A stretch of DNA of 64,000 nucleotides from Ferruginibacter sp. GTDB lineage: Bacteria > Bacteroidota > Bacteroidia > Chitinophagales > Chitinophagaceae. Below are positions 1 through 64,000 of this stretch, piece after piece. The stretch covers positions 62,001 through 126,000 of the forward strand of contig JABFQZ010000019.1 of NCBI GenBank assembly GCA_013141435.1, read 5' to 3'. The position numbers and the translations under genes are program-made. The notes beneath the pieces are model-generated. The model was not told where the DNA came from and did not search any database. It worked only from the letters and a program-made list of their open reading frames with translations. Within the stretch, counting starts at the first letter, position 1, and the number at the start of each line of letters is the position of its first letter.

Positions 1-352
1 AAGTTTTTTTTAAAAGTTTTTACAGTACAAGTGATTTTTTTGCATATTTATACCTGACAAATGTTTTTTTGCTACTTGATTTTTGCATCATGCCTCGCTG
101 TGTTTATCTTTTTTACAAATTAACAGGATGTTTAGGAGTAGTACATAGTGTAGCGGAGTACAGAAGCGACTGCTTAGCCCGAAAAAGCCTAAATAAAAGC
201 TGGCAGTATTACAAAGGTAGGCAGCTACAAATATTGAGTATTTAGTATTGAATTTCAATACTTTAATCATATAAATTACCAACCACTTTTTGCAACACTA
301 CAAAAAAAAATAAAAGTGCAAAACCAAAAAATGCGTTTTGATTCTTATTGTT
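1..352. other. Intergenic region with no convincing gene
   Basis: No recognisable protein or RNA gene is seen here. The only longer frame (minus strand, 88-282, 64 codons) has no family resemblance and low-complexity AT-rich content. A minus-strand match to the Bacteroidota -7 element, TACCTTTG, lies at 212-219. It could start a short transcript running towards position 1, but no good -33 element was found at the usual distance. The partner subunit of the adjacent transketolase half, which is normally next door, is absent here. Confidence 0.5.
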
Positions 353-1186
353 TTAATAATCACCTAATGTTTCTGGCAATTCGGAAAGAGCTTTAGCTAA
401 CTGCTCATCGTTTGGTGCAATGCCGTGCCACTCATGTGTACCTTCCATAAACGAAACACCTTTGCCCATTATAGTTTCCATTAAAATAACTACTGGTTTT
501 TTATTGCCAGTTTTATTTTTTGCTAGTGTTAACCTTGCTATTATTGCCTCCATATCATTGCCTTCCATTTCTACTACTTCCCAGTTAAATGCTTCTAATT
601 TTGCTTTTAAGCTAAATAAATTCATAACTTGATTGGTAGATCCGTCTATTTGTTGGCCATTTACATCTATTGTTGCAATTAAATTATCTATGCCTTTGCT
701 ACCGGCAAACATTATTGCTTCCCAGTTTTGACCTTCTTGTAGCTCTCCATCGCCAAGTAGGGTATATACTATTTGAGTGTCGTTATTTAGTTTTTTTGCT
801 TTGGCTGCGCCTATGGCTACACTTAAGCCTTGCCCTAGTGAACCACTTGCCATGCGCACACCTGGCAAATGATCGTGTGTGGTGGGATGCCCTTGGAGGC
901 GTGTGCTTAATTTGCGAAATGTGGCAAGCTCAGTTACAGGAAAGTAACCGCTCCTAGCTAACACACTATAAAAAAGTGGGGAAATATGCCCATTGCTTAA
1001 AAAAAATAGATCTTCACCTTTTCCGTCCATCTTAAAACTTATATCATGTTTCATTATTTTAAAATACAAAGCTGTAAGAAAATCAGTGCAGCCTAATGAA
1101 CCTCCTGGGTGTCCACTTTGTACGCCATGTACCATTCTTACTATATCTCTTCTTATTTGGTTGGCTGTATCTACTAAATTATTCAT
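353..1186 (-). CDS. Transketolase, N-terminal (thiamine diphosphate-binding) subunit
   Basis: The 277-residue protein matches the N-terminal half of transketolase, which transfers two-carbon ketol units in the non-oxidative pentose phosphate pathway. Visible motifs are GHPGGSLGCTDFL near residue 25, the GxGLS segment (GSLGQGLSVAIGAAKAKK) and the diphosphate/Mg-binding GDGELQEGQNWEA. Full transketolases are about 650 residues; split N and C subunits are known in many bacteria and archaea and are normally adjacent. Here the 352 bp downstream of this minus-strand gene contain no C-terminal half, so the partner must lie outside the window or elsewhere. The ATG start at 1186 lies about 17 bp below the expected start of transcription from a TAnnTTTG element at 1210-1217. 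Confidence 0.88.
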   Translation of the reverse strand: MNNLVDTANQIRRDIVRMVHGVQSGHPGGSLGCTDFLTALYFKIMKHDISFKMDGKGEDLFFLSNGHISPLFYSVLARSGYFPVTELATFRKLSTRLQGHPTTHDHLPGVRMASGSLGQGLSVAIGAAKAKKLNNDTQIVYTLLGDGELQEGQNWEAIMFAGSKGIDNLIATIDVNGQQIDGSTNQVMNLFSLKAKLEAFNWEVVEMEGNDMEAIIARLTLAKNKTGNKKPVVILMETIMGKGVSFMEGTHEWHGIAPNDEQLAKALSELPETLGDY

Positions 1187-1209
1187 GATTATATAATTGT
1201 GTTTTTTTA

Positions 1210-1217
1210 CAAAATTA
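1210..1217 (-). promoter_or_regulatory. Bacteroidota-type -7 promoter element for the transketolase gene
   Basis: TAATTTTG on the minus strand fits TAnnTTTG and lies 24 bp upstream of the transketolase start. The -33 element is not clear. Confidence 0.45.
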
Positions 1218-1363
1218 GTTTAAAACTGTACATTTTTTCTAAATAATCGTCTTATTTGTAAAAGTGAATACTTTTTTTTGTAAGGATTACGTTCTAAATT
1301 AAACTTTTTAACTGATTTTAAATTATATACGATTACAAATAGATAAAGTACAAACATATTTTA

Positions 1364-1371
1364 TACTTTTG
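1364..1371 (+). promoter_or_regulatory. Bacteroidota-type -7 promoter element for the WecA/MraY-like gene
   Basis: TACTTTTG fits TAnnTTTG and ends 27 bp before the ATG at 1399, leaving a leader of about 20 nt. Confidence 0.45.
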
Positions 1372-1398
1372 TGATAAATTAAGTATCTAAAGCGATTT

Positions 1399-2529
1399 AT
1401 GCAATATATAATACTGGGTGCTATTTTAGCATTTATAATAAGTTTTTTTGCAATCCCCATTATTATTGGAATTGCAAAAAGCAAAAAGCTTTTTGATGAA
1501 CCAGATGAACGTAAAGTTCATAAGGCTATTATTCCTACTATTGGTGGTGTGGGCATTTTTGCTGGTTTTATTATTGGGTTATTAATGTGTGTGCCTGAGT
1601 TTGCAATTGATGCAAATAAATTAAAATATTTTGCTGCTGCAATTATTGTAATATTTTTTCTTGGTCTTAAAGACGATCTTGTAATATTATCTGCTTCAAA
1701 AAAATTAATTGGTCAAATAATTGCTGCTGGTATTATTATCCGCTTTGGCAATGTATACATAGATAATATGCATGGTTTTTTAGGTATTACTACTATACCT
1801 CATTATGCAAGTATATTTTTTACGCTATTTACTATTATTGTAATAACAAATTCATTTAATTTAATAGATGGTGTAGATGGTTTGGCTGGTAGTTTAGGAT
1901 TGCTTACTACGGCAGTATTTGGTTTATATTTTTATTTTGCAGGGCAGTTTACTTATGCTGTAATGGCTTTTTCTTTAGTAGGTGCTATTGCAGGGTTTTT
2001 AATTTACAATTTTTCGCCTGCCAAAATTTTTATGGGAGATACAGGTTCCCTATTACTAGGTCTAATTAACTCTATACTAGTTATAAAATTTATAAATGTA
2101 GCAGGTACGATTGGCAATAATTACAGTTTACCTGCTGCACCTGCATTAGGTTTTGCAATACTAATAGTTCCTCTTTTTGATACTTTACGTGTATTTGGAT
2201 TGCGTATATTGGACAGGCGTTCTCCTTTTAGTCCGGATAGGATTCATGTACACCATTATTTATTAGATTTAGGTTTTTCGCATAGAAAAATTACTTTTAT
2301 TTGTGCTACCACTACAATTCTATTTATTTCAATTGCATTTTTTTTAAGAGCCTTAGATGTGACTATTTTATTGATGATACTTTTGGCTTTGTCGTTTTTA
2401 TTTATTGGAATAATTTTTTATTTTAGGCAAAAAATAGTTTTAAAGCAAAGAAATTCTGTGCCTGAAAAAAAAATTCGAACTCAACATTCAATTTTTGAAT
2501 TTTCGCAAGAAACTGCAGTTTTAGATTAA
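1399..2529 (+). CDS. WecA/MraY-family polyprenyl-phosphate sugar-1-phosphate transferase
   Basis: A 376-residue integral membrane enzyme of glycosyltransferase family 4 (PNPT superfamily). It would transfer a (N-acetyl)hexosamine-1-phosphate from a UDP-sugar to undecaprenyl phosphate, starting synthesis of a cell-surface glycan. About ten or eleven hydrophobic segments span the protein. Family residues are visible: DEPDERKVHK near 33-42, KDDL at 91-94, NLIDGVDG at 154-161, FMGDTGS at 211-217 and the HVHH motif at 283-286. The HVHH loop and the position of the acidic residues favour the WecA/TagO/RfbE branch over MraY, but the sugar cannot be read from sequence. It is a single gene closed by a strong terminator directly after the stop. 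Confidence 0.88.
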   Translation: MQYIILGAILAFIISFFAIPIIIGIAKSKKLFDEPDERKVHKAIIPTIGGVGIFAGFIIGLLMCVPEFAIDANKLKYFAAAIIVIFFLGLKDDLVILSASKKLIGQIIAAGIIIRFGNVYIDNMHGFLGITTIPHYASIFFTLFTIIVITNSFNLIDGVDGLAGSLGLLTTAVFGLYFYFAGQFTYAVMAFSLVGAIAGFLIYNFSPAKIFMGDTGSLLLGLINSILVIKFINVAGTIGNNYSLPAAPALGFAILIVPLFDTLRVFGLRILDRRSPFSPDRIHVHHYLLDLGFSHRKITFICATTTILFISIAFFLRALDVTILLMILLALSFLFIGIIFYFRQKIVLKQRNSVPEKKIRTQHSIFEFSQETAVLD

Positions 2530-2548
2530 TAAAAATAATAACAAAAAT

Positions 2549-2577
2549 ATCTGATGGTAAAGCATCAGATTTTTTTT
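2549..2577 (+). terminator. Intrinsic terminator after the WecA-like gene
   Basis: Perfect 8-bp stem ATCTGATG/CATCAGAT with a 6-nt loop, followed by eight T. It also shows that the upstream ATG-like start of the next reading frame (2554) is not used. Confidence 0.85.
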
Positions 2578-2584
2578 AGCTTTG
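2577..2584 (+). promoter_or_regulatory. Bacteroidota-type -7 element for frr
   Basis: TAGCTTTG fits TAnnTTTG and begins at the end of the preceding terminator, 17 bp before the frr ATG at 2602. Confidence 0.5.
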
Positions 2585-2601
2585 CACACAATTTTAATTA
2601 T

Positions 2602-3165
2602 ATGTCAGACGAGTTAAGTAATATTATTACAGATGCAAAAAGCACAATGGTAAAAGCCATTAGCCATTTAGAAAACGAATTAACCAAAATTAGAGCTGGC
2701 AAAGCAAGCCCTGTAATGCTTGATGGCATTATGGCCGATTATTATGGTAGCCCAACTGCTATAAGCCAAATTGCTAATATTTCAACCTTAGATGCTCGTA
2801 CTATTACTGTACAACCCTGGGAAAAGAATATGCTAGCAATAATTGAAAGAGCAATAATAGCTGCCAATATTGGGATTAATCCTCAAAATGATGGTATAAC
2901 AATACGATTGTTTTTACCGCCACTAACTGAAGAACGTCGTAAAGAATTAGTAAAAAAATGCGGTGGTGAAGCTGAGCATGCTAAAATATCTATTCGCAAT
3001 ATTAGAAGAGATGCTATAGAAAAGATAAAAAAACTACAAAAAGATGGTGCTAGCGAAGATGAGTGCAAAGACGCTGAAGCTGAGACACAAGCACTTACTG
3101 ATAGATACATTGCCTTGGTGGAAAAACACCTTGCAGCTAAAGAGGTAGATATAATGGTTGTTTAA
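2602..3165 (+). CDS. frr: Ribosome recycling factor
   Basis: A 187-residue protein that, with EF-G, splits post-termination ribosomes; the E. coli protein is about 185 residues. The typical sequence is visible: the LTKIRAGKASPVML segment in helix 1, then the IAQIANIS-like strand (ISQIANIST), TVQPWEKNML, NIGINPQNDGITIRLFLPPLTEERRKELVKK (shown here as family landmarks in pieces) and the C-terminal helical region ending before the stop. The frame is open from 2554, but that stretch lies within the terminator hairpin of the previous gene, so the ATG at 2602 (MSDELSNI) is chosen. Usual neighbour pyrH is not adjacent. Confidence 0.96.
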   Translation: MSDELSNIITDAKSTMVKAISHLENELTKIRAGKASPVMLDGIMADYYGSPTAISQIANISTLDARTITVQPWEKNMLAIIERAIIAANIGINPQNDGITIRLFLPPLTEERRKELVKKCGGEAEHAKISIRNIRRDAIEKIKKLQKDGASEDECKDAEAETQALTDRYIALVEKHLAAKEVDIMVV

Positions 3166-3277
3166 TTATGAATGATAGGGTATTTTAATTATTATTTTTA
3201 TTGATATAATTTATATTATTCATTCTGCAATTTTTTAACCCTGTTATTTAATACCCCATATTTTTATTTGATATTTT

Positions 3278-4174
3278 ATGCAATCTGCCAGAGAAACTTG
3301 GTTTTTATTATTATCAATTCCTTTTTACACTATTTTAATTGGTGCTGAAATATTTTTGAGTAATTGGAAGCATAAAAAGTTTTACACTGTTGCTGGTGTT
3401 TTACAAAATATTATTTTTACAATTTTTAATGCGTCTATTGACGTATTATTACGTTGGGCATTTTATGCAGCTGTATTAACATGGAGTTATAGTCACCATT
3501 TTTTTGTGATTGAAAATATTTACTTGTACTGGTTTTTATTATTTTTATTGGAAGATTTTGCGTTTTATATAGAGCATAGTGTTGATCATTATTCTAGAAT
3601 ATTTTGGGCTGTTCATCTTACACATCATTCTTCGGAAGAGTATAATTTAACTACTGGCTTTAGGTCATCGGTTTTTCAACCAGTATATAGGTTTATATAT
3701 TTTATTCCTATTACATTACTTGGTTTTGAACCTATTGATATTATTTTTATGTATGCTGTAACTCAAACTTATGGTATTATTGTACATACACAATACATAA
3801 AAAAATTACCCACATTTATTGAAGCTATTTTTGTAACACCAGCACATCACCGTGTACACCATGCTAGTAATATTATTTATTTAGATAAAAATATGGGTAT
3901 GTGCCTTATTATTTGGGATAAAATATTTGGCACTTTTCAGGCAGAATTACCAAACGAACCTGTAGTGTATGGACTTACAAAAGAAGTTACAAACCCCAAT
4001 AATCCTTTTAGTCATATATTTTACGAATGGAAAAATATAGCAAAAGATTTAAAAAGTAAAATGCCTTTTTTTACTAAATTGAAGTATATTTTTAAACCTC
4101 CTGGGTGGAGTCATGATGGAAGTTCGTTTACAGCTGTACAGTTAAGAAAGGAGTTGAAAAAGAATAAAAACTAA
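3278..4174 (+). CDS. Sterol desaturase / fatty acid hydroxylase family membrane protein
   Basis: A 298-residue multi-pass membrane protein of the di-iron fatty acid hydroxylase superfamily. The eight-histidine pattern is visible: EHSVDH at 99-104, HLTHH at 113-117, a lone His near 169 and HHRVHH at 189-194. These residues would bind two irons that activate oxygen to hydroxylate or desaturate a lipid. Bacteroidota carry several such proteins, some acting on carotenoids, ornithine lipids or sphingolipid-like molecules; the substrate cannot be told here. The gene stands alone between frr and a GNAT-like gene. Confidence 0.85.
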   Translation: MQSARETWFLLLSIPFYTILIGAEIFLSNWKHKKFYTVAGVLQNIIFTIFNASIDVLLRWAFYAAVLTWSYSHHFFVIENIYLYWFLLFLLEDFAFYIEHSVDHYSRIFWAVHLTHHSSEEYNLTTGFRSSVFQPVYRFIYFIPITLLGFEPIDIIFMYAVTQTYGIIVHTQYIKKLPTFIEAIFVTPAHHRVHHASNIIYLDKNMGMCLIIWDKIFGTFQAELPNEPVVYGLTKEVTNPNNPFSHIFYEWKNIAKDLKSKMPFFTKLKYIFKPPGWSHDGSSFTAVQLRKELKKNKN

Positions 4175-4335
4175 GCCACAAAAATGCTTATAAAAGCCAG
4201 TAATACCAGTTGAAAATACCTTGTTTGAAAAATATAAGATTTACAAATTCTAAATTTCCAAATCTTAATAATTTTATACGGTAAAAAAATCTTTTTTTAT
4301 TATCTGTAAATTGCTTTTACTTTAAAAATTATTTA

Positions 4336-5517
4336 ATGCAAATATTAACTGTTGCCACTTCAAAAGATGCTACCGAATTTTTAAGATTGCCATTGAGCAT
4401 TTATAAAAATGATAAAAACTGGATACAACCTTTAGATAAAGATATACAGGAAGTGTTTGATGAAAAGAAAAATAAAGCTTTTAGAAATGGGAAATTGCAA
4501 CGTTGGATTTTAAAAAATAGTAGTAATAAAACCATTGGCCGTATTGCAGCATTTACCAATACAAAATATAAAAATAAAGGTGATGATGTACCAGTAGGTT
4601 GTATGGGATTTTTTGAATGCATAAACGATAATAAAGCTGCAACATTATTACTAGATACCGCTAAGGCATGGCTGAAAGCTGAGGGAATGCAGGCAATGGA
4701 TGGCCCAGTAAATTTTGGCGAAAGAGTCAAATGGTGGGGCTTGGTTACTAAAGGTTTTATGCAACCTCTATATGGTATGAATTATAATCCTCCATACTAT
4801 GTGGAGCTACTAGAAAATTATGGCTTTAAGGTATTTTACGAACAAGTATGTTTTGGAATGACTACCAAGCCGCCATTAGAAAAAAAAATATGGGATAGAC
4901 ATGATTTGATAGATGCAAACAAAGATTTTTCATGTACTCACTTACAGAAAAACAATATAGAAAAGTATGCAAAAGATTTTACAATAGTATATAATAAAGC
5001 ATGGGCTGGGCATGGTGGTTTAAAACAATTGAACGAAGCACAAGTATTGCTTATGTTAAAAAAAATGATGCCTATAATGAACGAAAAAATTGTGTTATTT
5101 GCATATCATAAAAATGACCCTATAGCCATTTTCATAAATATACCCGATCTTAACCAATGGTTTAAATACCTGCACGGAAAATTTGGAATTATACAAAAAA
5201 TAAAATTTTTGTTAGTAAAGAGATTTATAAAAAATACAAAATTTACTGGTGTAGTATTTGGTGTTGTGCCTGAATGGCAAGGCAAAGGCATTGATGCATA
5301 TATTATTGCCAATTCTGCAAAATACCTACAATCTAATATTAGCCCATATTTAGAATATGAAATGCAATGGATAGGCGATTTTAACCCAAAGATGATAAAT
5401 ATAGCTTCAAATTTAGGAAAAGTGCATAGGAGTAGAAATTTATGCACATACCGTTATTTATTTGATAGAAACAAAGAATTTGTACGCCACCCAATGCTTT
5501 CTGCAGCATTAAAATAA
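4336..5517 (+). CDS. GNAT-like acyltransferase-related protein, function unknown
   Basis: A 393-residue protein common in Bacteroidota and usually labelled hypothetical or N-acetyltransferase-like. The N-terminal part (WIQPLDKDIQEVFD, then GRIAAFTN) and the C-terminal part (VFGVVPEWQGKGIDAYII near residues 312-330) resemble GNAT folds; the second contains a Q-G-K-G acetyl-CoA loop-like segment. No signal peptide or membrane span is seen. No substrate can be inferred. It is monocistronic in appearance, with dnaX following after 65 bp. Confidence 0.65.
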   Translation: MQILTVATSKDATEFLRLPLSIYKNDKNWIQPLDKDIQEVFDEKKNKAFRNGKLQRWILKNSSNKTIGRIAAFTNTKYKNKGDDVPVGCMGFFECINDNKAATLLLDTAKAWLKAEGMQAMDGPVNFGERVKWWGLVTKGFMQPLYGMNYNPPYYVELLENYGFKVFYEQVCFGMTTKPPLEKKIWDRHDLIDANKDFSCTHLQKNNIEKYAKDFTIVYNKAWAGHGGLKQLNEAQVLLMLKKMMPIMNEKIVLFAYHKNDPIAIFINIPDLNQWFKYLHGKFGIIQKIKFLLVKRFIKNTKFTGVVFGVVPEWQGKGIDAYIIANSAKYLQSNISPYLEYEMQWIGDFNPKMINIASNLGKVHRSRNLCTYRYLFDRNKEFVRHPMLSAALK

Positions 5518-5582
5518 TTGCTTTTTTTTACGAATTATTAATTTACTTTTACGAATTACTTTGTTATTTTTTTAAAGTTATT

Positions 5583-7349
5583 ATGGAAAAATTTGTTGTA
5601 TCTGCCAGAAAATATAGACCACAGAATTTTAGCACCGTTGTAGGGCAGCAACATATTACTACTACGTTAAAAAATGCCATTAACAATAACCAATTGGCTC
5701 ATGCATTTTTATTTTGCGGCCCAAGAGGTGTAGGCAAAACCACTTGTGCTAGAATACTTGCAAAAACGATAAACTGCGAAACCAAAACCACCGATGGCGA
5801 AGCTTGTAATACCTGCAATAGTTGCATATCGTTCGATAATGGCTCTTCTATGAATATACATGAGTTAGATGCTGCAAGCAATAACTCGGTAGATGATATA
5901 CGATCATTGGTAGAGCAAGTACGATTTGCACCACAAGCTGGCGACTACAAAGTATATATTGTAGATGAGGTACACATGCTTAGTGCATCGGCATTTAATG
6001 CTTTTTTAAAAACCTTAGAAGAGCCACCGCCTTATGCAATTTTTATATTGGCTACTACCGAAAAACATAAAATATTACCAACAATACTTAGTCGCTGTCA
6101 AATATTTGATTTTAAAAGAATAACTACCGATGATACGGTAACACATCTTAAAGAAATTTGTGAAAAAGAACATACAATTGCTGAAAACGCTGCATTGCAT
6201 GTAATAGCCCAAAAAAGTGAAGGCTGCATGAGAGATTCGTTAAGTATATTGGATAAAATTGTAAGTTTTACTGGAGGTAAACTTACTTATGCAAATACAT
6301 TAGAACATCTAAATATTTTAGATGAAGATTATTTTTTTAAATTATTAAATTTTGCTATCGAACAAAAATTGAGTGATGCTTTGTTGTTGTTTGATGAAAT
6401 AAATCAAAAAGGATTTGAAGGAGATACTTTATTGGAAGGACTTACCGAATTTTTAAGAAACTTATTGGTAAGTAAAGATGTAAAAGCTGCTATATTATTG
6501 GAAGTAGCCGAAGATTTTAGAGATAAATATTTGCAAGCTGCAAATGAAATTTCTACAAACTGGATAATAGCTGCACTAAATTGCATACAAGATGCTGCAA
6601 TGAATTATAAACTTGCCCGTAATAAAAGATTGTGTGTAGAAATGGCTATAATAAAATTATGTTATTTAAACCAAGCTATCGAATTATTGGTAAATGATGC
6701 TGAAGGAATTTTAAAAAAAAAAATAATTGATACAACTAAAGCAGTTTCTTTTAAAACTATAAGCTTTACAAAAGTAAAGAAAACAGAAAAAGACGAAAAA
6801 ATAGTTGTAAAAGAAGAACCTAAAGCTTCGTTAGTAATAAAACAACCAAAAGCTATTGAGAGTAATATAGAAACTGCAAAGGTAGTAGAAACGAAAAGTA
6901 GTGGCTTTGGTATGCTTAGCAAAATGCGTGCAAAAATTATTGGTGAAAATAAAAATAACCAAGTAGTATTGCCACTTACTATCGAAAATTTACAAAAAGC
7001 TTGGGCTACTTATACGTTACAATTAGAATCAGAAAAAAAACACCCAACAGTTACACAATTTAAAGCTGCGCAATTAAGTATAAATGATGAAACCAATTTT
7101 ACTATTACTACCGAAGGTAAAGTGCAGCAAAAGTTTATAGAAAACGAAAGATCGGGATTAATACATTTTTTGCAATCCTATTTTAATAATAATTTTTTAA
7201 AATACAATACACAAGTGTTAGAGCTAGAAAGTACTGACATTGAAACAACTACAAAATTAACTTCGAAACAACAATACCAATTAATGCTAGAAAAATACCC
7301 ATTAATTAAAGAATTAAAGGAAAGATTAAAATTAGAGTTGGATTATTAA
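5583..7349 (+). CDS. dnaX: DNA polymerase III subunit gamma/tau
   Basis: A 588-residue clamp-loader ATPase. Walker A GPRGVGKT lies at 46-53, the zinc-binding cysteines at 65, 75, 78 and 81, Walker B DEVH at 128-131 and the sensor/arginine-finger segment TILSRCQIFDF near 165-175. The AAA+ and lid domains end near residue 350; a lysine-rich linker (about 385-435) and a C-terminal tau-like domain follow. I see no obvious slippery frameshift site that would generate a short gamma form, but did not exclude one. The small lipoprotein gene begins 20 bp downstream. Confidence 0.96.
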   Translation: MEKFVVSARKYRPQNFSTVVGQQHITTTLKNAINNNQLAHAFLFCGPRGVGKTTCARILAKTINCETKTTDGEACNTCNSCISFDNGSSMNIHELDAASNNSVDDIRSLVEQVRFAPQAGDYKVYIVDEVHMLSASAFNAFLKTLEEPPPYAIFILATTEKHKILPTILSRCQIFDFKRITTDDTVTHLKEICEKEHTIAENAALHVIAQKSEGCMRDSLSILDKIVSFTGGKLTYANTLEHLNILDEDYFFKLLNFAIEQKLSDALLLFDEINQKGFEGDTLLEGLTEFLRNLLVSKDVKAAILLEVAEDFRDKYLQAANEISTNWIIAALNCIQDAAMNYKLARNKRLCVEMAIIKLCYLNQAIELLVNDAEGILKKKIIDTTKAVSFKTISFTKVKKTEKDEKIVVKEEPKASLVIKQPKAIESNIETAKVVETKSSGFGMLSKMRAKIIGENKNNQVVLPLTIENLQKAWATYTLQLESEKKHPTVTQFKAAQLSINDETNFTITTEGKVQQKFIENERSGLIHFLQSYFNNNFLKYNTQVLELESTDIETTTKLTSKQQYQLMLEKYPLIKELKERLKLELDY

Positions 7350-7369
7350 AACAAATGTATTTTTACAAT

Positions 7370-7537
7370 ATGAAAAAATTATTACTTCCGCTATGTGTTA
7401 TTATCCTATTTAGCAGTTGTTCTATTTTCCGTAAAAAAGAAAAACTGGGTTGCCCAAACGATGCTAGAGGCAAAAGCCAAGAGCAAATTGTAAGTGATAG
7501 TAATAAGAAAAAATATAAAGGAGGAAAAAAGTTGTAA
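7370..7537 (+). CDS. Small lipoprotein, function unknown
   Basis: A 55-residue product beginning MKKLLLPLCVIILFSSC: a lysine-rich n-region, a hydrophobic core and a lipobox-like FSSC, so the mature peptide would start at Cys17 and be only about 39 residues, very basic (KYKGGKKL end). An in-frame start at 7355 would add five residues before the signal peptide and is less likely. Such small dnaX-linked lipoproteins are seen in Chitinophagaceae, but I know of no function. It probably shares the dnaX transcript. Confidence 0.6.
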   Translation: MKKLLLPLCVIILFSSCSIFRKKEKLGCPNDARGKSQEQIVSDSNKKKYKGGKKL

Positions 7538-7558
7538 TTTTTATGTTGCAAAGTAGTA

Positions 7559-7650
7559 ATACCAATGTGATTAAATATTTCACTAAGCTAAACTGCGATA
7601 ACTACGTACACAGCGGCTTTAGTGAACAAATTAAATTTTCACAATGGTAT
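7559..7650. repeat. 92-bp MITE-like inverted-repeat element
   Basis: The ends are ATACCAATGTGA and its imperfect complement TCACAATGGTAT. Inward, TTCACTAAGC pairs with GCTTTAGTGAA, leaving a loop around ACTGCGATAACTACG. There is no coding capacity. Terminal inverted symmetry, small size and intergenic position fit a miniature inverted-repeat element or the remnant of an insertion sequence. No second complete copy was seen in the window. Confidence 0.5.
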
Positions 7651-7682
7651 TTCTTCCCCAAAAAAAAATTAAACTAAAAATA

Positions 7683-7707
7683 AAGCCCTTCAAAAATTGA
7701 AGGGCTT
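7683..7707 (-). terminator. Intrinsic terminator of the gld operon
   Basis: Perfect 11-bp stem AAGCCCTTCAA/TTGAAGGGCTT with an AAA loop (plus-strand reading). On the minus strand it is followed by a T-rich tail, 34 bp after the gldN stop. Confidence 0.75.
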
Positions 7708-7741
7708 ATCTCATTTCTACATCTTGTATCTAATATCTAAA

Positions 7742-8773
7742 TTAATAGCTCCATAAATCTTGCTCGTAGTTAAATATTTTTTCTTTTATATTTTCACCTT
7801 CTAACAATTGCAAAATTGGATTTTCGCTTAAGCCTTTGTAGTTTTTGATAAACTGATCGTAAGGGTTATCAATAGTACTCTTTATTATACGGCCATAAAA
7901 CATACGGCTTTCAAATAGCTCTTCCCAACTCATACGAGCACCATAGTTTTTACCATTATATACTTCGTATTTAGCAAAAGTTTCCCTCATATCGGGGTAA
8001 TACACCCAAAAAAGTTCGGTTTCGCCAACATCTATACCTTGTGCTGTTGTAATACGTTTTACTGGTGCTATACCTAAAATTCTAAAAAACAAACGAGAGC
8101 TTTCTTTGTCAAAAACTACTTCTTCTTTTATTCTGAATTTGTAAATAGAATCCCAGCTAACTTCGTTACGTTTGGTTTCAGTACCAACTACTTCTCCTTT
8201 TTCGTTGTATTTATTAAATGTAACCTCATCGCCTGCTACTACGCCAGCAACCTCCGATTTTGTCATAGGTGTAGTAAACCTATCATCAATACTATTAAAA
8301 ACAGTAACAACACTATCTTGAATAGCTTTTAACAAAATCATTATAAAACGCTGGTTGCCGTTATCTTGATCAGCAGAATATCTAAAAGGCAAATTAAGTT
8401 TTTCTCTAGTATCTATTTCTCTCCAAACTTTATGACGATAAACAGCATCATCGGCACGCAAATTTTCGTAAGGTAAAGGAGTTCGGTCTCTGATAGCATC
8501 ATCGTCAACTGCGGCATCTCTTCTTAAAGATTTACGTACCTTAGGTATAGGCAACGAATCGTTTACTACTACAGCTGGTGCAGCTGCAACGGCATCTTCA
8601 GTAGCATTTGCTCCTTTTACTTTAGTTTTGGTTTTATTTTTTGTAGTACGTTTTGTTGCTGCCCTTTTTGCAGGGGCTTTCTTTTTTGCTTTTTGAGCAA
8701 AAGATGCATTGCCAACACCTACTAAAATAAAACAAAGTAATAAATACTTAAAAAATTGCTTATTCATAATCAT
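7742..8773 (-). CDS. gldN: Gliding motility / type IX secretion protein GldN
   Basis: A 343-residue periplasmic protein with an N-terminal signal peptide ending near FAQ (residue 27), then an Ala/Lys/Thr-rich basic linker of about 60 residues, then the conserved GldN domain with DRTPLPYENLRADDAVY and YPDMRETFAKYEVYNGKN. GldN associates with the GldK ring under the outer membrane and with GldM in the type IX secretion system. It is the last gene of gldKLMN; gldM ends 14 bp upstream. The basic linker is longer than I expect for the family. Confidence 0.92.
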   Translation of the reverse strand: MIMNKQFFKYLLLCFILVGVGNASFAQKAKKKAPAKRAATKRTTKNKTKTKVKGANATEDAVAAAPAVVVNDSLPIPKVRKSLRRDAAVDDDAIRDRTPLPYENLRADDAVYRHKVWREIDTREKLNLPFRYSADQDNGNQRFIMILLKAIQDSVVTVFNSIDDRFTTPMTKSEVAGVVAGDEVTFNKYNEKGEVVGTETKRNEVSWDSIYKFRIKEEVVFDKESSRLFFRILGIAPVKRITTAQGIDVGETELFWVYYPDMRETFAKYEVYNGKNYGARMSWEELFESRMFYGRIIKSTIDNPYDQFIKNYKGLSENPILQLLEGENIKEKIFNYEQDLWSY

Positions 8774-8787
8774 TTAATTTAATTCGT

Positions 8788-10305
8788 CTAATATAACTGT
8801 ATAACAGCATCATCTATAGATCTTGTACCATCGGGGCCCGAAACTTTAATATTTGTAAAAGCTATAGAACTCCCTGGCATACATCTTTGCATTAGCGAAG
8901 ATATAGAGCCTAAGCTATTGCTTGTAATACTACCAGTAGCAGCGCTAGGAAAACCAGCACCAAAGAAATAAACAGTAGCACTTACAACTGTATATCTTAA
9001 ATCGAAATCGAAACCTAATAAATCGGCTCTGCAAAACTGTTGGCCTTTAAATTCTACTGTAGCCATACGCCCTTTGCCCGAACCAACTTTGAAAGAAGGA
9101 TCTGGAATTCTTTTTACTCTAAATGGAAAAGAGCTAGACTTACCATCGGCAGATACTGTAATATTAGCTGCACCAATAGCACTTACCCTAACAGTTCTGT
9201 TAGAGCCACTACCACTTATTGTACCACCACTCATAGATACTGTTGTTTTATCCCAACCAGTAGATGAACCTATTGTAACCGGATTATCTACACCAATGTA
9301 AAAAACATTCATTTTATCTAACATTACAGCAGCACCACCTGGTGTACCAACTGTATATTTTACTGTTTCGGTTCTAGTTTGTGGTTTACCGTTTTCGTCG
9401 GTAAATGTAACACTTACACCAATGGATTGTTCGCCAGCACCACCAACTATTTTTTTGTACGATCCTTGACCAGCAGTAACAGCTACACTGCTACCACCAA
9501 TACTAATAGATGGTTTTGCAGCAGAGCTATAAGCACCTACACCAGCAGTTACTGTAAGCTCTTGCCCTGGCATTAAATAATTAGAACTTTGCCCTACCAA
9601 TACACCTACCTGATCCATGTGTACTACTACCTGCCCAATTTGGTTATGACAAAAAGTAGTAACTTGGTTTTCGGAGTTTTTTACATTGTTTTGAAATTTG
9701 CTAAGCAATGTAAGCCCAGCTAAAGTAGGAACCATGTGAAAATAGGCTTCGGTAAAAGGTTTTACTGTACCATCTTGCCCTGTAGCTGGTTTACCATCTA
9801 CCGACAAAGAATTTTCAAATTCTTTACCAATTTCTGGGCTTATTGCTAACATAGCAGCTCTATAATCTTTTAATTTTTGTTCAAACTGTGGACCAAGGTT
9901 TTTACCTCCTGGACCATTGCCAAACAAACGAGTAGCAGCTTCTAAATCATCTTCTTTAAACACATCTTTACCTTCTACAATTTTAGATCCTGCTTCGGTT
10001 TTTAATTGCTTTTTTAAATCTTCGATATAAGTGCTAAAAGCATCTGATAATGTTTTAGCTTTTTGTGCATTATTATTCCAAATTGTTGCTTTTTCGGCAG
10101 TTTTAGGGTCATTAGCTTTTTCGGCTAACGATTTGTACAATACATCATTTGCTTTAGAAATGTTGCCGTTAGAGTTATCTAAACTAGTGGTAACTACTTT
10201 AAAAGCGTTTAAAATTTCTGACGATACATTCAATGCAAGTAATGCTGTAAGCACCAAATACATTAGGTTAATCATCTTTTGCCTGGGCTCTTTAGGTAAG
10301 GCCAT
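8788..10305 (-). CDS. gldM: Gliding motility / type IX secretion motor protein GldM
   Basis: A 505-residue inner-membrane protein. The start MALPKEPRQKMINLMYLVLTALLALNVS is the single transmembrane helix and its cytoplasmic lead, followed by a long periplasmic part made of helical and Ig-like domains. GldL and GldM form the proton-driven motor; the GldM periplasmic arm reaches the GldK-GldN ring. Length is close to the family norm of about 510-520. It lies between gldL and gldN on one transcript. About 118 bp separate it from gldL, enough for an internal regulatory site, but none was recognised. Confidence 0.95.
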   Translation of the reverse strand: MALPKEPRQKMINLMYLVLTALLALNVSSEILNAFKVVTTSLDNSNGNISKANDVLYKSLAEKANDPKTAEKATIWNNNAQKAKTLSDAFSTYIEDLKKQLKTEAGSKIVEGKDVFKEDDLEAATRLFGNGPGGKNLGPQFEQKLKDYRAAMLAISPEIGKEFENSLSVDGKPATGQDGTVKPFTEAYFHMVPTLAGLTLLSKFQNNVKNSENQVTTFCHNQIGQVVVHMDQVGVLVGQSSNYLMPGQELTVTAGVGAYSSAAKPSISIGGSSVAVTAGQGSYKKIVGGAGEQSIGVSVTFTDENGKPQTRTETVKYTVGTPGGAAVMLDKMNVFYIGVDNPVTIGSSTGWDKTTVSMSGGTISGSGSNRTVRVSAIGAANITVSADGKSSSFPFRVKRIPDPSFKVGSGKGRMATVEFKGQQFCRADLLGFDFDLRYTVVSATVYFFGAGFPSAATGSITSNSLGSISSLMQRCMPGSSIAFTNIKVSGPDGTRSIDDAVIQLY

Positions 10306-10423
10306 AACTTATAAGTATTAATAGTTTTTTAAATATTGTTAGTTGGTTTTGTAATTGATAAAAAACAAATTACAAATTGATATTTTTATAAAATGTAAAC
10401 CTTATGTTTAGTTTCATAAAAAA

Positions 10424-11188
10424 TTATCTGCCTTGCATAGCTCCTAGCATGTTGCCATAAACAGAGTTTAACTTAGTTAAATTGGTAGCCAATGCTCCTA
10501 TTTGCTCTTTTGCTCTGTTTGCATCTTCCACACTTCCCATCATAGAAGCACTAGCTTCAGCCATTTTACCGTAAAAACCATTTAAAGCTTTTAGGTGATT
10601 ATTGCTCTCTTTAAGCTCCAACTCATAAATAGTATTTAAAGAACCTAAGTTTTTAGTAAGTACTTGTACTTGCTCATGAAACCCTTTTGCACTTTCAGAA
10701 GCACTATTGAAAGATGACATTGTAGCTGCACTGCTTGCAAATGCTGTACTCATTGTACCCATTGCTGCCGAAGCCGCTTGAGTTTGTTTGCTAAAATCTG
10801 ATGTAGATTTTACCACATCACTTACATCGGCAATGCCATTTACACTTGTACCAAGTTTTGCAAAGCCTTCGCCTAATTTTTTAAGGTTTGTAGGGGTAAT
10901 ATCTGCATCTTGCAACATTTTATCCATGCTATTTAAAGCTGGATTTCCAGCAGCAACAGCCATTTTTGCATGACCTTCATACTCTTCCTTAACAGCAGGA
11001 AAAACAATATATAATACGCCATATAATAAGAAAATTACAGCTTCAGTTAATAACCCAATTTTTAACCACATATCCGCCGAGGGAGTGTGCAATATTTTTT
11101 GTAATGCACCATAAATTACAGCTGCTGCTGCTACTGATACACCTACGTCCATCCATTTACTAATGTTTGAAGGAATTTTTACTGACAT
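10424..11188 (-). CDS. gldL: Gliding motility / type IX secretion protein GldL
   Basis: A 254-residue inner-membrane protein with two transmembrane helices near the N terminus (VGVSVAAAAVIYGALQKIL and LKIGLLTEAVIFLLYGVLY) and a cytoplasmic coiled-coil-rich remainder. It forms the stator ring around the GldM helices. The helix-2 region carries the Glu (TEAVIF) expected for proton coupling. The reading frame is open further upstream to 11281, but MSVKIPSNISKWMDVG at 11188 matches the family N terminus, so that start is chosen. Confidence 0.93.
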   Translation of the reverse strand: MSVKIPSNISKWMDVGVSVAAAAVIYGALQKILHTPSADMWLKIGLLTEAVIFLLYGVLYIVFPAVKEEYEGHAKMAVAAGNPALNSMDKMLQDADITPTNLKKLGEGFAKLGTSVNGIADVSDVVKSTSDFSKQTQAASAAMGTMSTAFASSAATMSSFNSASESAKGFHEQVQVLTKNLGSLNTIYELELKESNNHLKALNGFYGKMAEASASMMGSVEDANRAKEQIGALATNLTKLNSVYGNMLGAMQGR

Positions 11189-11321
11189 GTTTTTAATTTT
11201 TAATTTTAATGAGGATTTTGTTTGAATTAATAGTATAAGAACAGTAAATGACAGTTCGTTTAAAAGTAAACGAACTATCAAAAATTTAAAATAAATTAAT
11301 TTAAAAAATTTTCTATTGGTA

Positions 11322-12605
11322 TTATTTTTTTGTTGGAGGTAAATCGATTACACAACGGAAACCAATGTATGACTTAGTGGTATCTTGATATTCGTAAGCT
11401 CTTGTACTTGTTTGCAAAAAGTATTGTACATCTTTCCAACTACCACCTCTAATAACTTTACGTTTCATACGTGGAGGGTCAGAGTTTTTAGCATTCCATC
11501 TTACATCTGGGTTCATATCATGCTGAAAATTATAAGAACCTTCGTAGTATAATGAAGATGTCCACTCTGCTACGTTGCCAGCCATGTTGTACAAGCCAAA
11601 ATCGTTTGGCCAGAAAGCATCGGCACGCATGGTGTATAAACCACCATCTTCAGGATAATTACCTCTGCCAGGCTTAAAGTTAGCTAACAAGCACCCTTTT
11701 TTGTTTCTAGTATAAGGACCACCCCAAGGAAAAGATGATTGTGAACGACCACCACGGGCAGCATATTCCCATTGTGCTTCGGTAGGTAATCTAAAATCGG
11801 TTTGACCAGATTTCTTTTTACTTTCGTTATAATTATTTTGTAACAAAGTTCTCCATTCTGCAAATGCGGTAGCTTGTTTCCAAGATACGCCAACTACAGG
11901 GTAATTGCCATAGGCAGGATGGCTGTAATATTGTTTAGACATTGGCTCATTGTAAGAGTATGCATAATCTCTTATCCAACAAAGTGTGTCAGGATAAGCT
12001 GGAATATCTTGCTTTACTATAAACTCTTTGCGTTGTAAGTTAGTATCTCTATTTTGAGCTGCTGCTTTGTAATCAAATATTTCTGAATGATAAATAATTT
12101 TTCTAGCATCAATTTCTTTTTTGCCAAAAATTCGGTTATCGGGGGTTACAATCATTCCATCTATTTTTTCTATTGTAGATTTATCGCCCCATTTAATTGT
12201 AGAAGCTTTTTTCCAATCTACATATTCGTTTCCATCTGCACCTTGTTTTACATAACCCATTAATTTAGCTGCAATAGAGTCTTTAACCCAATTGGTAAAT
12301 TGACGATATTCATTGTTTGTAATTTCGGTAGCATCCATCCAAAACCCACTTATAGATACTTGTTTATTGCGGGCAGTATATGCATAATTTACATCTTCAT
12401 CGCTTGGCCCCATGTGAAACGTACCTGCTGGCACATATACCATGCCTGGTGGCTTAGTAAGGTTGTATGCTTTACCAGGTGCAACACCGTGCAATTGCCC
12501 ATCGTTAGGTAAAGTGCTTTTGCCACCGCTTGATTTTTTGCCACAACTTGCAGCTAAAACAACTACAGAAATGGTAAGGATTGAATTAATTAACCGATTA
12601 TTCAT
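11322..12605 (-). CDS. gldK: Gliding motility / type IX secretion lipoprotein GldK
   Basis: A 427-residue lipoprotein with the signal MNNRLINSILTISVVVLAASC (lipobox AASC) and a formylglycine-generating-enzyme/SUMF1-like domain: PPGMVYVPAGTFHMGP, EITNNEYRQF, YPVVGVSWKQATAFAEW, RLPTEAQWEYAARGG, GNVAEW and RGGSWKD. In GldK this fold is structural; it forms the ring at the outer membrane with GldN. The frame extends to 12653, but a TAnnTTTG promoter element at 12630-12637 lies inside that extension, so the ATG at 12605 directly before the signal peptide is used. First gene of the operon. Confidence 0.93.
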   Translation of the reverse strand: MNNRLINSILTISVVVLAASCGKKSSGGKSTLPNDGQLHGVAPGKAYNLTKPPGMVYVPAGTFHMGPSDEDVNYAYTARNKQVSISGFWMDATEITNNEYRQFTNWVKDSIAAKLMGYVKQGADGNEYVDWKKASTIKWGDKSTIEKIDGMIVTPDNRIFGKKEIDARKIIYHSEIFDYKAAAQNRDTNLQRKEFIVKQDIPAYPDTLCWIRDYAYSYNEPMSKQYYSHPAYGNYPVVGVSWKQATAFAEWRTLLQNNYNESKKKSGQTDFRLPTEAQWEYAARGGRSQSSFPWGGPYTRNKKGCLLANFKPGRGNYPEDGGLYTMRADAFWPNDFGLYNMAGNVAEWTSSLYYEGSYNFQHDMNPDVRWNAKNSDPPRMKRKVIRGGSWKDVQYFLQTSTRAYEYQDTTKSYIGFRCVIDLPPTKK

Positions 12606-12629
12606 TTTTTTACTTTTTGAAGGTATGGG

Positions 12630-12637
12630 CAAATGTA
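12630..12637 (-). promoter_or_regulatory. Bacteroidota-type -7 element for gldKLMN
   Basis: TACATTTG on the minus strand fits TAnnTTTG, 24 bp upstream of the gldK start. It rules out the longer gldK frame. Confidence 0.55.
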
Positions 12638-12760
12638 ATATTTTTTTGTTCAAAAAAAAAGGTTTTATAAATTGTAATGTTAATTTTATTACAAAATAAA
12701 GTGAATTTGATAATGACTTTTAAAACGATTATTGTGAATAAAATATTGTGTTTATAAATG

Positions 12761-14815
12761 TTAAAGTACAAAATGATTCATGTTTATAAACATATCTTCC
12801 ACATTATCAATAGGTTTGGAGCATACGAAATTTTTACATAAATATATCTTTGCCTTGTCATTTACTTCTTTTTGACTTAATAATGGCATACTAGAAGCCT
12901 CATTACTGGTTTGCAATATTTTATTTGGCAAATATTGAAGCAGCATTTTTTTCAATAATAGGGTCATATCATTACCGATTATTGTGATTTCGTTGATACC
13001 AGCAGCAATATTTATAGATAGTGCTGCCCAAACACCAAATGAATTGGGCTGTTTTATTATGATAGTTTTGAGGGATTCTAACATAAAAACAGCCCTATTT
13101 TTCCATGCTTGTTCATTAAAAATTACTGATAGGTAATACAAATTTTTTGCCATAACTGCATTAGCCGAAGGTGTAGCACCATCGTATATTTCTATTTTTC
13201 TGACAATGATATCGCTTTGGTCTGTTTTAGTAAAGAAAAAATATTTGTTATTATCATCACTAAAATTATTAATAGTAAAGTTTGCCAATTTTTTTGCTTT
13301 GTGTAAGTAATTTTCATTTGATGTTATTTCCTGCAAAGAAATGCAAGCCTCTATAAAATATGCATAGTCTTCTAAAAAAGCTGGGTGTTTGGCATTGCCA
13401 TTTTTAAATGTGTGAAAATAAGCTTCTCCATTGCTTGTAAATTTGTTTTCTATAAATTGGAAAAGATCTTCGGCTGCTTGTTTATATTTATCGTTTTGTA
13501 TAATTTCATAAGCTTTACAAAAAGCAGTTAATAAAAGGGCATTCCAACTTAGTAGTATCTTATCGTCGGTGGTAGGTCTTATTCTTTTATTACGTTGTTT
13601 TAAAAGTAATTGTGTTGCATTATTTAATAGCAAAGTTGCTTCGTTAATTGTTACATTATATTGTGTTGCTACATCTTGCAAAGGTTTTATAATTCTTAAA
13701 ATGTTTTTTTGCTCCCAATTGCCATTTTCTGTTACATCATAATATGTGTTAAATATTGGTGCATTGTCTTTTAAAATTAAATCTATTTCAGCTTTGCTCC
13801 ATACATAAAATTTACCTTCTACTCCTTCACTATCGGCATCTATTGCAGCATAGTAGCCTCCTCCTTTATTTTTCATTTCTTCAAATATAAAATTACATAT
13901 ATGCTCTACCCTATTTTTATACATTTCATTTTTTGTAAGCAAATATGCATTGCACAAGGTTATTATTAAAAGTGCATTATCATAAAGCATTTTTTCGAAA
14001 TGTGGGGCTAGCCATTCTTTATCGGTACTATAGCGACATAAGCCACCAGCAAGCTGATCATAAATGCCGCCATGTAGCATTTTTGTAAGCGAAAGTTCGG
14101 CTTGTTGCAATGCGTTTTTATCTTCTAAAAAATAGGCTAATTGCAATAAACAATTTATAGAAAAAGTTTGAGGGAATTTTGGTGCATTACTAAAGCCTCC
14201 ATCAATATTATCGGCTACTGCTAAAAGATTTTTTGTAATGATTTCGCAATCGCTTTTAGAAAATAAAATAGCACCTGTATCTATTTGTATATTATTTTTT
14301 GCTAAGTTAAAATTATTTGCTTTTTTTAGATGTGTTACTAAAGTTTCGGCTTGTAGCTCCATATCATTTCTTTTATGAAGCCAAGCATTGTTAATACTTG
14401 TAAGTACATCTGACCATGATGCACGCCCATGAGCTTTTACTGGCGGAAAATATGTACCACCATAAAATGGTTTGGCATTGGGTGTAAGAAAAACGTTTAA
14501 AGGCCATCCTCCTGCTCCAGTCATTGCTTGTACTGCATCCATGTATATATGATCTAAATCTGGCCTTTCTTCTCTATCAATTTTTATATTTATAAAGTGG
14601 GTATTCATTATTGCTGCTGTAGCTTCGTTTTCAAAACTTTCTTTTTCCATTACATGGCACCAATGGCATGCGGAGTAGCCTATGCTTATGAGTATTGGTT
14701 TATCTAAATCTTTAGCAAGTTGCAAGGCTTTTTCGCCCCAAGGTTGCCAGTGTACTGGGTTGTGTGCATGTTGCAAAAGGTATGGGCTTGTTTCTGAGGA
14801 GAGTTCGTTTTTCAT
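12761..14815 (-). CDS. YyaL/SSP411-type thioredoxin-domain protein (DUF255)
   Basis: A 684-residue protein. The N-terminal thioredoxin-like domain has [18 protein letters not shown] and the conserved [17 protein letters not shown] (CxxC), followed by [21 protein letters not shown] in the same domain; the remainder is an (alpha/alpha)6 barrel resembling N-acylglucosamine epimerases and cellobiose epimerases. The family (human SPATA20, B. subtilis YyaL) has no firmly assigned reaction. No signal peptide is seen. The frame opens with GTG at 14830; the ATG at 14815 ([12 protein letters not shown]) fits the family start better. Confidence 0.85.
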
Positions 14816-14924
14816 GTATTTATTTAACACAAAGTAACAAAGATTAGAACTACACTAAGTTTTTTTGAGCAAAGAATAATTTTTTATATTCAACTTTGAT
14901 AAAAGTTGAATATTGTTATACTGC

Positions 14925-15005
14925 TTAAGGGCTGCCTTGCTTAGCCGAAAATCATTTTTTTGTTGCCTTTGAACAAAAAAATATTGTAGGCGGGCAAGGT
15001 ACTAA
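14925..15005 (+). repeat. Degenerate copy (R5) of the dispersed intergenic repeat
   Basis: It contains CGAAAATCATTTTTTTG, then CCTTTGAA, then CAAAAAAATATTGTAG, which parallels the inverted copy at 43330-43440. CCTTGC and GCAAGG close an outer stem, and the T and A runs form the inner stem. The flanks differ from the clear copies. Confidence 0.45.
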
Positions 15006-15028
15006 TGTTGATGTTGGAACATTAGATA

Positions 15029-15053
15029 AAAGCCCATATTATTTTTTGGGCTT
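15029..15053 (-). terminator. Probable terminator after hemD
   Basis: AAGCCC and GGGCTT form a short stem around an AT loop, overlapping the hemD stop codon; on the minus strand GGGCTTTTAT follows. The stem is short and the T-run weak. Confidence 0.4.
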
Positions 15054-15849
15054 ACTTTTTATTTGCATAAAGTGGTTGCAAATATTTTTCTAAAGCACTT
15101 GCCATGCCAGGTGTTTGTGGCATTGGTGCTTTTATGTGTAGCTCTAAGCCTGCATCTTCGGCAGCCTTGAATGTATTTACGCCAAAAAAAGCAAGGCGCA
15201 TTTTTTTTAGTTTAAATATAGTTGAGTTTTCGAGCAAAGCTTTTACGCCAGCAGGAGTAAATACACAAACGATATCGTATTTGCTAGCCAATTCTTTTTT
15301 TATGTTATTGCTTTTGATACAATATAGTACTGGCGTAGCATAGCCACAATTGTTATTTTTTAGCCAATTGGTTATTTCGCTATCGAATGAAGGAGAACAA
15401 GGGTAAATGAATTTTTCGTTTTCTTTATGTTTATTCATTACTTCAAAAAGACTTTTATTGGTACCATCGGCACCATAAAATACTTTTCGTTTTCTATACA
15501 AAATAAATTTTTGAAGGTATAGTGCAACAGCTTCGGATACACAAAAGTATTTTGTGTCTTGCGATACAGAAATTTTCATTTCATCGCACACTCTAAAAAA
15601 ATGATCTATTGCATGTCTGCTTGTAAAAATAACGGCAGAAAATGAAGTGATGTCTATTTTTTGTTTGCGAAAATCTTTTGCAATTACACCTTCGATTATA
15701 ATAAATGGGCAATAATCTATTTGTATATCGTATTTTTTTGCAATTTCAGTATATGGAGATTTGGAACCTTCTGGCTGAGCCTGGGCTATCAAAATTCTTT
15801 TAACCTTTTTTGTTGTAGTTATTGCAGAACTTTCTGTGTCTTTAACCAT
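15052..15849 (-). CDS. hemD: Uroporphyrinogen-III synthase
   Basis: A 265-residue protein resembling HemD, which closes and inverts ring D of hydroxymethylbilane in tetrapyrrole synthesis. The family is divergent; visible landmarks are the N-terminal RILIAQAQPEG strand, AVIFTSRHAIDHFF near residues 80-95, FIYPCSPSFDSEI and DIVCVFTPAGVKALLEN (the equivalent of the FTSPSAV segment). About 15 N-terminal residues precede the fold. It sits downstream of a DUF4271 gene (27 bp gap), a pairing typical of Bacteroidota. Confidence 0.8.
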   Translation of the reverse strand: MVKDTESSAITTTKKVKRILIAQAQPEGSKSPYTEIAKKYDIQIDYCPFIIIEGVIAKDFRKQKIDITSFSAVIFTSRHAIDHFFRVCDEMKISVSQDTKYFCVSEAVALYLQKFILYRKRKVFYGADGTNKSLFEVMNKHKENEKFIYPCSPSFDSEITNWLKNNNCGYATPVLYCIKSNNIKKELASKYDIVCVFTPAGVKALLENSTIFKLKKMRLAFFGVNTFKAAEDAGLELHIKAPMPQTPGMASALEKYLQPLYANKK

Positions 15850-15876
15850 ATTGAAAATACCTATAAAAACGCAAAA

Positions 15877-16722
15877 TTATGAATTAGAATTGAAATATTG
15901 CAGAATTATTTTGTATAAAATAGCTATAGGCAGTACTTCTATTGCTAAAATGTATAGAAAAAAATGGAAAGCAGATAAATCTATTTTGGATTGAAGTAAT
16001 GAATATGAGCGGAAATATCGCAATAACAAGAGCAAGCCTATTCCAATAAACGATACTAAAAATGCATAAGATGCAATTGTATTGTTGGTTAAAGCTAAAA
16101 ATGGAAGAATAAGCATTAAAAAAACACCTAACACCTTATTGAGTAAAAATATAATAAAAATATATGTTTTAATACTTGGTAACGAATTGGTAAGCCAACC
16201 TGCAACCAATAGGGTTATATATTTTACAGCATAGCATACGCTTACAAAAGCAATACATAGTATTGGTAAAAAATTAGTTGTTACGCTAGGTACAAAAAAA
16301 AGTATTAAAAAATATACATAAAGACCTGATGCAATTACAAAAAACAAATTGAAAATAAGTGATGGTAAAGAAGCTTGTTGTAACTGATCGGTTAATTGAT
16401 TTTGTTTTAAAGATGTATTAAAAAAGACTTTGAATAATGTAGTAAAATAACGGCTATACATAGATTTTACTACTCCAAAAATTAAGAACAATAATGCTAA
16501 AGTATAAAAGTATTTAGTTGGGCTTTTACTTTTTTTAGGCGTTATTGTAAATGCTTGCGGTGTGCCTTTTGAATTTAAAAAAATATTAGTTTCTAATAAA
16601 TTATTTAGTTGTATTGATATTTCTGTTTTAGGATTTATACCTGAGCTAGTATCTGCAAATTGAGCAATACCAACCTTTGGAAGAAGTATAAATAAAAATG
16701 CAGTGGTTAAAAAAAATTTCAC
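15877..16722 (-). CDS. DUF4271 family membrane protein
   Basis: A 281-residue protein with a signal peptide (FLFILLPKVGIAQF), a short periplasmic stretch with a repeat-free linker, then about six or seven transmembrane segments from residue 70 to the end. The RYFTTLFKVFFNTSL and YILAIEVLPIAIL segments are typical of the Bacteroidota family labelled DUF4271. Its function is unknown. It lies directly upstream of hemD on one transcript, and about 55 bp below the BamA-like gene. Confidence 0.75.
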   Translation of the reverse strand: MKFFLTTAFLFILLPKVGIAQFADTSSGINPKTEISIQLNNLLETNIFLNSKGTPQAFTITPKKSKSPTKYFYTLALLFLIFGVVKSMYSRYFTTLFKVFFNTSLKQNQLTDQLQQASLPSLIFNLFFVIASGLYVYFLILFFVPSVTTNFLPILCIAFVSVCYAVKYITLLVAGWLTNSLPSIKTYIFIIFLLNKVLGVFLMLILPFLALTNNTIASYAFLVSFIGIGLLLLLRYFRSYSLLQSKIDLSAFHFFLYILAIEVLPIAILYKIILQYFNSNS

Positions 16723-16777
16723 TTTTTTGTAGAATATTTGATTGCAAAAATAAAGTGTAATAGTGAGAAAGTTATTT

Positions 16778-18595
16778 TTAAAAATAATTTATATACCCAA
16801 AATGTATTTTTGTTGATTGCTTTATATTAAAAGGTATATCGTTTCGCTTACCTATTGCTATACTCAAATTGAGTAACCCTGCTTTAGTTTCTTGCAAAAT
16901 ACCCAAGCCTGGCGCTATAAAAAAGTTATTGGTATTAAAATTTTGGTATTTTGCTTTTGTAAAACCAGCATCTACAAATGCAAAAATGTGCGAATTTAAA
17001 CCTGTAAGTACTCTATACTCGGTAGTAAAAGTTGCATATTGGGTTGCATAAATACTTTCTTCATCGAACCCACGTAGTAGCTTGTAGCCTCCTATCTGAA
17101 ATACTTCGTTTCGGAATATTGTGGGACTACTATAAATGCCAAAATTTAAGGCTGTTTTTAGTGTGCTTGCTTTTGCTATTTTAAAATAATGTGATGCTGT
17201 TAGCTTCATTTTTATTTGGTAATTACGCAAGCGAATAGAATCGTATAAACTACTATAATTAAAAGCTGAAGGGTTTATAGCAACAATATCACTATTGCGA
17301 ATAATATTTTTAATGCCAGCAAATGCTGTTAACGAAATTTCATTACCCTTTATGGGATTAAATTTATAATTGGTTTTTTGATATTCGTAAATTACACCTA
17401 CATTGGTAGATTTTACATCGATAATACTCGGAAGTTTTTTTTGCTGCTTTACCACATTTGTATCTACACCTCCTTGCAACAAATTGGTGGTTTGCCATTG
17501 TATTAAAATTTTACCTTTTTGGTAACTAGCAAGATTTAAATGTAAGGCTGCTTGGGTATTTATTTGCAAAAAACTAGAATCTTTTTTAAACAACTCAAAC
17601 AAAAAACTTAACCCAAATGATGAATGAAAAATGTAAGGTTTTTCAAAGCCAATATTTACTCTTGGCGATTGGGGTTGTAATGCTTGGTATTTTAATAACA
17701 AGCCCTCTCCTGCTCCAAAAACGTTTTTAAGATCTATGTTTACATCGCCAGTTACTTGAAGTTTTTTTTCGCCATTGGCATTGGGCAAAAAACCAAGTAT
17801 TGCACTTGCTTCGCTACTTTTTTTGCTTTTTACATTTAGTATCAAAGTAGCGCTGGTATTAAGCATATTTAAAAAAGAATTTTGCTGGGTTTCGGCAAAA
17901 GGTAGCTCTGCAATTTTTCTATCTACATCTTTAAGTTTAGATGCATTATATATACTTCCATTTGAAATGCCGATATATTTTTGAAGAAATTTTGAGTTTA
18001 ATTTTAATTTTCCTACGTTAATTACACTATCAATTTTGTAAATATAAAGTTTAGAAACTGTTAGTTTTGCGTATATTTTATCCTCTTCAATTTTTATACT
18101 ATCTAAAAATATTGATACAAATGGGTAGCCATCGTTTTCATATACTTTCAGCATTTTTTCTTTAAGGATTTCTACTTCGTAAAAATTTAAAACTGTATTA
18201 GAATAATTTTTTTCGGAGTACCCACATTTTTCTAAAATATTTTTATCGATACTGCTAGTATTTAATAATGCCCATTTGTATTTTGTGCCAAGGTATAATT
18301 GTATATGTACATTATTATTTATTTGCCACACACTATCTACCGATGCTAAGGCGTAACCTTTGGTAGCCAATGTTTTTGGCAATACGTTAATGTAATCGTA
18401 AATTAATTTTAAGTTATTGAACGATGTTTTTATTGTAGGTGTAAATGCGGTATTGCCACTATCTTTGTGGTGTACAACTAAATTTAGAGGAGTTAAATTG
18501 TCATTTTTAACTTGTGCAAAAATATGATTAGAATACATGCTTATGATTACAATAGAAATTAATACGCTGTATATTTTTTTAAAACAAAAAAGCAT
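16778..18595 (-). CDS. BamA/Omp85-like outer-membrane protein
   Basis: A 605-residue protein with a signal peptide (MLFCFKKIYSVLISIVIISM then IFAQ) and POTRA-like segments in the N-terminal 270 residues (for example VEILKEKMLKVYENDGYPFVSIFLD). The C-terminal part is a bacterial surface antigen (D15) beta-barrel with FQIGGYKLLRGFDEESIYAT, which holds the RGF-type motif of Omp85 barrels, and ends in an aromatic residue. It is shorter than housekeeping BamA (about 800-900 residues), so it is more likely an accessory Omp85 protein (ShlB- or patatin-barrel-like) than BamA itself. Its start is only 44 bp from the divergent hemW start. Confidence 0.75.
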   Translation of the reverse strand: MLFCFKKIYSVLISIVIISMYSNHIFAQVKNDNLTPLNLVVHHKDSGNTAFTPTIKTSFNNLKLIYDYINVLPKTLATKGYALASVDSVWQINNNVHIQLYLGTKYKWALLNTSSIDKNILEKCGYSEKNYSNTVLNFYEVEILKEKMLKVYENDGYPFVSIFLDSIKIEEDKIYAKLTVSKLYIYKIDSVINVGKLKLNSKFLQKYIGISNGSIYNASKLKDVDRKIAELPFAETQQNSFLNMLNTSATLILNVKSKKSSEASAILGFLPNANGEKKLQVTGDVNIDLKNVFGAGEGLLLKYQALQPQSPRVNIGFEKPYIFHSSFGLSFLFELFKKDSSFLQINTQAALHLNLASYQKGKILIQWQTTNLLQGGVDTNVVKQQKKLPSIIDVKSTNVGVIYEYQKTNYKFNPIKGNEISLTAFAGIKNIIRNSDIVAINPSAFNYSSLYDSIRLRNYQIKMKLTASHYFKIAKASTLKTALNFGIYSSPTIFRNEVFQIGGYKLLRGFDEESIYATQYATFTTEYRVLTGLNSHIFAFVDAGFTKAKYQNFNTNNFFIAPGLGILQETKAGLLNLSIAIGKRNDIPFNIKQSTKIHFGYINYF

Positions 18596-18639
18596 TTTTT
18601 AAATTACAATATTTTTATAAAAAGTAAATTTACAAATCT

Positions 18640-19755
18640 TTGGCCGGTATTTATATTCATATTCCATTTTGCAGGCAAGCATGCACTTATTGCAATTTTC
18701 ATTTTTCGGTATCCTTAAAAAATAAAAATGCCATGATATTGGCTATTGCCAATGAAATTACTAACTGTAAAGATTTTATTGCCGATAAAAATATAGAAAC
18801 TATTTACTTTGGCGGCGGCACACCTAGCCTGTTAAATGCCAATGATTTTAAAATTATTTTTGATGCAATACATGCAAAATTTACCGTATCAAAAAATGCT
18901 GAAATAACTTTGGAGGCTAACCCTGATGATATTGGTAAGAATATTTTAAGTATGTGGCAATTGTTGGGTATAAATAGATTATCGGTAGGGCTACAATCAT
19001 TTAACGATACCGAACTAAAGTGGATGAATAGGGCGCATAATGCTGCTCAATCTTTACAATGTTTAGATTACATAGAGGCTGCTGGCTTTACAAACATATC
19101 GGTAGATTTAATTTATGGCTCGCCTTTGCAAAGCAACAAAGATTTGATAGAAAATTTTAACTTAATTGCCCAAAGAAACATAAAACACATTTCTTGCTAT
19201 GCACTTACTGTAGAAAACAAAACAGCTTTGCATAAATTAATTAAAGAAAAGAAATGTGAAAATGTAAACTCCGAAAGCCAAGCTAAGCATTTTAAACTTT
19301 TATTGACACTTATGAAAGCTAATGGCTATGAACAATACGAAATAAGTAATTTTTGTAAGCCGGGTTTTAGAAGTAAACACAACAGTAGCTATTGGCAAGG
19401 CAAAGCTTATTTTGGTTTTGGACCATCGGCTCATTCGTATAATGGCAATAATAAAAGAAGATGGAATGTAGCTAACAATAGTTTGTATTTGCAAAACAAC
19501 AATTTTTTTGAAGAAGAAATACTTTTGGAAACCGATATGGTAAATGAATATGTAATGACATCGTTACGCACCAGCGAAGGTTTAGATATTGACTTTGTTG
19601 CAAAAAAATTTGGCAAAGAACATAGCGAAAGAATTTTATTAGCTGCTAAAAAATATTTACAAATGGACAGATTGATTGTAGATGATTCTACTTTAAAACT
19701 TACAAACGATGGTAAGTTTTTTGCTGACGGTATTTCAAGTGATTTATTTGTATAA
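18640..19755 (+). CDS. hemW: Radical SAM heme chaperone HemW (coproporphyrinogen oxidase-like)
   Basis: A 371-residue radical SAM protein. It begins with AGIYIHIPFCRQACTYCNF, giving the 4Fe-4S cysteines C11, C15 and C18, then FGGGTPSLL, SVGLQSF and ISVDLIYGSP. HemW inserts heme into target proteins; true HemN-specific features were not sought in detail. The start is TTG: an in-frame TAA lies 15 bp upstream with no ATG between, and the next ATG would remove the iron-sulfur motif. The gene is convergent with gpsA. Confidence 0.9.
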   Translation: MAGIYIHIPFCRQACTYCNFHFSVSLKNKNAMILAIANEITNCKDFIADKNIETIYFGGGTPSLLNANDFKIIFDAIHAKFTVSKNAEITLEANPDDIGKNILSMWQLLGINRLSVGLQSFNDTELKWMNRAHNAAQSLQCLDYIEAAGFTNISVDLIYGSPLQSNKDLIENFNLIAQRNIKHISCYALTVENKTALHKLIKEKKCENVNSESQAKHFKLLLTLMKANGYEQYEISNFCKPGFRSKHNSSYWQGKAYFGFGPSAHSYNGNNKRRWNVANNSLYLQNNNFFEEEILLETDMVNEYVMTSLRTSEGLDIDFVAKKFGKEHSERILLAAKKYLQMDRLIVDDSTLKLTNDGKFFADGISSDLFV

Positions 19756-19825
19756 CGAATGTTTTAAAAATACTTGTACTCAAAATAATGTTGATTATTT
19801 TTATATTGAACAACTAAAAAATACG

Positions 19826-20863
19826 CTACACCAAGCCTTTTTCAATTTCTTTAAAGCCATTTTTTACATTCATACTATTCCACAAAATATTATAAACAGT
19901 TTTTGCTATTGGCATATCGGTTTGTATGGTTTGGTTTATTAGAAACATACATTTGGCTGCATTGTAACCTTCGGCTACCATACACATTTCTAATTGTGCA
20001 TTGGCTACTGAGTAGCCTTTACCAATCATGTTTCCGAAGCTTCTATTGCGGCTGTGCAAGGAGTAACAGGTAACCAACAAATCGCCAAGATAAACCGAAG
20101 CTGCATAATTGGCATGTAGTTTATTATTTGCATTTATACCATGTTCCATATAGCCCACTTCGGCATTTACTATGCCAGCTTTTCTTAAAAACCCTGCCAT
20201 TTCATCGGCACTATTGGCTATGAGTACACTCAAAAAATTATCGCCATAATTGAGACCATGTGCCATGCCAGCAGCTACTGCATATATATTTTTTAGTACT
20301 GCTGCATACTGTACGCCAATAATATCTTTGTTGGCTATAGTGTTTATATAATCGGTTTTAAAGTATTGCAGCATGTTTTCTGTAAAAGCTTCATCTATGC
20401 CAGCAAAAGTGAGGTACGATAGTTTTTCTGCTGCCACTTCTTCGGCATGGCATGGACCAAGTAATGCAAAATAGTTTTCTAATTTTACATTAAAATTTTG
20501 CAACAAAAACTGGTTGAGTAGTATATTTTCGTTAGGCAAAATTCCTTTTACTGCCGAAATTATTTTTTTGTTTTCAAAAATATTTTTGGGCATTGCTAAA
20601 AGTACTTCACTTGCATAAGCCGATGGTATGGCTATTATAATTATATCGGAGTGCTTAATTACATCTTGAGCATTGGTAGTTAGTTGCAATTTATTCACAT
20701 CAAACCTTGCAGTGGTAAGGTATTGAGGGTTGTGCTTTTTTTGTTTAAATTGTTCTATAGCTTTTTCACTCCTGTTCCACCATTGTATTTTATTTCCATT
20801 ATCTGTAAGTATTTTTGCTATGGCTGTTCCCCAACTTCCACTGCCTAATATTCCAAATTTCAT
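19826..20863 (-). CDS. gpsA: NAD(P)-dependent glycerol-3-phosphate dehydrogenase
   Basis: A 345-residue cytosolic enzyme that reduces dihydroxyacetone phosphate to sn-glycerol-3-phosphate for phospholipid synthesis. The Rossmann motif GSGSWGTAIAKIL is at residues 6-18; SAVKGI, LGPCHAEEVA, the catalytic-lysine region VQYAAVLKNIYAVAAG and NSADEMAGF follow. Length is normal. It lies 57 bp downstream of rnc, so rnc-gpsA probably form an operon. Confidence 0.95.
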   Translation of the reverse strand: MKFGILGSGSWGTAIAKILTDNGNKIQWWNRSEKAIEQFKQKKHNPQYLTTARFDVNKLQLTTNAQDVIKHSDIIIIAIPSAYASEVLLAMPKNIFENKKIISAVKGILPNENILLNQFLLQNFNVKLENYFALLGPCHAEEVAAEKLSYLTFAGIDEAFTENMLQYFKTDYINTIANKDIIGVQYAAVLKNIYAVAAGMAHGLNYGDNFLSVLIANSADEMAGFLRKAGIVNAEVGYMEHGINANNKLHANYAASVYLGDLLVTCYSLHSRNRSFGNMIGKGYSVANAQLEMCMVAEGYNAAKCMFLINQTIQTDMPIAKTVYNILWNSMNVKNGFKEIEKGLV

Positions 20864-20920
20864 GTGTTCATTTTTTGGTGGTTATTGCCATTCGTTATTT
20901 GCTATTTGTTAATACTATTT

Positions 20921-21607
20921 TTACAACCCTAAAGTTTCTACTGCTTTAAAAGCTGCTGCTTGGCTTGCATCTTTTTTATTAAACCCTTTTGCTTGCGCTA
21001 TTACTTCTCCATCTACTGTAGCGCCAATGGTAAATAATCGTCGCCCACCTTCTACCGATTCTTTAATTGTAGTAAACTCTACTTGCTTACCATTTTTGCC
21101 TGCCCAACCGTACAATTTATTTTTTATGTTTACTTCTATGGCTTCTAAATCGTCGGTAAACATGTGGTTTTGTACCATAAATTTTTCGACCCATCGTTGT
21201 GTTTTGTCGTATCCTCTATCTAAAAAAATTGCTCCAATTAATGCTTCTAAACTATTGCCAAATATTTGAGATGATTTTAATGCATTATCAGACTTGTTGT
21301 AATAGGTTATTTTTTTTAATCCCATTTTTATAGCAATTTCATTTAGCTTTTGTCTATTTACCATTTTGCTTCTCATTTCAGTTAAAAAGCCTTCGCCTTT
21401 GTAAGGGTATTTTCTAAAAAGATAGTGAGCTATAATAGAGCCAAGTACAGCATCTCCCAAAAACTCTAACCGTTCGTTATTTTCATCGGCTCCTTCTCTA
21501 ACCGACCTATGGCTAAGTGCTGTTTTGTACAATAAAATATTTTTTGGTTTAAAGCCAATTACATTACTTAATTGTTTTTTAAAATCGTTGGAAACGGTTT
21601 CGCCCAA
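20921..21607 (-). CDS. rnc: Ribonuclease III
   Basis: A 228-residue double-stranded-RNA endonuclease. The signature NERLEFLGDAVLG is at 44-56, with the second acidic site in FGNSLEALIGAIFLDRG; a dsRNA-binding domain follows (NKLYGWAGKNGKQVEF to KKDASQAAAFKAVETLG). The only standard start before the conserved region is TTG at 21607. In-frame sequence continues upstream without a stop to 21658 and reads IKRALTYLQDLF, which resembles the N terminus of related RNases III, so an atypical start (for example ATT at 21643) is possible. Confidence 0.93.
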   Translation of the reverse strand: MGETVSNDFKKQLSNVIGFKPKNILLYKTALSHRSVREGADENNERLEFLGDAVLGSIIAHYLFRKYPYKGEGFLTEMRSKMVNRQKLNEIAIKMGLKKITYYNKSDNALKSSQIFGNSLEALIGAIFLDRGYDKTQRWVEKFMVQNHMFTDDLEAIEVNIKNKLYGWAGKNGKQVEFTTIKESVEGGRRLFTIGATVDGEVIAQAKGFNKKDASQAAAFKAVETLGL

Positions 21608-21956
21608 AAATAAATCTTGTAAGTATGTGAGTGCTCTTTTAATAAAATATTTTTTTTGCTAAAATAATGAAAAAGTGGGTTATCAATAAATTTAAAAAAG
21701 TTAATCTGTGTTTGTATTACAATAAAGATAAAGCAAAAAATGAGTACTAATGTAAAATGATGCCATATTTGCTGCAGTTGAAATGTGCGACGCCAATGCA
21801 GATGCCATGTAAAACCACTGCTGGTAAACAAAAAAAACTTTTTTAAATATTTGGATTTTATGGCTTTTGGGAATGTAGGGTGCATTACTTATCTTCGTTG
21901 TAAACCTATTTTATAATGGGCTGATATATTGTGTAATAGATAAAATAAAAAACTAA
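21608..21956. other. Intergenic region between rnc and rny
   Basis: No convincing gene. A minus-strand frame at 21568-21885 (105 codons, one hydrophobic segment) overlaps the rnc start and has no recognisable family. The first part probably encodes rnc leader or extra N-terminal residues. The small zapA-like gene often found next to rny is not present. Confidence 0.4.
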
Positions 21957-23522
21957 ATGGAACCAACTATAATTTACATCATTACTGGAGCTGTAGCACT
22001 TGTTGCTGGCATCTTTGGGGGCAAAACATTTTTTGCCAAAAATGCTGGCAAACATGTACAAGAAGCAGAGCTTGCTGCACAAAAGCTTTTGGCCGAAGCT
22101 AAATTAAATGCCGATACCTATAAAAAAGAAAGAGAGATTGAAGCTAAAGAACGTTTTGCGCAGCTTAAAATTGATGCTGAAAAAGATGTGATGCAGCGTA
22201 CTCAAAAAATATCGGAAAGTGAAAATCGTATTAAACAAAAAGAACAAAGCCTAAACCAAAAGGAGGCTAATGCCGAAAAACAATTAAAAGATAATGATGT
22301 TATTAAAGACAATTTGAATAAACAAATTGAAATAGTAAATACTAAACGTACAGAATTAGAAAAACACCAAGAAGAGCATATTCGTAAATTAGAAAAAGTG
22401 GCTGGCTTAAGTGCAGAAGATGCTAAAGCACAATTAATAGAAGGCATGAAGCAAGAAGCCCACTCACAGGCACTTGTATTGCAACAAGAAATAATAGAAA
22501 ATGCAAAAACGAATGCAAATAAGGAAGCTCGTAAAATTGTAATTCAAACAATACAACGTACTGCTGCTGAGCAAGCAATAGAAAATTCTATTACTGTATT
22601 TAACTTAGAAAGCGATGAAATAAAAGGCTCTATAATTGGAAGAGAAGGCAGAAATATAAGAGCTATTGAGGCTGCAACTGGAGTGGATTTAATTGTAGAT
22701 GATACGCCAGAAGCAATTGTACTATCATCTTTTGACCCATTGCGTAGAGAAATAGCCCGTTTATCGTTGCAAAGATTAGTAGCTGATGGAAGAATACACC
22801 CAGCTCGTATTGAAGAAGTAGTAGAAAAAACTCGTAGGCAATTAGATGATCAAGTTATGGAAATTGGAGAACGTACTGCAATAGAACTTGGTGTACACGG
22901 GCTTCATAAGGAATTGATACGTATGATAGGGCGTATGCGTTTTCGCTCATCGTATGGGCAAAATTTATTGATGCATAGTAGAGAAACTGCAAACCTTTGT
23001 GGTATTATGGCTGCCGAATTGGGTATGAACCCTAAATTGGCAAAAAGGGCTGGCTTACTGCATGATATTGGTAAAGTGCCAGATGAAGAAACCGAATTGA
23101 GCCATGCATTATTGGGTGCAAAACTGGCCGAAAAATATGGCGAAAACCCAGCGGTTGTAAATGCTATTGGCGCACACCACGACGAAATGGAAATGCAATT
23201 TGTAATATCACCAATTATACAAGCATGCGATGCCATTAGTGGTGCAAGGCCAGGTGCAAGACGTGAAATAATGCAACAGTACATACAGCGTATTAAAGAC
23301 CTTGAAACACTTGCTGCATCGTACCAAGGTGTAGAAAAAGCCTACGCCATACAAGCAGGTAGAGAGCTTAGGGTAATTGTGGAATCGGATAAAGTTACCG
23401 ATGCACAAAGCGATACTTTAAGTTTTGATATTGCACAAAAAATACAAACAGAAATGACTTTTCCTGGGCAAATAAAAGTAACAGTGATTAGAGAAAAAAG
23501 AGCTGTGAATATAGCTCGATAA
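21957..23522 (+). CDS. rny: Ribonuclease Y
   Basis: A 521-residue membrane-anchored endoribonuclease that starts mRNA decay. An N-terminal transmembrane helix ([18 protein letters not shown]) is followed by a long charged coiled coil to about residue 200, a KH domain with [15 protein letters not shown] near 221-235, and an HD domain with [12 protein letters not shown] near 366. Length matches the family (about 520). The gene ends in a strong terminator. Confidence 0.96.
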
Positions 23523-23538
23523 TACTTAAGAATTTAAT

Positions 23539-23568
23539 AAAAAAACCGAACTTTTAGTTCGGTTTTTT
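23539..23568. terminator. Bidirectional terminator between rny and the VanZ gene
   Basis: Stem AACCGAAC/GTTCGGTT with a 5-nt loop (TTTTA), flanked by A-run and T-run, so it can stop both convergent genes. Confidence 0.85.
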
Positions 23569-23573
23569 ATGCA

Positions 23574-23954
23574 CTATTCTTCTGTGTTTTTTTTAATAAT
23601 TACGTATGCAGCTAATGCACCTAAAGCATCTGCTGCCCAGTCCCACCAATCGAAACTGCGAAATGGTATAAAATACTTTTGAATATACTCGGTAGCTAGC
23701 CCCCAAATAGAAACAGCTAACGAAATTTTTATAAAAAAGTGCAACTTACTTTTTTTGTTTAAGGCTGACTTAGCAATTGGCAACATAATTAAATAAGCTA
23801 AAGTGCCAAATAAAACTGCATGTACCCATTTATCAACAAAAAATTTATCTACCCAATTGTTGCCTTTTGGGAACTGAGAACCAGGTATGCAAATTAATAC
23901 TAGCACTAAAAAAAAACAGGCTACGCCTGGTAAAAATTTATTTTTTGGAATCAT
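23574..23954 (-). CDS. VanZ family membrane protein
   Basis: A 126-residue protein with four predicted transmembrane segments. WVDKFFVDKWVHAVLFGTLAY and SIWGLATEYIQKYF...RSFDWWDWAADALGALAAY hold the conserved His, Glu and Asp residues of the VanZ-like family. Family members include a teicoplanin-resistance protein, but most are uncharacterised envelope proteins, so no antibiotic role should be assumed. It is convergent with rny and upstream of nothing on its strand. Confidence 0.75.
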   Translation of the reverse strand: MIPKNKFLPGVACFFLVLVLICIPGSQFPKGNNWVDKFFVDKWVHAVLFGTLAYLIMLPIAKSALNKKSKLHFFIKISLAVSIWGLATEYIQKYFIPFRSFDWWDWAADALGALAAYVIIKKNTEE

Positions 23955-24004
23955 TTTAAATTATTTTGCTTATTGCTTTTATGAAAATTTATTCAAGTAT
24001 TTTT

Positions 24005-26086
24005 TTATTTAAAATCAGTTTCGGCTACACCTGTATTTATTTTTATTTCGGTTACTTTCATATTAAACTCTTGCCCATCGGCAGATTGAATAATGTTGTG
24101 TGGAAATAATACTGTACCAACTTTTTTATAATCTTTATACTCTATTGTTGTAGGTGAATCTACATCGCCTTGCTTACTAGTAGTTTCTTCTTGCAATAAC
24201 AATCCTGTTTTAATAGAGTATTGTTGTACCGATGTACGACCACTTGCAAAAATCACTTTTAGCCTATAGGTTTCTTCATCGCCTACTTTACCTTTACCCA
24301 TATACTCTTTATTAGTATAAAATAATTGAGGTATTACTCCTTTTTCATCTAAGGCTTCTTTAATTTCGCCTTCGGTCATATCTACTTTTTGTGGACCTTG
24401 CATTTGAAACCCTTTGGCACCGTCAAATACTTTTTTAAATACTGTCATTGGTCCCATTTTAAACTCGGTAAAAATTTTGTTTGGAGCCATTTTCTTTTCT
24501 TCACCAGTTATTTGCCTGCCCATCATTTCCATACTTAAAGTAGAAAATGTAGTTGTTATTTTAGCTGCTTCTTCTTTACCGCCTATGGCTTTAAAATAAT
24601 CTTGCATAATGCTATTGCCCGATACTGCATCTGTAGTATTGCCAGTTTCAGCTACTTTTACGTCTTTTACTTCGTCGGCTACTGGGTTTGCATATTTATC
24701 GAATTTTTTTATTGGATACCCTAAACGCATTAAACTTGGTATAATTTTTTTGCCATTACCTACCACCACAATTCTTGAATTACTTTCGCTAAAATAATTT
24801 TTTGCTACTCTTTTTATATCATCTATAGTTACAGCATTTATTTTTTGCAAATAAGTTTTGTAATAGTCTTTTGGCAAATTGTTTATTAAAATATTGCTTG
24901 CATAAGTAGCAGCTTTTGAAGGATCTTCCATACCAAGTGCAAATGAGCCATTAAATTTAGCTTTTGCAGATGCCAATTCTTCATTGGTAATTTTACCATC
25001 TCTCATGTTTAAAATTTCGGCTACCATTTCTTGTACTGCACTATCAACTTTATCGGTACGTACTGCAGCACCTGCTTTAAATAAACTTTGAAAACGACCA
25101 TTACCTACGCTAGAATATGCACCATAAGTAAAGCCATGTTTTTCTCTGAGGTTCATAAATAATTTACTTTCGGCACCGCCTCCCAAAATTTGATTAGCTA
25201 AAAGCAATGCATGAAAATCGGGACCACCTAATGGATTGCTAATAATATTGCCTGCTGTTAATTCGCCTTGTACAGCTGTTGGTATATCTACAAAATTTAT
25301 TTCGGTTTTCTCGGTATTTTTAACTGTAGGTAAAACAGCTAATTCTAATTTTTTGCCAGACCAATTTGCAAATGCTTTTGTAACTAAAGCTTTAGCTGCT
25401 GCTGGTGTAATATCGCCTACAAATGTTAGGTAACTACGAGATGGAGTTATGTAATTTTTATAAGCATTTTTTACATCGTTTAATGTAAGTTCTTTTACCG
25501 ACTCTTCTGTTACAAACTCACCCAAAGCGGTATTTTTGCCATAGCTTAATGCTTGAGCTACTCTGCCCGCAATTACTTTTACATTTTTTTCGTTGGATTT
25601 AAGTCCTGTTATGGTTTGCGATTTTAGTTTATCAAAAGCATCGGCAGGAAATGAAGGGTTTTTTAACCCATCTGCCATTAATAAAAATGCTTTTTCAAAA
25701 TAACGAGTAAGGGCTGAGGCTGAACCTCCGCTTGAAAATAAATTTACATCTGCTCCAATGATATCTACTGCTTCGTCAAATTTTGCTTTGGTCATATTGG
25801 TTGTACCCTCGCCCAGCATACCGCCCATTAAGTCCATTACACCTGCTTTATTTCCTTCTAAAACTGGTCCTCTATCTATACTAAAATTTGCTCTTACTTT
25901 TGGTATTTTATGGTTTTCTACTACTAATACTGTTATACCATTTGGCAGTACAAATGTAGCAGGGTCTTTAAAACTAATTGTAGGTGCAGGACCTGCGGCA
26001 GGTTTTTTACTTCTATCTATTTTTATTTGTGCAATTGTATTTTGCAAGCAAAATATACCAATGGCAGCTATTAAATATTTTTTCAT
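24005..26086 (-). CDS. M16 peptidase homologue, non-catalytic subunit with C-terminal extension
   Basis: A 693-residue secreted protein (signal MKKYLIAAIGIFCLQNTIAQ). Residues about 40-470 form the two M16 halves, but the zinc motif HxxEH is missing: the equivalent position reads VMDLMGGMLGEGT. The R/Y substrate-binding region (FMNLREKHGFTYGAYS) is kept. A further 200 residues (about 490-693) resemble the beta-sheet outer-membrane lipoprotein-sorting type of domain. It pairs with the active M16 gene 46 bp upstream, and the two probably form a heterodimer. Confidence 0.85.
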   Translation of the reverse strand: MKKYLIAAIGIFCLQNTIAQIKIDRSKKPAAGPAPTISFKDPATFVLPNGITVLVVENHKIPKVRANFSIDRGPVLEGNKAGVMDLMGGMLGEGTTNMTKAKFDEAVDIIGADVNLFSSGGSASALTRYFEKAFLLMADGLKNPSFPADAFDKLKSQTITGLKSNEKNVKVIAGRVAQALSYGKNTALGEFVTEESVKELTLNDVKNAYKNYITPSRSYLTFVGDITPAAAKALVTKAFANWSGKKLELAVLPTVKNTEKTEINFVDIPTAVQGELTAGNIISNPLGGPDFHALLLANQILGGGAESKLFMNLREKHGFTYGAYSSVGNGRFQSLFKAGAAVRTDKVDSAVQEMVAEILNMRDGKITNEELASAKAKFNGSFALGMEDPSKAATYASNILINNLPKDYYKTYLQKINAVTIDDIKRVAKNYFSESNSRIVVVGNGKKIIPSLMRLGYPIKKFDKYANPVADEVKDVKVAETGNTTDAVSGNSIMQDYFKAIGGKEEAAKITTTFSTLSMEMMGRQITGEEKKMAPNKIFTEFKMGPMTVFKKVFDGAKGFQMQGPQKVDMTEGEIKEALDEKGVIPQLFYTNKEYMGKGKVGDEETYRLKVIFASGRTSVQQYSIKTGLLLQEETTSKQGDVDSPTTIEYKDYKKVGTVLFPHNIIQSADGQEFNMKVTEIKINTGVAETDFK

Positions 26087-26132
26087 CTTTTTTGGTTTTA
26101 CTTATAATTTATTTTAAGATATTAGGTTTGTA

Positions 26133-27446
26133 TTATTTTTTGTTTGGCAAATAATACAGCACTAATCTTTGGTTTGGGTTCAAATATTTTTTTGCTACTG
26201 CTTGTATATCTTCTCTTGTTACTTTTCTTATAGCATCTAACTCGGTATTTATATTATTGGTGTTTTTATAAAATGTAAATCCATCGGCAAGGTTTTCGGC
26301 TACACCAAGCATTTTGGTATTTTTATCTAAAAAGTCGTTTTCAAATTGGTTTTGCAATTTTGTAAACTCATCTTTAGTTATTAATTCATTTTGTAATTTT
26401 ACAACTTCTTCATCCATATTTTTCAGCAAAGTATCTAAAGGTGTTTCGTTGTTTGGCAAAGCAAAAGATATATATATGCCATAATCTTCTAAGGCAAAAT
26501 TAAATGTACCTACAGCTACTGAATTTTTTTTATCGTCTACCATTTTTTTGTACATACGGCTGCTATTGCCTTTGCTAAGTACTGCCGATGCCATGTCTAA
26601 GACAACAGATTCTTTGCTTGTCATACCAGGTATGCGATAGGCCGTCATTATTGCAGGCAATTGTATATTGTTATCGTATGCAGTATCTATTATTGTTTTT
26701 GTAATTGGTTCTTCTACAAATTTTGTTTTTACAATTGGAGTGCCGCTTGGTATATCGCCAAAATATCTTTCTATAAGTTGTTTTGTTTTAGCAATATCAA
26801 TATCGCCTGTTACAACCAATACTGCATTGCTTGGAGTATAAAACTTTTTATTGAATGCCTGAAATTCATCTAAAGTAGCAGCATCTAAATGTGCCATACT
26901 ACCTATTGGTACCCAGTTGTATGGATGTTTTGTAAATATTCGTTTCATAACTTCGCCTATAAAATTGCCATAGGGTTGGTTATCTACTCTTAATCTTTTT
27001 TCTTCTTTTACTACTTCATTTTGGGTTTTAACACCAATTTGATTAATTAATGGGTGCATCATTCTTTCGCTTTCTAACCAAAGACCAGTTGCCAATTGGT
27101 TGCTAGGAAATGTTTCGAAATAAAATGTACGATCTTGGCTGGTGTTTGCATTATTTTGACCACCATTGGCACTTACTATTTTCATAAATTCGCCACGCTT
27201 TATGTTTTCGCTACCTTCAAATAATAAATGTTCAAAAAAATGTGCAAAGCCTGTGCGGTTTGGCTGCTCATCTTTACTGCCTACATGGTACATTACAGAT
27301 ATTACAACTACTGGGGCTGATTTATCTTGATGTAAAATAACGGGCAATCCGTTTTTTAGTTTGTACTCGGTGTACATAACTTTTTGCTGAGCAAAAGCTG
27401 AGGCTGCCAGCACAATACTGGTTAGGGTAAATAGTAATTTTTTCAT
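26133..27446 (-). CDS. M16 family zinc peptidase, catalytic subunit
   Basis: A 437-residue secreted metallopeptidase with a signal peptide (MKKLLFTLTSIVLAASAFAQ). The inverted zinc motif is HFFEH at 69-73, followed by the distal Glu region NEVVKEEKRLRVDN. It resembles pitrilysin/processing-peptidase-type enzymes in the periplasm that degrade peptides. The downstream gene supplies the non-catalytic partner. A TAnnTTTG element (TATATTTG) at 27465-27472 lies just upstream, with a second (TATTTTTG) at 27491-27498. Confidence 0.92.
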   Translation of the reverse strand: MKKLLFTLTSIVLAASAFAQQKVMYTEYKLKNGLPVILHQDKSAPVVVISVMYHVGSKDEQPNRTGFAHFFEHLLFEGSENIKRGEFMKIVSANGGQNNANTSQDRTFYFETFPSNQLATGLWLESERMMHPLINQIGVKTQNEVVKEEKRLRVDNQPYGNFIGEVMKRIFTKHPYNWVPIGSMAHLDAATLDEFQAFNKKFYTPSNAVLVVTGDIDIAKTKQLIERYFGDIPSGTPIVKTKFVEEPITKTIIDTAYDNNIQLPAIMTAYRIPGMTSKESVVLDMASAVLSKGNSSRMYKKMVDDKKNSVAVGTFNFALEDYGIYISFALPNNETPLDTLLKNMDEEVVKLQNELITKDEFTKLQNQFENDFLDKNTKMLGVAENLADGFTFYKNTNNINTELDAIRKVTREDIQAVAKKYLNPNQRLVLYYLPNKK

Positions 27447-27464
27447 ATTATAATTGTTGAGTTA

Positions 27465-27472
27465 CAAATATA
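27465..27472 (-). promoter_or_regulatory. Bacteroidota-type -7 element for the M16 operon
   Basis: TATATTTG on the minus strand, 18 bp upstream of the start codon. A second match, TATTTTTG, is at 27491-27498; which is used cannot be told. Confidence 0.4.
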
Positions 27473-27574
27473 TTCATATAAAATTCTTTTCAAAAATATT
27501 TGCGATATTGTTGGATGAGCGGTAATTGGATATATGGAATTTCTGATTTCTACACCAAATTTATGTTGAGAAAT

Positions 27575-27670
27575 GATTTGAAGATGAAGAGCTGGGGGAT
27601 TGGAGTGAAAATACTTTTTTGTGCCTTTGACAAAAAAGATTGTAACGAAAAGCCCCAACAAAAGTTGCTA
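27575..27670 (+). repeat. Dispersed intergenic repeat, copy R1
   Basis: It shares with copies at 32720 and 46245 the order GATTT, AAGAGCTG, GGGAT, AGTGAAAATACTTTTTTG, a short loop, CAAAAAAGATTGTAACG, AAAGCCCC and a terminal CAACAAAAGTTG hairpin. It fills much of the 320-bp gap between the M16 operon and the GH25 gene. No coding role. Confidence 0.7.
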
Positions 27671-27740
27671 TATTATTTGAAGCTGATAGCCCAAAAAAAA
27701 TAAATAAATGTGGTTATGGTTTATAACAACTGAGTGTTCT

Positions 27741-27748
27741 TAATTTTG
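27741..27748 (+). promoter_or_regulatory. Bacteroidota-type -7 element for the GH25 gene
   Basis: TAATTTTG, 18 bp before the ATG at 27767. Confidence 0.5.
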
Positions 27749-27766
27749 TAATAACAAAATGTGTTT

Positions 27767-28534
27767 ATGTCAAAAAAAAGTGCGAATACGGCAAAATCTA
27801 ATTTAATAACGGTATTGGTTTTAGTGGTTTTTGCTGTGGGTTTTTATTATGTAAAGGGTAAGTTTTTTTCGGCAGCTTTTACTAGATACAGCGAATTTGG
27901 GATAGATATACCAACTAATTTTTCGATACATGGTATTGATGTAAGCCACCACCAGCAAGATATTTCGTGGGAGGACGTAAGAAAAATGAAAGTAAAAAAT
28001 GTGCAAATAGATTTTGCATTTATAAAAGCCACTGAAGGTATAAGTATTGTAGATGAGCAGTATAAAGAAAATATGGAGGCTGCTAAAGAAGCTGGAGTAA
28101 TTAGAGGTGCTTATCATTTTTTTATACCTACCCGAAGTGGCAAAACACAAGCTGCAAATTTTTTAGAAACTGTAAAACTTAAGACTGGGGATTTACCGCC
28201 TGTGCTAGATGTAGAACAAACTTCGAGTAATATATCTGTTAAGGAAATGCAATTACGAATAAAAGATTGGCTAGATATTGTAGAAAACAAGTATAATGTA
28301 AAACCAATTATTTATAGTAATGCTGATTTTTACACTACTTATTTAGCAAACGAATTTGATGATTATCCGCTTTGGGTGGCACATTATAAGGTAAAAGATA
28401 AGCCTAGAATAAATCGCAATTGGATTTTTTGGCAACATAGCGAAAGTGCACAAGTAACTGGTATTAGAACTAATGTAGATTTTAATGTTTTTAATGGAAG
28501 TAGGTATAGTTTTAATAAACTTTTATTGGAGTAA
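27767..28534 (+). CDS. Glycoside hydrolase family 25 lysozyme-like protein
   Basis: A 255-residue membrane-anchored muramidase-like protein. One N-terminal transmembrane helix (LITVLVLVVFAVGFYYVKG) is followed by the GH25 barrel: GIDVSHHQQDISWEDV, FAFIKATEGIS, GAYHFFIPTRSG, LPPVLDVEQ, IYSNADFYTTY, LWVAHYKV and NWIFWQHSES, ending with VDFNVFNG. The catalytic Asp/Glu positions in DVEQ and the first Asp are present. It would cleave peptidoglycan between MurNAc and GlcNAc. The frame opens at a GTG two codons earlier; the ATG is chosen. Confidence 0.92.
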   Translation: MSKKSANTAKSNLITVLVLVVFAVGFYYVKGKFFSAAFTRYSEFGIDIPTNFSIHGIDVSHHQQDISWEDVRKMKVKNVQIDFAFIKATEGISIVDEQYKENMEAAKEAGVIRGAYHFFIPTRSGKTQAANFLETVKLKTGDLPPVLDVEQTSSNISVKEMQLRIKDWLDIVENKYNVKPIIYSNADFYTTYLANEFDDYPLWVAHYKVKDKPRINRNWIFWQHSESAQVTGIRTNVDFNVFNGSRYSFNKLLLE

Positions 28535-28535
28535 T

Positions 28536-28579
28536 TTAGTTGTGCCTCAAAAAATCAAGACTTTTTGAGGCACAACTAA
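28536..28579. terminator. Bidirectional terminator between the GH25 gene and feoB
   Basis: A perfect 18-bp stem (TTAGTTGTGCCTCAAAAA and its complement) with an 8-nt loop. It occupies almost the whole gap between the two convergent stop codons. Confidence 0.9.
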
Positions 28580-30700
28580 TTATTTAAAAATTTGGTATGT
28601 AATAAAGCTTAATAAATATGCCAAACTTGTCATGTATAAAAATTGTATGATTGGCCATTTCCAAGTTTTTGTTTCTCTTTTTACGATTACCAATGTGCTC
28701 ATACATTGCATTGCTATTACATAAAATACCAATAATGATAAACCTGTAGCAAGTGTGTAAACTTTGCTGCCGTTGGCTCTTGTAGCTGCTATCATTTTTT
28801 GCCGAAGTGTATTGTTGTAATTTTCTACCCCATCGCCTACTGAGTATAATGTTGCCATAGTGCCTACAAATACTTCTCTTGCTGCAAAAGATGTTATTAG
28901 GGCTATTCCTATTTTCCAATCGTAGCCAAGTGGTAGTATGGCTGGCTCTATACTTTTGCCAATTATACCAGCAAATGATGATTGTAGCAATTCTGCTTTT
29001 TTTTCTTTTTCTAAAGAATCTTTTTGCATTGGCAATTGTTGTATAAGAGTATTGTACTTAGCAGAAACCCCTTGCATTTTTTTTGCTGGACCAAATGTAC
29101 TTAAAACCCATAGCCCAATGCTTATTATCATTATTATTTTACCAGCATCAAATACAAATATTTTTGCTTTTACTAGCATTGTTGTTGCTACGTTTTTCCA
29201 ACGTGGGCTTCTATAAATTGGCAGTTCTAAAATAAAAAAACTACGCTCTGTACTTTTTATAAACCATTGTGCCACCCACGCTACTAGCAAAGCAAGTAAT
29301 GTACCTAGTAAATATAGTAGCATCATTACCAACCCTTGTAAACTTAAAATTCCAAAAAATAATTTTGATGGTATAACTAAAGAAATTAAAATTGTATAAA
29401 CTGGCAAACGAGCACTACAACTCATAAGCGGTGTAATTAAAATAGTTAGCAATCTTTCTTTTTTGTTTTCGATATTTCGGGCACTCATTATTGCTGGCAC
29501 TGCACAAGCATAGCCACTTATCATAGGCATTATGCTTTTACCGTTTAGTCCTACTTTTCGCATTAATTTATCCGACAAAAAACTAATACGAGCCATATAG
29601 CCTGTATCTTCGAGCATTGTTATTAGGCCAAACAATATCATTATTTGTGGCACAAAAATAAAAATACCACTTAATCCTGCTACTATACCATTTATAAATA
29701 CATCGGCAAATATACCTTGGGGAAGTAAATTTGCTAACCAACCAGATAGTTTTCCAAACGTCCATTCTATACCGTCCATAGGAAACTGTGCCAACCAAAA
29801 AACCGATTGAAACAATACAAATAAAACAGATAATAAAATAATGTAGCCCCAAAAACGATGTAGCAAAATATCATCTATTTTAGCAGAAACCAACGACCTT
29901 TTTAATGGATCTTTTTCTACAACTGTATCATTCATTATTTGCTTTATATGTGCAAAGCGCTGTATAATTTCGTCGGCCTGGGTTTTGGTTGCATTAAAGT
30001 TGCTTTTTGTTTTTATTTCATCAATTTGCTCTGTTTTATTTTTATTAAACAGTAAATGCTCATTATTGATAATATAATGTTGTGCTTTATAATTGCTTAT
30101 TCCGTCAAATAGATTTTTAGTTTCTTCGATGGCATTTTTATTAGCAAAATCTATATCAAAAAAATCTTTTTTGGAGGGTTGCAATCCATTTGCAATGACT
30201 TTACTTATTGCAATTTTTAGTGGTGTTATTACTTTGTTTCTTTTGGAGCCAATAGCAATAATAGGCACTCCAAGCTCTTCTTCCATTGCTGCAATATTAA
30301 TTTGGGTGCCTTTTTGCTTTGCCAAATCCATCATACTTAAAGCAATTACTACAGGTGTTTTTAAATCAATAATTTGAGAGCAAAAAAGTAAATTTCTTTT
30401 TAAATTACTTGCATCGGCTACAAGTACTATAATATCTGGCTGTACATTTACATCTTGCCCCATTATTACATTGTAAGCTACCCACTCATCGGCACGTTTT
30501 GGATAAAGACTGTAAGTGCCTGGCAAATCAATTATATTAGCAACTAAGGTTTCGGATATTTTACAATTGCCCGATTTTTTATCTACAGTAACTCCAGGAA
30601 AATTGCCTACTTGTTGATTAAGCCCAGTAAGTGCATTAAATAAAGATGTTTTTCCGCTATTGGGATTACCTACGAGTGCAATATTTATTTTATTAGGCAA
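28580..30700 (-). CDS. feoB: Ferrous iron transport protein B
   Basis: A 706-residue inner-membrane iron(II) transporter. The N-terminal G domain has G1 GNPNSGKT (11-18), G3 DLPG (58-61), but the G4 motif that is usually NxxD reads SMMD (122-125), an Asn-to-Ser change. A helical insert and about eight or more membrane segments with two Gate repeats (GLSGIFIFVPQIMILFGLI and MISGYACAVPAIMSAR) follow. The start is TTG at 30700; an in-frame stop lies just upstream and no ATG is available. No feoA or feoC is seen nearby. Confidence 0.95.
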   Translation of the reverse strand: MPNKINIALVGNPNSGKTSLFNALTGLNQQVGNFPGVTVDKKSGNCKISETLVANIIDLPGTYSLYPKRADEWVAYNVIMGQDVNVQPDIIVLVADASNLKRNLLFCSQIIDLKTPVVIALSMMDLAKQKGTQINIAAMEEELGVPIIAIGSKRNKVITPLKIAISKVIANGLQPSKKDFFDIDFANKNAIEETKNLFDGISNYKAQHYIINNEHLLFNKNKTEQIDEIKTKSNFNATKTQADEIIQRFAHIKQIMNDTVVEKDPLKRSLVSAKIDDILLHRFWGYIILLSVLFVLFQSVFWLAQFPMDGIEWTFGKLSGWLANLLPQGIFADVFINGIVAGLSGIFIFVPQIMILFGLITMLEDTGYMARISFLSDKLMRKVGLNGKSIMPMISGYACAVPAIMSARNIENKKERLLTILITPLMSCSARLPVYTILISLVIPSKLFFGILSLQGLVMMLLYLLGTLLALLVAWVAQWFIKSTERSFFILELPIYRSPRWKNVATTMLVKAKIFVFDAGKIIMIISIGLWVLSTFGPAKKMQGVSAKYNTLIQQLPMQKDSLEKEKKAELLQSSFAGIIGKSIEPAILPLGYDWKIGIALITSFAAREVFVGTMATLYSVGDGVENYNNTLRQKMIAATRANGSKVYTLATGLSLLVFYVIAMQCMSTLVIVKRETKTWKWPIIQFLYMTSLAYLLSFITYQIFK

Positions 30701-30729
30701 TAGCTTATTTTATTTCATTTATATTTTTA

Positions 30730-30737
30730 CAAAAATA
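30730..30737 (-). promoter_or_regulatory. Bacteroidota-type -7 element for feoB
   Basis: TATTTTTG on the minus strand, 29 bp upstream of the TTG start. No Fur-box-like palindrome was recognised nearby. Confidence 0.45.
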
Positions 30738-30908
30738 AGGGTTACGGCTTTGATGCTGTTACGAATTTAAGAAATGCATTGTATTGTGGCTTAAACTAAT
30801 TTTATTAAGTTTTGCTTTTTATGAAAAAGTAGTATGTAGGCTTAGCTATAAAGTTGTGTAATGTAATTTTTTTACAATAATCTTACAAAATATTTGCTGA
30901 GTGTAAAG

Positions 30909-30916
30909 TACCTTTG
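30909..30916 (+). promoter_or_regulatory. Bacteroidota-type -7 element for the M28 peptidase gene
   Basis: TACCTTTG, 13 bp before the ATG at 30930, giving a very short leader. It lies inside the longer TTG-initiated frame and so argues against it. Confidence 0.55.
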
Positions 30917-30929
30917 TAAAATAAATTTA

Positions 30930-32150
30930 ATGAAAATGAAATATGTAATAATAATTATACTGTTTGTATCACAAACATTGTTTGCACAAAAAATTAATTC
31001 AGAAGATAAAAAAACCTTAAAAACCCTTAAAGCCAATATTGGTTTTTTGGCTGATGATAAGTTAGAAGGCAGACGTACAGGTACTATTGGAGAAAAATTA
31101 GCTTACCAGTTTATTGAAAATGAATTTAAAAAAGCTGGAATAACTACATTTTTGAATAATAACTACATACAAGAGTTTGAAGTAAAAAACGAAAAAAGCG
31201 AAAAAAAAAGAATTGGGCACAATGTAGTAGGTTTTATAAATAACAATGCAGTACAAACTATTATTTTGGGAGCGCATTACGATCACCTTGGCTATGGCGA
31301 AGATCATAATTCGTTATATGCTGACACAATACCTCAAATACATAATGGCGCCGATGATAATGCAAGTGGTACTGCTGCATTGATAGAAATGGCAAAATGG
31401 CTGAAAAAGACATCATATAAAAAATATAATTATTTACTTGTTTCATTTTCGGGAGAAGAGCTTGGTTTATTTGGCTCTAAATATTTTGCTGATAATGCTG
31501 GAATAGATTTTAAAAACATAAACTATATGATAAATATGGATATGATAGGGCGATTAAATGATAGCACACATGGGCTTACTATTGGCGGATATGGCACATC
31601 ACCAACTTGGGGTAAACTCATAAAAAAAGAAGATACAAATTTTAAAATCAACATAGATAGTAGTGGGTCTGGGCCAAGCGACCATACTTCGTTTTACAAA
31701 AAAGACGTACCTGTATTATTTTTTTTTACGGGTAGCCACAGCGATTATCATAAACCAACCGACGATGCCGATAAGATAAACTACAAAGGAGAATTACAAA
31801 TTATAAAATATATTCAAAATATAATTGCCCAAACAAATGATATGGATAAGCTTGCTTTTACTAAAACTAGGGAAGTAAGTACAGGAAAAAGTAAATATAA
31901 AACAAGCTTAGGTATTATGCCCGACTACACTTTTGCAGGCAATGGTGTATTGGTAGACGGTGTTTCGGAAAATAAACCTGCAAAAAAAGCTGGCTTAAAA
32001 ATTGGCGATATTGTATTGCAACTTGGAGAGCATAAAGTTATAGATGTACAAACTTATATGGAAGCATTAAATAAATTTAATAAAGGTGAAACAACTAATG
32101 TAAAAGTATTGAGAGGAAAAGATGAATTAATATTGCCTGTTACATTTTAA
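30930..32150 (+). CDS. M28 family zinc aminopeptidase with C-terminal PDZ domain
   Basis: A 406-residue secreted protein (signal MKMKYVIIIILFVSQTLFAQ). The M28 zinc ligands are visible in GAHYDHLGYGE, HNGADDNASGTAALIEMA, SFSGEELGLFG, NMDMIGRL and GSHSDYHKPTDDADKINY. A PDZ domain occupies about the last 80 residues (GVLVDGVSENKPAKKAGLKI). It should remove N-terminal residues from peptides in the periplasm or at the surface. The frame opens upstream with a TTG at 30894, but the ATG next to the signal peptide and downstream of the promoter is used. Confidence 0.92.
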   Translation: MKMKYVIIIILFVSQTLFAQKINSEDKKTLKTLKANIGFLADDKLEGRRTGTIGEKLAYQFIENEFKKAGITTFLNNNYIQEFEVKNEKSEKKRIGHNVVGFINNNAVQTIILGAHYDHLGYGEDHNSLYADTIPQIHNGADDNASGTAALIEMAKWLKKTSYKKYNYLLVSFSGEELGLFGSKYFADNAGIDFKNINYMINMDMIGRLNDSTHGLTIGGYGTSPTWGKLIKKEDTNFKINIDSSGSGPSDHTSFYKKDVPVLFFFTGSHSDYHKPTDDADKINYKGELQIIKYIQNIIAQTNDMDKLAFTKTREVSTGKSKYKTSLGIMPDYTFAGNGVLVDGVSENKPAKKAGLKIGDIVLQLGEHKVIDVQTYMEALNKFNKGETTNVKVLRGKDELILPVTF

Positions 32151-32245
32151 CTAAAAAAATAAAAGCTTATGGGCTTTGTATATTAATAAGTATCAACTTG
32201 GTAATGTCAGTTTTAAGCACTCACCATTTAATAAATCTAAAATGA

Positions 32246-32253
32246 TATTTTTG
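32246..32253 (+). promoter_or_regulatory. Bacteroidota-type -7 element for the IPExxxVDY gene
   Basis: TATTTTTG ends 7 bp before the ATG at 32261, so transcription should start at or next to the start codon (leaderless mRNA). Confidence 0.5.
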
Positions 32254-32260
32254 TAGCCTA

Positions 32261-32695
32261 ATGAAATTAAAAATAGATACCGAAATACTAGTAGAAGAAT
32301 TTTTTGAAGACACTTGTCTTTTTGGTATTGTTGCACCAGTAAAAGATTATTTATTTAGTTGGAACATAAATCAAATACTAGGTTTTAATTTTAAAATAAA
32401 CCATAGTATGGAAATACAATTGAGAAAAAAAGAACGAAATTATTTTTTTTCTATTTATGAATATGTAGTACCAGGTTGCCCATTAATACATTATTTATAC
32501 AACAATCAAAACGATGGAGAGTACTTACTACCAGAGTTTAAGCATTTGGATTATTTGTGGCTTGCAAAAGGTGAAGAAATGAAAAAAAATGAAATTAATA
32601 CCTTACAGCAATCTATAAAACTACTACCATTGGTACAGCTTGTAACTGAAATGACGAATGATAAAATTAAAAATAAGCAGTATTTAATTTTTTAA
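32261..32695 (+). CDS. IPExxxVDY family protein
   Basis: A 144-residue protein of a Bacteroidota-specific family named after a motif near its C terminus, here LPEFKHLDY. The N-terminal part (LFGIVAPVKDYLFSWNINQ, then FYFSIYEY-like FFSIYEY) also matches. No signal peptide or membrane span is seen. The function is unknown; in relatives it is often near pyruvate kinase or acyl-carrier genes, which are not present here. It is followed by repeat copy R2. Confidence 0.85.
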   Translation: MKLKIDTEILVEEFFEDTCLFGIVAPVKDYLFSWNINQILGFNFKINHSMEIQLRKKERNYFFSIYEYVVPGCPLIHYLYNNQNDGEYLLPEFKHLDYLWLAKGEEMKKNEINTLQQSIKLLPLVQLVTEMTNDKIKNKQYLIF

Positions 32696-32719
32696 AAAAA
32701 TTCGATGTTGTTGCTAAAA

Positions 32720-32820
32720 GATTTACAGACAAAGAGCGGCGGGATAGTAGTGAAAATACTTTTTTGAGGAACGAAAAAAAGATTGTAACGTATAGCCCGA
32801 ACAAATGCTTGATGATGTAG
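32720..32820 (+). repeat. Dispersed intergenic repeat, copy R2
   Basis: A clear copy: GATTTACAGACAAAGAGCGG, GGGATAG, AGTGAAAATACTTTTTTGAG, ACGAAAAAAAGATTGTAACG, TATAGCCCGAACAAATGCTTG. It lies between the convergent IPExxxVDY and dxs genes. Confidence 0.75.
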
Positions 32821-32894
32821 TGTAGTAAACCGCCAAAAAAAATCTACTTGTATTTTTTTACTAGTGGATTTATGTTTTTTCTCTTTACTTCTTT

Positions 32895-34814
32895 TTACAC
32901 CATTACTTTTTTCTCCACAAAACTTCTAAGCATATTTGCTATACCATTAGCATCAATGCCAATTTCATCGTACAATTGTTTTGGAGTACCATGCTCTACT
33001 AATCTATCCGGAATTCCCATTATTTTCACATCGGCTTTATATCCATTGGCATTCATAAATTCTAATATGGCTGAGCCAAAACCTCCCACAACTGTACCAT
33101 CTTCTACAGTTATAATTTTATTATATTTTTCAAATACTTGGTGTAACATTTCTTCATCTAAAGGTTTTGCAAAACGCATATCGTAATGCGCTGGGTCTAA
33201 GCCTTCTCTTTTTACATCTCTTATGGCTTCGGCAGCAAAATTGCCCGGATGGCCAAAACTTAAAATTGCAATTTCTTCTCCATCTTTAAGTTTTCTACCT
33301 GTACCTATTTTTATTTCTTTCATTTCGGTACGCCACTCAGGCATTGTGCCTTCTCCCCTTGGGTAGCGTATAGAAAATGGCAACTGATTTTTTTCTAATT
33401 GTGCAGTGTACATTAAATTTCTAAGTTCGCCTTCGTTCATAGGTGCGCTTACTATCATGTGCGGTATGCTACGCATATACGCTATATCGTAACAGCCATG
33501 GTGTGTTGGGCCATCTTCGCCAACTAGGCCTGCTCTATCTAAACAAAATATTACCGGTAGTTTTTGTATGGCCACATCATGTACTACCATATCGTATGCC
33601 CGCTGCATAAAACTACTGTAAATATTACAAAACACTCGTAAGCCTTGTGTTGCCATACCTGCGCTAAGTGTAACTGCATGTTGCTCACAAATTCCTACAT
33701 CAAAAGCTCGGTTTGGCATAGCTTCCATCATAAATTTTAAGGAACAACCACTAGGCATTGCTGGGGTTACACCCATTATTTTATCGTTTTTTTCTGCTAA
33801 TTCTATAATGGTATGGCCAAATACATCTTGATATTTTGGTGGTTGTTTTACTTCGTAAATTTTCTTAGCTATTTCGCCAGTTACTTTATCGAATAAACCA
33901 GGAGCATGCCATTTGGTTTGATCTTTTTCTGCCAGCTCATACCCTTTTCCTTTTATGGTTTTTATGTGCAATAATTTTGGACCAGGTATATCCTTTAAAT
34001 CTTGTAAGGTTTCTATTAGTTTGGCTACATTGTGCCCATCTATAGGGCCAAAATAACGAAGTTTTAGTGCTTCAAATAAATTGCTACTGCTGCTAACCAT
34101 TCCTTTTAATCCATCGGTCAATTTTGTGGCCATAGTTCGGCTAAAATCTTTGCCTACTGGCAGTTTTCCTAGCAAATTCCAAACATCATCTTTTACTTTA
34201 TTGTAGGTATGCGATGTGGTAATATCTGTTAAATATTCTTTAAGTGCACCAACATTTGGATCAATACTCATGCAATTATCGTTTAAAATAATAATTACAT
34301 TACTTTTTTCAATACCAGCATGGTTCATGGCTTCAAAAGCCATACCAGCTGTCATTGCTCCATCTCCAATTACTGCTATATGTTGCCTATTGGTTTCACC
34401 TTTATAATGGCTTGCCATAGCCATACCAAGTGCGGCCGATATTGAAGTAGATGAATGACCTACACCAAAGGTATCATATTCACTTTCACTACGTTTTGGA
34501 AAACCACTTAAACCTCCTTTTTTTCTGTTTGTAGGAAAATTATCTCTACGACCTGTTAGTATTTTATGACCATAGGACTGATGACCTACATCCCAAACCA
34601 ACTGATCGTATGGTGTATTGAAAACATAATGCAATGCAACTGAAAGTTCTACCACGCCAAGGCTTGCTCCAAAATGTCCACCATATACACTTACTACATC
34701 TATAATATACTGGCGCAACTCATCGGTAACTTGTTGCATATCCTCTTTAGAATAAGCTTTTAAATCGGCTGGGCTATTTATTTTTGATAATAATTTTCCG
34801 GGTGTTATTTCCAT
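32895..34814 (-). CDS. dxs: 1-deoxy-D-xylulose-5-phosphate synthase
   Basis: A 639-residue thiamine-diphosphate enzyme that makes DXP from pyruvate and glyceraldehyde-3-phosphate, the first step of the MEP isoprenoid pathway. Landmarks are VGHQSYGHKILTGR, GHSSTSISAALGMA, the cofactor motif GDGAMTAGMAFEAMNHAG with NDN, DGHNV, the C-terminal transketolase-like half with GICEQHAVTLSAGMA, FCLDRAGLVGEDGPTHHG and the C-terminal domain. Length is typical. A TATTTTTG element at 34835-34842 lies 20 bp upstream of the ATG. Confidence 0.96.
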   Translation of the reverse strand: MEITPGKLLSKINSPADLKAYSKEDMQQVTDELRQYIIDVVSVYGGHFGASLGVVELSVALHYVFNTPYDQLVWDVGHQSYGHKILTGRRDNFPTNRKKGGLSGFPKRSESEYDTFGVGHSSTSISAALGMAMASHYKGETNRQHIAVIGDGAMTAGMAFEAMNHAGIEKSNVIIILNDNCMSIDPNVGALKEYLTDITTSHTYNKVKDDVWNLLGKLPVGKDFSRTMATKLTDGLKGMVSSSSNLFEALKLRYFGPIDGHNVAKLIETLQDLKDIPGPKLLHIKTIKGKGYELAEKDQTKWHAPGLFDKVTGEIAKKIYEVKQPPKYQDVFGHTIIELAEKNDKIMGVTPAMPSGCSLKFMMEAMPNRAFDVGICEQHAVTLSAGMATQGLRVFCNIYSSFMQRAYDMVVHDVAIQKLPVIFCLDRAGLVGEDGPTHHGCYDIAYMRSIPHMIVSAPMNEGELRNLMYTAQLEKNQLPFSIRYPRGEGTMPEWRTEMKEIKIGTGRKLKDGEEIAILSFGHPGNFAAEAIRDVKREGLDPAHYDMRFAKPLDEEMLHQVFEKYNKIITVEDGTVVGGFGSAILEFMNANGYKADVKIMGIPDRLVEHGTPKQLYDEIGIDANGIANMLRSFVEKKVMV

Positions 34815-34834
34815 GTGACTAATAATATATAATA

Positions 34835-34842
34835 CAAAAATA
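34835..34842 (-). promoter_or_regulatory. Bacteroidota-type -7 element for dxs
   Basis: TATTTTTG on the minus strand, 20 bp upstream of the dxs ATG. Confidence 0.45.
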
Positions 34843-34964
34843 ATATTTTAATGGCTATTTTAAATTTATAATAATTATTTTTTACAAAGCCTATCGCAAA
34901 GATTTTTACTATATAAAAATTGAATTGTATTTTGAAACGACTTAGGGTATGAAAGTGTATCTTT

Positions 34965-35438
34965 TTAAAAATAAATTTTAGCATTTTGCAGTCCAAGTGT
35001 ATTCACTTCTGGTGATATTATTTTTACAGAATCTATGGTGTTTAATGTAGTTGTTATTTTAGAAATAGTATTAAAAACTGCTGTGCCGCACTCTGCCGAT
35101 ATTACTTCACTTTTGGAGCTGTAAATTATCGTAATTGTATCTTTAGGTAAACTTGTGTCCATGGTCAATACGTATTTTGCCGAATCTACAGTAATGTTTA
35201 ACGGTATAGAAAATGCACTTGTGTTTGCCTGACTTATAATTGGGGTACTTCCACCTAAAAGAAATATTGAAAAATTAGGAGCTGTATTTATAGTTTCAAT
35301 ACTACCAGTTTTTTTATAAAACCCTACGTTAAATTTCACATCCCTACCTAATGTGCAAATATTAAAATCATCTCTGCAAGATTGTACAAGGCATAATGAA
35401 ATAAAAATTACAAATAAATTAAAGGGGCGGAAATACAT
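34965..35438 (-). CDS. Lipoprotein, probably DUF6452-like
   Basis: A 157-residue product with a lipoprotein signal (FVIFISLCLVQSC, lipobox VQSC) starting its mature part CRDDFNICTLG. The sandwich-like body includes ITVDSAKYVLTMD and TITIIYSSKSEVISAECGTAVFNTI, where a conserved I-S-x-x-C-G pattern recalls the Bacteroidota DUF6452 lipoproteins. I assign the family only tentatively. It begins 60 bp after the GH3 fusion gene on the same strand and may be co-transcribed with it. Confidence 0.6.
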   Translation of the reverse strand: MYFRPFNLFVIFISLCLVQSCRDDFNICTLGRDVKFNVGFYKKTGSIETINTAPNFSIFLLGGSTPIISQANTSAFSIPLNITVDSAKYVLTMDTSLPKDTITIIYSSKSEVISAECGTAVFNTISKITTTLNTIDSVKIISPEVNTLGLQNAKIYF

Positions 35439-35498
35439 TACTAATTATTTTGGGGGGTAAATAATATGCAATTTACACCAAACATGGTAGTATAAGTA

Positions 35499-38399
35499 TT
35501 AATTGGCAAAAGTTTCTATAAGAGTATCAAAAATTTTCACTCTTACATTCATTTTCAACAACAATGTGCTCACATCTGGATAAACTCTATTGCTCAAAAA
35601 TATATATACCAATTTGGCAGCAGGATCGGCCCATACACATGTACCAGTAAACCCTGTATGACCAAATGTAAGAGGCGATACAGCTAATGCTGGATATGGC
35701 TCGGCTCTTGTAGCATTATCTTTTTCTGGTTTATCAAACCCATACCCACGGCGACTTGTAGAGCTATGGTAAGTAGTAAAAAGCTCTATAGTTTCTTTTT
35801 TAAGTAAATTTTTTCCTTTAAACTCTCCTCCATTTAATAGCATTTGCATTATAGCAGCCAAATCGTAAGCGTTGCTAAATAGCCCAGCATGACCAGCTAT
35901 GCCGCCCATCATGGCTGCGCCAGGGTCGTGTACATAACTTTGTATTAGCTGTGTTCTAAATATTTTTTCGTTTTCGGTAGGAGCAATATTTGTTTTGCAA
36001 TTCCGCAATAATGGGTCGTAGCCAATGCTATTCAAATTCATTGGAGTATAAAAATTATCTAATACATATTCATCTATAGATTTTGAAGTGATTTTTTCTA
36101 CAATTTTTGCAAGCAAAATAAAATCATTATCGCTATATACATATTTTCCAGTAGGGCCAACTGGGCTTAATATTATGCGTTTGTACATAGTGTCTTTCCA
36201 TGCATTTTTCATGTAAAGATTATCGGCTACTTTTATGCCAAAAGTATCGTTTAAAGTATTAGAAAAAACTGTAGGTAAAGGTTTGCCAAAACTATCTATT
36301 ACTTCTTTATAAAATGGAATATATGGCACTAAGCCTGCTTGGTGTAGTAATAAATTTTCTACACTAATATTTTGCTTATTGGTCCCCATCATTTCAGGCA
36401 AATAATCCGACAACTTTTTTTTTAAATCAAGTTTTCCTTCGTCAAACAGTTTCATTACAGCAAGTGTTGTAGCACAAATTTTCGTAACCGATGCCATGTC
36501 GTACACAGTTTGCATAGTTACAGATGTAGAATTATCGTAAGTGTAACTACCAAAAGCTTTATCATATACAATTTCTCCATTTTTTAAAGCCAAAATTACA
36601 GCACCAGGCATTGCTTTTTTTGCAATAGCATCGTTAGCTATCGAATCTATTTTCAACAAATTTATATTTTGTTCGCTACTATTCTTTTTTTTTTCAAACA
36701 TAGCAACAGTTGCTTTTGTTTCTACGCCAAAACCATATTTTAAATTTTCGCAAACTGTTACTGGCAGCGTGCCTTTATAAAATATTTTACCTTGCAACAA
36801 ATCTACGGCTGTGCCTTGTACAATGGCATCGTCTTCGTAGCACATAACCATATTAGGAGCATTGCACATGTTTTTTAAAGCATAAGCATTCCCAAATAAA
36901 AATGATATGCAATTGTAGTTTTGCTGTATTGTATTTAGTAAATCAATATTGGTTTTAGAAAACCCAAAATTGCTTGCTGCAAAACGACCAACATTATGTA
37001 TGCCTACAACAACTTTTTTAAATTTTTTCAATTTATTTATCAAATCATTTTCAGTAGCAAAAAAAATTGTAGCATTATAATCTGTTTTCATTCTTTTTGC
37101 AAATTCGTTGTCGGCAGTAATGCCAAAGCCTACAAAGGCAATATCACCAGGTTTTGTATCTCTTAGCGGAAAAAACCTTTCATCTTTTTTTGATACAAGG
37201 GTAATTGCATTTTCTGCTACTTGGCGGCGCATTGCAGATATTCCATTATTCAAATCATTGGTAATATTATCAGTGTTAATTGGTGTCCATGAGCTTAAGC
37301 CATATTGGTATTTAGCCATTAATACTTTTTTGCAATGAAGCTCAATATCGGCCCAGCTAAGTTTTTTATTTTTTATAGCTTCTTTTATTTTTTTAATTGC
37401 TAATGGTACATCGCCAGGCAAGCAAAGCATATCATTGCCAGCTATTAATGATTGTACAGATGCTTCACCATTTGGGTAGAATTTATTTACACCTTGCATT
37501 TCTAATGCATCTGTAAAAGTAAGCCCATTATAATTTAATTGTTTTCGCATTAAGTTATTTATGTTTTCTGGCGAAAGTGAAGTTGCTCTATTGGCTGTTT
37601 TATCAATTGCAGGTATATATAAATGAGCTAACATAACACTTCCTATACCTGCATCAAATATTTTTCTAAATGGGTAAAGTTCTAAAGAATCTAACTCCGC
37701 CATAGATTTGTTTATTACAGGCAAATCGTAATGCGAATCGGCTGTTACATCGCCATGACCTGGAAAATGTTTTGCACAAGCCATTACACCTGCATCTTGC
37801 ATACCTTTCATATACTGAATGCCAAAGGCTGCTACTTTATATTTATCTTCTCCAAAACTTCTGTCGTTTATTACAGGGTTATTAGGATTATTGTTTACAT
37901 CTACAACTGGTGCATAGTTTACTTGAATGCCTATTCGTTTGCACTGCTCTGCTACCAGTTTTCCGTAGTTATATACAATAGTTTCATCTTTCATTGCACC
38001 AAGCATCATTTGCTTTGGTAGTGGAAGTACACTATCTGTTAAGCGCATGCCCACGCCCCACTCTGCATCTATACACATCATTATAGGTGTTTTGGCTTTG
38101 CTTTGCAATTTGTTAATAATTTGGGCTTGTTTTACTGGGCTCCCCTGAAAAACACAAATACCACCCACATTATATTTTTTTATTAACGAGGCTACTTGAT
38201 CTTCGTAAAAGGTAATCACTTTTGTTTTAGAGTCGATGGTAGAAAGACGTACTACCATTAATTGTGCTATACGCTCATCTTTAGATAATTTGGCATAAGT
38301 TTTATCTGCCCATTTTTGGGCAGGTATATTTTTAAGTTGCGAAAATGTTGCGTTAGAAAATAGTAACGCACATACAAATTCTAATATTCTTATAATCAT
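35499..38399 (-). CDS. GH3 beta-N-acetylglucosaminidase fused to a beta-lactamase-like serine hydrolase
   Basis: A 966-residue secreted protein with a signal peptide. Residues about 25-370 are a NagZ-type GH3 domain: GICVFQGSP, KHFPGHGDVTADSHYDLPVI (general acid/base Asp-His dyad) and the nucleophile in TDALEMQGV. A GH3 C-terminal sandwich continues to about 560. Residues about 590-960 are a class C/serine hydrolase domain with SVTK (SxxK), a YSD motif and HTG near the end. Together these could trim peptidoglycan glycan and peptide parts. The fusion is known in Bacteroidota. Confidence 0.9.
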   Translation of the reverse strand: MIIRILEFVCALLFSNATFSQLKNIPAQKWADKTYAKLSKDERIAQLMVVRLSTIDSKTKVITFYEDQVASLIKKYNVGGICVFQGSPVKQAQIINKLQSKAKTPIMMCIDAEWGVGMRLTDSVLPLPKQMMLGAMKDETIVYNYGKLVAEQCKRIGIQVNYAPVVDVNNNPNNPVINDRSFGEDKYKVAAFGIQYMKGMQDAGVMACAKHFPGHGDVTADSHYDLPVINKSMAELDSLELYPFRKIFDAGIGSVMLAHLYIPAIDKTANRATSLSPENINNLMRKQLNYNGLTFTDALEMQGVNKFYPNGEASVQSLIAGNDMLCLPGDVPLAIKKIKEAIKNKKLSWADIELHCKKVLMAKYQYGLSSWTPINTDNITNDLNNGISAMRRQVAENAITLVSKKDERFFPLRDTKPGDIAFVGFGITADNEFAKRMKTDYNATIFFATENDLINKLKKFKKVVVGIHNVGRFAASNFGFSKTNIDLLNTIQQNYNCISFLFGNAYALKNMCNAPNMVMCYEDDAIVQGTAVDLLQGKIFYKGTLPVTVCENLKYGFGVETKATVAMFEKKKNSSEQNINLLKIDSIANDAIAKKAMPGAVILALKNGEIVYDKAFGSYTYDNSTSVTMQTVYDMASVTKICATTLAVMKLFDEGKLDLKKKLSDYLPEMMGTNKQNISVENLLLHQAGLVPYIPFYKEVIDSFGKPLPTVFSNTLNDTFGIKVADNLYMKNAWKDTMYKRIILSPVGPTGKYVYSDNDFILLAKIVEKITSKSIDEYVLDNFYTPMNLNSIGYDPLLRNCKTNIAPTENEKIFRTQLIQSYVHDPGAAMMGGIAGHAGLFSNAYDLAAIMQMLLNGGEFKGKNLLKKETIELFTTYHSSTSRRGYGFDKPEKDNATRAEPYPALAVSPLTFGHTGFTGTCVWADPAAKLVYIFLSNRVYPDVSTLLLKMNVRVKIFDTLIETFAN

Positions 38400-38430
38400 G
38401 TTGTAAATATAGTAAATGATGAGTTAAATC

Positions 38431-38469
38431 AAAAATCCCCGTTCTTGGGGTAGAACGAGGATTTTTTTT
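38431..38469 (-). terminator. Terminator after the ECF sigma factor gene
   Basis: Imperfect stem AAAATCCCCGTTCT / AGAACGAGGATTTTT with a short G-rich loop, between the sigma gene stop and the GH3 start; on the minus strand it ends in a short T-run. Confidence 0.7.
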
Positions 38470-38493
38470 ATCATCAATCAATCAATATAAAGC

Positions 38494-39075
38494 CTATAAA
38501 ACAATTTGTTTTTCTACCATCATTTTTCTTAAATTTTGTAACCCATATCTCATTCTACCCAAAGATGTGTTTATACTACAATTAGTTAGTTCTGCAATTT
38601 CTTTAAAACTTAAATCAGCGTAATGCCTAAGAATAATCGTTTCTCTTTGGTCTTCTGGCAAAAAGTCAATCATGCGACGAACTTTATCCGACGTTTGTTC
38701 CGTCATAATACGAGTATCAATTCCAGTTTCCGAAAAATTTAGCACATCAAAAATATCTCTATCATCGCTAGTTTTTATTGTTGGGTTTCTTTTTACTTTT
38801 CTAAAATGATCTACACATAAGTTATGTGCTATACGTATAGCCCAAGGTAAAAATTTCCCTTCGTCGGAATACTTACCAGCCCTAATAGTATCTATAATTT
38901 TAATAAAGGTATCTTGAAAAATATCTTCGGCTAAGTATTTATCTTTTACTAATAAATAAACAGAAGTATAAATTTTGTCTTTGTATCTATCTACTAATAC
39001 AGATAGTACATTGTCATCTCCATTTACATAAAGGGATACAATTTGCTGATCAGTTTGTGGTATTTGGTTTCTCAT
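38494..39075 (-). CDS. ECF-type RNA polymerase sigma-70 factor
   Basis: A 193-residue sigma factor with only regions 2 and 4. Region 2 includes LAEDIFQDTFIKIIDTI and WAIRIAHNLCVDHFRKVKR; region 4 includes LPEDQRETIILRHYADLSFKEIAELTNCSINTSLGRMRYGLQNLRKMM (seen as a contiguous HTH). No anti-sigma gene is adjacent, which suggests a Bacteroidota housekeeping-type ECF similar to those controlling envelope or T9SS functions, but the target is unknown. A candidate promoter (TATTTTTG, 39195-39202) would give a leader of over 100 nt. Confidence 0.92.
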   Translation of the reverse strand: MRNQIPQTDQQIVSLYVNGDDNVLSVLVDRYKDKIYTSVYLLVKDKYLAEDIFQDTFIKIIDTIRAGKYSDEGKFLPWAIRIAHNLCVDHFRKVKRNPTIKTSDDRDIFDVLNFSETGIDTRIMTEQTSDKVRRMIDFLPEDQRETIILRHYADLSFKEIAELTNCSINTSLGRMRYGLQNLRKMMVEKQIVL

Positions 39076-39194
39076 TACTCTAATTTTAATTTCTTAAAAA
39101 TTTGGATTTGGTTTTATTTTTCCTAGAGATGAAAAACCTTTGGGTATCTAGTAAGGAAGCCATGTGGTTAAACAATCTGTTGGATATTGAAAAA

Positions 39195-39202
39195 CAAAAA
39201 TA
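39195..39202 (-). promoter_or_regulatory. Possible -7 element for the ECF sigma gene
   Basis: TATTTTTG on the minus strand, 120 bp upstream of the sigma ATG. A 25-codon minus-strand frame beginning ATGGCTTCC lies in the leader; it may be chance. Confidence 0.35.
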
Positions 39203-39352
39203 GAATTGATTTTTATTTATTTTTGTACGCTTTTCTATTTTTATTAAGTAGAAGTAGTTCTATAGAAAAATTACAAGCAGCAGTCGTATAATTACTATAC
39301 CAGTTGTATGGATTTTACAATTTTCCAATACATTTATACCGTAAGATTACAA

Positions 39353-39360
39353 TAACTTTG
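39353..39360 (+). promoter_or_regulatory. Bacteroidota-type -7 element for uvrA
   Basis: TAACTTTG ends 8 bp before the uvrA ATG at 39369, predicting a nearly leaderless mRNA. Confidence 0.5.
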
Positions 39361-39368
39361 TAATAATT

Positions 39369-42197
39369 ATGTTGAAAACATCAAAAAAACCGGATAGTAA
39401 AATTGCGAATGCAACTGATATTTATATACAAGGAGCAAGAGTGCATAACCTAAAAAATGTAACTGTTAGTATTCCCAGAAACAAATTGGTAGTGGTAACT
39501 GGTGTTTCGGGCTCGGGTAAATCATCGCTTACTATTGATACATTATTTGCCGAAGGGCAAAGAAGATATGCCGAAAGCTTAAGTGCATATGCCCGCCAGT
39601 TTATGCAGCGAATGAATAAACCAGATGTGGATTTTATAAAAGGACTTTGTCCAGCAATTGCAATAGAACAAAAGGTAATAACCCGTACGCCACGCAGTAC
39701 AGTAGGCAGCATGACAGAAATTTATGATTATTTACGACTACTATTTGCCCGCACCGGAAAAACTATTTCGCCAATAAGTGGTAGTGTTGTAAAAAAAGAT
39801 GATGTGCCAGATGTAATTAAAACAATAAGTAAATCAAAAAATGGCGATAAAATAATGTTGCTTGCCACTTTTAAAAGCCATGCCAATAGAGATGAAAAAG
39901 AAGAACTTAATATTTTATTGCAAAAAGGGTTTTCAAGATTATATATAGATAATGAGATAGTAAATATTGAAGATTTATTAGAAGAAAAACAAAAAAAGAA
40001 TTCAAAAAAAGAAATATTTATTTTAATAGATAGGCTACTTAAAAAAAATTTTGATGAAGATGATTTGCATAGAATAGCCGATAGTGCTGGTACTGCTTTT
40101 TATGAAGGAGAGGGAACAATGTTTGTAAAAATAAATGAAGATGCTCCAATAAAATTTAGCAATAAATTTGAATTAGATGACATTTTGTTTGAAGAACCTG
40201 TACCCAATTTATTTTCATTTAACAACCCATTTGGTGCATGCCCTATGTGCGAAGGTTTTTCGCAAATACTGGGGTTAGATAAAGATTTGATTATACCAGA
40301 TAAAAGATTGAGCTTATTTGAGGGTGCAGTAGCTTGCTGGAAAGGAGAAAAATTAAGCTCATGGAAAGATGCATTTATAAAAGCCGCAAAGCAATTCGAT
40401 TTTCCGATGCACAAACCTATTATGGATTTATCAACTGAACAATTAAATCAACTTTGGCAAGGCAATGAATATGTAGAAGGGATAAATGCTTTTTTTAAAG
40501 AAGTAGAACAAAATTTATATAAAGTACAATACAGAGTTTTGCAGAGTAGATTTAGAGGAAAAACAGCTTGTACATCATGCAATGGATACCGCTTGCGAAA
40601 AGAGGCATTGTATGTACAAGTAGCTGGTAAGCATATTGGGCAATTGTGCGAACTACCAGTAAAAGACTTGCAAGCTTGGTTTGAAAAACTACAAATAAGT
40701 GCATATGATGAGCAAGTAGCTAAAAGAATATTGATAGAAATAAAACATAGGTTAAAAACATTGATAGATGTAGGACTTGGGTATCTTACTTTAAATCGTT
40801 TAGCCAATTCGTTGAGTGGAGGCGAAAGCCAGCGCATACAACTTACACGTAGCCTTGGTAGTAACCTTACCAACTCTTTGTATATTTTAGATGAGCCATC
40901 TATTGGCTTACATAGTAGAGATACGCAAAATTTAATTATCGTTTTGAAAGAGTTAAGAGACCTAGGAAATACTGTAGTAGTAGTAGAACATGATGAAATG
41001 ATGATGAGAGAAGCTGATCATATTATTGATATGGGACCACTAGCAAGCCATTTGGGTGGTGAAGTAATTGCTGTAGGAAATTCCGATGAATTAATTGCAA
41101 ACGAAAAAAGTTTAACTGGAAAATACCTTAGCAGAAAACTAACAATTGATGCCCCAAAAAATACACGTAAGTGGAATAGAAGTATAAAAATAGAAGGCGC
41201 AAAACAAAACAATTTAAAAGATATTGAGGTAGAGTTTCCATTAAATATTTTATGTGCAGTAAGTGGTGTAAGCGGTAGCGGAAAAACAACTTTGGTAAAA
41301 CAAATATTATACCCTGCATTGCAAAAAATAAAAAGCGAAGCATCTGATAAACCTGGATTATACAGAAAAATAAGTGGAGATATAGATTACATAAGTAGTA
41401 TAGAAATGGTAGATCAAAACCCTATTGGCAAAAGTAGTAGGAGCAACCCCGTTACTTATATAAAAGCATATGATGAAATTAGAGAACTTTATGCAAACCA
41501 ACCACTTTCAAAAATTAGAGGTTTTATGCCAAAACATTTTTCGTTTAATGTAGATGCAGGCAGGTGCGATGCATGCAAAGGCGAAGGCGAACAATTGGTG
41601 GAAATGCAATTTTTAGCAGATGTACATCTTGTATGTGATGTGTGCAATGGCAAGCGATTTAAAGATGAAGTACTAGAAGTAAAGTACAAAGAAAAAAGTA
41701 TTCATGATGTATTAGAAATGAGTGTAGATGAAGCCGTAGCTTTTTTTGATTTTGATAAAGAGATAGTTAAAGGTAAAAAAAAATCAGATGCTGATGATGT
41801 AGCAAAAAAAATACAACCATTAAGCGATGTAGGATTGGGTTATGTAAAATTGGGTCAATCGTCGAACACATTAAGTGGTGGCGAAGCCCAGCGTGTAAAA
41901 CTAGCATCGTTTTTAGGCAAAGGAAAAGCTCAAGGGCATATTTTATTCATTTTTGATGAACCCACAACTGGACTTCATTTTCATGATATAAAAAAATTAC
42001 TTACATCTTTTAATGCCCTAGTAGAGCAAGGGCATTCTATTATTGTTATAGAACATAATACCGATGTAATAAAAAGTTGTGATTGGGTTATAGACCTTGG
42101 GCCCGAAGCTGGAGACAAAGGCGGCAACTTGGTTTTTGCTGGCAAACCAATGGATATGAAGAAAGCAAAAGATAGTTATACAGGAAGGTTTTTATGA
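39369..42197 (+). CDS. uvrA: Excinuclease ABC subunit A
   Basis: A 942-residue double ABC ATPase that scans DNA for damage with UvrB in nucleotide excision repair. Visible are Walker [11 protein letters not shown] near 45, signature [10 protein letters not shown], a second Walker [11 protein letters not shown] and signature [10 protein letters not shown], and the zinc modules CPMC near 291 with CTSC near 401, and CDAC near 733 with CDVC. The extra N-terminal CxxC of E. coli UvrA is replaced by SPISGS, as in the divergent UvrA type seen in Bacteroidota, which often carry two uvrA genes. Which of the two this is cannot be decided here. Confidence 0.93.
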
Positions 42198-42248
42198 ACA
42201 GTTTAGGATGCTAGCTAAACTTCATTTCGAGCAATTATTAAAATTTAG

Positions 42249-42325
42249 AATGGTTATACCAATATAGAATTAGTTTTCTCTAATTCGACGATAGAAGAAT
42301 TAGACCATTACTGATGAAAATCAGT
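42249..42325. repeat. Short structured intergenic segment with three GAATTAG arms
   Basis: AATGGT and ACCATT enclose GAATTAG, CTAATTC and a further GAATTAG; then ACTGAT-GAAA-ATCAGT forms a small hairpin. It lies between the convergent uvrA and M23 genes. It may act as a weak terminator, though no T-run follows either stem. Confidence 0.35.
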
Positions 42326-42326
42326 A

Positions 42327-43298
42327 TTAATCAAAACTCTTAGCACTACCAACAGCGGCTATTTTTAAAACCCTATCATACTCTTCGGCATTAAGGTCGT
42401 TGTAAAAAAAGTACACAGGATCCACTGGCACCGTATTTACATGCACTTCGTAATGGCAATGTGGCCCAGTACTTGCGCCAGTAGTGCCTACCCAGCCTAT
42501 TATTTCGCCTCTTTTTACTTTAGCACCTACACTTGTTTTTATACGCACCATGTGCATATACACTGTTTCGTAGCCATAACCATGGTTTATAATTACATGG
42601 TTACCAGCACCACCACCAGCGCCAGCTGTACTTACTTGCCCATTTCCAGTAGCATATATTGGTGTGCCTTGAGGTGCTGTAAAATCTAAACCATTGTGCA
42701 TTTTTGCAATACCATATATTGGGTGTATTCTAAACCCAAAGCCACTAGCTATTTTGGTAAGTTCTTTATTGCTTACAGGTTGTATTGCAGGTATGCTTGC
42801 CAATTTTTCATCTTGATTTGCAATAAGTTTTTCAATGCCAATATAGCTACCCATTTGGTATTTTACTCTGGCTTCCAAATTATTTAATTGGGCAGCAATA
42901 TCATTTCCAAGAGCTTCATCGTTCAATACATTTATTTTATCAAAATCTTTTTGCTTTTGTATAAGTTTAGCTCTAGCACTATCTGGCAAAGGGTTTTGTT
43001 CAAATATTGAGCGATAAACTTCATTATCTCTTTTTTCTAAAGTTACTATCTGTTCCTCTATACTTCCAATTTTTGTTTTAAGAATTTTATAATTTTCCCG
43101 CATCAATTCATACTTTCTATTACTTTCCAAATCGGTAGGTTTTGGTATAAACTTGTTGTACAAAAATATTACCAGTCCCGAGCTTACTATTAAAGCACAT
43201 AAAAAACCAAAAAAACGCAAAAGTGTTACCCTAAGTGGTGTAGTAAGTTTTTCGTACCTAAGTGTGTTGGTGTTATAAAAATATTTTATTTTTTTCAT
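42327..43298 (-). CDS. M23 family (LytM) peptidoglycan endopeptidase
   Basis: A 323-residue membrane-anchored protein: a cytoplasmic N-terminal tail, one transmembrane helix (residues about 28-50), a coiled coil (residues about 60-135) and a C-terminal M23 domain. Zinc ligands are visible in HNGLDF, HMHMV-like YMHMVR and GPHCHYEVH; GFRIHPIYG precedes them. Such proteins cut peptide cross-links or act as activators of amidases during cell wall growth. A perfect palindrome GCTTAATTAAGC at 43301-43312 lies just upstream of the ATG. Confidence 0.92.
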   Translation of the reverse strand: MKKIKYFYNTNTLRYEKLTTPLRVTLLRFFGFLCALIVSSGLVIFLYNKFIPKPTDLESNRKYELMRENYKILKTKIGSIEEQIVTLEKRDNEVYRSIFEQNPLPDSARAKLIQKQKDFDKINVLNDEALGNDIAAQLNNLEARVKYQMGSYIGIEKLIANQDEKLASIPAIQPVSNKELTKIASGFGFRIHPIYGIAKMHNGLDFTAPQGTPIYATGNGQVSTAGAGGGAGNHVIINHGYGYETVYMHMVRIKTSVGAKVKRGEIIGWVGTTGASTGPHCHYEVHVNTVPVDPVYFFYNDLNAEEYDRVLKIAAVGSAKSFD

Positions 43299-43329
43299 GT
43301 GCTTAATTAAGCAATATTTTTAAAAAAAA

Positions 43330-43440
43330 TTGTGGCATGCCCCAAGCTATCGCAAGGGTCGGGCTTTACGCTACAATCTTTTTTTGCCCAAAGACAGCAA
43401 AAAAAGGATTTTCGCTACAATCCCTCATGCAAAGCGTCGC
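43330..43440 (-). repeat. Dispersed intergenic repeat, copy R4 (inverted)
   Basis: Read on the minus strand it gives GAGGGATTGTAGCG, AAAATCCTTTTTTTGC, a TGTCTTTGG loop, GCAAAAAAAGATTGTAGCG and TAAAGCCCGACCCTTGCG. This matches the order of the plus-strand copies, but lies between two divergent genes (M23 and alaS). Confidence 0.65.
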
Positions 43441-43459
43441 ATTTATAGTACTAAAAAGC

Positions 43460-43467
43460 TATTTTTG
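43460..43467 (+). promoter_or_regulatory. Bacteroidota-type -7 element for alaS
   Basis: TATTTTTG, 58 bp upstream of the ATG; predicted leader of about 50 nt. Confidence 0.4.
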
Positions 43468-43525
43468 CAACTTTACAAATATACTCACATAAGTAACAAA
43501 ATAAAACAATACTAATTCAAAATAA

Positions 43526-46171
43526 ATGAACAATATAAACACAACAAATCAACTTAGCTCCAGTAAAATACGACAACAGTTTTTAGATTTTTTTAAAAGC
43601 AAACAACATACCATCGTTTCATCGGCCCCAATAGTTGTAAAAAACGACCCTACATTATTATTTACAAATGCTGGTATGAACCAGTTTAAAGATTTTTTTC
43701 TTGGAAACAAACAAACAACCAATAAGCGAATTGTAGATACCCAAAAATGCTTACGAGTAAGTGGCAAGCACAACGATTTAGAAGAAGTAGGTGTAGATAC
43801 CTACCACCATACAATGTTTGAAATGCTTGGCAATTGGAGCTTTGGCGATTATTTTAAAAAAGAAGCAATAGCTTGGAGTTGGGAGCTACTTACCGAAGTG
43901 TATAAAATACCAAAAGAAAATTTGTATGTAACAATATTTGAAGGCGACCAAAAAGAAGGCTTACCAAAAGATGAAGAAGCATACAACGAATGGAAAAAAT
44001 ATGTGCAAGAAGACCATATTTTGCAAGGCAATAAAAAAGATAATTTTTGGGAAATGGGCGATACTGGGCCATGCGGCCCTTGTACAGAAATACATGCCGA
44101 TACCAGAACCGCAGAAGAAAAAGCTTTAGAAAGCGGAGCTACTTTGGTAAACAATGATCACCCACAGGTTATAGAAATTTGGAATAATGTATTTATTCAA
44201 TTTAACCGAAAAAAAGATGGAAGCCTTGAACCATTGCCAGCCAGCCATGTAGATACTGGTATGGGTTTTGAAAGATTAGTGAGGGTTTTGCAAAACAAAA
44301 CCAGTAATTACGATACCGATGTTTTTGCAGAAACAATTACTACCACAGAAAAAATTACTAGTAAAAAATATAGCTATGGTGATGATAAAGAAAGTATAGC
44401 ATTTAGGGTTTTAGCTGATCATATAAGAGCCATAAGTTTTACAATTGCAGATGGACAATTACCTTCTAACACTGGAGCAGGCTATGTTATACGCCGAATA
44501 TTACGCAGAGCTGTACGTTATTATTATTCGTATTTAGATTATAAGCAACCATTAATGTATCAATTACTGCCAGTTATTGCTGAGCAGTTTGCAGCTGTTT
44601 TTCCAGAATTAAAAGCACAGCAAGATTTTGTAGCTAAAGTAATAAAAGAAGAAGAAGAAGCTTTTTTAAGAACTCTAGAAAAAGGATTAAAAAAAATAGA
44701 TGAATTGATAAAAGCATCAAAAACAGCTGGTGTTATAAATGGAGATGCGGCATTTGAATTATTAGATACTTTTGGTTTTCCTATAGATTTAACCACACTT
44801 ATAGCGCAAGAAAATAATTTAACTGTAGATGAAGTTGGTTTTAGCAAAGCATTAGCAGAGCAAAAAAATCGTAGCCGTGCTGCCACAGCAATGGATACCG
44901 AAGATTGGCAAATAGTAAACGAAGGCAATGTAAACTTTGTAGGCTATGAAAGCTTAGAAACAAAAACTAAAATTTTGCGCTACCGAAAAGTTTCGGGTAA
45001 AGGAAAAGAGTTGTATCAAATTGTTTTAGAGCAAACGCCATTTTATGCCGAAAGTGGTGGGCAAGTGGGCGACAAAGGCTTGCTAATAATTGGCAGCTTG
45101 CAGCTTGCAATAATTGATACAAAAAAGGAAAATGATTTAATTATACATTTTGCAGAAACAATACCAACCGATATTACTGGCGAAATAATTGCAAAAGTAG
45201 ATGCCAGTAAAAGACAAAAAACAAATATACACCATAGCGTTACACACCTTATGCATGCTGCATTACGCAATGTATTAGGTACACATGTGGCACAAAAAGG
45301 TAGTTTAGTAAACGATGAATACTTACGTTTTGATTTTAGCCATTTTGCAAAAATGACAAACAAAGAAATAGCACAAGTAGAAAAAATAGTAAACCAAAAA
45401 ATACGTGAAAATATACCTGTAGTTATAAAAAACATGAGTAAAGACGATGCTATGAAAACAGGAGCAATGGCATTGTTTGGCGAAAAATATGGCGATACTG
45501 TAAGAGTTGTAACCATCGACCCAAATTATTCTATTGAACTTTGCGGAGGCACACATGTGGGCAATACAGGAGAAATTGGCTTTTTTAAAATACGCTCCGA
45601 AAGTGCGGTAGCTGCTGGCGTACGCAGAATAGAGGCTGTAAGTGGCACGGCTGCTGAAGCATTAATTAATACAACATTTGAAGATATAGACAATGTAAAA
45701 ACATTACTTAAAAACCCGAAAGAATTATGCAAGGCAATAGAAACATTGCAATCCGAAAACACATCTTTACAAAAAAGAGTAGAAGCTTTAGAAGCAAGGC
45801 AATTGGTAGGCATTAGAAATGAATTATTAACTAAAGATGAAATAATAAACGAAATAACATTTGTAGGAGAAATTATTGAAGTGCCAAATGCCGATTCGTT
45901 AAAAAAACTATGTGTAGATTTAAAAAATAATTTACACAACCATTTAATAGTTTTGTGTGCAAATGTAGGTGGTAAGGCACATGTAGCCATTAGTATAAGC
46001 GATACTGTTGTTGTTGCTAAAAATCTTGATGCTGCCAAAATGATAAAAGAAACCGTAAGCAGTATAATACAAGGCGGTGGTGGAGGGCAAAAGAATTTAG
46101 CTACAGCTGGCGGACAAAATGTGAAGGAGTTAGAAAATGTAATTTTGGCTATTAAAAATATGCTTGTGTAG
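43526..46171 (+). CDS. alaS: Alanyl-tRNA synthetase
   Basis: An 881-residue class II synthetase of normal length. The catalytic domain starts with IRQQFLDFFKSKQHTIVSSAP, with motif 2/3 landmarks LFTNAGMNQFKDFFLG, CLRVSGKHNDLEEVG and GMGFERL. The editing domain has the zinc-like HHSVTHLMHAALR and CGGTHVGNTGEIG. The C-terminal oligomerisation domain ends with QGGGGGQKNLATAGG. It charges tRNA-Ala and hydrolyses mischarged Ser/Gly-tRNA-Ala. Confidence 0.97.
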   Translation: MNNINTTNQLSSSKIRQQFLDFFKSKQHTIVSSAPIVVKNDPTLLFTNAGMNQFKDFFLGNKQTTNKRIVDTQKCLRVSGKHNDLEEVGVDTYHHTMFEMLGNWSFGDYFKKEAIAWSWELLTEVYKIPKENLYVTIFEGDQKEGLPKDEEAYNEWKKYVQEDHILQGNKKDNFWEMGDTGPCGPCTEIHADTRTAEEKALESGATLVNNDHPQVIEIWNNVFIQFNRKKDGSLEPLPASHVDTGMGFERLVRVLQNKTSNYDTDVFAETITTTEKITSKKYSYGDDKESIAFRVLADHIRAISFTIADGQLPSNTGAGYVIRRILRRAVRYYYSYLDYKQPLMYQLLPVIAEQFAAVFPELKAQQDFVAKVIKEEEEAFLRTLEKGLKKIDELIKASKTAGVINGDAAFELLDTFGFPIDLTTLIAQENNLTVDEVGFSKALAEQKNRSRAATAMDTEDWQIVNEGNVNFVGYESLETKTKILRYRKVSGKGKELYQIVLEQTPFYAESGGQVGDKGLLIIGSLQLAIIDTKKENDLIIHFAETIPTDITGEIIAKVDASKRQKTNIHHSVTHLMHAALRNVLGTHVAQKGSLVNDEYLRFDFSHFAKMTNKEIAQVEKIVNQKIRENIPVVIKNMSKDDAMKTGAMALFGEKYGDTVRVVTIDPNYSIELCGGTHVGNTGEIGFFKIRSESAVAAGVRRIEAVSGTAAEALINTTFEDIDNVKTLLKNPKELCKAIETLQSENTSLQKRVEALEARQLVGIRNELLTKDEIINEITFVGEIIEVPNADSLKKLCVDLKNNLHNHLIVLCANVGGKAHVAISISDTVVVAKNLDAAKMIKETVSSIIQGGGGGQKNLATAGGQNVKELENVILAIKNMLV

Positions 46172-46244
46172 TTTCACATAGCGAAACAGCGATCATAGCG
46201 AACACTACCATTGTATTAATACCAGATAATAACAGCTGAAAAAA

Positions 46245-46345
46245 GGTTTATTGCTGAAGGGCTGCGGGATAGAAGTGGAAATACTTTTTTTGAGGTACGA
46301 AAAAAAAGATTGCAACAAATAGCCCGAGCAAATGCTCGGGCTATT
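46245..46345 (+). repeat. Dispersed intergenic repeat, copy R3, ending in a GC-rich hairpin
   Basis: GGTTTATTGCTGAAGGGCTG, GGGATAGAAGTGGAAATAC, TTTTTTTGAGGTACG, AAAAAAAAGATTGCAACA, then AGCCCGAGC-AAAT-GCTCGGGCT at 46321-46342, a perfect 9-bp stem followed by ATTTGTTTT. The last hairpin may serve as terminator for alaS and, on the other strand, for acs. Confidence 0.75.
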
Positions 46346-46370
46346 TGTTTTGCCCACAACATCTAAAAAA

Positions 46371-48308
46371 CTACACTCTCCCTTTGCTTATTTCGGCAAC
46401 CACATCTGGGTCTAACAAAGTTGTAGTATCGCCAAGGTTTTCAGTTTCGCCTTCGGCAATTTTTCTAAGTATGCGGCGCATAATTTTTCCGCTACGGGTT
46501 TTGGGTAAGCCACTTACAAATTGTATTTTATCGGGCTTGGCTATGGCACCTATTATTTTTGCCACAGTCAAACTTATATCTTGCCTTCGCTGGTTTTCAT
46601 CGCCATGGTGGCCGTTGTATATTACAAATGCATAAATGCCTTGCCCTTTAATGTCGTGCGGATAGCCAACTACAGCACTTTCTACAACACCTGTGTGCAT
46701 ATTAATTGCATTTTCTACTTCGGCTGTACCTATTCTATGACCACTAATATTTAGTACATCATCAACCCTTCCAGTTATTCTAAAGTTGCCTTCTGCATCT
46801 TTCATTGCTCCATCACCTGTAAAATATAAGTTTGGGTAGGTAGCAAAATAATTTAACCTGCATCTTTCATGGTCGCCCCAAGTAGTTCGCAATATGCCTG
46901 GCCATGGGGCTTTTATACAAAGATTTCCTTTTATCATTCCTTGGTCGTCTAACTTAGTTACTTCGTCTCCCTTTTCATCTACAATAATTGGTTGCACACC
47001 AGGCATTGGCAGTGTAGCCCAACTTGGCTTTGAGGGGGTAATACCTGCAAGGTTTGCAATAAGAGTTCCACCTGTTTCTGTCTGCCACCAAGTATCAATA
47101 ATGGGGCATTTATTTTTTCCAATATTATCATCATACCAATGCCATGCTTCTTCATTTATAGGTTCTCCTACTGTACCCAATGTTTTTAAAGATGATAAAT
47201 TTTTCCCCAATAAAGGTGCATCGCCAAAACTCATCAAACTCCTAAGAGCAGTTGGGGCGGTGTATAAAATATTTACTTGGTGCTTATCTATAATATCCCA
47301 AAAGCGCCCAGCATTAGGGAAGGTTGGAATACCCTCAAACATAAGACTAGTACCGCCTGCAGCCAATGGTCCATACACAATATAACTATGCCCGGTTATC
47401 CAACCTATATCTGCTGTGCAAAAATGTATATCGCCTTGGTTGTAATTAAGCATGTTTACAAAAGTGTATGTGGTCCAAATCATATACCCTGCACAAGTAT
47501 GCACTACACCTTTTGGCTTACCCGTACTACCGCTTGTATATAAAATAAAAAGCGGATCTTCTGCATCCATTTCCTCGGCAGGAAAACTTACTACTCCATT
47601 TTTTTCTACTTGGTCTTCGGCAATATCCATTTCATCTTCCCACCACACATCTCTGCCTTTTATCATACTTACAGATGTTCTTGTTCTTGTATAAACAATA
47701 ACTTTTTTTATAGTTTTATTTCCTACAAGTGCATTATCTATTACATCTTTTAAAGGGATAATTTTATCGCCTCTATACGAGCCATCACATGTAATAATAA
47801 AATCAGCATTGGCATCATCCAATCTATCAGCAATACTTTGTGCACTAAAGCCACCAAAAATTACAGAGTGTATAGCACCAATTCTTGCACAGCCAAGCAC
47901 AGCATAGGTTAGCTCAGGCACCATACCCATATATATGCATACCCGATCGCCTTTTTTTACACCATTATTTTTTAGCATTTGGGCTACTTGGCACACACGT
48001 TTGTGAAGGCGTGCATAGGTAACAACTCTTGTTCTTTCATCGGGGTTGTTGGGCTCCCAAATTATTGCTGGCTTATCACTAAATTTTTCTAAATGTCTAT
48101 CAATACAATTTTCAGTAATGTTTAATTTGGCTCCTGCAAACCATTCAACTTTTGGCTCCGAAAAATTCCAATCCAAAACCTTGTCCCACTTTTTGCGCCA
48201 ATAAAAATTATCGGCCACATTTGCCCAAAATGCTTCGGGGTTATCAGTTGCGTTTTTATAATCTTCATAATATTGTTCTAGCGAATTAATTTTGAATGGG
48301 TATGACAT
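46371..48308 (-). CDS. acs: Acetyl-CoA synthetase
   Basis: A 645-residue adenylate-forming enzyme that converts acetate, ATP and CoA to acetyl-CoA. Motifs are FILYTSGSTGKPKGVVHTC (P-loop), TWWQTETGG, FRITGRVDDVLNISGHRIGT (hinge) and the C-terminal LPKTRSGKIMRRILRKI containing the lysine that is acetylated in regulated enzymes. Length and both termini are complete. It is divergent from the orphan zinc-ribbon HTH gene, with 117 bp between, and faces away from the transporter and sensor genes that likely feed and control it. Confidence 0.95.
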   Translation of the reverse strand: MSYPFKINSLEQYYEDYKNATDNPEAFWANVADNFYWRKKWDKVLDWNFSEPKVEWFAGAKLNITENCIDRHLEKFSDKPAIIWEPNNPDERTRVVTYARLHKRVCQVAQMLKNNGVKKGDRVCIYMGMVPELTYAVLGCARIGAIHSVIFGGFSAQSIADRLDDANADFIITCDGSYRGDKIIPLKDVIDNALVGNKTIKKVIVYTRTRTSVSMIKGRDVWWEDEMDIAEDQVEKNGVVSFPAEEMDAEDPLFILYTSGSTGKPKGVVHTCAGYMIWTTYTFVNMLNYNQGDIHFCTADIGWITGHSYIVYGPLAAGGTSLMFEGIPTFPNAGRFWDIIDKHQVNILYTAPTALRSLMSFGDAPLLGKNLSSLKTLGTVGEPINEEAWHWYDDNIGKNKCPIIDTWWQTETGGTLIANLAGITPSKPSWATLPMPGVQPIIVDEKGDEVTKLDDQGMIKGNLCIKAPWPGILRTTWGDHERCRLNYFATYPNLYFTGDGAMKDAEGNFRITGRVDDVLNISGHRIGTAEVENAINMHTGVVESAVVGYPHDIKGQGIYAFVIYNGHHGDENQRRQDISLTVAKIIGAIAKPDKIQFVSGLPKTRSGKIMRRILRKIAEGETENLGDTTTLLDPDVVAEISKGRV

Positions 48309-48368
48309 AGAAAGTCTTTTTTTTATTTAATAAAATTAGGAAACAATTAGATTTAGAAAATAAAAATG

Positions 48369-48403
48369 TTGCTAAATTAGTATAGTTTTGCTAATTAAGT
48401 ATA
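48369..48403. promoter_or_regulatory. Operator-like 16-bp direct repeats between acs and the HTH gene
   Basis: TTGCTAAATTAGTATA (48369-48384) and TTGCTAATTAAGTATA (48388-48403) match at 14 of 16 positions with a 19-bp period. They flank and overlap the TAnnTTTG element at 48383-48390. This looks like a tandem binding site able to act on both divergent genes. Confidence 0.6.
48383..48390 (+). promoter_or_regulatory. Bacteroidota-type -7 element for the orphan HTH gene
   Basis: TAGTTTTG, 35 bp upstream of the ATG at 48426. It overlaps both direct repeats, so binding there would be expected to block transcription. Confidence 0.5.
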
Positions 48404-48425
48404 CTTCATGTGTTATTTTTAAAAA

Positions 48426-48854
48426 ATGAAACCAATTGAATGTCCAAAATGTGCAACAGAAGATCTTATTAAAAGCGGTATTGTTAAAGGAAGACAGCGA
48501 TATCGTTGCAAAAAATGTAATTATTCATTTACAGTATTAAAAGACGGAAAGCAAATTGACCCTTACTATGTAATTAAAGCATTGCAACTTTACATAGAAG
48601 GTGTTACCTATAGAGAAATTGAACGCATACTAGGCATTAGCCATGTATCGGTAATGAATTGGGTAAAAAAATATGGTATTAAAATGCCTGAGCAAAACGA
48701 TTACCATCCAACTTATAAAGTAATAAATCATACAGAATTATTGTCCTTTTTTTCGCATAAAGATTCGTTAAAAAGTGCTGGTTGTATCATTACCGAATTG
48801 GGCGATAAATTTATGCTAATAAAATGGGAAAGATTTAGAAAAAATAGCTTTTAA
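48426..48854 (+). CDS. Orphan IS1/InsA-like zinc-ribbon helix-turn-helix protein
   Basis: A 142-residue DNA-binding protein. A zinc ribbon with C6, C9, C28 and C31 (CPKC and CKKC) is followed by a helix-turn-helix (YREIERILGISHVSVMNWVKKYG, about residues 58-80). This layout matches the InsA/N-terminal part of IS1-family transposases. The catalytic DDE part is absent; instead the last 50 residues (LLSFFSHKDSLKSAGCII to the end) look like a separate small domain. No inverted repeats or target duplications flank it. Context (divergent from acs, head of the porin-transporter-kinase cluster, operator-like repeats upstream) suggests a domesticated transcription regulator; this is inference. Confidence 0.75.
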   Translation: MKPIECPKCATEDLIKSGIVKGRQRYRCKKCNYSFTVLKDGKQIDPYYVIKALQLYIEGVTYREIERILGISHVSVMNWVKKYGIKMPEQNDYHPTYKVINHTELLSFFSHKDSLKSAGCIITELGDKFMLIKWERFRKNSF

Positions 48855-48946
48855 AATATACCCTTAGCAGCAATATAGTTTGATTTATTATTTTGCGAAA
48901 ATATATTTGAAAATTGGTTTTCATTTTTAACCAAAACAAATATGAT

Positions 48947-50218
48947 ATGATAAAAAAAATGATTGTGAGTGTTGTTGTGTTTTTATTTTATTCAGCAACA
49001 ATTTTTGCACAAGAAAAAAAAGCTGCACCAGCTGCACCCATTATTGGTACTACATTGTATGGCTTTATAAGAAATGATATGTTTTACGATAGCCGGCAAA
49101 ATGTTTTTGTAAGAGAAGGCCAATTAAACCTTTACCCAAAAGACATAGATTTGCAAAGTGATGGCTCAGACTACAACAAAAAATCGCAATTAAATATATT
49201 GGGAATACTAACCAGATTGGGTGTTAGAATAACAGGGCCAGATGCCTTTAAAGCAAAAACATCGGCAGTTATTGAAGGTGACTTTTTTGGGCAAGCAGAT
49301 GTTAATATTGGCTTATTTAGGCTAAGGCATGGTTATGTAAAATTAGATTGGGAAAAATCAGCATTAACTCTTGGCCAAACTTGGTATCCAATGTTTATTC
49401 CAGAATGTTTTCCGGGTGTTGTAGGTTTTAATACAGGAATTCCAATTGCTCCTTTTGGATGGGCTGGGCAGGCAAAATTCATGTACAAATTTGATAAAAA
49501 AACATCCTTGTCGCTTACAGCATATAAGCCAAGGGAGTTTGCTGAGGCAAATGTAAACCCAGCAGACATAACAAATGCTGCTTCATTAAATGCTAGCATA
49601 CCGCAATTTAATTTACACCTGCAATATAAAGGAGATAAATTATTGGTAGGTGGGCAAGTAGAATATAATGCTGTAAAGCCTTATGTAAAATATGGCGTAG
49701 CACCACTTATTCGTACAAGCAACGAAACGGTAAGTGCAGTAACAGCTATGGCGTATGCAAAAATTACCACAAAAAAAGTTGGAATAAAAACGCAAATAGT
49801 GTTGGGGCAAAACACCAATCATTGGGTAATGATGGGTGGATACTTGGGCTATAAAGCAACTCCAACTGGTATAGAAACATACAAACCTGCAAAAACTACT
49901 GCCGCATGGATAGACATTTATGGTACAGGTAAAAAAATTGTACCAGGTTTATTTGTAGGATATAGTGTAAACAATGGAGCAAGTGCAGGAGCTACAGCAG
50001 CATACGGCAGAGCCATTGGTGTAAGTGGAAGAGGTATAAAAGATTTATTAAGAGTAGCCCCCCGGTTAGATTTTATTAGTGGTAAATTAAGCTTTAGAAA
50101 TGAATTAGAATTTACACAAGCACAATATGGTACCCGAGCAAATAATGGAAAAGTTGTAGGCGCAACCGATAAAATAACAAATATTCGTTTTACATTTTCA
50201 ACTATTTTTAATTTTTAA
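48947..50218 (+). CDS. Outer-membrane porin-like beta-barrel protein
   Basis: A 423-residue secreted protein with signal peptide MIKKMIVSVVVFLFYSATIF ending at FAQ, a short Ala/Pro-rich linker and alternating amphipathic strands throughout (for example IIGTTLYGFIRNDMFYDSRQ, AVIEGDFFGQ, ALTLGQTWYPMFI), ending in a C-terminal Phe (IRFTFSTIFNF), the outer-membrane insertion signal. It resembles the phosphate-selective/carboxylate porin-like proteins found with MFS genes in Bacteroidota. Upstream codons to 48914 (TTG) are not used. It is followed 17 bp later by the MFS gene, suggesting joint uptake of one substrate across both membranes. Confidence 0.8.
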   Translation: MIKKMIVSVVVFLFYSATIFAQEKKAAPAAPIIGTTLYGFIRNDMFYDSRQNVFVREGQLNLYPKDIDLQSDGSDYNKKSQLNILGILTRLGVRITGPDAFKAKTSAVIEGDFFGQADVNIGLFRLRHGYVKLDWEKSALTLGQTWYPMFIPECFPGVVGFNTGIPIAPFGWAGQAKFMYKFDKKTSLSLTAYKPREFAEANVNPADITNAASLNASIPQFNLHLQYKGDKLLVGGQVEYNAVKPYVKYGVAPLIRTSNETVSAVTAMAYAKITTKKVGIKTQIVLGQNTNHWVMMGGYLGYKATPTGIETYKPAKTTAAWIDIYGTGKKIVPGLFVGYSVNNGASAGATAAYGRAIGVSGRGIKDLLRVAPRLDFISGKLSFRNELEFTQAQYGTRANNGKVVGATDKITNIRFTFSTIFNF

Positions 50219-50235
50219 AACAACAGTTAATAATT

Positions 50236-51810
50236 ATGAGCAACATAAAATCAGAAAAAGGGATAGCTGGTGTAATAGCTGCATCTTCTTTAGGTACGTT
50301 AATTGAATGGTACGATTTTTACATTTTCGGAAGTTTGGCTACAATAATTGCAACAAAATTTTTTCCATCAGGAAACCCAACGGCAGCACTACTTTCTACA
50401 CTGGCTACTTTTGCAGCAGGGTTTGTAGTACGTCCATTTGGCGCATTGTTTTTTGGGAGGTTGGGCGATATCATTGGAAGGAAATATACATTTTTGGTAA
50501 CCTTGGTTTTAATGGGTGTTTCCACATTTTTAATTGGATGTATTCCGTCTTACGAAACCATTGGTTTTGCTGCTCCCATTTTGGTGTTGTTATTAAGATT
50601 GTTGCAAGGCCTTGCATTGGGTGGTGAATATGGTGGTGCAGCTACTTATGTTGCAGAACATTCGCCTGAACACAAGAGAGGTTTTTGGACAAGTTGGATA
50701 CAAACAACTGCAACAGTAGGTTTGTTTTTATCATTGCTTGTAATCGTTACAACCAAAGGTGCTATGAGCAAAGAAGCATTTGCAGATTGGGGTTGGAGAG
50801 TTCCATTTTGGATATCAATTGTAATGGTAGGTATTTCTATTGTCATAAGAATGAAGATGAAGGAATCTCCATTATTTCAAAAAGCAAAAGATGAAGGGAA
50901 AACCAGTAAAAATCCATTAAAAGAAAGTTTTGGAAACAAACTCAATTTCAAATTTGTATTGCTAGCATTATTTGGTGCTACCATGGGGCAAGGTGTAGTT
51001 TGGTACACAGGTCAATTTTATGCACTCAATTTTATTCAAAATACATTGAGTGTAGATATTACACAAGCAAGCAACATTTTAATGATTGCACTAGCATTGG
51101 GTACACCTTTCTTTATTGTGTTTGGCGCACTTTCCGACAAAATTGGAAGAAAATGGATAATGCTTTTTGGTATGCTCATTGCACTACTAAGTTATAGAAC
51201 CATCTATTCAAAAATGTACGATAGTGGCAGTGTAAAAGCTAAAACAGAAATAGTTGGTAATACAAAAGTAACTACTACAACAGTAGCAGATACAAAAAAT
51301 ATTGGCGATAGCATTCGCACAACTATTACCAATAAAGAATATGCAGATGGCACAAACTATGTAGAAACAAAAAAAGTAAATATACATGCTGATATTGCAA
51401 AAGCAGACGAGAAAAAAGATACTAAAATTGATAAAGTTACCAATCTTGATAACGGATCTTTTTGGAGTTTGGTTTGGTTGGTATTTATTCAAGTAATATT
51501 TGTAACCATGGTGTATGGCCCTATTGCCGCCTTCTTGGTAGAAATGTTCCCAATAAGAATAAGGTATACATCTATGAGTTTACCTTATCACATTGGTAAC
51601 GGAATATTTGGTGGCTTACTGCCTACCATTGCATTGTTTTTAGCTACCAAGGCAGGTCAAGCAAATGAGGCTGCTACAAAAGCAAGTACGGCTTTACCTT
51701 ACGATAAACCATATTTAGAAGGCTTGTGGTATCCTATTATAATTGCAGGTGTTTGTTTTGTAATAGGTGCTTTGTATATAAGTAATAATGATAGAAACGT
51801 AAACGATTAA
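50236..51810 (+). CDS. MHS-family major facilitator with a long periplasmic loop
   Basis: A 524-residue transporter resembling the metabolite:H+ symporter family (ProP, ShiA, KgtP, dicarboxylate or acetate/propionate carriers). Twelve membrane segments are visible. The MFS signature is GRLGDIIGRK between segments 2 and 3, with a second copy DKIGRK after segment 8; ALGGEYGGAATYVAEH follows segment 4. Between segments 9 and 10 is a hydrophilic, Thr/Lys/Asp-rich insert of about 75-80 residues (329-407), predicted periplasmic and not usual for this family (typical length about 430-450). Organic-acid uptake is inferred from acs and the sensor nearby. Confidence 0.85.
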   Translation: MSNIKSEKGIAGVIAASSLGTLIEWYDFYIFGSLATIIATKFFPSGNPTAALLSTLATFAAGFVVRPFGALFFGRLGDIIGRKYTFLVTLVLMGVSTFLIGCIPSYETIGFAAPILVLLLRLLQGLALGGEYGGAATYVAEHSPEHKRGFWTSWIQTTATVGLFLSLLVIVTTKGAMSKEAFADWGWRVPFWISIVMVGISIVIRMKMKESPLFQKAKDEGKTSKNPLKESFGNKLNFKFVLLALFGATMGQGVVWYTGQFYALNFIQNTLSVDITQASNILMIALALGTPFFIVFGALSDKIGRKWIMLFGMLIALLSYRTIYSKMYDSGSVKAKTEIVGNTKVTTTTVADTKNIGDSIRTTITNKEYADGTNYVETKKVNIHADIAKADEKKDTKIDKVTNLDNGSFWSLVWLVFIQVIFVTMVYGPIAAFLVEMFPIRIRYTSMSLPYHIGNGIFGGLLPTIALFLATKAGQANEAATKASTALPYDKPYLEGLWYPIIIAGVCFVIGALYISNNDRNVND

Positions 51811-51833
51811 TTATAACTATTAAAAATATTTTT

Positions 51834-52058
51834 ATGAATACAATAAAAAAATTAGCTGGATTATTGTGGATTGCAATTGGCTTGTATGCTGGGTATATAC
51901 TCATTGTAACACAGGCTATACCTAAGTTTAGTAGCCCCAAGCCCGAAGATTTAATTCCTGCAATTATTTATGCATTTGTACTTACGCCTATTATTGTTGG
52001 CGGCTTAGTTACATTTGGTATTTACGCATGGCAAAATCAATACGATACTACCGAATAG
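51834..52058 (+). CDS. DUF6814-like small membrane protein
   Basis: A 74-residue protein with two transmembrane helices (LAGLLWIAIGLYAGYILIV and IPAIIYAFVLTPIIVGGLVTFGIYAW), joined by a short charged loop (PKFSSPKPED) and ending QNQYDTTE. It resembles the small DUF6814 proteins that accompany MFS carriers in Bacteroidota. Role unknown; a stabilising or regulatory transporter subunit is a reasonable guess. It follows the MFS gene by 23 bp and precedes a terminator. Confidence 0.65.
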   Translation: MNTIKKLAGLLWIAIGLYAGYILIVTQAIPKFSSPKPEDLIPAIIYAFVLTPIIVGGLVTFGIYAWQNQYDTTE

Positions 52059-52089
52059 TATTTATTAAATAATTTTTACCCCCCATTTA

Positions 52090-52136
52090 GGATAATACAG
52101 TTAACTTATGATGTTTATTGTATTATCCTTTTTATT
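52090..52136 (+). terminator. Terminator between the transporter genes and the sensor genes
   Basis: Stem GGATAATACA/TGTATTATCC (perfect 10 bp) with an 18-nt loop, followed by TTTTTATTTTTA. A longer frame starting at 52108 would begin inside this loop, so the next gene starts at 52144. Confidence 0.75.
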
Positions 52137-52143
52137 TTTACTA

Positions 52144-52350
52144 ATGCAAAATAAACTAAAACAACAAAAACTAATTTTTCTAAGTATATTATTACTTGTA
52201 TTATTTTCATACCCGTTTATTTCTATAGCTAATAAAAATAAGCTCTTATTTGGCTTTCCCATATTATTTTTATACATATTTATTCTTTGGCTTGTTGCAA
52301 TACTAATTTCCTATTTATTAATGGAAACAAAACAAAAAAATAATGAGTAA
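52144..52350 (+). CDS. Two-helix membrane protein upstream of the sensor kinase
   Basis: A 68-residue protein with a basic N terminus (MQNKLKQQK) and two hydrophobic helices (LIFLSILLLVLFSYPFISIA and FGFPILFLYIFILWLVAILI). It overlaps the start of the sensor gene by 8 bp, so the two are translationally coupled. The size and layout recall the small companion subunits of sodium:solute symporters (DUF3311/YhdT type), which would fit the SLC5 domain next door. That is inference from position and topology only. Confidence 0.6.
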   Translation: MQNKLKQQKLIFLSILLLVLFSYPFISIANKNKLLFGFPILFLYIFILWLVAILISYLLMETKQKNNE

Positions 52351-55048
52351 TTTAATTGCCATTTTTACAGCTTTATTTTATTTAGCAGTGCTTTTTGCTG
52401 TAGCTTATTTTGCAGAGTATCGATTAAAAAAAGGAAAGAGCATAATAAATAATGGATATGTTTATGCATTATCGCTTGCAGTATATTGTACTGCATGGAC
52501 GTATTATGGAAGCGTGGGCAGGGCTTCCACAAATGGGATAGAGTTTTTAGCAATCTATCTGGGACCAACAATTGCTGCGGTTTTATTTTGGCCAGTGTTA
52601 CGCAAAATCATACGAATTTGTAAAACACAAAGTATCAATAGTATTGCCGATTTGATTTCTACACGTTATGGTAAAAACTTTTCTGTAGCTGTTATTGTTA
52701 CTATTTTATGTGTACTAGGTATTATCCCTTATATAGCCCTACAATTAAAAGCAATATCTAACAGTATTCATATACTTACAAATAATAGTTTGCAACATTC
52801 ATCATTGAGTAATTTTTGGAATGATGATACTTTTTATATTGCACTAATTCTTTCCATTTTCATAATCTTATTTGGAACAAGATCTATTGATGCATCAGAA
52901 AAACACGAAGGTTTGGTGGCAGCTATAGCTTTTGAATCTATTATAAAATTGGTTGCATTTTTTGCTGTGGGCATTTTTATTGTGTATGCTGTTTTTAATG
53001 GCTTTGGAGATATTTTTTCAAAAGCTTTTGAAAATGAGTCTTTAAAAAACTTATTTCAGTTAGGCACCAAAACCTCTTACGCAACTTGGCTTGGTTTAAT
53101 GATGGCTTCTATGCTTGCTGTAATATTTTTGCCTCGTCAGTTTCAAGTAAGTGTTGTAGAAAATATGCAAGAAAAGCATTTAAAAAAAGCAGCTTGGCTT
53201 TTTCCTTTATACCTAGTTGTCATAAATATTTTTGTATTACCCATCGCCATAGCTGGAAAATTAATTTTTTCAAATACGAATATAGATGCTGATACCTATG
53301 TGTTAGCTTTACCACTTTATTTTAATCAAATTGGGTTAAGCCTTTTTGTATTTATAGGTGGTTTCTCTGCTGCTACAAGTATGATTATTGTAGAAACAAT
53401 AGCATTAAGTACTATGTTTAGCAACAATATTGCAACTCCCCTTTTTTTATCTGCAAAAAAATTCAAACCTGCAGCTGATGGGAAATTCAGTCGTTCTATT
53501 CTAAATATGCGAAGAATAAGTATTGTTGTTTTAATTGCACTTGCTTATATCTACGATAAAACGATTGCAGAGAATGTTTCATTGGTCTCTATGGGGTTAG
53601 TTTCTTTTGTAGCTGTTGCACAATTTGCACCTGCTGCTATTGGTGGTATTTATTGGAAATCAGCATCAAAAAATGCAGCCATTGCTTCTATTTGTGTAGG
53701 GTTTGCAATTTGGTTTTTTACCCTTGTGTTGCCCTCCTTGGTAAGCGCACATATTTTAAATGAAAATATAATGACAAATGGCCTGCTTGGTTTAAGTTGG
53801 TTAAAACCCTTTTCCTTATTTGGTTTAGAGGGTATGGATTCCATAACACATTCTTTTTTTTGGACAATGTTTTTTAATGTAATAGTATTTGTAACTGTAT
53901 CGTTAAACAGTAAAAAAACAGCTGAGGAAATTTACCAAGGTGAAATTTTTGTGGATATTTTTAAACACTCAACAGTTGGTACAGAAAATGTAGTGTGGAA
54001 GGGTACAGCTTATCTACCAGATATCAATTCGTTGTTACAAAATTTCCTAGGAAAGGAAAGGTCGCAAAATTTAGTAGCAAGTTATGCTATAAGGAATAAA
54101 ATTTCTTTAGAAACTAAAAGAGCAGACCCAAGATTAGTTGTGTTTGCAGAACGAATTCTTGCTGGAGTAATAGGCTCCGCATCGGCAAGTATAATGGTAA
54201 GAAGTGTAACGAAAGAAGAAGTGTTAAAAGTAGATGAAGTACTCAAGATTTTGCGTGAGTCGCAACAAATGATTGAACTAAATAAAGAGCTTAAAAAGAA
54301 ATCTGCTGAATTACAAAAAGCTACACAACAATTAACTACAGCTAACGAATTATTAAAGGAAATGGATCTGATGAAAGATGAATTTCTTTATACTGTTACG
54401 CATGAAATACGAACACCTATAACATCAATACGTGCAATGACAGAAATTGTACACGACAATACAGATATGCCAGAAGCACAACGGCAACTTTTTTTAGGAA
54501 ACGTTATAAAAGAAACAGAAAGATTGAGCCATTTAATAATGCAGGTTTTAAATTTAGAACGTTTTGAAAGTGGCCAACAACAACTTTCTTTCAAAGAAGT
54601 GCAACTTAATTTGCTAATTGCAGATGCGATAGAATCGCTACAAGCCTTAGCAGATGAAAAAAATATTGCTATACAAAAAACCATACAAGACTCGATGTTT
54701 TTAGTACGATGCGATGAAGTATTGATGCAACAAGTATTGTATAATTTAATTTCAAATGCCATAAAATATGTGGATAACAATACGGGAAAAATTAGAGTAT
54801 CTGTGCACACAAATTATGATGAAATTCAAATATGGGTTGAAGATAACGGGCCAGGTATTTTGCCTGAATTGCATGAATTGATTTTCGATAAATTTTTTCA
54901 GGCAAAAAATCAAACTTTGAAAAAACCCGAAGGCAGTGGATTGGGTTTAGCAATTTGTAAAAAAATAATAGAAATGCATGGAGGAAGAATATGGGTAGAA
55001 AGCGATGGTAATAACGGTTCAAAGTTTATCTTTACACTTCCACAATAA
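52343..55048 (+). CDS. SLC5 symporter / histidine kinase fusion sensor (CbrA/CrbS-like)
   Basis: A 901-residue protein. Residues 1 to about 530 form an SLC5 (sodium:solute symporter) domain of about 13 membrane segments, including CTAWTYYGSVGRA, LPRQFQVSVVENMQEKH and GGFSAATSMIIVETIALS. About 545-640 looks like a STAC domain (AERILAGVIGSASASIMVRSV). A coiled coil leads to HisKA (phosphorylated His687 in HEIRTPITSI), and the ATPase has N box QVLYNLISNAIKYV, DNGPG, FDKFFQ and GSGLGLAI. No PAS or receiver domain is present. CbrA and CrbS of proteobacteria have this architecture; CrbS controls acs. The receiver gene follows by 8 bp. Confidence 0.9.
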   Translation: MSNLIAIFTALFYLAVLFAVAYFAEYRLKKGKSIINNGYVYALSLAVYCTAWTYYGSVGRASTNGIEFLAIYLGPTIAAVLFWPVLRKIIRICKTQSINSIADLISTRYGKNFSVAVIVTILCVLGIIPYIALQLKAISNSIHILTNNSLQHSSLSNFWNDDTFYIALILSIFIILFGTRSIDASEKHEGLVAAIAFESIIKLVAFFAVGIFIVYAVFNGFGDIFSKAFENESLKNLFQLGTKTSYATWLGLMMASMLAVIFLPRQFQVSVVENMQEKHLKKAAWLFPLYLVVINIFVLPIAIAGKLIFSNTNIDADTYVLALPLYFNQIGLSLFVFIGGFSAATSMIIVETIALSTMFSNNIATPLFLSAKKFKPAADGKFSRSILNMRRISIVVLIALAYIYDKTIAENVSLVSMGLVSFVAVAQFAPAAIGGIYWKSASKNAAIASICVGFAIWFFTLVLPSLVSAHILNENIMTNGLLGLSWLKPFSLFGLEGMDSITHSFFWTMFFNVIVFVTVSLNSKKTAEEIYQGEIFVDIFKHSTVGTENVVWKGTAYLPDINSLLQNFLGKERSQNLVASYAIRNKISLETKRADPRLVVFAERILAGVIGSASASIMVRSVTKEEVLKVDEVLKILRESQQMIELNKELKKKSAELQKATQQLTTANELLKEMDLMKDEFLYTVTHEIRTPITSIRAMTEIVHDNTDMPEAQRQLFLGNVIKETERLSHLIMQVLNLERFESGQQQLSFKEVQLNLLIADAIESLQALADEKNIAIQKTIQDSMFLVRCDEVLMQQVLYNLISNAIKYVDNNTGKIRVSVHTNYDEIQIWVEDNGPGILPELHELIFDKFFQAKNQTLKKPEGSGLGLAICKKIIEMHGGRIWVESDGNNGSKFIFTLPQ

Positions 55049-55056
55049 ATAATAGA

Positions 55057-55425
55057 ATGAGCAGAATTTATAAAATTTTAGTAGTTGATGATGATCCCTA
55101 TATTTTAATGTCGTTAGAGTTTTTGATGAAAAAAAATGGCTATGAAGTTATGGTTGCTCGAAATGGAAATGAAGCAATGGAAATGCTAAATTTGTCGGTG
55201 CCAGATATTGTACTTTTGGATATTATGATGCCAGATGTAAATGGATATGACATTTGTAAATATATAAAAAGCAACAAAAAACTAAAAGAAATTAAAGTGA
55301 TTTTTATGAGTGCGAAAACCAGAGACTCTGATATAAAAAAAGGTTACGACCTTGGCGCAGCCTTATATATAAAAAAACCATTTAGTACCAGAGAGTTGGT
55401 AAGTAACATCAAAAGCTTATTATAA
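55057..55425 (+). CDS. Stand-alone response-regulator receiver domain
   Basis: A 122-residue CheY-like protein: acidic triad DDD at 11-13, phosphoacceptor D55 (LLDIMMPD), S85 and K107 (IKKPFS). It ends right after helix 5, so there is no DNA-binding or enzymatic output. It follows the SLC5 kinase by 8 bp and is surely its partner. Proteobacterial CrbR/CbrB equivalents carry output domains; the lack of one here means the signal must pass to another protein by interaction. The gene is followed closely by the convergent TlpA-like gene. Confidence 0.93.
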   Translation: MSRIYKILVVDDDPYILMSLEFLMKKNGYEVMVARNGNEAMEMLNLSVPDIVLLDIMMPDVNGYDICKYIKSNKKLKEIKVIFMSAKTRDSDIKKGYDLGAALYIKKPFSTRELVSNIKSLL

Positions 55426-55445
55426 CATTGTCCAACAAAAAAAAA

Positions 55446-56606
55446 TTATTTAAGCACTTCGGCTAACTTCAACCCCAAATCTTCATCTCTTAAATTATCT
55501 GCAATTATTTTACCATTTGGGTCTAACAATATATTGTACGGAATACCTTCTACTCCATAAAGTTTTGCAGCTGCCGATGCCCAACCTTGTAAATCACTTA
55601 CATGTTTCCAAGTAAGATTATCTTTTTTTATTGCTTGCAGCCATGCAGTTTTATCATCATCTAACGACACACCAAGAATAGTGAAATTTTTATTTTTATA
55701 TTTATTATAATTTGCTACAACATTGGGATTTTCGCCTCTGCAAGGACCACACCAACTTGCCCAAAAATCTACCAATACATATTTTCCCTTTAAAGAGCTT
55801 AACGAAAAAGAATTTCCATTGGTATCGGGCAATGTAATTTCCGGAGCCATATTTCCAATTGTTTGCTTTCCTGTTTTTTGTTGTCCTTGTTCTGCCTGTT
55901 GTGGAGCATCTTTTTTTACCATCATTTCGTTGTATTTTGCTATAATGGTAGCAATACCTGCATGTGCAGGAAAACGCTTTGCCAAATTTGGCACTACTAA
56001 TTTTAAATTATTAGGATCTATACCTCTTGTATAACCTAATGCAAACATGGCTACTACTGGGTCGGCAATACTATCTATGCTTTTTACAATAAATGCTTTA
56101 AAATTATTTGCTTCATTATTTAGTAATGCAATTTTTGCTTTCACTAAACTATCAGATTTTTTAATAATTTTTAAACTATCTATTTCGGCAGATAAACTTG
56201 CCATGTTTTTTTGCTTACCATCTACAGCTATTAAAAAACTTTTAAATAACTTATTCGCATTTGTATTAAAATTAGGTCCTTGAAGGCTCAAATCTTTTAC
56301 ATCGGCAGTAAAATCTATTTTGTTTTTATCATTTACAAAAATATAGCCAGTTTCTTGCTTTTCAAATCTTAACCTATATAAACCCTCTTCGGAAGCAGTT
56401 GCAGATATTTCAAATTTTCCATCTTTAATATCGGCAGTATCTAACACCTCCGGATTTGCTTCACTAAAAAATAATTGTTCTAAATATATTTTTTGGTTAT
56501 CTACATTTTTTAAATTGCCATTCACTGTAAAACTTCTGGTATCTGTTTTTTCATTACACCCCAAAAAGCTTAAAATAACTAAAGCTATAAGTATTAAATT
56601 TTTCAT
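55446..56606 (-). CDS. TlpA/ResA-type thioredoxin lipoprotein with DUF4369 domain
   Basis: A 386-residue lipoprotein (signal ALVILSFLGC, lipobox FLGC). Residues about 25-130 form a DUF4369-like beta-sheet domain (FTVNGNLKNVDNQKIYLEQL), then a helical linker, then a thioredoxin-like domain with WCGPCR (FWASWCGPCRGENPNV) and VEGIPYNILLDPNG, with the cis-proline. A periplasmic disulfide reductase is likely, as in cytochrome c maturation. The start is 28 bp after gatB on the same strand, so the two may share a transcript. Confidence 0.88.
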   Translation of the reverse strand: MKNLILIALVILSFLGCNEKTDTRSFTVNGNLKNVDNQKIYLEQLFFSEANPEVLDTADIKDGKFEISATASEEGLYRLRFEKQETGYIFVNDKNKIDFTADVKDLSLQGPNFNTNANKLFKSFLIAVDGKQKNMASLSAEIDSLKIIKKSDSLVKAKIALLNNEANNFKAFIVKSIDSIADPVVAMFALGYTRGIDPNNLKLVVPNLAKRFPAHAGIATIIAKYNEMMVKKDAPQQAEQGQQKTGKQTIGNMAPEITLPDTNGNSFSLSSLKGKYVLVDFWASWCGPCRGENPNVVANYNKYKNKNFTILGVSLDDDKTAWLQAIKKDNLTWKHVSDLQGWASAAAKLYGVEGIPYNILLDPNGKIIADNLRDEDLGLKLAEVLK

Positions 56607-56634
56607 TTAATTTATTTTTTTTACTTTTTATTTT

Positions 56635-58086
56635 CTAATTTGAAGAAGAAAGTTTTTCTTCTAATATTTTTGTAACTGTCTCCATATCTGCTTTTCCTCC
56701 ACTAAGCTTTTTTACCTGCCCTGCAAATAAACCTATCAAACCTTTTTTGCCTGCTTTATATTCTTTCACCTTATCGGGCATACTTATTAATACATCGTTT
56801 GCCCAGTTTTCTAACGTATCAAAATTACTTTCTTGTTTTAAATTCATTACAGTAGCAAGGGTTTCGGCAGAAGGTATTTTTTCTACAATCATGGCTTCCA
56901 TGAGTTTTGTAGATGCTACATTAAAATGTATTTTTCCAGTGTCGGTAAAGTTAATAATGTCGGCAATTTTTATTGCGTTTAATGGAAAATCTTTTAGCGT
57001 AATATTATGTTCATTACAATAATTTTTTATCGGACCAGTTATCCAATTAGCTGTAGATTTATAGTTGCCTGTAATGCTACTAACTGCTTCAAATAGTATT
57101 GTATCTTCTTTATCTGCACACAACATTGCTGCATCATAAGCCGATAAATTAAATTCAGTTACATATTTTTCTTGTAGAATAGCAGGTAATGCTGGCATTT
57201 GTGCTTCTACATTTTGTATATAAGATTCGCTAATAACAAAAGGTGGCAAATCTGGTTCGGGAAAATAACGATAATCATCTGCTTCTTCTTTGCTACGCAA
57301 CGAAAAAGTGGTGTTGTTATCAGCGTTGTAACTTCGGGTTTCTTGAGTTATTTTTTCGCCATTTTCAGTTAATGTTATTAGTCTTGCTACTTCTATTTCT
57401 ATTGCTTTTTTTACATTTCTAATGCTATTCAAATTTTTCACCTCTACCCTAGTGCCAAGTTTTGTATCGCCGTGTAGCCTTACCGATATATTTGCATCGC
57501 ATCGCATACTTCCTTCTTCCATATTGCCATCGCATACATTTAACCATCTTAGCAATTTTCTCATTTCGGTAAGGTATGTATATACTTCATCGGCACTATT
57601 CAAATCAGGCTCAGTCACAATTTCTAAAAGAGGTGTACCTGCTCTGTTCAAATCTATTGCCGAATAGTTTTCAAATAAATCATGTATGCTTTTGCCAGCA
57701 TCTTCCTCCATGTGAATCCGATTTAGTTTCACATTTTTTTTCCCATTTATGGTTTGTATTGGCAAATAACCTCCATTACAAATTGGCGCTGTGTGTTGGC
57801 TTACTTGGTAGCCTTTTGGCAAATCGGGGTAAAAATAATTTTTACGAGCAAAATAATTTTGCTTTTCAATTGTACAATTTAATGCTAAGCCTAATTTTAT
57901 AGCAAGTTGTAAAACAGTTTCATTCATTACTGGCAATGTACCTGGGTGTGCCAACGAAATTGGGCTAACATGAGTATTAGCATCTGCACCAAAAGAAATA
58001 CTATCGCCACTAAATAATTTACTTTTTGTACTTAGTTGTGCATGCACTTCTAAGCCTATAACTGTTTGATATTTATTATTAATCAT
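56635..58086 (-). CDS. gatB: Aspartyl/glutamyl-tRNA amidotransferase subunit B
   Basis: A 483-residue subunit that binds misacylated Glu-tRNA-Gln or Asp-tRNA-Asn and phosphorylates it for amidation by GatA. Typical blocks are VIGLEVHAQLSTKSKLFSG, PDLPKGYQVSQ, NRAGTPLLEIVTEPDL, MRCDANISVR, EVKNLNSIRNVKKAIE, YRYFPEPDLPP and the C-terminal YqeY-like domain ending GGKADMETVTKILEEKL. GatA and GatC are not in the window, as is usual in Bacteroidota. A TATTTTTG element at 58092-58099 places transcription start at or next to the ATG. Confidence 0.97.
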   Translation of the reverse strand: MINNKYQTVIGLEVHAQLSTKSKLFSGDSISFGADANTHVSPISLAHPGTLPVMNETVLQLAIKLGLALNCTIEKQNYFARKNYFYPDLPKGYQVSQHTAPICNGGYLPIQTINGKKNVKLNRIHMEEDAGKSIHDLFENYSAIDLNRAGTPLLEIVTEPDLNSADEVYTYLTEMRKLLRWLNVCDGNMEEGSMRCDANISVRLHGDTKLGTRVEVKNLNSIRNVKKAIEIEVARLITLTENGEKITQETRSYNADNNTTFSLRSKEEADDYRYFPEPDLPPFVISESYIQNVEAQMPALPAILQEKYVTEFNLSAYDAAMLCADKEDTILFEAVSSITGNYKSTANWITGPIKNYCNEHNITLKDFPLNAIKIADIINFTDTGKIHFNVASTKLMEAMIVEKIPSAETLATVMNLKQESNFDTLENWANDVLISMPDKVKEYKAGKKGLIGLFAGQVKKLSGGKADMETVTKILEEKLSSSN

Positions 58087-58091
58087 TTTTG

Positions 58092-58099
58092 CAAAAATA
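58092..58099 (-). promoter_or_regulatory. Bacteroidota-type -7 element for gatB
   Basis: TATTTTTG on the minus strand begins 13 bp and ends 5 bp upstream of the gatB ATG, predicting a leaderless mRNA. Confidence 0.45.
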
Positions 58100-58176
58100 C
58101 AGCAAGTATATTACTACTGCTATAAAAGATTTAGCTAAAATTACTGTAAAAAAAATCCTTGCTAGGTACTTTTATT

Positions 58177-58839
58177 TTATGTTGTTGTATCCTTTTCAAT
58201 TTCTACAGCTTCTTGTTCTTTTATTTTTTCCCATCCGCCTAGTACATTTCGCAAGTTATGTATTCCTTCTTTTTTTAAAATAGAAGCCGCTATTACACTT
58301 CTATAACCTCCTGCACAATGCACATAAATGTTTTCATTTTCTTCAAATTGTGCTAATAAGGTAATATCGGTCATACAACTTAATGGCAAATTAGCCGAAT
58401 TTTTCAAATGTCCATCGGCATATTCTTTTTCTTTGCGTACATCTAAAACAGTTATATTAGGGTCGTGTGGCAAATCCATCATTAATTCATCTGGTTCTAC
58501 ATCAATTATCATATCTATTTTTTCGCCAGCAGTTTGCCAAGTTTCAAAACCTCCTTCAAGAAAACCTACAATATTATTAAACCCTACATTGTTAAGTAGG
58601 GTTATTGTTTCTAGTTCTTTTCCAATTTCTGCTACAATTATTATTTCTTTTTCTACATCTAACAAAGTCTTTGCCCATTCTACAAATTTGCCTTGTAAGC
58701 CTATATAAATTGATGTTGGTATAAACGCTTGAGTAAAAGTAGTAGCAAGTCTTGAATCTAAAACTGTGACATTGGATTTTATCAGAGTTTTGAATTCAGA
58801 TATGGTTAAGGCATTAAAATTTCTTTCGTTTTTTGTCAT
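58177..58839 (-). CDS. Protein with two rhodanese domains
   Basis: A 220-residue protein. The first domain (residues about 10-110; TVLDSRLATTFTQAFIPTSI, GFLEGGFETWQTAG) lacks an active cysteine. The second (about 120-215; ITVLDVRKEKEYADGHL, YVHCAGGYRSVIA, VLGGW) has the catalytic Cys in HCAGGYRS and should transfer sulfane sulfur. The pair resembles the C-terminal part of Bacteroidota fusions with an MBL-fold persulfide dioxygenase domain; that domain is missing here. No signal peptide. It is separated by a terminator from the ArsR-like gene upstream. Confidence 0.82.
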   Translation of the reverse strand: MTKNERNFNALTISEFKTLIKSNVTVLDSRLATTFTQAFIPTSIYIGLQGKFVEWAKTLLDVEKEIIIVAEIGKELETITLLNNVGFNNIVGFLEGGFETWQTAGEKIDMIIDVEPDELMMDLPHDPNITVLDVRKEKEYADGHLKNSANLPLSCMTDITLLAQFEENENIYVHCAGGYRSVIAASILKKEGIHNLRNVLGGWEKIKEQEAVEIEKDTTT

Positions 58840-58873
58840 TTTTTTTACATTTAAAACCGCAATTTACAAAATA

Positions 58874-58907
58874 AAAAAGAGCAGAAGATTTCTCTTCTGC
58901 TCTTTTT
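58874..58907 (-). terminator. Terminator after the ArsR-like gene
   Basis: Perfect stem AAAAAGAGCAGAAGA/TCTTCTGCTCTTTTT with a 4-nt loop and T-rich flank. It could also act for transcripts of the opposite direction. Confidence 0.85.
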
Positions 58908-58920
58908 ACACACTTTAAAA

Positions 58921-59265
58921 TTATGCTACCAAACTTTCGGTTACATCAGTAATTTGATCTATACGCTTATAATTTACAGTATAGTAAATAAATTTACCAT
59001 CTCTTTTAGTAGCCACTATACCAGCTTTGCGTAGTATAGCTAAATGTTGAGATGCTACAGATTGCTCTATACGCAAGTTTACATAAATTTCGGTTACAGT
59101 AATTTGTTTTTCTGTTTCTATTAACGAAAGAATTTGTTGTCTCAACTTGTGGTTAAGAGCTCTTAGTACTAAAGCGCCTTTTTTTAAGTTGTGGTAATTA
59201 ATTTTTAAAACGCTTTCTGTGGGGTTCACTACAGGTTTTACCTGCAATTCGGGGGTTGCAATCAT
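58921..59265 (-). CDS. ArsR-family winged-helix regulator lacking metal-binding cysteines
   Basis: A 114-residue protein with the ArsR fold: LRALNHKLRQQILSLIE, ITVTEIYVNLRIEQSVASQHLAILRKAGIV (recognition helix) and KRDGKFIYYTVNY (wing). No cysteine occurs anywhere, so the usual ELCVCDL metal site is absent; a non-metal signal or redox-independent control is likely. A TATTTTTG element at 59304-59311 lies upstream. It is the last gene before a strong terminator, with the rhodanese gene beyond it. Confidence 0.88.
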   Translation of the reverse strand: MIATPELQVKPVVNPTESVLKINYHNLKKGALVLRALNHKLRQQILSLIETEKQITVTEIYVNLRIEQSVASQHLAILRKAGIVATKRDGKFIYYTVNYKRIDQITDVTESLVA

Positions 59266-59303
59266 TTTAGGAGTATTAGGGGTTTATTTAATTAGATTAA
59301 ATG

Positions 59304-59311
59304 CAAAAATA
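59304..59311 (-). promoter_or_regulatory. Bacteroidota-type -7 element for the ArsR-like gene
   Basis: TATTTTTG on the minus strand, 38 bp upstream of the ATG. Confidence 0.4.
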
Positions 59312-59354
59312 TAACCTTTTATTCATATTACAAATTATTTACATTATACTTATT

Positions 59355-60023
59355 TTATGGGTTGTAAAATTCTTTTACATATAATGGGGTTGTATATGTT
59401 AAATCTGAAAAATTATTATTGCTAAATCTGATATAGGATAATTTATTAAGAGCTTCCATAAAATTAATTTCATTGCTATAGAAAGCATTATTGTGAGTGC
59501 AAATATTTTTCCACTTGGTCATGCCATCTCCAAAAAACATTATTTTATGATTTTGTAACTCTACATCAAAAATATCATTTGTGAGTATTAAAGCTTTGGA
59601 GCTTAAGACTAATTCTAAATGGTAATTATACATTGCTGTAAAAACTTCCATTCGTCGAGCATCTATCATTGGGCAAAACAACATTTTTGTTTCTGATGGG
59701 TGTATCATTATTTGTGCCTTTGCCATAGCCTCTAACGTACTTATAGCAATTAAAGGTTTATTAAGTGCATAACATAAGCCCTTAGCTGCAGCAAGACCTA
59801 CACGCAAGCCTGTGTATGAACCTGGGCCAACAGTAACCGCAATAGCATCTAATTTATTTGCATCTATGTTTTCATTTTGCAATAGTTCATTTATTGCTAC
59901 ATGTACAAAACTTGCATGCTCTTTTTGAATATCGTTACTTACAAATGAAATTGTTTCGCCATTTTTTGTAAGTGTTACAAAAGCAGTAGAAAGCGATGTG
60001 TCTATATTTAAAATATATGCCAT
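59355..60023 (-). CDS. tsaB: tRNA threonylcarbamoyladenosine biosynthesis protein TsaB
   Basis: A 222-residue scaffold for t6A37 formation in ANN-decoding tRNAs; it pairs with TsaD. Landmarks are ILNIDTSLSTAFVTL at the N terminus, KLDAIAVTVGPGSYTGLRVGLAAAKGL near 60-85 and MIDARRMEVFTAMY. Length is normal. It begins 1 bp after the shortened hydroxyacyl-CoA dehydrogenase-like gene, so they form an operon transcribed from 60651-60658. Confidence 0.93.
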   Translation of the reverse strand: MAYILNIDTSLSTAFVTLTKNGETISFVSNDIQKEHASFVHVAINELLQNENIDANKLDAIAVTVGPGSYTGLRVGLAAAKGLCYALNKPLIAISTLEAMAKAQIMIHPSETKMLFCPMIDARRMEVFTAMYNYHLELVLSSKALILTNDIFDVELQNHKIMFFGDGMTKWKNICTHNNAFYSNEINFMEALNKLSYIRFSNNNFSDLTYTTPLYVKEFYNP

Positions 60024-60024
60024 T

Positions 60025-60636
60025 TTACAAATTAATTTCGTTTAATAATGCTGGCGCCACCAAATATCGTTCGTTGGTTTCCAACAATTTTCGCAATAAT
60101 TCAATAATTCTTTTGTGACCAATAATTGTAGCCCATTCAAATGGACCAAAAGGATAATTTGTACCAAGTTTCATTGCTGTATCAATCTCTTGTTGGCTAC
60201 TTACAGCTTCGCCCTTTGCAAAATAAGCTTCGTTTATTATCATAGCGATAGTTCTTGCACTTACAAAGCCAGGTTCATCATTTACTACTATACATTTTTT
60301 ATTTATAGCAGTAAAAATAACATTAACATCTTCATTTAGTTTACCTGCTATTTCCCATATTTCATTTACCAAAAAACCTGGCCAAGCATTAATACGAATT
60401 ACATTTTCATTGGCTTGTATGGTTTTAAGTGTATTGCTCATACTATTAATAAAAACAGGTGCGCTTAATGCATTATAATCTTCAATACTACTATTATCCA
60501 TTAAATTAAAATACGCAGAAGCTTTGTAATAGTTTAAAAATGAAATTATATCAGATACCCTTACCCAATTTACATTTTTGCCTAATTCTTTTAAAATTTC
60601 CCAATTTTCATTATTGGATAATACAACAATTGTCAT
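60025..60636 (-). CDS. Shortened 3-hydroxyacyl-CoA dehydrogenase-like protein
   Basis: A 203-residue protein. The last 100 residues (CIVVNDEPGFVSARTIAMIINEAYFAKGEA, YPFGPFEWATIIG) match the C-terminal domain of 3-hydroxyacyl-CoA dehydrogenase. The N-terminal 100 residues take the place of the Rossmann domain but lack GxGxxG, and the catalytic-His block (usually HFFNP) reads INAWPGFLVNE. Full enzymes are about 280-310 residues. It may therefore be a non-catalytic homologue. It is the first gene of an operon with tsaB. Confidence 0.8.
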   Translation of the reverse strand: MTIVVLSNNENWEILKELGKNVNWVRVSDIISFLNYYKASAYFNLMDNSSIEDYNALSAPVFINSMSNTLKTIQANENVIRINAWPGFLVNEIWEIAGKLNEDVNVIFTAINKKCIVVNDEPGFVSARTIAMIINEAYFAKGEAVSSQQEIDTAMKLGTNYPFGPFEWATIIGHKRIIELLRKLLETNERYLVAPALLNEINL

Positions 60637-60650
60637 AATCTAATTTTATA

Positions 60651-60658
60651 CAAAAATA
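60651..60658 (-). promoter_or_regulatory. -7 element for the hydroxyacyl-CoA dehydrogenase-like gene and tsaB
   Basis: TATTTTTG on the minus strand, 14 bp upstream of the start. Confidence 0.45.
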
Positions 60659-60674
60659 CGTGCATTAAAGAGGA

Positions 60675-60682
60675 TATATTTG
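60675..60682 (+). promoter_or_regulatory. -7 element for ridA
   Basis: TATATTTG, 20 bp upstream of the ridA ATG; arranged divergently with the element at 60651-60658. Confidence 0.5.
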
Positions 60683-60702
60683 CAGTATAAAAATTAAATA
60701 AT

Positions 60703-61083
60703 ATGACAAAGCAAATTATAAACACTAGCAATGCACCAGCACCAATTGGTCCATATAGCCAAGCTGTAAAGGTTGGTAATTTATTATTTATATCTGGCCA
60801 AGTAGCAATAGAGCCTGCAACTGGCAATGTAATTTCAAGCAATATTGCCGATGAAACTAAGCAGGTAATGAAAAATATTTTAGCTATACTAACCAATGCT
60901 GGTGCTGGGTTTGAGCATATTGTAAAAACAACTATTTTTTTATCGGATATGGCACTATTTGCCGATGTAAATACAGTATATGGTAGTTATTTCGAAAAAG
61001 ATTTTCCTGCAAGAGAAACTGTAGCTGTAAAAGGGTTGCCAAAAAATGTAAATGTAGAAATAAGCGTAACAGCATTTTTGTAA
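60703..61083 (+). CDS. ridA: RidA family reactive-intermediate deaminase
   Basis: A 126-residue YjgF/YER057c/UK114-family protein that hydrolyses 2-aminoacrylate and related imines. It shows NTSNAPAPIGPYSQAVKVGN at the N terminus, FISGQVAIEPATG, and the Arg of the active site in FPARETVAVKGLPKNVNVEIS, as in true RidA. Length is typical. The D-2-hydroxyacid dehydrogenase gene starts 1 bp after its stop. Confidence 0.95.
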   Translation: MTKQIINTSNAPAPIGPYSQAVKVGNLLFISGQVAIEPATGNVISSNIADETKQVMKNILAILTNAGAGFEHIVKTTIFLSDMALFADVNTVYGSYFEKDFPARETVAVKGLPKNVNVEISVTAFL

Positions 61084-61084
61084 T

Positions 61085-62014
61085 ATGATATTAATAACAG
61101 CAAAGGCACATCCATCTTTACAAGAAACTTTTTTACAAAGTGGAAAAGATGTATTGTATTTACCCGAAATAACGTACGAAGAACTGTTGAATAAAATACC
61201 TGAAGCTACAGGTTTAATTGTAACAACAAGGTTAAAAATAGATAAAACAATTATTGATGCTGCACTAAAATTAAAATGGATTGGCAGGCTTGGTAGTGGC
61301 ATGGAATTGATAGATGTGGAATATGCAACTACTAAAAATATTGAGTGTATTAGCAGCCCCGAAGGCAATAGAAACGCAGTAGCAGAACATGCATTGGCAA
61401 TGCTTTTAACTATAAAAAATAATATTATAAAAAGTGCTGCTGAAGTAAAAAAAGGAAAATGGATAAGAGATGAAAATAGAGGTGTTGAAATAATGGGTAA
61501 AACAATTGGCATTATTGGCTACGGAAATACTGGCGAATCTTTTGCAAAATTATTGGCAGCTTTTGGTGTAACTATGCTTGCTTACGATAAATACAAAACA
61601 GATTTTGGTGGTAAATTTATTAGAGAGGCTGAAATGGAACAAGTTTGTAAATATGCCGATGTAATCAGTTTTCATGTACCGCTTAGTAACGAAACAAAAT
61701 ACATGGCTAATGAAACATTTTTTAATTCGCTACAAAATAAACCTTTTATAATAAATACCAGTAGAGGTAATGTAATAGATACTTGTGCTTTAATAAATGC
61801 ATTAAAGCATGATAAAATAAGTGGAGTGGCTTTAGATGTTTTGGAAAATGAAAAACTAGAAACATACTCTGAATTACAAAACGAACAATTACAATTTTTA
61901 TTAAACGATTCAAGAGTGTTAATAACTCCACATATTGCAGGCTACAGCAACGAAGCATTTTACAAAATGAGTGCAGTTATATTAGAAAAATTGAAAAGCA
62001 AAAATTTGCTATAA
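61085..62014 (+). CDS. D-2-hydroxyacid dehydrogenase (phosphoglycerate dehydrogenase-like)
   Basis: A 309-residue NAD-dependent dehydrogenase. The nucleotide motif is GIIGYGNTGESFAKLLA; the catalytic Arg, Glu and His are in INTSRGNVIDT, ALDVLENE and ITPHIAGYS. No C-terminal ACT domain is present, so it is shorter than E. coli SerA; it may act on phosphoglycerate, glyoxylate/hydroxypyruvate or another 2-hydroxyacid. It is co-transcribed with ridA. Confidence 0.88.
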   Translation: MILITAKAHPSLQETFLQSGKDVLYLPEITYEELLNKIPEATGLIVTTRLKIDKTIIDAALKLKWIGRLGSGMELIDVEYATTKNIECISSPEGNRNAVAEHALAMLLTIKNNIIKSAAEVKKGKWIRDENRGVEIMGKTIGIIGYGNTGESFAKLLAAFGVTMLAYDKYKTDFGGKFIREAEMEQVCKYADVISFHVPLSNETKYMANETFFNSLQNKPFIINTSRGNVIDTCALINALKHDKISGVALDVLENEKLETYSELQNEQLQFLLNDSRVLITPHIAGYSNEAFYKMSAVILEKLKSKNLL

Positions 62015-62039
62015 ATTTACTTTTATACCAACAGTTTTG

Positions 62040-62047
62040 TATATTTG
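62040..62047 (+). promoter_or_regulatory. -7 element for greA
   Basis: TATATTTG, about 66 bp upstream of the greA ATG. The predicted start of transcription (about 62054) falls directly before the hairpin at 62055-62090. Confidence 0.45.
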
Positions 62048-62054
62048 TATTGTA

Positions 62055-62090
62055 TGCAACGCTACCCTTGTAAGGAGCGTTGTATTTTTT
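62055..62090 (+). terminator. Terminator or attenuator in front of greA
   Basis: GCAACGCT pairs with AGCGTTG, with an inner CCTT/AAGG stem, followed by TATTTTTTTTA. It may end the ridA operon, or, because a promoter element lies just upstream, attenuate greA transcription. Confidence 0.7.
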
Positions 62091-62113
62091 TTATAAAACA
62101 ATAAAAAGTTTTT

Positions 62114-62587
62114 ATGGCAGATACTAATTATGTAACACAAGAAAATTTTGACAAACTTCAAATAGATTTACACCGCTTAAAATCGGTAGATAGACCTGCT
62201 GCAAGTGCTGCAATTGCCGAAGCTAGAGAAAAAGGCGACCTTAAAGAAAATGCAGAATATGATGCTGCAAAAGAAGCACAAGGCTTATTGGAAGCAAAAA
62301 TAAATTATTTGGAAGGTATAGTTTCTACTGCAAGAATATTGGACGAAAACACCATAGATACTAGCCGTGTAAGCATACTTACAAAAGTAACTTTAGTAAA
62401 CCTAGGTACAAAAAAAACAGTTACTTATCACATTGTATCAGAAAATGAAGCCGATTTAAAACAAGGCAAAATATCGGTTACATCGCCAATTGGCAAAGGG
62501 TTACTTGGCAAAGTAAAAGGCGATGTGGCAGAGGTTATAGTACCAGCAGGGGTTTTAAAATTTGAGATAAAAGATATTTCGATTTAG
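62114..62587 (+). CDS. greA: Transcription elongation factor GreA
   Basis: A 157-residue factor that stimulates RNA cleavage in backtracked RNA polymerase. The N-terminal coiled coil carries the acidic tip DLKENAEYDAAKEAQG at about 41-56, with the two essential acidic residues. The C-terminal FKBP-like domain includes SVTSPIGKGLLGKVKGDVAEV. Length is typical. Confidence 0.96.
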   Translation: MADTNYVTQENFDKLQIDLHRLKSVDRPAASAAIAEAREKGDLKENAEYDAAKEAQGLLEAKINYLEGIVSTARILDENTIDTSRVSILTKVTLVNLGTKKTVTYHIVSENEADLKQGKISVTSPIGKGLLGKVKGDVAEVIVPAGVLKFEIKDISI

Positions 62588-62730
62588 TGTGAGATTATAA
62601 AAAAAGCACAGAGGTATTATTGCTAAAATGTGGTTTTATTCAAATTACTTTAGTTCCGATTTTTTTGCAAAAGCCTCAATCTCACATTGCAAATACTCGA
62701 AATGAAATATATTTATAAACGATGTAACCC

Positions 62731-62738
62731 TATTTTTG
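62731..62738 (+). promoter_or_regulatory. -7 element for the HIT gene
   Basis: TATTTTTG, 17 bp upstream of the ATG at 62756. Confidence 0.45.
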
Positions 62739-62755
62739 TAATCTAAAAAAACACA

Positions 62756-63145
62756 ATGTCTATTTTCACAAAAATAATTGCTGGCGAAATACCTTCTTAT
62801 AAAATAAAAGAAAACGAAAATTTTATTGCTTTTTTAGATGTATTTCCCTTGGTAAAAGGACATGTACTAGTAGTGCCAAAAATAGAAATAGATAAAATTT
62901 TTGACCTGCCCGAAAATTATTTACAAGAATTTTTTTTATTTGCAAAGCCAATTGCAGCTGCTATTGAAAAATCTTTTGATTGCAAACGCTGTGGCATTAG
63001 TGTTATAGGTATAGAAGTGCCACATGCACACATGCATTTGGTGCCTATTAACAATGCAAACGATTTGAATTTTACCAAAGAAAAAATAAAATTTACAGAC
63101 TTAGAAATGTTAGAAATTCAGCAAACTATTTTACAAAATTTGTAA
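62756..63145 (+). CDS. HIT family nucleotide hydrolase
   Basis: A 129-residue HINT-type protein. It begins SIFTKIIAGEIPSYKIKEN and has the histidine triad HAHMHLVPI near residues 97-105, where the middle His acts as nucleophile. It would hydrolyse adenosine phosphoramidates or dinucleotide derivatives. Length is normal. It is convergent with the LUD gene, 4 bp away. Confidence 0.93.
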   Translation: MSIFTKIIAGEIPSYKIKENENFIAFLDVFPLVKGHVLVVPKIEIDKIFDLPENYLQEFFLFAKPIAAAIEKSFDCKRCGISVIGIEVPHAHMHLVPINNANDLNFTKEKIKFTDLEMLEIQQTILQNL

Positions 63146-63149
63146 CTTT

Positions 63150-63785
63150 TTATTTGGTATCTTCTACCAAAAAACAATAAACTTCTTTTGGACCATGCAC
63201 ACCTGTTACCAATGTTTTTTCGATATCGGCAGTGCGGCTTGGGCCACTAGCAAATGTTATAAATGAAGGAAAGTTGATGGTTTGGTATTTATCGGTTAAC
63301 GAAGCTAAAGCATCTTTTACATCATATATCATTTGGCTTGTATAGGCTACACATATATGTATAGGCGCATATACACTAGTTGTACGGCCACTTTGTTGTG
63401 CAGCACTCAATACCATTGTACCTGTACGAGCTACTAAGCTTTCACAACCTGTTATAGACACATCGCAAGATGATAAGTTTGTATAATTTTCAACCAAAAT
63501 ATTTTTTAGAAAGTTGTTAATTTTATCCTCTATGCAAAAAATTTTTTGCCAATTATTTTCTAATATTAATGCAGCAAGTTTTTCTTGAAACTCTTGCTCC
63601 GAAATGCAAAACAAAAATTTACCTTGCAATTTTGTAAACTCTTCGGAAAAAAGCACTATGTTATCATCATTGTTTTTTACAAAAATATCGGCATCGGCAT
63701 TGCTATCGGTAAAAGGTAAAGGCACTGGGTTTAGCAGCGCCTCTTTTATTCTATTAAGTATATTTTCTTTAGCTGTTGTAGCCAT
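63150..63785 (-). CDS. LUD-domain protein (LutC/YkgG-like)
   Basis: A 211-residue protein of the LUD superfamily. Recognisable parts are ENILNRIKEALLNP, SITGCESLVARTGTMVLSAAQ and PSFITFASGPSRTADIEKTLVTGVHGPKEVY, the latter holding the conserved GPSxTADIE motif. LutC with LutA and LutB oxidises L-lactate, but in Bacteroidota this copy sits alone after ftsH and its role is unknown. The frame is open up to 63863, overlapping ftsH; the ATG at 63785, 4 bp after the ftsH stop, fits the family. Confidence 0.88.
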   Translation of the reverse strand: MATTAKENILNRIKEALLNPVPLPFTDSNADADIFVKNNDDNIVLFSEEFTKLQGKFLFCISEQEFQEKLAALILENNWQKIFCIEDKINNFLKNILVENYTNLSSCDVSITGCESLVARTGTMVLSAAQQSGRTTSVYAPIHICVAYTSQMIYDVKDALASLTDKYQTINFPSFITFASGPSRTADIEKTLVTGVHGPKEVYCFLVEDTK

Positions 63786-63789
63786 TATT

Positions 63790-64000
63790 TTATATAATTG
63801 GTGGGTTTGCTGGCACTTCATTAATTGAAGTACTTTGTTCTTGTGCCACAATTTCTTTAGCATCTGGTATGTCTAATATTTTCTTTTCTTCATAAGGTCG
63901 CTTACCAATTAATGCTTCTAAATCCGATTTAAACAATACTTCTTTTAGCAATAACTCTTTTGCTAATTTTTCTACATCATCTTTTTTTGATAATAATAAT
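63790..64000 (-). CDS. ftsH: ATP-dependent zinc metalloprotease FtsH, C-terminal end (partial)
   Basis: The last 69 codons of a gene that continues beyond the window. The tail reads VEKLAKELLLKEVLFKSDLE, then ALIGKRPYEEKKIL, matching the FtsH C-terminal end where peptidase helices finish (compare LLEKEVIFKDDLE-type sequences), and then a poorly conserved PPII terminus. FtsH degrades membrane and cytosolic proteins. The gene order ftsH then LUD protein is common in Bacteroidota and supports the call. Confidence 0.85.
   Translation of the reverse strand, partial: LLLSKKDDVEKLAKELLLKEVLFKSDLEALIGKRPYEEKKILDIPDAKEIVAQEQSTSINEVPANPPII

Follow-up and report, generated by a model that had tools for sequence, protein, structure and literature searches.

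A conserved acs and SLC5-kinase module of Bacteroidota carries an IS1-transposase-like DNA-binding protein and its predicted operator sites

Gene content of the module

The window analysed here is a stretch of 64,000 nt from Ferruginibacter sp. (contig JABFQZ010000019.1), to which all coordinates refer, and the module occupies positions 46371..55425. On the minus strand, acs (46371..48308) encodes an acetate--CoA ligase of 645 aa that passed the TIGR02188 equivalog model with 893 bits (cut-off 725). All other genes lie on the plus strand, beginning with a gene for a 142-aa HTH protein of the IS1/InsA type (48426..48854). It is followed by a putative outer-membrane porin (48947..50218; open reading frame from 48914, ATG at 48947) with a signal-peptide-like start, which had no Pfam or NCBIfam match and is matched in other loci by genes that are homologous or hold the same position. 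The next gene encodes an MHS-type metabolite:H+ symporter (50236..51810), scoring 372 bits with TIGR00883, under the cut-off of 443; the transporter varies between loci, and in other lineages the MHS carrier is replaced by DUF4212 and a sodium:solute symporter. Two small proteins come next, a DUF6814 protein (51834..52058; 91 bits, cut-off 25) and an 80-aa hydrophobic protein (52108..52350), which had no family match, has counterparts in other loci and is CbrX-like by its position, its gene overlapping the kinase gene by 8 nt. Many Bacteroidota carry this cluster for the uptake and activation of acetate-like acids, culturable environmental carriers being, for instance, Chryseosolibacter indicus and strains of Hymenobacter and Spirosoma.

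The kinase (52343..55048, 901 aa) has the order SLC5, four-helix STAC-like region, HisKA and HATPase_c. An SLC5 fold is supported by a match of residues 8-467 to PDB 10ed (phmmer, E 2.5e-72) and by Foldseek matches to SGLT, NIS and CHT1. Four helices were predicted at 558-622, between the SLC5 and kinase parts, and this STAC-like region had no sequence match to any solved chain. Both HisKA and HATPase_c were recognised, with His687 as the phospho-acceptor, and Pfam found no Response_reg domain in the 901 residues. The last gene (55057..55425) encodes a response regulator of 122 aa, in which Response_reg spans residues 7-118 with Asp55 as the phospho-acceptor. The gene set, its positions, His687 and Asp55 agreed with the preliminary description, and so did the lack of an output domain in the regulator: all 58 readable sequences among 65 homologues are 122-142 aa long, their output-less state being judged by this length.

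The HTH protein and its predicted operator sites

The HTH protein consists of a zinc ribbon (Cys6, 9, 28 and 31), an HTH (residues 46-83) and, at residues 93-136, a conserved C-terminal b-a-b-b domain that ends in TELGDKxMxIKWERF. It passed the IS1/IS1595 zinc-binding and HTH models and aligned with positions 1-111 of the 199 in the IS1 transposase model (78 bits, below the cut-off of 100), and profile comparison matched it along its length to IS1 transposase at 98% probability. The DDE catalytic half of that enzyme was not found, as the protein ends at 142 aa, and the position aligned with the first catalytic Asp is not Asp. These regulators nest among IS1 transposases, several sources name the family 'IS1 family transposase' or 'transposase-like', and under such names it is spread over many Bacteroidota genera. 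Among the 81 sequences from the loci, 79 are 138-143 aa long and 77 keep the C-terminal motif strictly; it is altered in G279 and G403. Judged by these comparisons, the HTH protein is a relative of IS1 transposase that has lost the catalytic part, as had been proposed when it was described as InsA-like without a catalytic part, and it would have kept the end-binding half.

The spacer between acs and the HTH gene holds a predicted operator, a tandem of TTGCTAA-N5-TATA units, with unit 1 (TTGCTAAATTAGTATA) at 48369..48384 and unit 2 (TTGCTAATTAAGTATA) at 48388..48403, both on the plus strand and repeated with a period of 19. A tandem operator was present upstream of the HTH gene in 79/81 loci at no more than 4 mismatches of 22, where shuffles gave 7-12. 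In the genus, the double site was found in 10 of 93 genomes, all of them HTH-positive, the eleventh HTH-positive genome having Ns there, and in none of the 82 HTH-negative genomes. Similarly, the best unit upstream of acs had 0 mismatches in 10/10 HTH-positive genomes and at least 2 in all 19 HTH-negative genomes read. The tandem element in the spacer, where the preliminary description spoke of intergenic repeats, is thus conserved and tracks the HTH gene. It is conserved before the HTH gene and acs and is weaker before the porin and, in a few loci, acs2; only 5/35 acs2 genes and 4/39 non-divergent acs genes carried a unit. Moreover, where acs lies 1.2-4.8 kb away from the HTH gene (L074, L081 and L088), it is preceded by an exact unit of its own, 59 nt from its start; L250, judged by length to be the same contig as L074, also shows this unit before acs, and in L044 and L045 acs and the HTH gene each have separate sites. 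A relative of the HTH protein with 35% identity (L244) has exact units on both sides and no module gene in its 9.4-kb stretch. Among the 30 readable of 47 matches in the Ferruginibacter genome, there was no other comparably strong operator site.

Towards acs, a candidate -7 box (TAATTTTA, consensus TAnnTTTG; 48331..48338, minus strand) lies 30 bp beyond the proximal operator unit. Across loci, a -7-like box stood 29-31 bp beyond the operator in 30/32 cases (500 shuffles: mean 1.2, maximum 5), the distance from operator to ATG varying between 58 and 87, indicating an activator geometry. A TTTG -33 element was seen at the acs promoter in only 3/30 loci. On the other side, the HTH gene has a candidate -7 box (TAGTTTTG; 48383..48390, plus strand) that lies between both units and overlaps them; it had at most 1 mismatch in 78/80 loci, 4 of its 6 specified positions being already fixed by the operator. 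At the porin, the spacing of the operator-like site to a -7-like box is looser and different.

A single inverted operator-like site with 1 mismatch (48855..48877, minus strand) directly follows the HTH stop codon, about 70 nt before the porin ATG. At this place, an inverted unit with at most 1 mismatch occurred in 29/79 loci and with at most 2 in 60/79, compared with 0 and 8 for shuffles and 0 and 11 for the direct orientation. The frequent presence of this unit places the HTH gene between sites that resemble transposon ends. One terminal repeat of an intact IS1 element (L255) contains the exact operator unit. The score of this match was 20.0 against up to 14.4 for its own 200 shuffles, and 20.7 was obtained by shuffling another element, L258; among the nine IS1 elements examined, the match was exact in one and above the 95% level of shuffles in two. 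No terminal repeat was detectable at 19 more distant IS1 loci of Bacteroidota, and the operator repeats were without the GGCA tip in the loci inspected by eye. Taken together, sequence resemblance suggests that the TTGCTAA-N5-TATA units descend from transposon ends. On a bolder reading, somewhat less likely than not, the DNA-binding domain was taken up along with its sites, and both spread across the class as one regulatory pair, since two such ends in inverted orientation still flank the HTH gene. The module would then be a clear example in bacteria of regulator and operator having been made by the joint capture of a transposase fragment and its own end sequence.

Co-occurrence, proposed mechanism and competing readings

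At 80 homologous loci, counting genes within the stretch of DNA examined for each, the SLC5 kinase was present in 67, the receiver in 64 and acs (at least 50% identity) in 71, so that the synteny looked for across genomes was found; the locus is a conserved module. In all six of the kinase-less HTH loci that were tested (L057, L064, L070, L081, L088 and L094), the kinase is encoded elsewhere in the genome. Among 93 genomes of the genus, 11 had the HTH gene and 12 the receiver, with both in 11. In a phylum sample of 395 genomes, 28 had HTH gene and kinase, 3 the HTH gene only, 13 the kinase only and 351 neither (Fisher 1e-29, a value that takes no account of relatedness). The HTH gene and the kinase/receiver pair therefore co-occur nearly exclusively in the genus and in genomes of the same class, and in G033, where kinase and receiver are absent, both the HTH gene and the operator site have decayed. 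Hence the pairing of the HTH protein with kinase and receiver proposed earlier held within these limits and not as a fixed rule: 13/41 kinase-positive genomes of the phylum sample, all in other classes, have no HTH gene, G036, from the same order, combines kinase and receiver without it, and G279 and G403 have it but nothing that matches the SLC5 portion of the kinase. A PAS-like, kinase-like protein comes after the receiver at several loci of other classes.

We lean towards reading the module as a Bacteroidota counterpart of CrbS/CrbR-type acetate control, with a separate, transposase-derived DNA-binding output. The CbrX-like subunit and the SLC5 kinase would detect a short-chain carboxylate and pass phosphate to the lone receiver. 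As a shortened IS1 transposase, the HTH protein is predicted to bind the TTGCTAA-N5-TATA units, and it very likely regulates the module through them. With the units about 43-77 bp upstream of the acs start site and a promoter usually without a -33 element, activation is the most likely effect at acs, and we hold it to be probable. At its own gene, where the units cover the likely promoter, the protein would most likely repress itself, as InsA does. The weakest step is the link between the two halves, in which the receiver would most likely switch the HTH protein through the conserved C-terminal domain. That the two proteins touch directly has somewhat less than an even chance. More tentative again is the fuller version, in which the phosphorylated receiver docks on the b-a-b-b domain, which would be left over from the first strands of the RNase H-like fold of IS1 transposase, and makes the protein an activator at fossil transposon ends.

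The HTH protein could instead be a local regulator independent of kinase and receiver, the receiver acting elsewhere, for instance on a partner encoded away from the locus or by serving as a phosphate sink. The 13 other-class genomes and G036 are consistent with this, and so are the PAS-like, kinase-like proteins after the receiver, the HTH genes of G279 and G403 without the SLC5 kinase, and the result that none of the 120 longer homologues listed, out of 193, fuses a receiver to the HTH. However, the nearly exclusive co-occurrence within genus and class, the kinase found elsewhere in six of six genomes tested, and a C-terminal motif that is strict in 77/81 sequences and altered in G279 and G403 argue for a connection, so that independence appears unlikely. 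A somewhat smaller chance falls to a pure InsA-like repressor of acs, the porin and its own gene, removed by the phosphorylated receiver or a ligand. InsA indeed represses through inverted repeats in the available part of PMC12428005, and at the HTH gene the operator and the likely promoter overlap, but the acs operator lies upstream at 29-31 bp from the -7-like box in 30/32 loci, a spacing that a repressor does not need, and the -33 element is present in only 3/30.

The operator motif might also be a plain conserved promoter rather than a regulator site, as the spacer can be read as the -7 box of the HTH gene. This is improbable, given that operator-like units stand in both orientations relative to the genes, outside the -7 box at acs and also after the HTH stop, that they surround the 35%-identical relative and occur in an IS1 terminal repeat, and that the motif is absent before acs in the 19 HTH-negative genomes read. 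As for a decaying IS remnant that neighbours the module by chance, the transposase names and the flanking end-like sites would fit, yet the constant length in 79/81 sequences, the C-terminal motif in 77/81, the conserved operator and the synteny already speak against it and leave it a negligible probability.

The earlier interpretation, in which the HTH protein supplies transcriptional control, possibly through contact with the receiver, is thus partly supported. No paper on such a pairing stood among the entries listed by the literature searches, which drew on a collection where most subscription papers are missing. If the proposed scheme is true, it suggests a way in which receivers without an output domain could connect SLC5-kinase systems to DNA, and it offers a testable regulator and site for the use of acetate-like acids in Bacteroidota.

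Comparison with known systems

In the accessible parts of PMC5715377 and PMC9100948, CrbS/CrbR controls acs and actP in response to acetate, in Pseudomonas as well as in Vibrio. The Bacteroidota module resembles it in the SLC5-type sensor kinase, in acs as target or neighbour, and in a motif of its own before acs; several Bacteroidota loci also have a sodium:solute symporter. As far as those parts describe them, CrbS belongs to the hybrid kinases, and CrbR is a regulator with a LuxR-type DNA-binding output and an ACTU imperfect inverted repeat as its motif. The Bacteroidota kinase, by contrast, has no receiver of its own, the output domain is missing from the regulator, and the motif consists of tandem TTGCTAA-N5-TATA units. 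The likeness to CbrX-CbrA is one of position, in that the gene of a small hydrophobic protein runs into the start of the SLC5 kinase gene; in the portions seen of PMC6591292 and PMC13022988, Pseudomonas CbrX is a two-helix protein that associates with the SLC5 domain in a complex. CbrB is described in the sources available in part as a sigma-54 transcription factor, and the Bacteroidota module has no such domain.

With InsA and InsAB' of IS1, the HTH protein shares a zinc ribbon followed by an HTH in the same order, a related IS1 element has the operator unit within one of its terminal repeats, and inverted end-like units flank the HTH gene. It differs in having constant genomic neighbours and an extra conserved C-terminal motif, and in being without the catalytic half. 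InsA binds the IS1 inverted repeats and represses a promoter overlapping IRL, according to the part of PMC12428005 that was available; this precedent is one of repression, not activation, and counts against the activation model. Finally, the receiver resembles single-domain response regulators that act via partner proteins, such as VemR and HrpG in the partly available sources, in consisting of a receiver only, whereas here the cluster itself encodes the candidate partner, a DNA-binding protein derived from a transposase.

Organization and conservation of the acs gene cluster

The acs gene (46371–48308, minus strand) is divergent from a seven-gene run on the plus strand, encoding a 142-aa IS1/InsA-type zinc-ribbon HTH protein without the DDE catalytic half (HTH, 48426–48854), a porin (48947–50218), an MHS carrier (50236–51810), a DUF6814 protein (51834–52058), an 80-aa hydrophobic protein (52108–52350), an SLC5 histidine kinase (52343–55048) and a receiver-only regulator (55057–55425). 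From our reading of the translations, the cluster is flanked by alaS on one side and by a TlpA-like gene, then gatB, on the other. Domain searches bore out the gene identities given in the preliminary description, and His687 of the kinase and Asp55 of the receiver were found where it had placed them. Its SLC5/STAC/HisKA reading of the kinase held for SLC5, which matched solved SLC5 proteins in sequence and fold, while STAC is assigned by position only. Between the convergent alaS and acs ends, at 46314–46349, lies a likely terminator, an inverted repeat of 17 nt without mismatches around a 2-nt loop. The MHS carrier (50236–51810) scored under the subfamily cut-off, and its match to the family model is split in two; the best stretch covers residues 20–333, after which a loop is possibly inserted.

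The gene of the 80-aa protein and the kinase gene share 8 nt. Pseudomonas CbrX is reported as a 58-aa protein of two helices whose gene overlaps cbrA and is translationally coupled to it (PMC6591292), and CbrX has been described in complex with the SLC5 domain (PMC13022988). Because of this gene overlap and the CbrX-SLC5 complex, the two-helix 80-aa protein is, by analogy, probably a sensor subunit.

We scanned the HTH protein against bacterial and archaeal genomes, which gave at least 554 confirmed stretches, and the best 80 of these were kept. They include loci of Chitinophagaceae, Hymenobacter, Spirosoma, Winogradskyella, Nonlabens and Moheibacter, and one carries the title Phycisphaerales (L047). 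In these 80 loci the neighbours were kept as proposed for a module: the SLC5 kinase was present in 67, the MHS carrier in 65, the receiver in 64 and acs of at least 50% identity in 71 (any acs-like gene in 76). In eight of the 13 kinase-less loci the sequence extends for less than 3 kb 3′ of the HTH gene. A kinase was found elsewhere in the genome for all six tested (L057, L064, L070, L081, L088 and L094); the other seven are L085, which has room for a kinase, and six contig-end loci. The MHS carrier is swapped for a small protein and a sodium:solute symporter-like protein in L056, L057, L064, L068, L069, L072, L079 and L083, the pair in L056 being DUF4212 and SSF by Pfam.

Probable descent of the HTH protein from IS1 transposases

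A protein search with HTH returned 2480 proteins at E ≤ 0.001, and almost all of the 120 matches listed were 139–143 aa long; the length was 138–143 aa in 79/81 loci sequences. An alignment of 45 members, hand-chosen for diversity, contained 43 invariant columns, including Cys6, Cys9, Cys28, Cys31, E124, G126, D127, K128, M130, I132, W134, E135 and R136. The strict C-terminal motif was found in 77/81 loci and in 208/238 of the database proteins listed, and of the four remaining loci three carry conservative changes and one is cut at a contig end. The AlphaFold2 model (mean pLDDT 83) consists of a zinc hairpin, an HTH and a β-α-β-β domain.

Profile comparison aligned the entire protein with IS1 transposases at 98% probability, the IS1 profile holding only four sequences. 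T103-E104-L105 aligns with D-E-M of the first catalytic motif, with loss of the aspartate, and we infer that the C-terminal domain is a remnant of the catalytic fold, corresponding to its first strands. In a midpoint-rooted tree the regulators fall among IS1 transposases, with support of 0.77–0.83 for the enclosing groups, 0.99 for the regulators plus the paralogue L244, and 0.28 for a particular sister. These results agree with the earlier proposal of a transposase-derived DNA-binding domain. Genome G555 contains ten IS1-model matches in open frames of 130–161 aa, and at the four loci read (L245–L248) the neighbours are large proteins, secreted-looking by eye. The G555 paralogues suggest that transposase-derived local regulators form a larger family.

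The putative tandem operator and promoter geometry

The acs-HTH spacer carries a candidate operator, the unit TTGCTAA-N5-TATA in tandem. The sequence TGCTAA-N4-GTATA-N4-TGCTAA-N4-GTATA was found 5′ of the HTH gene with no more than 4 mismatches in 22 positions in 79/81 loci, compared with 7–12 after one shuffle of each upstream region. Across the genus, the double site was searched at ≤1 mismatch over 20 specified bases and occurred in 10/93 genomes, all with the HTH gene, and in 0/82 HTH-less genomes; in the one remaining HTH genome, G025, the site contains Ns (read in locus L029). The acs gene is present in 84/93 genomes, and the best unit before it had 0 mismatches in 10/10 genomes read with HTH versus at least 2 in 19/19 read without it. 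This result overlaps in part with the previous one, since acs and HTH lie on either side of one spacer in the genus. A different conserved stretch, approximately ATAAATATATTAATTTGG, was seen by eye before acs in several HTH-less genomes of the genus (e.g., L138, L143, L146, L151 and L162), and is perhaps a different control site.

Separate sites were also observed. In L074, L081 and L088, which are similar to one another in sequence, the distance from HTH to the acs start is 4.8, 1.7 and 1.2 kb, respectively, and a separate exact unit lies 59 nt ahead of the start of each acs gene. In L250, taken as the same contig as L074, sites are found at both acs and HTH, and also next to the receiver before a second acs gene (acs2), and in L044 and L045 acs and HTH each have separate sites. 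Units of ≤1 mismatch occurred 5′ of acs2 in 5/35 and of non-divergent acs in 4/39, with none in shuffles, and the same scan of upstream regions gave no excess before MHS, kinase or receiver genes.

An inverted unit was located within 70 nt past the HTH stop in 29/79 loci at ≤1 mismatch, at a distance of 4–13 nt, and in 60/79 at ≤2 (shuffles, 0 and 8); direct-orientation units numbered 0 and 11 in the 79 loci. Together with the upstream units, an inverted pair therefore brackets the HTH gene, as the ends do an IS gene. L244, a 35%-identical relative in a 9.4-kb locus free of module genes, is flanked on either side by exact units (0.1 expected in the locus by shuffling), and the 34% relative L243 has a one-mismatch unit upstream; no comparable pair appeared at the four G555 paralogues read.

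InsA of E. coli IS1 is reported to bind both inverted repeats and to repress the promoter overlapping one (PMC12428005). An IS1-family element on a Tenacibaculum plasmid, with one annotated transposase CDS, has terminal repeats GGCATTGCTAATTTAATATAG and GGCATTGCTAATTCAATAAAG, and one end holds the exact unit, scoring 20.0, where its own 200 shuffles reached at most 14.4 and another element's shuffle 20.7. In L205, the repeats of the IS1-like element are 34 nt long and begin GGCATTGTTAATTAGTTATAG; a Methylobacter element has GGCATTGTTAATTTAGT. The match of ends to operator was above the 95% shuffle level in 2/9 elements; cyanobacterial ends differ, and a terminal repeat was not found at 19 more distant Bacteroidota IS1 loci. 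Judged by sequence, the module seems to have kept an InsA-like protein and site pair.

A -7-like box (TAnnTTTG, ≤1 mismatch) lies 29–31 bp beyond the proximal unit in 30 of the 32 loci with divergent acs (31 plus the window), compared with a mean of 1.2 and a maximum of 5 of 32 over 500 shuffles; the 30 loci are not independent, because they are related. The operator-to-ATG distance at acs is 58 to 87 nt. The box varies by group (TACTTTTA in 12, TAACTATG in 8) and is perfect in 1/30, with TTTG 17–23 bp further up in only 3/30. Given that the Flavobacterium psychrophilum -7 box, TAnnTTTG, is placed at -12 to -5 (PMC9723704), the acs units would span approximately -77 to -43, the position of activators. 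At the HTH gene, a -7-like box lies between the units with ≤1 mismatch in 78/80, four of its six positions being operator-fixed, and the porin boxes form a loose cluster at offsets 38–40 (20 counts in 53 loci). We infer that the HTH protein may activate acs and repress its own gene. The paper on the F. psychrophilum box also describes a structured 5′ element ahead of acsA that is conserved in Flavobacteriaceae and unexplained (PMC9723704).

Co-occurrence with the kinase and comparison with CrbS/CrbR

Among the 93 genus genomes, 12 have the receiver and 11 the HTH gene, all 11 within the 12; in the twelfth, G035, where HTH was not found, the contig begins within the kinase. In a phylum sample of 395 genomes, the kinase was present in 41, HTH in 31 and both in 28 (Fisher value 1e-29, relatedness ignored). 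Three genomes were HTH-only. G305 was rejected as a family member, because its protein is an IS1-like transposase that has the catalytic DE motif; the HTH proteins of G279 and G403 have altered C-tails, and neither genome gave a match when searched for the kinase SLC5 part. All 13 kinase-only genomes belong to other classes, and G036, of the same order, has kinase and receiver with HTH absent; thus, the kinase-receiver pair as such does not require HTH.

In the other-class loci L195, L196, L198, L200, L201 and L202, the gene 3′ of the receiver encodes a protein of ~315–350 aa, which by eye is kinase core-like with a residue other than His at the phospho-His position; Pfam gave a PAS domain in one of three scanned (L202). 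In L197 and L199, a ~718-aa protein with a weakly kinase-like middle lies 3′ of the receiver, that of L199 carrying an exonuclease (RNase_T) domain by Pfam. ArsR-like HTH genes lie close to the kinase in L207 (G036) and L200 (G422), where the IS1-like HTH is absent, and are possible alternative regulators. G033 kept acs and the MHS gene, with an HTH remnant carrying in-frame stops and the operator in the same place with two mismatches, and a genome search gave no match to the receiver or SLC5 kinase. Such joint decay is as expected if the parts work together.

The preliminary description had coupled a lone receiver to transcriptional control by HTH. The receiver indeed lacks an output, and for the control itself there is now a candidate operator that tracks the HTH gene. 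Taken together, sequence comparisons suggest that the module is a new form of SLC5-kinase control in which a domesticated IS1 protein probably provides the output in trans. It would work like CrbS/CrbR, yet it is not a member of that system, because its kinase is non-hybrid and its regulator lacks an output.
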